Source: a virus. Taken from it: a stretch of DNA of 26,295 nucleotides. The notes under the pieces are model-generated. The model was not told where the DNA came from and made no database searches. It saw only the letters and a program-made list of their open reading frames with translations. The translations under genes and the position numbers were made by a program. Below, one piece after another: positions 1 through 26,295 of this stretch. Where the stretch lies: positions 1 to 26,295 of IMG/VR virus record IMGVR_UViG_3300037247_000633; one strand, given 5' to 3'. Within the stretch, counting starts at the first letter, position 1; every line of letters starts with the position of its first letter.

Positions 1-170
1 TCTTCGACCGGGAGGTCGGCGCGGTTCAGGTCCATGTCCGCACGTCAGCGGGCGTTGTGAAGGCCTGGGACGGCGGAGACGGCTTCAACGACACCGAGGT
101 CACGCTCGACAACGCTGGGGCCGTCGACTGGGTGGCCACCGACCGAGTTACGCTCGACGCGGTTCGATAA
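1..170 (+). CDS. 3' end of an unidentified phage protein (partial)
   Basis: An open frame enters from the left edge (first full codon at base 3) and ends at TAA 168-170, giving the last 55 residues. The fragment alternates hydrophobic and polar residues (for example VGAVQVHVRTSAGVV) and ends TLDAVR, as expected of a beta-rich domain; no catalytic motif is visible. It lies just upstream of head-completion genes, where capsid, decoration or other virion proteins are usual, so a head structural protein is the best guess from position alone. I do not recognise the family. The missing 5' part would decide it. Confidence 0.55.
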   Translation, partial: FDREVGAVQVHVRTSAGVVKAWDGGDGFNDTEVTLDNAGAVDWVATDRVTLDAVR

Positions 171-262
171 GGCTCGATCTAGGGGGGTGGAGTCTGGGTG
201 TCAGGCCTGCTATATTGCGGGCCTGATGTCCGTTTAACCCAACTAAAAGAGGAGGAGACGCG
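171..262 (+). promoter_or_regulatory. Intergenic gap with hairpin and promoter-like hexamers
   Basis: This 92-base gap holds an inverted repeat, TCAGGCCTGC (201-210), loop TATATT, GCGGGCCTGA (217-226): ten pairs with one G-U wobble. No run of T follows, so it is a poor intrinsic terminator. The loop TATATT (211-216) is preceded by TGC, making an extended -10-like TGCTATATT, and TGGAGT lies 17 bases upstream (188-193). Either a processing or attenuation hairpin or a promoter for the genes from 263 onward is possible. A strong Shine-Dalgarno sequence AGGAGG (250-255) serves the next gene. Confidence 0.4.
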
Positions 263-709
263 ATGGGCATGGTGAAACTGGAACTGGCACACGCCAAGAA
301 TTACACGCTGGTGATCCCCGCGGGGCACAGGAAGGGTGTGGCCCAGTCATTCCACGATGGTAAGGAATACATGGTCGACGATGCGACCGCCGAAGTTCTC
401 CTCGCCAAAATCGACCCCTTGGGCAATGATGTATTCAGGATCGTGATGGACGAGCCTGAGGAGCCCGATGAGGAAGAGGAGGTGGTGTCCCTGGTCGAGA
501 AAAAGATGGTCGAGGCCAAGCATCGAAAAGAGGCGAAGGCCAGGAAGACAAAGGCCAGGAAAAAGGGCAAAGGCAGGACCCTGGACGTTGAGAAGATGCA
601 GATCACCTCGAAGCCCAGCAAGCGAAAGAAGAAAAAGCCTGCAGCCGAGGGAGTCGACCCTGAAGATGAAGTTGGTGGGGACCTCCCGTCTGAATTGATC
701 GAAGTATGA
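263..709 (+). CDS. Small charged head-region protein with acidic-basic-acidic tail
   Basis: A 148-residue protein of unknown function. ATG 263 is chosen over ATG 269 because AGGAGG lies 7 bases upstream. Residues 1-62 look like a compact beta-containing domain (KLELAHAKNYTLVIPAG, then HDGKEYMVDD). After it come an acidic run (63-73, EEPDEEEE), a long Lys/Arg-rich stretch (about 80-125, nearly half basic, ending KRKKKK) and an acidic end (131-147). The tail is low complexity and probably disordered. Its place between the partial gene and the connector candidate suggests a virion or assembly role, perhaps binding DNA or the capsid interior; that is inference. A shorter protein at 2550 has a similar plan of small domain plus Lys-rich tail. 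Confidence 0.8.
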   Translation: MGMVKLELAHAKNYTLVIPAGHRKGVAQSFHDGKEYMVDDATAEVLLAKIDPLGNDVFRIVMDEPEEPDEEEEVVSLVEKKMVEAKHRKEAKARKTKARKKGKGRTLDVEKMQITSKPSKRKKKKPAAEGVDPEDEVGGDLPSELIEV

Positions 710-727
710 CCTGAGGGGGTTCTGTAG

Positions 728-1480
728 ATGGCGAAGCTCGCCAGTGTCGAAGATTTGAGGCGACGGGGTGGGTTTAAGTCTGTTGACGACCTCCTCCTGA
801 CGCTGGCCTCCTACCTGGAGGCCGCTACCTTTCACCTGGCAGAGGCCCTGCGCATCGACACGTTCGACCGAACTGTCGACAACGCCGACATATTCTACAT
901 CGACTCCAATGAGGAGCCGTTCATAACGGGCGGCGGCGCTGGTCTGCGCAGTCACGGGCACGAGCACCACACCACGCACCATCACTCTGATGCCCATGGA
1001 TTCCCCAAGCTGTACCTGCGCAATGCGTTCGTGGACAATGACCAGACGAACTTCCCGGTGCTCATCGAGCGGGCGCTGAACCACGAGGACTTCTCGGGGA
1101 CCCAGCCGCTGCAGACCATCGAGGTGCCCCAGGTGGCGATCAATTTCGAGAAGGCCATCCTGACGATCACCGACTCCGACACCCTAATCTCGAAGCTGTT
1201 TATCGGGCCCCACGTGGATCGTGAGTTCCTACGTGTGAGCTATACGTCAGGGTTCACGACCAAGAACGAGGGGGGCGGCTTTGGCAAGATATACAAAGGC
1301 GTGCCAGGCTGGCTTGAGGAGGCTTCGATACTCACGGCGCTCAAGCTGTTCGGGACGATTGGCAAGTGTTCCTCAGAGGATGCGGCCAGGTGTCTGGCGC
1401 TCTCCCTGATGCTGCCACAGTTCCTCGACAAGCATATCCGATTCGTGCCGAACGCCAGGAAGCCGATCAACTACCCATGA
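728..1480 (+). CDS. Probable head-tail connector (adaptor) protein with His cluster
   Basis: A 250-residue protein with GAGGGGG upstream of ATG 728. The C-terminal half carries VSYTSGF, then KGVPGWLEEASILTAL and a helical end. This resembles the pattern of HK97 gp6-like and related connectors, where a beta strand with 'Y-x-GG/SGF' precedes a 'VP-x-x-L-x-x-A' helix. Position agrees: it sits between head genes and the PF05069-type morphogenesis gene. Such proteins form a dodecameric ring under the portal. Unusual for the family is a His-rich segment at residues 76-90 with eight histidines in fifteen residues (HGHEHHTTHHH), a possible metal site or flexible loop. A different neck role cannot be excluded from sequence alone. 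Confidence 0.62.
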   Translation: MAKLASVEDLRRRGGFKSVDDLLLTLASYLEAATFHLAEALRIDTFDRTVDNADIFYIDSNEEPFITGGGAGLRSHGHEHHTTHHHSDAHGFPKLYLRNAFVDNDQTNFPVLIERALNHEDFSGTQPLQTIEVPQVAINFEKAILTITDSDTLISKLFIGPHVDREFLRVSYTSGFTTKNEGGGFGKIYKGVPGWLEEASILTALKLFGTIGKCSSEDAARCLALSLMLPQFLDKHIRFVPNARKPINYP

Positions 1481-1498
1481 TAAAGACAGGGGGATAGC

Positions 1499-1984
1499 AT
1501 GGCCGAGTTTCTCGGGGCCGAGATTAAAGGGGGCCAGGCCCTCAGCGTGTTTTTCAGTCGGCTGAGTGATCAGCTCAGCAGTGAACGGGTGCTGGATGCG
1601 GTAGGGGCCCTGCTGCTCGATAGGCATAGGAAGCGGTTCCTGGATGAGGTGAATCCGGATGGAGTGCCCTGGGAGCCGAGCATCGCTGGCTTTTTACGTA
1701 GGGGAGAGGGCGACACCGGCACCCTGTTTGCCACTGGGTCTCTATTCAACAGTATTGATCTGTTTAGGAAGTCTGCGAACGTCAGATCCATCGGCGTGAA
1801 CCCGTCGACCAGAAATAGGGAGACCGGTGAGCCGGTGGAGAATTATGCTCTGATACACCAGCTCGGCCTGGAAGGCCAGCCGAAGCGTGAGTTCCTGGGG
1901 TTCGGGGGAGATGACGGGGCGGCTGTGGAGGCCGTGATGCTGTCACTATTCAAGCGAGCTGCTAGAGCCGCGAGGACGAGGTAA
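1499..1984 (+). CDS. Phage virion morphogenesis / tail completion protein (Phage_tail_S, Mu gpG-like)
   Basis: A 161-residue protein, usual length for PF05069. Family hallmarks are visible in order: an N-terminal helix with RxRF (R45-F47), PDGVPW (53-58), TGSL (79-82, the usual 'tGrL' motif), YALIHQLG (116-123, the 'YA-x-I-H-Q-x-G' motif) and PKREFLGF (128-135, the 'iPaRpFLGl' motif). Family members act in head-tail joining or tail completion. Start ATG 1499 follows AGGGGGAT. The stop is immediately followed by the next start, so the two genes are probably translationally coupled. The C-terminus ends in a basic stretch (RAARAARTR). Confidence 0.85.
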   Translation: MAEFLGAEIKGGQALSVFFSRLSDQLSSERVLDAVGALLLDRHRKRFLDEVNPDGVPWEPSIAGFLRRGEGDTGTLFATGSLFNSIDLFRKSANVRSIGVNPSTRNRETGEPVENYALIHQLGLEGQPKREFLGFGGDDGAAVEAVMLSLFKRAARAARTR

Positions 1985-2485
1985 ATGGCTAACCCGGTTG
2001 ACAATGCGATCCAGGACCTGGTCACTAGGATCAACGCTCTGCCCGAGGTCCAGGATAAGACCCTTTATGTATTCACCCAGGAGAAGCTCCTGACTGACTT
2101 GGAGGGGGTGGAGTTCCCGGCCGTAGGGGTGATCTATAGCGGCATGGTCAAGGTCGGCGAGCAGAAGCAGGGGCGGACTCAGATGCTCTCGGCGGATGTG
2201 GTATTGACCATGGGTGACTTGTGTCAGACCACGTTCGGGGAGGCTGACGAAAAGCCCGCGGCCACAGAGCTGCTGGACAAGATCCGCAACCAGATCATCG
2301 CTGAGTGCTCACCCGCGCCTGGGGGGCATAAATGGTGGTTTCAGTTCGAGGTCCCTGCGTATTTGACGATTACCCGGACGACGAGCACGGACACGGCCAA
2401 AGAGAAGGCCCAGATTCTCATGTACGTGCAGCGCTGGTCCACCCGTGTGATAGTGGGCATCGGGGCTGTAACGGCAACCACTTAG
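1985..2485 (+). CDS. Probable tail terminator protein
   Basis: A 166-residue protein whose ATG directly follows the previous TAA. It has an N-terminal helix (DNAIQDLVTRINALPEV), then alternating strands with FPAVGVIYSG (about residues 39-48), a central helix (ATELLDKIRNQIIAE) and a long C-terminal strand region. That order fits tail terminator proteins (lambda gpU / Mu gp37-type), which cap the tail tube and bind the neck. The gene lies between the morphogenesis protein and the tube gene, the normal position. No diagnostic short motif exists for this divergent family, so the call rests on position, length and predicted secondary structure. Confidence 0.6.
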   Translation: MANPVDNAIQDLVTRINALPEVQDKTLYVFTQEKLLTDLEGVEFPAVGVIYSGMVKVGEQKQGRTQMLSADVVLTMGDLCQTTFGEADEKPAATELLDKIRNQIIAECSPAPGGHKWWFQFEVPAYLTITRTTSTDTAKEKAQILMYVQRWSTRVIVGIGAVTATT

Positions 2486-2487
2486 CG

Positions 2488-2527
2488 GTCCACACGTGTG
2501 GACAAGCGGGCTAATTAGTTCTAGTTT
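2488..2527 (+). promoter_or_regulatory. Palindromic intergenic element, copy 1 (putative promoter/operator)
   Basis: A perfect 16-base palindrome GTCCACACGTGTGGAC (2488-2503) stands right after the tail terminator gene. A second copy occurs at 21200. Beyond the palindrome the two copies also share GGCTA, GTT and TAGT at fixed distances. TGGACA (2499-2504) and TAGTTT (2522-2527) are 17 bases apart, as -35 and -10 boxes would be, although TAGTTT is a poor sigma70 -10. The element precedes the small Lys-tailed gene and the tail tube gene, which must be expressed strongly. It could be a phage promoter with an overlapping operator. Confidence 0.5.
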
Positions 2528-2549
2528 CTAACCTTGGAGGATTGCTGAG

Positions 2550-2759
2550 ATGATCAAGGTAAGGCTCACCAGAGGCTGCACCGTCAGTGGGATAGTGCAC
2601 ACCCGCGGTACGGTCATCGAGGTGGAGAACTATATCGCCGAGAAGCTGGAAAAGAGAGGCCTCGGAGAGCCATTGATCAGTGGGCTGATACTTCCGAGAT
2701 CAGCTCGAAAAAAGAAGAGCAAGCCCAAAAAACGGTCGACCGAAGATAAGGGGGAATAG
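2550..2759 (+). CDS. Small protein with Lys-rich tail
   Basis: A 69-residue protein with TTGGAGGA upstream of ATG 2550. Residues 1-45 read as a small beta domain: IKVRLTRGC, then HTRGTVIEVENYIAEKLEKRG. This is the kind of short 'xxL-x-x-G-x-x-y-x-x-G-x-x-i-e-v' protein found among phage head and tail genes. Residues about 52-69 are Lys/Arg-rich (ARKKKSKPKKRS). Function is unknown. It is the first gene after palindromic element 1 and sits directly before the tail tube gene, so co-expression with the tube is likely. Codons for the basic tail include A_AAA_AAG (2708-2714), a canonical slippery heptamer, see findings. Confidence 0.72.
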   Translation: MIKVRLTRGCTVSGIVHTRGTVIEVENYIAEKLEKRGLGEPLISGLILPRSARKKKSKPKKRSTEDKGE

Positions 2760-2762
2760 AAC

Positions 2763-3536
2763 ATGGCAGGTCAAACATGCGTTGCAACGCAGTATTTCAG
2801 TGGTCAGGGCCCAGTGCTCCTGGCAACGCGCGATCCCAGTACAGGAGCCCCCGAGGGTTTTCTGCCCGTGGGGAACGTGTCGTCATTGGTCATCGCAATC
2901 GAGCGCGAGGAGTTTGAGCACAAAGAGTCCTGCACAGGGGCCCGTGCCATCGACCTCACGATCACCCAGGAGATTTCGGCGACTGTCACCATGGTGATGG
3001 AGTCGATCAACAGGGAAAACTTGGCGCTCGCATTGTTCGGCACCGAGGCAGCGATTACCGCTGGTGCGGTGGTCGCCGAGCAGCTCATCGCGCGCCACGA
3101 CAAGTTCGTGCCGCTGGCGCATATCAAGGTCAGCGCGATAGTCGTGGAGCCCAGTGGTGGTGGTGTGCCCTTTACCCTGGGCACCGACTACGAGGAGAAC
3201 CTGAAGTTCGGCACCATCTGTGTGCTGAGCACTGGCACGATCTTGGATCTTGCGGCCATCGAGGTGGATTACAGCTTCGCTGCCCAGGAAGAGATCCAGG
3301 CTATCACCTCCAGCACGCCGCCCGAGCGGGCGATGCGCTTCGAGGGGTTGAACACTGCCACAGACCCGAACAAGGAGCTGTTGGTCGACGTGTTCCGGTT
3401 CGCGGCTGCGCCGCTCGCCGAGCTTGCCCTGATCCTGGACGAGATCACGCAGATGAGCATCGAGGGTGATGCGCTGGTCGATCCGTTCAAGCCGACGACC
3501 GGCTCACAAATCTTCGAGGTCACGAAGGTCGTATAA
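2763..3536 (+). CDS. Major tail tube protein
   Basis: A 257-residue protein likely to form the hexameric tail tube. It begins MAGQTCVATQYFSGQGPVLL and continues with long beta-strand segments containing VGNVSSLVIAIEREEFEHKES (residues about 37-57), a pattern typical of tube proteins in which an 'evtl-x-x-e-x-e' strand follows 'lGnv'. The rest is beta-rich with one helix (ETVNRENLALALFG-like region near 80-95). Position supports the call: tail terminator before, terminator hairpin and chaperone pair after. AAGGGGGAA upstream of ATG 2763 is the ribosome site. Some siphophage tube proteins carry an extra domain; at 257 residues there is little room for one beyond the core. Confidence 0.75.
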   Translation: MAGQTCVATQYFSGQGPVLLATRDPSTGAPEGFLPVGNVSSLVIAIEREEFEHKESCTGARAIDLTITQEISATVTMVMESINRENLALALFGTEAAITAGAVVAEQLIARHDKFVPLAHIKVSAIVVEPSGGGVPFTLGTDYEENLKFGTICVLSTGTILDLAAIEVDYSFAAQEEIQAITSSTPPERAMRFEGLNTATDPNKELLVDVFRFAAAPLAELALILDEITQMSIEGDALVDPFKPTTGSQIFEVTKVV

Positions 3537-3557
3537 CGGACCTTGCTGGGACTGTAT

Positions 3558-3584
3558 GGGGGGCACCTGCCCCCCTGTTCCTTG
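3558..3584 (+). terminator. Intrinsic terminator-like hairpin after the tail tube gene
   Basis: Seven G-C pairs, GGGGGGC (3558-3564) and GCCCCCC (3569-3575), close a four-base loop ACCT. TGTTCCTTG follows, a T-rich but interrupted tail. It lies 22 bases after the tube gene's stop. Placement suggests it limits transcription past the abundant tube message. Confidence 0.6.
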
Positions 3585-3598
3585 TACACGGTTTCCGC

Positions 3599-3657
3599 TT
3601 GTTCACGAATCCTGAACAGAGCAAGCTGCTGATAGGTAACACAAATCCATTGAACAA
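3599..3657 (+). promoter_or_regulatory. Inverted and direct TGAACA repeats before the chaperone gene
   Basis: TTGTTCA (3599-3605) faces TGAACA (3613-3618) across seven bases, and TGAACAA recurs at 3651-3657. Both TGAACA copies follow AATCC (3608-3612 and 3645-3649). The 142-base gap 3537-3678 contains no small gene. The repeats could be operator half-sites or an RNA hairpin (TTGTTCA/TGAACA with a seven-base loop). No convincing -10/-35 pair was found here. Confidence 0.35.
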
Positions 3658-3678
3658 ACTCTAAGCGAGGAGGCAGAG

Positions 3679-4116
3679 ATGGGAATACTGAGTGAAGTGG
3701 CGGTCGCCACTGACACGGTTATCCTCAACAAGAACGGGGACAAAGGGGAAGTCAGAGGGCTGTCGTTGACCGACATCGGTCACCTGATGAAGGATCATCT
3801 GAAGGAAGTCAGCCAGCTATTTGAGGGGCGGATCAAGATCGAAGAGGTCGCTATCCAGTGGCCGGTGTTCGCGGCCAGGATCATAGCCATAGCCATGGAT
3901 GACCCAGACGCCTGGGAGAATGCCGCGAAGCTGAATGCCACGACACAGATCGACGCACTGATGAAGATCTGGGACCTTACGATCCTTGACGAGGACATTC
4001 TGGGAAAAGCGTACAGCCGTCTCACAAGCATCCTCAGCCGACAGGTCGTCCAGGCATCACCAGAATTGAAAAAGCCGACTGGCAAAGAGACTTCGTCGAG
4101 GCGGCCGAAGTCTTAA
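3679..4116 (+). CDS. Tail assembly chaperone, short form (lambda gpG-like)
   Basis: A 145-residue protein immediately upstream of the tape measure gene, with GAGGAGG before ATG 3679. The sequence has a beta start, VRGLSLTDIGHLMKDH (about residues 25-40), then a mostly helical body with SQLFEG and ending in a polar Lys/Ser tail (KKPTGKETSSRRPKS). The 'VRGLSL-x-D-I' plus 'LFE' pattern is known from chaperones of Gram-negative siphophages. The protein coats the tape measure and brings in tube subunits; it is not part of the mature virion in studied phages. A longer form is probably made by a -1 frameshift into the downstream frame ending at 4289. Confidence 0.78.
   Translation: MGILSEVAVATDTVILNKNGDKGEVRGLSLTDIGHLMKDHLKEVSQLFEGRIKIEEVAIQWPVFAARIIAIAMDDPDAWENAAKLNATTQIDALMKIWDLTILDEDILGKAYSRLTSILSRQVVQASPELKKPTGKETSSRRPKS
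4002..4008 (+). other. Candidate -1 slippery heptamer G_GGA_AAA
   Basis: In the chaperone frame the codons ctG GGA AAA give the canonical X_XXY_YYZ heptamer GGGAAAA, one base away from lambda's GGGAAAG. Slipping here would join 110 chaperone residues to 93 residues of the -1 frame. The -1 frame is open from 3990 to the stop at 4287-4289. No obvious strong downstream stem was seen. Confidence 0.5.
4068..4074 (+). other. Alternative -1 slippery site G_AAA_AAG
   Basis: Codons ttG AAA AAG lie near the end of the short chaperone. The A-site AAG can re-pair as AAA; the P-site match is weaker because the first base is G. Slipping here would give 132 + 71 residues, with the fusion reading KKADWQRDFVEAAE. 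CGAC (4076-4079) and GTCG (4095-4098) could form a weak stem downstream. The same heptamer occurs in frame in gene 263, so it is not sufficient alone. Confidence 0.4.
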
Positions 4117-4289
4117 TGGCCTCAGGTCACGGCGAGACCGTGATGAGGTGGCCACTGAAGCGGCTGATGATATTCTCCTGGCTTGCATCGAAGAGACGCA
4201 GGCGGGAGATGGTGGAAGATATGAACGCCTTCAGGCTTGCCATGCACGCCGATAAAAAACAATTCGCGAGGGCAGTAAAGGATGGTTGA
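4116..4289 (+). CDS. Tail assembly chaperone extension (lambda gpT-like)
   Basis: This frame overlaps the stop of the short chaperone (taATG) and the start of the tape measure by 8 bases. From ATG 4116 it gives 57 residues, but the same frame is open upstream to 3990. The part before the ATG also reads like protein (ADWQRDFVEAAEVL), so it is best read as the C-terminal part of a frameshift fusion of 203 residues. It is helical and basic (LASKRRRREMVEDMN, then HADKKQFARAVKDG). In lambda the T part recruits tube protein while the G part binds the tape measure. Independent initiation at 4116 is possible but no strong ribosome site is visible. Confidence 0.7.
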   Translation: MASGHGETVMRWPLKRLMIFSWLASKRRRREMVEDMNAFRLAMHADKKQFARAVKDG

Positions 4290-7200
4290 CGCCCGTCTTG
4301 AAGTATTGATCGTCGCCAAGGACCAGTTCCGGCGCGTTCTGCGTGGTATCAACGAGACCGTGAACCGGGTCCGGACAGGGGTCCGGGCGCTCAACAGAGA
4401 GCGCACGAATCGTCTTCAGACGGCATTCGTGACCCTGAGAAATCGTGCACGCCAGGTGGGAGCCGCAATCCAGGTCCTGGGGCAGAGGCTACGGGCTATA
4501 AATCGGGTTACGTTCGGCAGGGCAATAGCAGGTTTCAGGGCCCTGAGAGCGAGTATGAGAGGAGCCACGGCACAGGCGGGGGCTCTGAGGGGGGCCCTTG
4601 CCCCGTTCATAGGGGCCGCAGCGCTGATTCTAGGCATTATCTCGGCTACCCGGGTACTGGCGGGCTTTGGGCAGCAGATGGCGGCTGTACGGGCCATCAC
4701 AGGGGCCACAGAGCAACAGTTCGCACTGCTTGAGGAGGAGGCTCGCCGGTTGGGGGCCACCACTCGATTCACAGCGCAGCAGGCGGCTGATGGCCTGGAG
4801 TTCCTAGCCCGGGCTGGTTTCAGCGCCGAGGACGCCACGGAGGCCCTGGAAGGCACCCTGAACCTGGCCTCCGCGGGTATGCTAGATCTGGCATCTTCCG
4901 CCGACATCGTATCGAACGTCATCCAACAGTTTGGGCTTGATACTGATCAAACTAATCGCGTGGTGGATGTCCTGGCTACTACCGCGGCGAACTCCAACAC
5001 GAACGTACTCCAGCTCGGTGATGCCTTCAAGTTTGTAGGCCCCATTGCGAGGGCCTTGAATATCGACGTTGAGGACACCTCGGAGCTGTTGGGGTTGCTG
5101 GGTAATGCGGGCATCCAGGCGAGCAACGCTGGTGCCGGTCTTCGTCGGGCGTTTTTCGGTCTGATCAATACCACGCCTAAGGCCGAGAAGGCTCTGGCTG
5201 AGCTTGAGTTGACGACGGAGGACGTTCGGCTGACCGGCGAGAATACGGCCGATGTGTTCCGGCTGTTGGGTGAGCGGGGACTGACCGCGGCCCAGGCCGT
5301 GCAGATCTTCGGTATTCGTGGATCGACCGTGGCCTTGTCATTGGCCGAGGCAGCGAAGCAAGGTAACAGTCTGGCGGAGGCCATCGCAAACTCCGAGGGG
5401 GAGGCGAAGCGTATCTCCGAGGTTATCGAAGACACGCTCATAGGCGACTTCAGGCGGCTGATTTCGGCTTTCCAGGAGGTTATCCTGCAGGCGGGAGAAT
5501 CGGGGCTCACAGGCGGGCTGAGGACCCTCTTGAGGGGGTTGACGACAATCGTCCAGGCCCTAGATGGCACGGCTGAGACCGCTGACAAGGTGGGGGGTGC
5601 GTTTGGGGCTATCGCGAAGGCCGTGGCCGCTGTTATCACGATCTTCGAGACGTTGTCCGAGCTGGGGGTGGTAGAACGCATCCTTTCCCCGCTAGTAGCG
5701 GCTCTGGAGAACATTGCGGAGCTGATAGAGGGTATCGCGGCCAGGTTTAGAGAGCTTGGGGCTATACCCGCGGACACGGCGGATGCAGTGACAGCCGGTG
5801 TGGACATAATACGCAAGAAGTTTAAGGATCTTTCTGATCTGAGTGCTCTGGAGGCGTTTATCGCTGGCCAGAAGACCATCTTGCAAGGGTTTAACGTAGA
5901 GATTGTGGCATTACAAAAGAAGCTGGGTGAAGACCTCAGCAGAGAGGACAGAGCACAGACCTTGCGGAGGCTTCAGGCCTTACGGACTTCGCAGCAGAGA
6001 GAGGTGGGTATCATCGTCGGGGCGAATGTCCTGCGCAGGGAACTGATAGCGGCCGGGGGTGAGGAAGAGACCGCAGCTAGGAAAGTGGTCAACGATAAGT
6101 CTATAGCTGACATCACGGCAGACAATGAGGCCCGTCTAGCCTTGCTGGAGGAGCGGGTCAAACTTTCAGTAATAGAAACGGCGCGAGAAGTAGCCGCATT
6201 TAAGAATGCCGCGGCAGAGATTTCGGCGATTGACAAGCAAAGGGCAGCCGCTGGTCTCGCGCCGCTTCAGGATGGCTTGAGGGCCAGGCAGGATCTACTT
6301 GAGCGGGCGCTGGATGCTGAGATTGCAGCCCAGCGAGCGCAGATCGGTAGAATTGCGGAGATAGCAGAGCTGCGGGTAGCGGCGGCCCCCACTGAGGATG
6401 TCGAGGGGATCAGGACTGCTGCCGCCGCTGAGTTGATCAAGGCTGAGACAAAATTGAACGCCTTGATCAGTCAACAGGTAATACAATCGGCTGATTTTGG
6501 GGCTCAGACGGCAAAGGCGGCGACCGACCTGACTAGATTAGTCCAGGCTGCTACGAGGGTAGTGGCTGGGACCACAGTCGTCCAGGATTTTACTGCGATC
6601 CGGGAGCGGCTGGAGGCGGACTTCAACAAGACCATCAGGAACCTGACAGTCTCGGCCGACCAGGCCAAGATATTTGAGAAGGCTCTCGATGTGAGGGCTG
6701 CGGATGAGGCTATCAGGCAGGTTGAGGAAGCTGTCAGGGCGTCAAATGAGCGCCTGTCCAGGGACGAGGAACTTCTAGCGGCTCAGCGAGCAACGCGACA
6801 GATTACGCAGCGGGAATTTATCGACAGAACGGCAGAAGCCCAGGCGCGGTCATTCGAAGAGCAACTTGAATTTGTGAGGCAGCTTCAGGAGCTAGATCCT
6901 GGGTTATTTTCACAAGAGCAACTGGATCGGATCACTCTGTTAGAGGCTCGGATCATACAGCTCAGGGAGGTTATAACCCCAGAGATCGAGGCCCTTACGT
7001 CGGCATTCCAGCGAGCAGGTGAAGAGTTTTTTCAGGACCTTATCAGCGGGACTCTAACCGCGGAGGAGGCGTTCAAGAAGTTCGCGCAGAGTATTATTGC
7101 GCAGATCCAGAAGATCATCATCCAGCAGCTTGTGCTCAAGGCTGTCCAGGCTAGTTCTGGGGGCATCGGGGCCATAGGGGCGGCTATCACGGCCAGGGAT

Positions 7201-7617
7201 GGAGGGTTCATTCAGAAGTTTGGAGCGGGTGGCCCGGTCAAAGGCCCGGGCAGCGGACGCTCAGATAGTGTCCCGGCTCGCCTGTCAGCGGGAGAGTTCG
7301 TGATGCCCGAGCATATCACCAGGAACTGGCGCGGTGTCCTGGAGGTGATGCGCGCCGGTAGGTTCGGAGCGTTCCTGAAGGGGCAGAATATCAACTTGCG
7401 AGGGATCACAGTCCCCAGGCTCGGAAGGTTCCAGGGGGGTGGGGTTGTAGAGCCACCCCAGACGACTACGGCTGGGGGAGAGCAGCGCAGCATACGGATC
7501 ATCAACTCGATTGATCCCAGTCTGCTGAACAATTTCTTGAGCAGTAGCGAAGGTGAGCAGGTACTGCTGAACATCATCGGGCGCAACCCCGAGAACATCA
7601 AGAGGATTCTGGCATGA
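4282..7617 (+). CDS. Tail tape measure protein (TP901 family)
   Basis: An 1111-residue protein that sets tail length and probably passes into the host envelope during DNA entry. Residues 1-105 are helical and Arg-rich. A hydrophobic segment (about 106-128, PFIGAAALILGII) follows. Residues about 125-370 match the TP901 tape measure core: FGQQMAAVRAITGAT, LGATTRFTAQQAADGLEFLARAGF, and later TSELLGLLGNAGIQASNAG with FGIRGS. Long Glu/Arg/Ala/Gln-rich helices run from about 510 to 950. Near 980-1030 the end has GGPVKGPGSGRSDSVPARLSAGEFVM-type residues (here KGPGSGRSDSVPARLSAGEF), common at tape measure C-termini. No peptidase or lysozyme motif was recognised. GAGGG 9 bases upstream serves ATG 4282, which overlaps the chaperone extension. 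Confidence 0.93.
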   Translation: MVDARLEVLIVAKDQFRRVLRGINETVNRVRTGVRALNRERTNRLQTAFVTLRNRARQVGAAIQVLGQRLRAINRVTFGRAIAGFRALRASMRGATAQAGALRGALAPFIGAAALILGIISATRVLAGFGQQMAAVRAITGATEQQFALLEEEARRLGATTRFTAQQAADGLEFLARAGFSAEDATEALEGTLNLASAGMLDLASSADIVSNVIQQFGLDTDQTNRVVDVLATTAANSNTNVLQLGDAFKFVGPIARALNIDVEDTSELLGLLGNAGIQASNAGAGLRRAFFGLINTTPKAEKALAELELTTEDVRLTGENTADVFRLLGERGLTAAQAVQIFGIRGSTVALSLAEAAKQGNSLAEAIANSEGEAKRISEVIEDTLIGDFRRLISAFQEVILQAGESGLTGGLRTLLRGLTTIVQALDGTAETADKVGGAFGAIAKAVAAVITIFETLSELGVVERILSPLVAALENIAELIEGIAARFRELGAIPADTADAVTAGVDIIRKKFKDLSDLSALEAFIAGQKTILQGFNVEIVALQKKLGEDLSREDRAQTLRRLQALRTSQQREVGIIVGANVLRRELIAAGGEEETAARKVVNDKSIADITADNEARLALLEERVKLSVIETAREVAAFKNAAAEISAIDKQRAAAGLAPLQDGLRARQDLLERALDAEIAAQRAQIGRIAEIAELRVAAAPTEDVEGIRTAAAAELIKAETKLNALISQQVIQSADFGAQTAKAATDLTRLVQAATRVVAGTTVVQDFTAIRERLEADFNKTIRNLTVSADQAKIFEKALDVRAADEAIRQVEEAVRASNERLSRDEELLAAQRATRQITQREFIDRTAEAQARSFEEQLEFVRQLQELDPGLFSQEQLDRITLLEARIIQLREVITPEIEALTSAFQRAGEEFFQDLISGTLTAEEAFKKFAQSIIAQIQKIIIQQLVLKAVQASSGGIGAIGAAITARDGGFIQKFGAGGPVKGPGSGRSDSVPARLSAGEFVMPEHITRNWRGVLEVMRAGRFGAFLKGQNINLRGITVPRLGRFQGGGVVEPPQTTTAGGEQRSIRIINSIDPSLLNNFLSSSEGEQVLLNIIGRNPENIKRILA

Positions 7618-7638
7618 GAAAGGTTAGCGGAGGCTGAT

Positions 7639-10116
7639 ATGGCTCTTGAGATCGACACGGCTACAGATTATCAGGATATGCTGGACCGCACGGTCCTGTT
7701 TGCAGGGGGCTACCCTGTGGTGGGCACGATTGTACCTGGGGCCAATACCGGCAACGGCACACTAGAGGACGTGGTGGGTTCGCCGCTGTCCCGTCGGGAG
7801 ACCTGGACGATTACCGCCACCAGTCCCACAGCCTTCAGCGTTACGGGCTCAGAGAGTGGCTTGCAGGCTACCGCGGCCACGGCCGGGGTCCCGTATACGA
7901 GCGACGATGGCCGGATCAGTTTCAAGCTCGCGGTGGGCTCGATAGCCTTCATCGCGGCTGACTCGTTTGTGGTCCCCTTCACGGCGGGCGCAGCGGCCCA
8001 GGGACGGCTTAATGATGGCGATCCGGTAGCTGACCCAGGCAATACTGGCGACGGCACGATGAACGACCACGGCGGGACAGGCATCCCCTTTGCCGAGCCC
8101 CAGGCGGTGGACGAGTTCTGGACATTCACGGCTGTCAACGCGACCACGTTCGACGTGTTGGGGTCTGTGAGTGGGGCTAATGCCCAGCTTACGGTGGGCG
8201 TGGATTACACGACCGATGCCGGGGAGATCGAGGTGAGAATTACCGCGGGGGGCACGCCGTTCGTGGCGGCGGACTTCTTTACCTTCACAGTGGTACAGGG
8301 GCGACCCTGGCTGGTGGAGAGGAACGGGTTCATCGACGCGACTCATCCGGCTGGGCAGCTACTCGACTTCGGCCAGTTTGGGCAGTTCGGGTCCCCGACA
8401 TATCTCACGGAGAGTGAGCAGGTGGTGTGGCGCGCGGTCATGGAGCTGGTGGTCGACGATGGCGGATCGAGCTACGTCGGCACCGGAGACGGTACTCTGA
8501 CCGGGTTCGTGGCCAACCCTGGGGTCGGTGGGCGTGCGGACATCTGGAGGATTATCGCGGTCAATGCGACAACTTTTAATGTACTTGGGGCACAGGCGGG
8601 GTCCCAGGCTACGCAGGCGACTGTCGGCGTCCCCTATACCAGTGATGATGGCCGGATCAGTTTCTTGATCACTGCCGGTGGCACGCCGTTTGTGGCCCTG
8701 GATGAGTTCGCGTTCCGCGTGCACGGGTTCTCGATGCGTCTGGAGGACAATGGTGACTTCACGATTGCCTGGGACCCGACTACGAACAGCCCGGCGACTG
8801 ACTTCGCTGGCCCGATAGCCTTCACATCGCTGGAGGCATACAGGAAAGGTGCGCCCCATGCGCGCCGATTGCTCTCGCTGTTTGGGGCAAACTCTGCGAC
8901 CTCCACGTCAAATGTCCCGGTGGGGTTCAATGAAGAGCACATCTTCCTGGAGAATGGCACGTACCCGATTAGGGTGCGCGGTCACTCTAACGAGGGGGTA
9001 GGCCTTGAGGTTGGGCTCAGGTGGAGGGAGCCGGTCAATAACGCGGCTGGTGCGATGGTAGCGGCTCAGAATATACCGCTGCTGACTGCTGGCTCGGGCT
9101 TGCAGAACTTCAGCGCGGTGACCTGGCACGTGTACAACAACGTGGACTTCGCCCATCCTATTAACGAGGCCACGATGGAGAAGCTCTTCAACGAGGAGGG
9201 CTTCCACCCTCATGGCGGGAATTTCTTGGCATCGCGCGGGGTGCACCCGGTCCTCGGGGTGAGGGCTGTGGCGAACTTTGGCCGGGCACGTGACGTGATC
9301 TTCAAGGGCTTCGGCAATGCTGGCCAGGACGAGTTCTGGATGGGGATACGGGCTATTGAGAATCCAGCCATTGACTACTGGAACTGGCAGCTCACTGGGT
9401 TCTCTGCGTTTAATCCTACCCTCCCCCTGGACGGGCCGAACATACACCAGCCTCTGAGTATTGAGGCCGATGACAGAAGGCAGCCTTATATTGCCCTGTG
9501 GGATCAGGCCATCACTTACTGGATGACTTTCACTGGGAGACGGTTGATTATAACCCAGAAAGTTTCAACGATCTTCGCGACGATGTACCAGGGGATGTTC
9601 TTGCCCTATGCAACGCCCATCCAATACCCGCAGCCGCTGGCTGTGTGTGGGACGTTGTCCTTTGAGAACGAGGGCGGCGAGTTGAAGTTCACGAATATCA
9701 CTGACAGGCATCGGCATCTCGCAGACCCCGGCTCAGAGTTTGGCAACAATACGATTGATACCACTATGATGATCAGGGAGCCTACGGGGCTCTGGCGTGG
9801 GTATCAGCACGTGTCCACGTCTACCGGTGGAGCGCGGAAAACCAATACCCTACGAGGCATCTACCCGAACCATGAAGCGTTCAGTCGGGGCCAGGTCCGC
9901 GAGGGCCCGGGCGGCGAATTCATGATCGAGCCGCTTCTCCCGACGAATGATGGGACAGATGAGGCTGTATATGGTGAATTTGATGGAGTCTTTTGGGTCT
10001 CTGGGTTCAGTAACGCAGCCGAGGACACCCTTCTCATCGAGGGGAAAAGCTACTTGTCTGTCCCGAACATTTTCCGGATAGCCAATGCCGATTTTATAGC
10101 ACTACTACTGGAGTGA
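7639..10116 (+). CDS. Large tail-tip structural protein with three beta-repeats
   Basis: An 825-residue protein, first gene after the tape measure, with CGGAGG 7 bases before ATG. Residues 38-114, 137-218 and 282-361 are three degenerate copies of a roughly 80-residue beta module with the pattern GxGT, W-x-(I/F), TTF-x-V-x-G, VGVPYT-x-DDGRI and a final 'F-x-A-x-D-x-F' strand. The second half has AITYWMTFTGRRLIITQKVS and GMFLPYATPIQYPQPL (about 630-675), a pattern I associate with siphophage virion proteins of the tail-tip region, where it has no assigned reaction. Position suggests a distal tail or tip component. The repeats may be surface-exposed immunoglobulin-like modules; that is inference. 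Confidence 0.68.
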   Translation: MALEIDTATDYQDMLDRTVLFAGGYPVVGTIVPGANTGNGTLEDVVGSPLSRRETWTITATSPTAFSVTGSESGLQATAATAGVPYTSDDGRISFKLAVGSIAFIAADSFVVPFTAGAAAQGRLNDGDPVADPGNTGDGTMNDHGGTGIPFAEPQAVDEFWTFTAVNATTFDVLGSVSGANAQLTVGVDYTTDAGEIEVRITAGGTPFVAADFFTFTVVQGRPWLVERNGFIDATHPAGQLLDFGQFGQFGSPTYLTESEQVVWRAVMELVVDDGGSSYVGTGDGTLTGFVANPGVGGRADIWRIIAVNATTFNVLGAQAGSQATQATVGVPYTSDDGRISFLITAGGTPFVALDEFAFRVHGFSMRLEDNGDFTIAWDPTTNSPATDFAGPIAFTSLEAYRKGAPHARRLLSLFGANSATSTSNVPVGFNEEHIFLENGTYPIRVRGHSNEGVGLEVGLRWREPVNNAAGAMVAAQNIPLLTAGSGLQNFSAVTWHVYNNVDFAHPINEATMEKLFNEEGFHPHGGNFLASRGVHPVLGVRAVANFGRARDVIFKGFGNAGQDEFWMGIRAIENPAIDYWNWQLTGFSAFNPTLPLDGPNIHQPLSIEADDRRQPYIALWDQAITYWMTFTGRRLIITQKVSTIFATMYQGMFLPYATPIQYPQPLAVCGTLSFENEGGELKFTNITDRHRHLADPGSEFGNNTIDTTMMIREPTGLWRGYQHVSTSTGGARKTNTLRGIYPNHEAFSRGQVREGPGGEFMIEPLLPTNDGTDEAVYGEFDGVFWVSGFSNAAEDTLLIEGKSYLSVPNIFRIANADFIALLLE
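7750..8721 (+). repeat. Three in-gene copies of an ~80-residue beta module
   Basis: Copies lie at 7750-7980, 8047-8292 and 8482-8721. Copies 1 and 3 still share near-identical DNA around the DDGRISF codons (GATGGCCGGATCAGTTTC in both), copies 2 and 3 share VNATTF, VLG and ITAGGTPFVA. The pattern indicates duplication within the gene, possibly recent or maintained by recombination. Confidence 0.75.
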
Positions 10117-10120
10117 GATT

Positions 10121-11134
10121 ATGGCATTTAGCGTGGTAACGGTTTCGGATCAGGACGACTTCATTACCAAGCTGGAGACGTTCTTGAGTGCCAATGGGTG
10201 GACTACTGAACTCACGAAGACCGCGGATGGCACGGGGTTCCGGTTGCATATGTCGATCACCGGCACGTCGACCGCCTTCGGAGGTACGTCTACAGATCTG
10301 CACTTTGCTTTTAGGTCGTCATTTGGCGAGAACATCTTTGGCATCACTCAAACTGGTCCGGGTGGGACTGATACGAATGGGGCGTCCATTGTCGGGTCTG
10401 ATGGCTTCAGCGGCATCGGCGATGCGTGGGATGCACAGACTCCGAATCCTAGCTTCCTCGCTGGTACAGAGGCGGGGGCCTCCAGGATGCACCAGTCCTT
10501 CTTGACGCCAGGCCAGCGTGTGCTCTTCTTTCACAACCTTAACCCGACGCAGGTGGTGGTCGTGGATGAGTTTGAGCCTGGCAAGTATAACTGGATGATG
10601 TTCGGAGAGGTCAGGAAGGTCAGCACCTTCACAGGTGGACAGGTTATGGGGGCTAGTTGGAGCGGGGAGTCAAATCGCGTCTGGCTCGGCAGCAGCCAGC
10701 GAGAGTTTTTCAATTTCTATCGACGTACCGCTACAGGCCGTAACAGTGCTCTGCGCATTGATGACGCGATCCGGGTGCAGAAGTGGCTGGCCCCTGAGGT
10801 AGCGGGGGCCCAGAGTACGCTCCGGGGTATGTCTTTTATCGGGGGCCGCGGTTCATATCTACAAGGCAGGACCCCGAACACGTTTGATGGCACGCCGATC
10901 CTGTTCCCGTTTCATATCTATCAGACGATAGCCTCCAGCTTGCGGCAGCCTACGGGCTATGTGGATCATTTTCGGAGTGTCAATATCCGAGATCTTGATC
11001 CGGAGACGATCCTGACGCTCGGCGCTGAAGACTGGCAGGTGTTCCCCTGGAGGGAAAAGAGTCCTGTAGCCGTTGCCGATAACAACACGGGAACAGGCCT
11101 GGAGAGCGGGTTTGCTGTCAAAAGGACTCCGTAA
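10121..11134 (+). CDS. Tail-tip structural protein, unknown role
   Basis: A 337-residue protein with GGAGTGAG upstream of ATG 10121. It starts with a helix-strand segment (DQDDFITKLETFLSANGWT) followed by beta-rich sequence (GFRLHMSITG, DLHFAFRSSFGENIFGI) and aromatic-rich motifs (VLFFHNL, YNWMMFGEV). The N-terminal 'FI-x-x-L-x-x-FL-x-x-NGW' pattern also begins virion proteins in other siphophages. No enzyme motif is seen. It is the middle of three tail-tip genes set end to end (5 bases from the previous stop, 0 to the next start), which implies matched synthesis and a shared structure. Function cannot be given from sequence. Confidence 0.65.
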   Translation: MAFSVVTVSDQDDFITKLETFLSANGWTTELTKTADGTGFRLHMSITGTSTAFGGTSTDLHFAFRSSFGENIFGITQTGPGGTDTNGASIVGSDGFSGIGDAWDAQTPNPSFLAGTEAGASRMHQSFLTPGQRVLFFHNLNPTQVVVVDEFEPGKYNWMMFGEVRKVSTFTGGQVMGASWSGESNRVWLGSSQREFFNFYRRTATGRNSALRIDDAIRVQKWLAPEVAGAQSTLRGMSFIGGRGSYLQGRTPNTFDGTPILFPFHIYQTIASSLRQPTGYVDHFRSVNIRDLDPETILTLGAEDWQVFPWREKSPVAVADNNTGTGLESGFAVKRTP

Positions 11135-13012
11135 GTGGCCGTTCTTGCCGGATCTTTGTCGCTCTTTAATCTGCCGCACCTTGATACGGTAGAGGCGAAT
11201 CCACATGCGTCGGTGAACCTACTGCCTCCGAATGCCTTTCGGCCAGCTCGCTCGGTGGGTTTCGCGAGTGACTTTACCTTCGATAATACGGGCAAGGCGG
11301 TACTGAATAACTCTATCCAGCAGCTCGGGGCGAAGACCAAGCTCCTGGGTATCTCGGGACAGTCGACTATCAACCTTCCGATTGCTATCAATAGCGTGAC
11401 GGCAGACGGGGCACTGGCCATCGGCTACAAGAATGATTTCTACGATAGGATTCACACACTGCCCAGGCTGATAGATATTGGGGCGGTGGTTACGCCGCAG
11501 ATACGGACGTTCGATGTGTGGAATGCCCACACGGTCAACGGTCAGCTCCTCTCCTCGATCACCCCGGTCAATGCTGAGGGGGTCACCTTGGTACAGCCGG
11601 TGGGTGCAGTGGCCCCGACGGTGTACGCGCCGACCGAGATCCGGACCTACAGTCTGTCGGTCTCTAATATCGGGCCAGGGACCATTGAAGCTACGTTCAT
11701 ATTTGACTGGCCGCCTGGGTCCACGCCTCCGGTGTTGGCCGGGGAGTCGATCTTCACCCTCCTGGGGTTCAGGTCGGTGCTATTCCCGTTCCCGCCGACC
11801 TGGCGCGGTTCGTTTGTGGAGCGGTTTGAATACATGACTGACGTGCTGCTGGCCTATGACGGCACAGAGCAGCGCATGAGGCTGCGCAAGTTCCCGCGCA
11901 AGTTCTATGAATTTGAGATCAGCGCCTTCCCCGATCTGGAGAAGAGCGTGGACCTGGCTGAGTCCTCGCAGATAATGGATTCTCTGTTGTGGGGTTTCCA
12001 GACTCGACGATTCACGATACCGGTGTGGACTGATTGCCTGGTCTTGAGTAGCAATGTGGCGATAGGCACCACAGTGTTCCCAGTGGACCCCGTGGACCTA
12101 GACTTTCGGGTGGGGGGCTTGATGGTGATCTGGAAGGGGATCGACAACTTTGAGGTACTCACTATCCTGTCACTTGCCGGGAACCAGATCACCACGATCA
12201 GCGGAACCTCTCAGCCCTTTAATGGCCCCGTGAGGATATACCCAGGCCACACTGCCAGGCTGCAGACTGCAGTAGAGACCCAGAGGCCATTCGATCAGTT
12301 CAGTCTCGGTACGTTCGTGTGGCGTGTAGATGACAATGACGAGGTGCCGACTCCTCTCGATCCGGCTGTGACTTTCAAGCTGGATAGTGAGGGGGACCCG
12401 TTGCCCGTGCTTCAGGATCGGCCTGAGCGCAATGTCCCCCTATCGCATGAGTATTCGCGCAAGGCCTTCGAGATAGACTACAGGACCGGGGGTAGGAATA
12501 TCGACGATCACATAGGGTCGGCGATAGAGATCAAGACCTTCCGCTGGGTGTTCGGTGATCGCGCGTTGCACAACACCTGGAAAGAGATGATTCTGTCGCG
12601 AGCTGGTAGACTCAAGCCTATCTGGATTCCTTCGTGGCATGACGACCTCAAGATCGTGCAGCCTGTGGGGGTATCTGATACGTTCATCGACATCAGAGAC
12701 ATCGGATACAGCACATTTTATGCTGTGCAGCCAGGCAGGCGAGACATCCAGGTACTGTTGAAGGATGGCACGCGCATATATAAGCGCATCATATCGTCGA
12801 CCTCACCGACACCGGGCGAGAATAGATTGAACCTGGACGAGACGTTCGGGACTCTCATCACTGATCCCGATGCTGAGATCGCAAAGGTGAGTTGGATGGG
12901 GCTCTATAGGCTGGATACGGATCTTGTCGAGATAGCCTGGCCCGCGAATCATAACTCCATCATCGAGGTGAGATTCCGGCTGGTGGTGGCAGATACTGAG
13001 GACGCAAGCTGA
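11135..13012 (+). CDS. Tail-tip protein with internal duplication (GTG start)
   Basis: A 625-residue protein starting at GTG 11135, directly after the previous TAA; AAAGGA lies upstream and no nearby in-frame ATG exists. Residues 1-220 are beta-rich. Two later segments look duplicated. The first (about 285-365) has FQTRRFTIPVWTD, then TTVFPVDPVDLDFRVGGLMVIW. The second (about 485-585) has SRAGRLKPIWIPSWHDD, then DTFIDIRDIGYSTFYAVQ and IQVLLKDGTRIYKRI. Both run 'R-x-x-x-x-x-P-x-W-x-D' followed by a strand-rich beta domain. The 'FRWVFGDRAL...GRLKPIWIPSW' pattern resembles tail proteins next to DUF2163 genes in siphophages, some related to the DUF2460 tail protein of gene transfer agents. A distal tail/hub role is likely. 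Confidence 0.65.
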   Translation: MAVLAGSLSLFNLPHLDTVEANPHASVNLLPPNAFRPARSVGFASDFTFDNTGKAVLNNSIQQLGAKTKLLGISGQSTINLPIAINSVTADGALAIGYKNDFYDRIHTLPRLIDIGAVVTPQIRTFDVWNAHTVNGQLLSSITPVNAEGVTLVQPVGAVAPTVYAPTEIRTYSLSVSNIGPGTIEATFIFDWPPGSTPPVLAGESIFTLLGFRSVLFPFPPTWRGSFVERFEYMTDVLLAYDGTEQRMRLRKFPRKFYEFEISAFPDLEKSVDLAESSQIMDSLLWGFQTRRFTIPVWTDCLVLSSNVAIGTTVFPVDPVDLDFRVGGLMVIWKGIDNFEVLTILSLAGNQITTISGTSQPFNGPVRIYPGHTARLQTAVETQRPFDQFSLGTFVWRVDDNDEVPTPLDPAVTFKLDSEGDPLPVLQDRPERNVPLSHEYSRKAFEIDYRTGGRNIDDHIGSAIEIKTFRWVFGDRALHNTWKEMILSRAGRLKPIWIPSWHDDLKIVQPVGVSDTFIDIRDIGYSTFYAVQPGRRDIQVLLKDGTRIYKRIISSTSPTPGENRLNLDETFGTLITDPDAEIAKVSWMGLYRLDTDLVEIAWPANHNSIIEVRFRLVVADTEDAS

Positions 13013-13887
13013 TGGCATTCGAAGACGTAGAGAAAAGCGTAGACACGGGGTTCCCCACGGAGCTGTTTAAGTTCGTGAAGGGCAGCGTGAATGTCGGCTT
13101 ATTCACTAGCGCAGATCAAGAGGTGGTGTTCGCCGCGGATACCTATGTGCCTTCGCTGATCAAGCGCACGCAACCAGGACAGACGGGCGAGCGCCTGCAA
13201 GCTAACATCCAGGTGACGGTGCCGCGCGATAATGAGATTGTGTCTCTGTACCGCATCATAGTGCCGTCTGAGACTTTGTTCCTGACGATATTTCGATTCC
13301 ATAGGCCGAGTCTGACTCCAGGGCCCACGGATACCGCGGTGTTCTGGCAGGGGCGTGTGCGGTCGGTGAAGTTCGTGGGGTCCGAGGCAGTGATGGACTG
13401 CGAGCCCTTGAGCGGATTCCTGAGGCGTGATGGCCTGCACCCGGCGTATCAGAGCCTGTGCAACCACATGCTGTATGGCCCTGATTGCACGGTCGACCGC
13501 AACCTGTTCAAGGTGGAGTTCAGCATCGACTCTATCTCCACAGATCAACTGGAGATAACAAGCACAGGCCTGACATCGACGCCTGCGCCGGTAGTGCCAT
13601 CCGTGGGGCCCGCCGAGGTTAGTTTCTACGATGGTGGGGGGTTCGTTGAGCGGGTTCTGACCCCGGAAGATAAGCGGCTGATCGTGGGCTTCAATGAGTC
13701 CGGTGCCCGGGACACGATCACTATCATAGCGCCATTTGAGGATCTGGGGGTGGCGGAGCCGTTGAGGGCCTTCGCCGGTTGTTTGCGCACCAGAGGAATA
13801 TCTGACGCCAAGTTCGACAACGTCGTCAATTTTGGGGGCTTTCCTTTCATCCCGGTCAGGAACCCGTTTGAGAGTGGGTTGAGGTAA
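13012..13887 (+). CDS. DUF2163 / BR0599-family tail protein
   Basis: A 291-residue protein whose ATG overlaps the previous TGA (TGATG). Family features are visible: VFWQGRVRSVKFVGSEAVMDC (about 110-130), GFLRRDGLHPAYQSLCNHMLYGP with Cys150 and Cys159, and the C-terminal AGCLRTRGISDAKF, NFGGFPFIP ending. This matches the BR0599 / DUF2163 family (length near 290), present in many siphophages and in the Rhodobacter gene transfer agent, where it belongs to the baseplate-like tail tip. The conserved cysteines have been viewed as ligands or disulfides in the family; here three cysteines at 130, 150 and 159 plus one near 257 remain. In gene transfer agents an NlpC/P60 peptidase follows; here it is missing. 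Confidence 0.85.
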   Translation: MAFEDVEKSVDTGFPTELFKFVKGSVNVGLFTSADQEVVFAADTYVPSLIKRTQPGQTGERLQANIQVTVPRDNEIVSLYRIIVPSETLFLTIFRFHRPSLTPGPTDTAVFWQGRVRSVKFVGSEAVMDCEPLSGFLRRDGLHPAYQSLCNHMLYGPDCTVDRNLFKVEFSIDSISTDQLEITSTGLTSTPAPVVPSVGPAEVSFYDGGGFVERVLTPEDKRLIVGFNESGARDTITIIAPFEDLGVAEPLRAFAGCLRTRGISDAKFDNVVNFGGFPFIPVRNPFESGLR

Positions 13888-13889
13888 CT

Positions 13890-16800
13890 ATGCCGTTTTG
13901 GCTAATGCTCTTATTGTTTGTGGGCTCGATTATTATCGGCGAGTTGCTGAAGCCGAAGCCACAGTTCACAAACGCCAAGCCTTCGGGGCTGGGGGACTTT
14001 ACGTTTCCTACGGCTCAGGAAGGTCGGCCTATTCCTGTGGTCTGGGGGACGGCCAAGATCCCAGGTCCGAATCTGCTGTGGTACGGCAACCTGGCGACGG
14101 TGCCGATCATCGAGATTATCAAATACAAGAAGATGTTCCAGTCGAAGACCAAGAAAGTGATCAAGGGCCATCGGTACTTCATCGACATGCACTTCGGGAT
14201 ATGCCATGGGCCCATTGACGCCATTGCCATCGGGATTCAAGATCGAATTATAATATCGAAGACGGCTACTGTAGCGGCTGAGGGGACCACACTGGCGGTA
14301 TCCAACCCTGGATTTTTTGGCGGGGAGGATAGAGGCGGCGGTGTAGGGGGCACGGTCATAGTGCATGCGGGGAACGAGACGGATGCAGTGGACGCGGAGC
14401 TTGCAGCCAAGATCGCCAAGCCTCCGGTCCCCGGGTTCCGGCGTGTGTGTACCGCGTTTGCGACTGGCCCTACTTTCGAATTTGATAGTGGTGGTGAGGG
14501 CATCTTTGCTTTTTTCGATAATGGCACAGCCGCGGGATTCGAGATAGGGAATGACGAGTTTGTAGAGCCGTGGTTCTTCGAGGTGACGCGTATCCCGACA
14601 AGCCTGGGCTCGGCTACCCCGATCATCGTCAACGACTTTGGCAGGGATGACGCCAACCCCGCCGAGGTTATCTTCGAGCTTCTGGTCGAGCATACGTGGG
14701 GCGCTGGCATAGCAGAGGCCCTGATAGACAAGCCCAGCTTCCTGGCGGCGGCGGTCACGCTGGCTACCGAGGGCTTCGGCGTTAGCCTGCAATGGGATCA
14801 AAAGAAGACCATAGAGGATATGCTTCTGGAGGTCGTGAGGCAGATTGATTCCGTGCTGTTCAATGATCTGGTGACTGGTCTGTTCACGCTGAAGCTGATT
14901 CGTGATGACTTCGATCCTAATCTGCTCCCGACACTGGACCAGAGCAATGTGAGCGAGATGCGGCAGTTTTCACGTCCGACGCTAGACGAGACAACGAACG
15001 AGATCAAAGTCGTCTTCACTGGGGAGAATTTTAAGCCCCAGGACGCACAGGCGCATGAGCTGGCCAACTTCAATGTGCAGGGCGAGAACTTTGTCAGTGC
15101 CACGTTCCAATACCCGGGTATCAATGATTCCCTTATCGCAGCCGATGTGGCGTTCCGCGAGCTGCGCACGACATCCTTCCCCCTGGCCAGGGCTACGCTG
15201 AAGGCCAACCGGGAGGCCTTCGATTTACGTCCCGGAGACGCCTTCAAGTTCACGTGGGCCCCGCTGGGTATCCTCGACCTGGTGATGCGGGTCAACGGGG
15301 TGAAGTATGGGACCCTGGACCAGGGGTTCATCGAGATCGACGCCATCGAGGACATATTCAAGCTGGGCAATACGATATGGGGGAAGCCTCAGGCGACTGA
15401 CTGGGCGGAGCCCGTCAATCCCCCGGTGGATGCTCCATTTCAAGATGCGTTCTCTGCCCCGTTCCATCTGGTCCGCCAGGAGTTCGCAGACTTCGGGTTC
15501 CTCAGTGAGGAGTCCAATATGCTGGCGACGGTAGCCGGGGAGCCCACCCCTGACGTGTTCGGCTATGCGGTCCTGACCAGGGACCCGCCTGATGGGTTCA
15601 TTACTACGGGCGAAACAGACGCCCTGACGCCCACAGGCACGCTCACAGCCGAGTACGCGGCCACCCCGGCCACTGGGCACCTTGATCTTAGTAACACGCT
15701 GGAGGTCACCCCAGACTCGCGTATGAGCTTTCTAACAGAAGCCAACATCACGGAGGTGCTACAAAACAATTTCAACCTGGCGTTTATGGGGGACATCGAC
15801 GCGCAGTCTGGGGAGATACTCGCGTTTGAGGAGGTAGAGGTCAGCCTGAGCGGCACGACGATCCTTTTCAATAGGGTCCATCGGGGGCTGATGGACACGA
15901 CGCCCAAGACTCACCCGATAGGGACCCGGATCTGGTTCGTGTTCTTTGGCATGGGAACGTCTGAGACAACTGAGTACGGGGACACCCAGTCCATCGAGGC
16001 TAAGTACCTGATTAAGACATTGGCCGGGACTCTGGAGGAGGCGGCGGCCTCGGTCAACCTTCACACGTTCACGTCTCGAACTCAGAGGCCGTACCCGCCT
16101 GGCAACTTCCTGATCGAGGGGGAGATATTCCCGGTGGCCACTGATGGGCTCACCGAGGCGGCGAATGCCGAGCTGAATCTGACGTGGGCACATAGGGATC
16201 GTATTTTTTCCCTCTTCAATGTGGACCAGGGAGATCCTACCCAGATAGGGCCCGAGGCCCTGGTGGATTACCAGCTCCGCATCCGTGATGAGGGGGACTT
16301 CCTGATCAGGACCGAAGACTTCAGCCCGGGCTCGGCCACCACGGCGTTTGACTACGAGTGCCTGGTGGAGGCCGCGGACAGTGGGATCGGGGTGGACGTG
16401 ATAAACAACATCGCCCTGGCGTGGAGTGGGACGAACGTGGTCAACACCGTCGACGATGCGGCGATCAATAGTGCCGGTGCTGGCTACGATGAGAAGACTA
16501 TCGAGGTGAAGATGCGCACGGCCTCGAACATCACGACGAGGCAGGTGATCTACGAACAGGGCAACGAACTGAACGGCATCATCATGTACATAGATGCCGG
16601 GAGCCTGCGGGCTGGGGTGTGGTCTGATGGGGCTGTCACGGTGTTCTCAGAGTTCACGAATCCGGTGGCCATCCTGGCAGACACCAAGTACAATTTTGCG
16701 TTCGTCTTCGACAAGCTCAACAACAGGATCAGGCTGTATATCAATGGCATCCTGGTTGACGAGAGGACGGGCCTGTTCATGGACACGTTGCCAGCCCATG

Positions 16801-17249
16801 CTTCGGGGGACACCACGACCAGCCTCCGGATCGGGAGCTTCAACCGCACCCGATTCCATGACGGGAATAACACGAGCTTCGGCCTCCTCTTACAGACAGA
16901 GGTCTTGGTGTTCGAATATAGACAGTGGAATGCGGCCAGGACCACGGCCGAGATCCTCGCGAATCAAAACGCCAACCTGGTGGGCAATGAGACCGGGCTG
17001 GTGTTGCTCTACGAGTTCTCTGATGGCACTGGGGGGGTGTTGACAGACGAGACGGCTACTGGCCTTGACGGGGCCCTGGCCTCTCCGGTTTGGGTGTGCC
17101 CTGACGTGGTGCTGAACGAGACTCTGGGCCTGGAGCTAGACTCGCGGTTCACGGGTGGAGGCCTGATAAGTCACCAGTTCCAGGATCGTCGAGTTACGAG
17201 ATCCGGCTGGGGGTATGCTTGGGGGGATTTCTGGGGAGGATCACCATAA
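13890..17249 (+). CDS. Central tail-tip / host-attachment protein with C-terminal LamG-like domain
   Basis: An 1119-residue protein with TTGAGGT upstream of ATG 13890. It opens with a hydrophobic helix (residues 3-20, FWLMLLLFVGSIIIGELL), then KPKP and PTAQEGRPIPVVWGTAKI (about 40-57) and GPNLLWYGNL, the N-terminal signature of J-like tail-tip proteins in many siphophages. Residues about 70-500 resemble the hub-barrel region of such proteins, with several beta domains to 850. Residues about 852-1067 form a LamG / concanavalin-like domain: DEKTIEVKMRT, YNFAFVFDKLNNRIRLYINGILV and RIGSFN, then TGLVLLYEFSDGTGG. Such domains often bind sugars, so surface attachment is likely. The protein ends in a Trp/Gly-rich tail (GWGYAWGDFWGG). 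Confidence 0.8.
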   Translation: MPFWLMLLLFVGSIIIGELLKPKPQFTNAKPSGLGDFTFPTAQEGRPIPVVWGTAKIPGPNLLWYGNLATVPIIEIIKYKKMFQSKTKKVIKGHRYFIDMHFGICHGPIDAIAIGIQDRIIISKTATVAAEGTTLAVSNPGFFGGEDRGGGVGGTVIVHAGNETDAVDAELAAKIAKPPVPGFRRVCTAFATGPTFEFDSGGEGIFAFFDNGTAAGFEIGNDEFVEPWFFEVTRIPTSLGSATPIIVNDFGRDDANPAEVIFELLVEHTWGAGIAEALIDKPSFLAAAVTLATEGFGVSLQWDQKKTIEDMLLEVVRQIDSVLFNDLVTGLFTLKLIRDDFDPNLLPTLDQSNVSEMRQFSRPTLDETTNEIKVVFTGENFKPQDAQAHELANFNVQGENFVSATFQYPGINDSLIAADVAFRELRTTSFPLARATLKANREAFDLRPGDAFKFTWAPLGILDLVMRVNGVKYGTLDQGFIEIDAIEDIFKLGNTIWGKPQATDWAEPVNPPVDAPFQDAFSAPFHLVRQEFADFGFLSEESNMLATVAGEPTPDVFGYAVLTRDPPDGFITTGETDALTPTGTLTAEYAATPATGHLDLSNTLEVTPDSRMSFLTEANITEVLQNNFNLAFMGDIDAQSGEILAFEEVEVSLSGTTILFNRVHRGLMDTTPKTHPIGTRIWFVFFGMGTSETTEYGDTQSIEAKYLIKTLAGTLEEAAASVNLHTFTSRTQRPYPPGNFLIEGEIFPVATDGLTEAANAELNLTWAHRDRIFSLFNVDQGDPTQIGPEALVDYQLRIRDEGDFLIRTEDFSPGSATTAFDYECLVEAADSGIGVDVINNIALAWSGTNVVNTVDDAAINSAGAGYDEKTIEVKMRTASNITTRQVIYEQGNELNGIIMYIDAGSLRAGVWSDGAVTVFSEFTNPVAILADTKYNFAFVFDKLNNRIRLYINGILVDERTGLFMDTLPAHASGDTTTSLRIGSFNRTRFHDGNNTSFGLLLQTEVLVFEYRQWNAARTTAEILANQNANLVGNETGLVLLYEFSDGTGGVLTDETATGLDGALASPVWVCPDVVLNETLGLELDSRFTGGGLISHQFQDRRVTRSGWGYAWGDFWGGSP

Positions 17250-17370
17250 TGGAAGGCTTACCGCCTCACGTCTGGTATGATCCTACTGATACGCCTGTCG
17301 CTGTTATCCACAGGTGCCGGAACCGTATCCGAAGATCGAGAAAAAGTATCACTTTGAAAGTGAGGATTAG
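17249..17370 (+). pseudogene. Possible micro-gene interrupted by a -1 frameshift
   Basis: ATG 17249 overlaps the previous stop (taATG) and has GGGGAGG about 10 bases upstream. Read straight, it begins as an ordinary small protein (MEGLPPHVWYDPTDTP) but then turns Arg-rich and runs into the next gene, as wrong-frame sequence does. Moving one base back after about residue 20 gives a Pro-rich, then charged end (PYPKIEKKYHFESED) and TAG at 17368-17370, 3 bases before the next ATG, a spacing usual in this genome. The result would be 40 residues. It may be a decayed gene, a sequencing error, or a programmed shift; no slippery heptamer is seen at the join. The function is unknown, and chance cannot be ruled out for so short a frame. 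Confidence 0.35.
17349..17363 (+). repeat. Short palindrome before the DUF2793 gene
   Basis: TCACTTT and AAAGTGA are separated by one G, an odd palindrome that includes part of the micro-gene end and lies just before the GAGGATTAGGAG ribosome site. It could fold as a 5-pair hairpin that affects initiation at 17374. Confidence 0.3.
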
Positions 17371-17373
17371 GAG

Positions 17374-18330
17374 ATGCCTGCACAATTTGGCCCAAATCTG
17401 GGCTTAGCCTTCGGGTTCAACCAAGGCGAGGGAGCCTGGAAGGGCGACATCGACGCGACCATGATCCTACTGGATGCGGTCGCTCAGCTTAGTGTGATCG
17501 ACAAGGACCTGGTGACGGCCCCGGCAGGTGTCGAGGGCGAGCGGTATATCATCGCTGGTGTCGGCGGTCTGTGGTCCCCCGGCACCATCGGCGACATTGC
17601 CCGGTTCCGGTCTGGGGCGTGGGAGTTCTTTACCCCGAGCACCGGGTGGATTGCGCACGTCCAGGACGAGACCCAGCTATACGAGTTTGTGGGCGGCGTG
17701 TGGGTGATTTTCAGCTCTGTGATCGACACGTTTCTGGGGCTGACTGATACCCCTGGGTCCTTTGCGGGGGCGGCCCTGCAGTTTGTCCGGGTCAATGCCG
17801 GGCAGACGGCCCTGGAATTCGCCACGCCCGCGGGTGCCGGGGACATCCTGGGCCCTGCTACCTCCACGATCAACGCCCTGGTGCGATGGGCGGATGCCCT
17901 TGGGGGGTTGACTGCTGACTCCGGCTGGCTCCTGGACGGGTCGGACATCCTGGACGCTGTGGACCATATCTTGCGCCGGGTTCAGATCGAGGACTATTCG
18001 GAGACCGTCAACACGATCAACCCGGTGGGCGCGGCCCAGAATGTGGACTTTGAGCTTGGCAACATCGCGGACATCACGCTGACCCAGAACACGACGCTGA
18101 CCCTGATCAACCCGCCAGCCTCTCCCTTCTCGGGGGTGATGCAGGTCATCCTGCGGCAGAATGGTGTGGGTGGCCGAACTACGGCCTTCGCCGACACGAT
18201 CACCTGGATCGGCACAGGCGGGGTGGCTCCGACCTTCCCTCTGGGCATAGGCGAGGTGGCGGTATTCTCGCTCCAGACTGTCGATGGTGGCACCAGTTAT
18301 CTCGGCTACTTCGCGGGGGCCAGTGTCTAA
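17374..18330 (+). CDS. DUF2793-containing tail fibre protein
   Basis: A 318-residue protein, ATG 17374 preceded by GAGGATTAGGAG. Residues about 8-112 match DUF2793: GDIDATMILLDAVAQLSV, then TAPAGVEGERYIIAGVGGLW and GAWEFFTPSTGWIAHVQDE, the 'PP-x-x-p-x-x-G-x-x-Y-i-V' and 'G-W-x-f-x-x-P-x-x-G-W' parts of the family. Residues 120-149 are the LTDTPGSF linker also found at 21718 and 25844. Then a fibre-like stretch (GDILGPATSTINALVRWADALG) and a C-terminal beta domain from about 222 (TLTQNTTLTLINPP, then GRTTAFADTITWIGTGG) like those ending other phage fibres. It probably forms an elongated trimeric appendage near the tail tip. The stop overlaps the next start (TAATG). Confidence 0.8.
   Translation: MPAQFGPNLGLAFGFNQGEGAWKGDIDATMILLDAVAQLSVIDKDLVTAPAGVEGERYIIAGVGGLWSPGTIGDIARFRSGAWEFFTPSTGWIAHVQDETQLYEFVGGVWVIFSSVIDTFLGLTDTPGSFAGAALQFVRVNAGQTALEFATPAGAGDILGPATSTINALVRWADALGGLTADSGWLLDGSDILDAVDHILRRVQIEDYSETVNTINPVGAAQNVDFELGNIADITLTQNTTLTLINPPASPFSGVMQVILRQNGVGGRTTAFADTITWIGTGGVAPTFPLGIGEVAVFSLQTVDGGTSYLGYFAGASV
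17731..17820 (+). repeat. LTDTP linker module, copy 1
   Basis: Thirty codons read FLGLTDTPGSF ... VRVNAGQTALEF. Related copies sit at 21718-21801 and 25844-25933 in other genes. The motif recurs in fibre proteins of many phages as a joint between domains. Confidence 0.75.
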
Positions 18331-21191
18331 TGCCTTTGGGGGCTTTCAAGGCTGTTGTCACGAGTAAGGCGGCCGGGTTGGGGGCCGCCGAGGTGCTCAA
18401 TGCGCAGTGCCTGACCCTGGACGGGACTGGGGATGCGGTGTCCTTTGGGGATAACCATGATCCCGGCACGTCAGACTTTACGTGGGAGGCTTGGGCACGG
18501 TCTACAGCGGCTGTCAACAAGGTTATAGCGAATAAGCGGCCCTCGGGGGGTGCTGGGACTCAGAATGGCGTGACCTGGGTGATCCTGGGGGCAGGGGGGT
18601 CTGATCCGTTTCTTGATGATGGGGGTGGAAACTTTGTCCGGATTACGGCTGGGTCAGGGTTCAACAATGGGCTCTGGCATCACCATGTGTTCACCTGGGA
18701 TTCAAGTACCGGCACCTTACGCAGTTATGCTGACGGGGGCCTGATAGGGACCGCTGTCAATGCCTCGATGATCGGGGCGAACTTCAACAACGCCACTCTG
18801 TTCAGGGTGGGGTCTGATCCTGTGCCTGGGAACTTTTTTAATGGTGAGATTGATGAGGTCAGGATCTGGAACCGCATTCGCACCTTGCAGGAGATCCGGG
18901 ATAACAGGTTCCGGCAGGTTGCCCCAGGTACGACTAACCTGGTCGGGTATTACCGATTTGAGGGCAATGTCCTTGATCTGACTGCGACTGGTGCTGATGG
19001 TACGTTGATCGGGGATGCCGCGGCGACCGCTGTCAACCCCCCGTTCCGGCACAATGATGCCTACTCTGTGATGCTCCAGGAACTAGCCCGCGAAGACGCG
19101 AGCCCTGACAGGATGACGCACTGGGTACTTGATGAGGCCACCGGGACGGCGGCCTTTAGCGAAGGTCTGGGCTCAGGAGACGAGTTTCCTGGGCTCTATG
19201 CCAATGGCCCGACGCTCGGCGATCTTGCCTTGCTGGGGCTTAGAGGGTTCAAGGGGGCCCTGTTCGATAGGGACTCGGGCAATCAGATTGTGAATGGAGT
19301 GGGGTTGACCCCCTTGGGCACGGCGACGAACGCGACGTGGTCGGTCGCGGTGTGGTTCAGGATGTCAGCGACCGCTATTGGTACGGCGATGGCGCTGTAT
19401 GACCAGCGGCAATCGGCGGGGTCGAATTCGAATGTCGGTACTGCAATAGATGCTACTGGCAAACTTCTCATGGCGACGGGTAGTGATGTCCCGTCAGGAT
19501 TGACGGGGACCGAGACGCTTGTGGAGGAGAGAATCTATTGCGCGATCTTCACGCACGATGCCCCGAGTCAGCGCCGCAGGATATATATCAACGGGAGTCT
19601 GGATGCCTCTGATGCTGGGGCCCGCAACTATGCCGGGGGCGCGAATGGAATGTTCTCTATTGGCAGGCGGCCGGGGACGTTGAACGATAATTTTATGAAG
19701 GGGAACATCATGGACGTGGCCGTGTTCCGGGAGTTGGAGTTGACCGCTGACCAGGCAGAGATGATCTTCCTGGTAGGTAGCGCAGGTCGGTTCAAGGATG
19801 TGGTGCTCGACGATGTCCCTACCTCTTACTGGCGGCTTGATGATCCTTCCGGCACTGTGGCGGTAGACCAGCAGGGGGCCAATGCAGGCACCTATGTTAG
19901 TGCTCCCATATTGGGAGCGGCCTCTCTGATCCCTGGCGGCGGGGGTATAGGCGATGAGCGTGAGCTGGGTAAGGCTGTCACTTTTGATGGCTCGGTCGAG
20001 CATGTCACAGCTAATGGAGTGGCGTCCGTATTCGATGGGGTCAGCACAGTGTCGATTTCATTCTGGCTCTCAACGGTCAGCAGTGTTCAGGGGATTGTTC
20101 CTGTTGCGCCTGGGGATTCGCTTGGCGGGAGTGGGTTGTTTACGATTCAGCTCAATCAACGGCACACCCCGGCTCCGGTATTGGATACAAACGCGATTGA
20201 GATCACCCGCCGTAGCACAGGGGGAACTCTTGAATTTGCCGATTTCAACACAGGGGGAGCCCACCGAGACGGGAACTCTCACCACTACGCAGTGACCTAT
20301 GACGGCTCTGACATGCGTCTCTATTTTGATGGTCTCGAAGTAGCCAGCTTCGCGACTACCCTGAACATCGGGGCCATGGATAGGTTTGCAATCGCCGGGC
20401 TGCTGAGGGCGTCCTTTATTCTGGGGGTCCCCGGTACGTTCGATGAGGTGGCGGTGTACCCCGTGGCGTTGTCGGCGGACAGGGTGCGCGCTCAGTTCTT
20501 GGCCGGGGTGGCCACGACTCAGTATGGGGCGACCGTGGGCGCTGACGGCCCGGTGGCTCACTTCAAACTGGATGAGGGTACGGGGGTTACCGCCTTTGAT
20601 GAGACGGGGGTCTTCGACGCTACTTATACGAGCGGGCCGACACTGGATCAGGCATCGCTTATCAATGCGCTTGTGGACCTTACTGGTAAGTCTGTCAGCT
20701 TTGATGGGATCAATGATGGAGTGGTCCTGCCCGCAGTGCCTATCGGGACAGGAGACTTCAGCAACTTTGGCGTCGAAGCCTGGCTTAAACCGAACGCGAT
20801 CACCCTGGCGAATATCTACAATCATCGAAGCGCTGGCAATAACTCAAATCTTAGTCTCACCCTTCGAGTCGGGGGTCTGGTTAGATTTGATAAAGACCCG
20901 ACCTCTGGTGGAAGTTTCCTTGAAACTGCGACGGCCTTGGCGGTGGGGGAGGTCAGTCATCTGGCCTATGTCGAGGAGGGGGTGAATCAGAATATGTATT
21001 TGGATGGGGCATTAGACAACTCGGCGGCGAGTGCGGAGACTTTCAGCGGGGCGGCAATGACGACCGCAGCTATCGGGCGGAACGCTCAGAGTGCAGCATC
21101 ACCCTATTCGGGGCTGATTGACGAACTGGCAATATACGCCCACAGCCTGAGGCAGCCCAGGGTTGAGGCCCATTTTAGAGTGGGCAGGTAG
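18330..21191 (+). CDS. Tail appendage protein with four LamG-like domains
   Basis: A 953-residue protein, its ATG overlapping the previous stop. Four concanavalin-like / LamG modules fill it, at about residues 22-240, 255-488, 495-732 and 738-953. Copy 1 has NAQCLTLDGTGDAVSFGD and FTWEAWARS, with GEIDEVRIWNRIRTLQEI. Copies 2-4 open with the same plan, 'H/YW-x-LDE-x-x-GT-x-A', a GPTLG-type turn and a 'FDG-x-x-x-V' strand (for example AHFKLDEGTG and SVSFDGINDGVVLP). Each has a 'y-x-NG/DG' loop and a closing 'ID/FDEVAVY-x-x-x-L' strand. LamG-like domains commonly bind glycans, so cell-surface recognition is likely; no cleavage residues typical of depolymerases were seen. The gene is the last before a 90-base gap with palindromic element 2. 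Confidence 0.82.
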   Translation: MPLGAFKAVVTSKAAGLGAAEVLNAQCLTLDGTGDAVSFGDNHDPGTSDFTWEAWARSTAAVNKVIANKRPSGGAGTQNGVTWVILGAGGSDPFLDDGGGNFVRITAGSGFNNGLWHHHVFTWDSSTGTLRSYADGGLIGTAVNASMIGANFNNATLFRVGSDPVPGNFFNGEIDEVRIWNRIRTLQEIRDNRFRQVAPGTTNLVGYYRFEGNVLDLTATGADGTLIGDAAATAVNPPFRHNDAYSVMLQELAREDASPDRMTHWVLDEATGTAAFSEGLGSGDEFPGLYANGPTLGDLALLGLRGFKGALFDRDSGNQIVNGVGLTPLGTATNATWSVAVWFRMSATAIGTAMALYDQRQSAGSNSNVGTAIDATGKLLMATGSDVPSGLTGTETLVEERIYCAIFTHDAPSQRRRIYINGSLDASDAGARNYAGGANGMFSIGRRPGTLNDNFMKGNIMDVAVFRELELTADQAEMIFLVGSAGRFKDVVLDDVPTSYWRLDDPSGTVAVDQQGANAGTYVSAPILGAASLIPGGGGIGDERELGKAVTFDGSVEHVTANGVASVFDGVSTVSISFWLSTVSSVQGIVPVAPGDSLGGSGLFTIQLNQRHTPAPVLDTNAIEITRRSTGGTLEFADFNTGGAHRDGNSHHYAVTYDGSDMRLYFDGLEVASFATTLNIGAMDRFAIAGLLRASFILGVPGTFDEVAVYPVALSADRVRAQFLAGVATTQYGATVGADGPVAHFKLDEGTGVTAFDETGVFDATYTSGPTLDQASLINALVDLTGKSVSFDGINDGVVLPAVPIGTGDFSNFGVEAWLKPNAITLANIYNHRSAGNNSNLSLTLRVGGLVRFDKDPTSGGSFLETATALAVGEVSHLAYVEEGVNQNMYLDGALDNSAASAETFSGAAMTTAAIGRNAQSAASPYSGLIDELAIYAHSLRQPRVEAHFRVGR

Positions 21192-21199
21192 AGAATTAC

Positions 21200-21239
21200 G
21201 TCCACACGTGTGGATGCGCAGGCTAGTACGTTGTAGTCT
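21200..21239 (+). promoter_or_regulatory. Palindromic intergenic element, copy 2 (putative promoter/operator)
   Basis: TCCACACGTGTGGA (21201-21214) is a perfect 14-base palindrome, identical over 15 bases with element 1 at 2488 including the leading G. Downstream GGCTA (21221-21225), GTT and TAGT (21234-21237) match element 1 at the same offsets. TGGATG (21211-21216) and TAGTCT (21234-21239) are 17 bases apart. The 90-base gap 21192-21281 holds no gene. The element likely starts a transcript for the appendage genes from 21282 on, or is a control site. GGAGGAG precedes the next ATG. Confidence 0.5.
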
Positions 21240-21281
21240 GCAAAGGTTAAGCTAACAATAATTTGAGCTGGAGGAGCCACC

Positions 21282-21650
21282 ATGGGGCAAGTACAACTTG
21301 ATACTCAGCCGTCTAGCCCGGCTGTCGTCGTATATGACCCGGGCGATAACCTGGGGAAGGGTGTGGTCCAGGGGGCTGGCGGGGCAAACGAGTCGCGCGT
21401 CATGCGGCGACCGACCTTAATCGAGGTCGAGAATCTGTTGACAGGCACCACGATTGACGTGCAGGTCAAGACCCTGAACGATCTTGCGTTCAAGTCATTC
21501 GCCATCCTGGATGGGGCCGTGGACACCGAGTTCCTGGTGGAATTCCTGCAGCCCTATAACTTCGTGAAGCTGGTGAGGACAGGAGCCCAGAACGCAGTGG
21601 CCTCTGCACAGTTCGGTAACGTCGCGCATGGCGCGGGTGGCGGGGGCTAA
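21282..21650 (+). CDS. Small beta-rich protein of the appendage region
   Basis: A 122-residue protein with GGAGGAG 7 bases before ATG 21282, first gene after palindromic element 2. The centre is strand-rich: TLIEVENLLTGTTIDVQVKTLND, then FKSFAILDGAVDTEFLVEFLQPYNFVKLVRTG. This 'd-x-x-L-t-x-t-l-x-v-x-v-k' and 'p-y-n-f-v-k-l' layout resembles small phage beta-sandwich proteins of the tail or neck whose roles are not known. It ends in a Gly-rich tail (AHGAGGGG). The next gene begins one base after its stop. Likely an abundant virion or accessory protein, given the control element before it. Confidence 0.7.
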   Translation: MGQVQLDTQPSSPAVVVYDPGDNLGKGVVQGAGGANESRVMRRPTLIEVENLLTGTTIDVQVKTLNDLAFKSFAILDGAVDTEFLVEFLQPYNFVKLVRTGAQNAVASAQFGNVAHGAGGGG

Positions 21651-21651
21651 T

Positions 21652-22830
21652 ATGGCAACCCGAATCCAGCAGTTCCCTCATTCTCTGCCGGGGGCCCCTG
21701 GTCCGCACACGACCAGCTATCTTCAACTGACTGATACGCCCGGATCTTTCGTGGCGGAAGCCATCCCGGCAGTGAATGCCGGGGGGACCGCGATGGCGTT
21801 CTCGCCTGATTTCAGGATCGCCGGGCCCGAGCTGAGGGCGGTCAATGCGGCTGGTCCCGCTATCCTGAATGTGCTTTCAAGCGCGACTGTTCCCAGCCTT
21901 TGCCCTACCAGGGGGGATCTGACCAAGGGCATCGGTAGTGGCAGCGGTAACAGCCTGGCGTTGATTTCAGGCGGTACGCAATGCCTGCGGTTGGCGGGCG
22001 TGGGTAGTGGTGTCAACAGCTACACATTCTCAAGCGCGGTGACAGGACTGCCTGGGCGCATGATCGCGCAAGGCCCAGACACCGACATTGACACGTACCT
22101 CGCCAGCAAGGGCGCAGGCGTGATCGGGTTTCACCCTGGGAATGGGACGCGGGAACTTTTCATTGACACTGATGGCTTAAAGGCCGAGATAGCCACAGGA
22201 CCGGCGATGCTTAACATCTCGCCAGTTACTACAGCGGTGTTCAGGCCGAACCGAGTCAATAACACCGGATTAGGCACCAATTCCACCGGGTCATTCGCGG
22301 CCATGATTCACAATGGCGCGGAGGTCTTCCGTTTCAACTCGGCGGGCCATCTGTCGCTGGCGAATATCAACACGGTGTCGGGGGCATCGCTTTTGAATGA
22401 GATTCCCTCGACTATCAACCCGACGGTATTGGTAAACGGGGCGGACATAGATACCGGCTTGGGCGGTGTGCTGAATACGAGCCTGAATGCAATCGTCAAC
22501 GGCTCATCGAAGATGCAGTGGGGGACTTCCCTTACGATCTTCGCGCAGACGATGGCGGCGGCAACTAGCGGAGGACCGTCAATACGGAATAACGGGGCAA
22601 CCCTAATTGGTCCGGTGTTCAATCCGCATAGTTCACTAACCTCAAGTGGTATAGGTGGTGATGGCAGCGGTGGCGTCAGCATGGTTTCAGGTGGCAACGC
22701 ACGCATCGTGGTCGATTCCACCGGCATCGGCTTCTTTGCTACTACTCCAGCGGCACGACCCATAGGGGTAGCAGTCACAGCGGCCGGAATTCATGCAGCC
22801 TTGGTGACATTAGGGCTGATTACAGCGTAA
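21652..22830 (+). CDS. Repeat-built tail fibre protein
   Basis: A 392-residue protein. ATG 21652 is preferred over the upstream in-frame ATG 21628 because it follows the previous stop closely and has GGCGGGGG just upstream. Residues 23-50 are the LTDTP linker (LQLTDTPGSFVAEAIPAVN). Then a run of degenerate beta repeats, each with 'GP-x-x-LN', 'P-x-x-x-P-x-R-x-x-x-x-TG(I/L)G' and 'ALI-x-GG-x-x-x-LR' features. Examples are LTKGIGSGSGNSLALISGG and FRPNRVNNTGLGTNSTGS. The last residues, FFATTPAARPIGVAV through LVTLGLI, match a C-terminal module common in phage fibre and tail proteins ('FFGttPvarP ... aLvalGLI'), probably a trimerisation end. The role is a side or tip fibre. Confidence 0.78.
   Translation: MATRIQQFPHSLPGAPGPHTTSYLQLTDTPGSFVAEAIPAVNAGGTAMAFSPDFRIAGPELRAVNAAGPAILNVLSSATVPSLCPTRGDLTKGIGSGSGNSLALISGGTQCLRLAGVGSGVNSYTFSSAVTGLPGRMIAQGPDTDIDTYLASKGAGVIGFHPGNGTRELFIDTDGLKAEIATGPAMLNISPVTTAVFRPNRVNNTGLGTNSTGSFAAMIHNGAEVFRFNSAGHLSLANINTVSGASLLNEIPSTINPTVLVNGADIDTGLGGVLNTSLNAIVNGSSKMQWGTSLTIFAQTMAAATSGGPSIRNNGATLIGPVFNPHSSLTSSGIGGDGSGGVSMVSGGNARIVVDSTGIGFFATTPAARPIGVAVTAAGIHAALVTLGLITA
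21718..21801 (+). repeat. LTDTP linker module, copy 2
   Basis: Twenty-eight codons read YLQLTDTPGSF ... VNAGGTAMAF. It lacks two residues in the VRVN part compared with copies at 17731 and 25844. Confidence 0.7.
21853..22738 (+). repeat. Degenerate beta repeats in the fibre protein
   Basis: Units begin near 21853, 22199, 22414 and 22573, separated by unequal spacers. Shared points are GPAILN / GPAMLN / GPSIRN, a TGxG or SGIG turn and a SGGxxxLR-type strand. Copies are diverged in DNA, so only the protein pattern shows them. Confidence 0.6.
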
Positions 22831-22858
22831 TTTTTCAATCAACTGAGAGGAGATAGCG

Positions 22859-23065
22859 ATGGGTATACGAGAGACTCTGAAGGATGTGGTAGGTATGCAG
22901 GTGATTCGCACTACCAATATGACCCGCGGCGCGGGGACGGACGAGGACCCTGTGAGGGCCATCGTTCAGTATTGGACCGTCGACGGAGAGCTTCTCGACG
23001 AGTGCGATCCGCATTTTTATGAGAAGGCCAGGCAGAAGGGCAAGACCGGCAAGAAAACTCCCTAG
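22859..23065 (+). CDS. Small conserved-type phage protein (function unknown)
   Basis: A 68-residue protein with GAGAGGAG 7 bases before ATG 22859. The middle reads IRTTNMTRGAGTDEDPVRAIVQYW, then TVDGELLDECDP, a pattern I recognise as recurring in small proteins near phage fibre genes ('RG-x-GT-x-x-x-PVR-x-x-x-Q-Y-W-x-x-x-G-x-L-x-E-x-D'), without an assigned function. The C-terminus is basic (KARQKGKTGKK). It opens a group of four short genes between fibre genes. A role in fibre assembly is possible by position only. Confidence 0.7.
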   Translation: MGIRETLKDVVGMQVIRTTNMTRGAGTDEDPVRAIVQYWTVDGELLDECDPHFYEKARQKGKTGKKTP

Positions 23066-23077
23066 AGGGGACGGAAG

Positions 23078-23479
23078 ATGGCAAAGACTCCAGAGGTAGG
23101 GTGCCGAGCTGCGGCGCTGGACATCTGCTTCGAGCAGGGGGCGGTGTTCGATGTGACGCTGACCTGGCGCGAGAAGGCTCCGCCACAGACGCCCATCGAC
23201 CTGACGGGGTTCAGTGCCCGTATGAAGGTGGTCTTCGACCAGGGCGAGACGACCGAGGTCCTGGTGCTTACGCTGACGACTGGTAATGGCCGGATCATTC
23301 TCGGGGGTGCGGCCGGGACGATCAGGCTGCTGGTGGACGCCTCGGATACCGCGGCCTTGAACCCGGACGAGTTCGAGAACACCTGCTATGACCTGGAGCT
23401 GGTGCCGGGTGTACTTACTGAGGAAGTGAGGCGTCTGGTGGAGGGGAACGCAAGACTGAAGACAGAGAAGACCACCTGA
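23078..23479 (+). CDS. BppU N-terminal-like beta protein
   Basis: A 133-residue protein with GAGGGGACGGAAG before ATG 23078. It matches a widespread small beta-sandwich plan: QGAVFDVTLTWR (20-31), PIDLTGFSARMKV (39-51), an IRLLVDASDTAAL strand-turn, YDLELVPG (104-111) and RRLVEGNARL (118-127). This layout is like the immunoglobulin-like N-terminal domain of baseplate upper proteins (BppU_N) and stand-alone homologues encoded next to fibre genes. It probably tethers a fibre or is part of the baseplate periphery. The stop overlaps the next ATG (TGATG), so the next protein is likely its partner. Confidence 0.75.
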   Translation: MAKTPEVGCRAAALDICFEQGAVFDVTLTWREKAPPQTPIDLTGFSARMKVVFDQGETTEVLVLTLTTGNGRIILGGAAGTIRLLVDASDTAALNPDEFENTCYDLELVPGVLTEEVRRLVEGNARLKTEKTT

Positions 23480-23976
23480 TGGCGAACGTGACCGAGATCC
23501 TATTGCAGGACAGCGCTACCGAGGTAGTGGTCCTCGATCCGTTGACGGAGATCTTAGTCGATGATCCGCAGACGATAGTCGAGGTCCCATCAGCGGAAGT
23601 GGAGATCATCGAAGTCGGGATACAGGGACCCCCGGGAGTGTCTGGCGGGGCTGTGGAGATCGACTTCGGGGCCTTGGCAGCGTCGACCACAGCGACTATT
23701 GACGATGTGGATGTGCTTGAGAGATGCGTGGAGTGGCTGGTATGTGTACATGCCACGTCGATACCGAAGAGTCAGGTCTGGATTGTGAACGCTGTCAATG
23801 ACGGGTCCGCGGCCAGCCATTCGGTGTTCGGGAAGGTGCGGCAACCGGCAGCCGGTGGGCCGCTGAATATAACCACGGTCGTGGATGTGTCGGGGGGTCG
23901 GATGAGGTTGAGGCTAACGAATAACGAATTGTTCAGCGTCGACATCTCGGTGCTGAGGATGAACGTGTCGCCATGA
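23479..23976 (+). CDS. Short appendage protein with collagen-like triplets
   Basis: A 165-residue protein whose ATG overlaps the preceding TGA. Residues 1-45 are acidic strands (EVVVLDPLTEILVDDP). Three Gly-X-Y triplets follow (GIQGPPGVSG, 47-56), enough for a short trimeric collagen-like link. Residues about 62-163 form a beta domain: TTATIDDVDVLERCVEWLVCV, QVWIVNAVNDGSA, VVDVSGGRMRLRL. The same domain ends the protein at 24193. Small size and trimeric link suggest a fibre tip or peripheral spike subunit, possibly joined to the BppU-like product upstream. Confidence 0.7.
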   Translation: MANVTEILLQDSATEVVVLDPLTEILVDDPQTIVEVPSAEVEIIEVGIQGPPGVSGGAVEIDFGALAASTTATIDDVDVLERCVEWLVCVHATSIPKSQVWIVNAVNDGSAASHSVFGKVRQPAAGGPLNITTVVDVSGGRMRLRLTNNELFSVDISVLRMNVSP

Positions 23977-24179
23977 TGATAAAGGTAAAAGGCCTGGGGC
24001 TGGCGGCTTACATAGTGGAGAGTGGAGGCAGGATGGTCGACTGCGATGACGACAACGTGTTCACGCTGGAGTCAGAACGCAGTGAGCGAGAGTGGTCGCT
24101 CGAATATGAGAACTCCTGCTGTAGTAGTCACGACGCGAGGGTCATGACCCTGCGTAAGTTCATGCAGAAGAGGCACTAG
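23973..24179 (+). CDS. Small DUF5659-like protein
   Basis: A 68-residue protein starting at ATG 23973, overlapping the previous stop by 4 bases (ATGA); a second ATG at 23976 is also possible. It reads KGLGLAAYIVESGGRMVDCDDDN, FTLES, and ends MTLRKFMQKRH. The pattern 'L-x-x-A-x-x-l-x-x-G-x-x-l' then 'F-x-f' and a final short helix with 'LR' resembles DUF5659 proteins, small phage and bacterial proteins of unknown role. Two adjacent cysteines occur (NSCCSSHD). Position inside the fibre cluster suggests co-expression only. Confidence 0.65.
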   Translation: MMIKVKGLGLAAYIVESGGRMVDCDDDNVFTLESERSEREWSLEYENSCCSSHDARVMTLRKFMQKRH

Positions 24180-24192
24180 GGGGAACAGGACA

Positions 24193-25275
24193 ATGGCTCA
24201 GAGCTTTTTTGACGTAGAAAAAGGGTTCCAGATTGATAGTCTGCGAACCTTCACGTCTGGTACTGGTGATCCGACGGTCGATGAGCCGATAGGGTCACTC
24301 TACCTCGAAGACGATGGCACGCTGTGGCAGAAGCGCACGGCGGGCGCGGGTGTCGCCAACTGGCGCAGGCAGGCCACTGAAGATTTCGTCAACGACGCCA
24401 TTGCTGGTCGAACCTGGCGCGATCCGGCCCGGGCGAAAGATGACACGGTATTCGCCAACCTGGCGGCGGCCGAGGCCCAGCTTAACGGCGCGGGAACCTT
24501 CGATGGCGTGACGGTAGTCGACACTAATCGCATCCTGTTCACAGCCATCACGGGCGAGAACAAAAACGTATTCATCGTCAACGGCACCCCAGGAGCCGGG
24601 GCAACGCTGGTCGAGGACACGAACCTGGCGAGCGACGGGGACGCCCTGTGGGTCCAGGAAGGGTCGATCAACGCCGACACCCAGTGGTTCTTCGATGGCA
24701 CTGACTGGGTACAGACTGGCGCAGGCGACCAGACCGAGCTGGCCTTCATTCGGGCGTTCATCGGCAAGGGCGCGGCGGGTTCGGAGACCCCGATCTATTC
24801 CAGTAACAACTTCGTCACGGATACCGATAGTCTGGAGACGGCCATCGGGGATCTGGATGCTGAGGCTGGGCTCAACAGGACCGACACCGATGCCAACACG
24901 GCTAAGCTGGCGGATGCCAGGACCGTGTCCACGGCCAACAACGTCACGGGTGTCGTGACCTTGGATTCGGTGAATGTGGACCTGGTGGCGTCTGTCAAGT
25001 GGTTCGTTTATGCCCAGGGCAACCTGGTCGGCGATGCCCCCAAGAAACGGGTGGTGGAGATCCATGCGACCCATGATGGTCACCTGGTAGGTGGCGGCGC
25101 GGACGCGGCCAATACCGACTTCAACACAACCAGCAAGCTGAAGCTGGGGACGCCCCTGGGCACCACTTACGATGTAGATTTGAGTGGTGCTGGTGGCTCT
25201 CAAGTCATGCGCTTGCGGGTAGCAGCTTCCACAGCCTCAGACTTCAAGGCGATTCGCGAAGTCATAAAGTTCTAG
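24193..25275 (+). CDS. Tail fibre / appendage protein with shared C-terminal beta domain
   Basis: A 360-residue protein with AGGGGGAACAGGA upstream of ATG 24193. Residues about 33-57 form a 'GSLYLEDDGTLWQKR ... NW' module, also in the next gene. Residues about 75-185 match a fibre domain common in phages: WRDPARAKDDTVFANL, FDGVTVVDTNRILF, ALWVQEGSINADTQWFF. In other phages this reads 'VDGVxLxxGDRVLLK ... VFVQEGTVNADTGW'. A polar helical stretch (ETAIGDLDAEAGLNRTDTDA) precedes the C-terminal beta domain (about 250-360) related to that of the 165-residue protein at 23479. Probably a trimeric fibre. No enzyme motif is seen. Confidence 0.75.
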   Translation: MAQSFFDVEKGFQIDSLRTFTSGTGDPTVDEPIGSLYLEDDGTLWQKRTAGAGVANWRRQATEDFVNDAIAGRTWRDPARAKDDTVFANLAAAEAQLNGAGTFDGVTVVDTNRILFTAITGENKNVFIVNGTPGAGATLVEDTNLASDGDALWVQEGSINADTQWFFDGTDWVQTGAGDQTELAFIRAFIGKGAAGSETPIYSSNNFVTDTDSLETAIGDLDAEAGLNRTDTDANTAKLADARTVSTANNVTGVVTLDSVNVDLVASVKWFVYAQGNLVGDAPKKRVVEIHATHDGHLVGGGADAANTDFNTTSKLKLGTPLGTTYDVDLSGAGGSQVMRLRVAASTASDFKAIREVIKF

Positions 25276-25285
25276 GGGGCCCCTG

Positions 25286-26295
25286 ATGGCTGACCTTGAC
25301 CGAGCCCACGAAGTCGACGGGGGGATCATCTTCGACGGCGGGGCTGGCGTATTCCAGGATAACTTTGACCCGTCCGTTGCCGGTTTCGGTGCGGAGCGCG
25401 GGTCAATGTTTCTGCGGAATGATACGGGTCAGATATACCGCAAGACGGGGCTCGCGGACACGGACTGGGATGAGATGGATGTGACCCCCATCCAGGTCGG
25501 GCTGGGGCAGTGGACATTCCAGTCGGGGATCACGGCTCCTCCCAGCGATAGAAACTTCAAGCTCAACAACGCCGCCATCGAGAGCGCCACCAAGCTCTTC
25601 ATCGACTACACAAACGACAGCGGCGACGACCTGACGGCTATCATTCAAGCGGTAGGCTCGAATGATCTGATGTTCTTCGAGCGGGCGAATGGCTCGTTCT
25701 TCATCAGGGTCAGCGCCAACACCGACCAGGGCACGTATGCTGAGATCGACATCAGCCAGATCGAGTCGTTCGGGAACCCCAACACCGGCCAGAAGTTTAG
25801 CCTGACCATCTCCGTCAGTGGGGCCGGAGGTGGATCTACCACGTTCCTGGGCCTGACGGACACGCCGTCGACCTTTGCCAGCCAAGCCCTCAAGAGGGTC
25901 AGGGTCAACTCAGGCGAGACCGCCCTGGAGTTCGTGGCCCAGGTAGAAGAGGATCTGGATACCGTCCAGGTCAGGCGATCCACACAGTTCACGATTACCA
26001 CGGCCTTCACGGACGTTCCGTTCGATCTTACGGACCTGGAGAACAATCCCGCGGTCCTGGAGCACGACGACATCAACACCGACCGCATCCAGATCAAGGA
26101 GACCGGTCTCTACTTCGTCTGGTACAAGGCTAATATAAATTCGCCGACCAGCGCGGGCAACGCCGAGATCCGGGGCGTGGTGAGGCTGAATGACACCACT
26201 GACCTGCTCGATAGCGCCGCCGACACCACGGTGTTCAACGACTCCTCGATCCCCGGGGCCCTGCACGACGACACTATCAGCAACCCGGGCTTCGT
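25286..26295 (+). CDS. Tail fibre protein with LTDTP linker and C1q-like domain (partial)
   Basis: An open frame from ATG 25286 to the right edge, 336 full codons, no stop. Residues about 34-60 hold GSMFLRNDTGQIYRKTGLA then DW, the N-terminal module of the preceding gene. Residues about 70-180 are strand-rich. The linker at 187-216 is FLGLTDTPSTF ... VRVNSGETALEF. From about 232 the sequence reads FTITTAFTDVPFDL, RIQIKETGLYFVWYKANI and VVRLND, a pattern of C1q/TNF-like jelly-roll heads found at the ends of phage fibres and likely to trimerise and bind surfaces. The end of the head domain lies outside the window. Confidence 0.75.
   Translation, partial: MADLDRAHEVDGGIIFDGGAGVFQDNFDPSVAGFGAERGSMFLRNDTGQIYRKTGLADTDWDEMDVTPIQVGLGQWTFQSGITAPPSDRNFKLNNAAIESATKLFIDYTNDSGDDLTAIIQAVGSNDLMFFERANGSFFIRVSANTDQGTYAEIDISQIESFGNPNTGQKFSLTISVSGAGGGSTTFLGLTDTPSTFASQALKRVRVNSGETALEFVAQVEEDLDTVQVRRSTQFTITTAFTDVPFDLTDLENNPAVLEHDDINTDRIQIKETGLYFVWYKANINSPTSAGNAEIRGVVRLNDTTDLLDSAADTTVFNDSSIPGALHDDTISNPGF
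25844..25933 (+). repeat. LTDTP linker module, copy 3
   Basis: Thirty codons, FLGLTDTPSTF ... VRVNSGETALEF, the same length as copy 1 at 17731. DNA differs at many third positions, so the copies are not recent duplicates. Confidence 0.75.

Follow-up and report, generated by a model that had tools for sequence, protein, structure and literature searches.

A probable programmed -1 frameshift at a conserved slip position in the predicted tail assembly chaperone gene of a metagenomic phage

The predicted chaperone locus and its relatives

The window, i.e. the whole stretch of DNA analysed, is a viral contig of 26,295 bases. The features of interest, with their two neighbouring genes, are as follows:

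2763-3536, plus strand: major tail protein gene, upstream neighbour (phrog_807, E = 5e-66)
3679-4116, plus strand: G, the zero-frame product, a predicted tail assembly chaperone of 145 aa plus stop (PF23789, phrog_5260)
4002-4008, plus strand: putative slip site G_GGA_AAA (homologous position in 17 contigs, canonical in 15; 0 substitutions in 84 sites)
4002-4289, plus strand: T extension in the -1 frame, predicted from the conserved -1-frame protein of relatives, the substitution pattern and a profile match to cultured phages
4039-4056, plus strand: PTGRPG, a motif conserved in the -1 frame, between the candidate heptamers (PTGSPG in L003 and L006, ITGxxG in other lineages)
4068-4074, plus strand: G_AAA_AAG, second candidate of the first-pass annotation, judged incidental (GAACAAG in L003, GATAAAC in L006)
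4116-4118, plus strand: ATG overlapping the G stop (aligned codon a start in 4 of 17 contigs; no conserved T start)
4282-7617, plus strand: tape measure protein gene, downstream neighbour (phrog_1533, E = 1.5e-72; PF10145)

G terminates with the TAA at 4114-4116. The -1 frame is open over 3990-4289 and closes with the TGA at 4287-4289 (the first-pass annotation had given 4287, the first base of this stop, as its end point), so that the end of T is overlapped by the tape measure gene, which starts at 4282. Two heptamers are in frame for a -1 slip, GGGAAAA (4002-4008) and GAAAAAG (4068-4074); whichever of them serves as the join, the GT fusion is 203 residues long. In TAATG (4114-4118), the G stop and the ATG at 4116 overlap. 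The opening of the -1 frame, both heptamers, this ATG and the 203-residue products had all been listed in the first-pass annotation and were found correct when the sequence was read again.

The G protein matches the Pfam family PF23789 Pre_tape_measure with 74 bits (cut-off 27) and the tail protein family phrog_5260 with an E value of 6e-21. The gene order (major tail protein, G/T, tape measure protein) is that of PF23789 G-T pairs, and the T extension aligns with the T frames of cultured phages with an hhalign probability of 98.4 (E = 6e-15, 74 columns). On the grounds of profile, position, T homology and slip codons, we assign the predicted G/T products to the PF23789 G-T pairs.

The metagenomic set comprised 17 distinct contigs, i.e. 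the window and 16 relatives (L021, identical to L020, was omitted). Further relatives were collected by searching with the major tail protein; L034 and L035, found in this manner, were omitted, the ORF next to the tail gene being unlike G, as was L042, for which a different ORF had been taken in place of G. A profile search of genome contigs using the G alignment returned no relative. The nearest relative, L003, is 93% identical to the window in G and the next, L006, 53%. The slip codons of the metagenomic set share one column of the protein alignment. In the alignment of the distant set, which covers 7 of the 15 cultured-phage records, most slip codons also fall in one column, two Vibrio phages being shifted against the rest by a few columns. 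In L036 to L044, the slip position was assigned by local motif, without alignment. As a side observation, two contigs from one sample, L007/L017 (IMGVR_UViG_3300005663_000155) and L003 (IMGVR_UViG_3300005663_000264), may be parts of a single phage genome that was broken up during assembly: the end of one lies close to where the major tail gene ends, and the start of the other lies inside that gene.

A slip position common to the relatives

All 17 distinct contigs have a slip position at the G codons homologous to those of 4002-4008, and in 15 of them the heptamer is canonical: A_AAA_AAG in seven, G_GGA_AAA in four, and G_GGA_AAC and G_GGA_AAG in two each. L030 (G_GGG_GAG) and L033 (G_GTA_AAG) are non-canonical. 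The slip position is likewise present in 15 cultured-phage records, 13 of them canonical (A_AAA_AAG 8, A_AAA_AAA 1, A_AAA_AAC 1, G_GGA_AAC 2 and G_GGA_AAG 1), the other two being Rhodobacter phages with G_GAA_AAG. For Seifer and RcPeripeteia the annotations give joined frameshift products, and that of JC01 carries a G-T note. At this site L003 retains CTGGGAAAAGCG and L006 TTGGGAAAAAC. Over 12 pair comparisons, no substitution was seen in the 84 sites of the heptamer, against flanks differing by up to 47%. The first-pass annotation had proposed comparing homologues for heptamer conservation; the outcome is that close relatives keep the 4002 heptamer and do not keep that at 4068.

Non-canonical slip positions were seen at 3674 in L033, 2569 in L030, 1800 in L009 and 1500 in L044, with the sequences G_GTA_AAG, G_GGG_GAG and G_GAA_AAG; such members may shift by slippage of one tRNA only.

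The window sequence by itself is less telling. Shift-prone heptamers occur twice in 8047 in-frame codon positions of its genes, one occurrence being that at 4002, and synonymous resampling of the overlap yielded a shift-prone heptamer in 12% of the trials and G_AAA_AAG in 9%. Neither heptamer is thus significant from the single sequence; it is conservation that tells 4002 and 4068 apart. An A_AAA_AAG at 2708-2714, in frame near the end of a Lys-rich ORF (2550-2759), was considered as another frameshift site and rejected: there the -1 frame stays open for 13 codons only.

Coding constraint in the -1 frame and the competing readings

When substitutions were sorted by zero-frame codon position, the counts for positions 1/2/3 were 246/120/484 upstream of the slip site; within the overlap they were 40/61/45 and past the G stop 156/447/252. 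The 12 pair comparisons share members, so that these counts are descriptive and carry no p-value. The pattern switches to that of the -1 frame, which we read as coding constraint on T. This bears on the alternative explanation that the two frames are one gene split by a sequencing or assembly error. A single contig cannot by itself exclude an indel, but the two-frame layout is present in all 17 distinct contigs as well as in cultured phages, and each frame has its own codon-position pattern; we regard such an error as almost certainly not the cause.

The constraint also helps to locate the join. Between the two candidate sites, the PTGRPG motif and its counterparts are conserved in the -1 frame (no PTGxPG or ITGxxG was seen in L018, L019, L032 and L033), and the zero-frame codon phase is not conserved over 4039-4056. 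The motif is read only after a shift at 4002 and would be lost by slippage at 4068. Could the shift nonetheless occur at 4068 only, GGGAAAA at 4002 being there by chance? The window and L003 differ three times between the sites, each time silently in the zero frame and with a change in the -1 frame, so that this pair alone shows no -1 constraint. Three changes are few, however, and over 4039-4067 L006 keeps 6 of 9 residues of the window in the -1 frame against 2 of 9 in the zero frame (in the half nearer site 1, it keeps 2 of 9 and 5 of 10, respectively). Conservation, moreover, holds for the first site and fails for the second, which leaves a shift at 4068 only with next to no chance of being right.

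The possibility that no frameshift takes place, and that a separate 57-aa T is started at the ATG at 4116 through coupling with the G stop, draws on the TAATG overlap, which is typical of coupling and is also present in L003. Among the 17 contigs, however, only four have a start codon at the aligned position, no start codon was found near that position in nine relatives, and in several the G stop is far from it. Conservation of the T segment sets in upstream of the ATG (the first-pass annotation had noted plausible -1-frame protein there, and it is indeed conserved in relatives), so that a 57-aa T would miss part of it. Since the ATG is not conserved, a separately started T would not be the solution adopted by the family, and we consider it extremely unlikely here.

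There remains joint use of both sites, which the first-pass annotation had raised as a way of tuning the G:GT ratio. Slippage at 4068 would keep the conserved T core (DWQRDF onward). In E. coli, A_AAG alone is at about background level, and a strong stimulator can make it shift (PMC4066793); a hairpin, GAGACTTCG...CGAAGTCTT (4087-4114), which begins 12 nt past the 4068 heptamer and ends just 5' of the ATG at 4116, folds better than shuffled sequences (z = -2.6). In a related clade, besides, two canonical heptamers 45 nt apart occur in five contig records. Against joint use, the 4068 heptamer is gone from both nearest relatives, L003 and L006. The hairpin is nearly unchanged in sequence in L003 and not present in L006, and it is no evidence for the second site because L003 retains it without that site; it may hinder initiation at 4116. 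As for the related clade, its second heptamer is missing in L023, L027 and L029. We therefore hold it very unlikely that the two sites together set the G:GT ratio. There is similarly little chance that a minor site was gained at 4068, with the hairpin as its stimulator, so that GT would also be made in another isoform, with its own linker, and the ratio would shift.

In frame, G_AAA_AAG occurs four times among the window genes, three of them in a Lys-rich ORF (263-709). The heptamer is lost in L003 and L006 and lies downstream of the point where the -1-frame constraint begins; on this comparative evidence, we take it for a by-product of neighbouring Lys codons and not for a programmed site. 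Of the earlier proposal, then, the programmed -1 frameshift in the chaperone stands, with a conserved slip position and constraint on the T frame in its favour, and ratio tuning by two sites is not supported, the 4068 heptamer being absent from L003 and L006.

The clade mentioned above deserves a separate description. In L020 (and also in L021, L024, L025 and L028), an A_AAA_AAG at 3658 is followed at 3703 by G_GGA_AAA or G_GGA_AAG, both in frame. The second of these heptamers is probably incidental, as it is a consequence of ITGK being encoded in the -1 frame and is lacking in the three contigs named.

Proposed mechanism and comparison with known systems

Taken together, the comparative evidence supports well a programmed G-T frameshift. 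It very probably operates in the manner of lambda G/GT at the single site G_GGA_AAA (4002-4008), with no programmed role for 4068. Comparison among relatives provides the slip position, its conservation and the coding constraint on T; the slippage itself, its rate and the chaperone role are predicted. Most ribosomes would translate G (145 aa) as far as its TAA, at 4114. The others, fewer in number, would slip back by one base on G_GGA_AAA, where GGA is decoded in the P site by tRNA-Gly and AAA in the A site by tRNA-Lys. The tRNAs would re-pair on GGG and AAA, a change from GGA to GGG in the P site with AAA kept in the A site being a standard two-tRNA -1 slip, and the -1 frame would be read to the TGA at 4287 to give the 203-aa GT, i.e. 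G up to 4002 plus the -1-frame extension. If lambda is a guide, the tape measure protein would be coated by many copies of G and few of GT, the T part recruiting the major tail protein.

A stimulatory structure was sought after the 4002 site and not found: the z score of the window is about 0 to +1, and nothing is consistent across relatives. Downstream stimulators of -1 frameshifting are common and not required. An SD-like GAGGA at 3991, upstream of the site, was considered and discarded; it is present in L003 and absent from L006.

In E. coli, the heptamers that shift best include G_GGA_AAG and A_AAA_AAG; G_GGA_AAA was called inefficient in earlier studies and, in a discussion of IS elements, more efficient than G_GGA_AAC (PMC4066793). 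Either efficiency would be acceptable, as GT is needed at a low rate.

The window would accordingly be annotated with one 203-aa fusion joined at 4002-4008, with neither a separate 57-aa gene nor two-site tuning. For the chaperone family, the slip position appears fixed at the same G codons, with a heptamer alternating between A_AAA_AAN and G_GGA_AAN. Such a fixed-position rule, which is consistent with existing knowledge of G-T frameshifts, should be useful when annotating uncultured phages.

Among the known systems, the PF23789 G-T frameshifts of the Casjensviridae (Klebsiella phage Seifer, Cronobacter phage JC01) have their gene order in common with the window; G is homologous, the T frames match by profile and the slip site lies at the same G codons. 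The differences are the heptamer (G_GGA_AAA in the window, A_AAA_AAG in Seifer and JC01) and the major tail protein, of 257 aa in the window. The haloarchaeal viruses HCTV-1, -2 and -5 also use a G-T frameshift and differ in having archaeal hosts. The slip heptamer of lambda is G_GGA_AAG. With lambda G/GT, the window has in common a short chaperone and its -1 fusion upstream of the tape measure gene; in lambda G and GT stand at a ratio of about 30:1, and T connects the tape measure complex with the major tail protein (PMC5009743). The Pfam and PHROG matches of the window proteins included no family of lambda G or T. The G/GT described here is predicted to work like that of lambda but, on these matches, is not classed with lambda G/GT by sequence.
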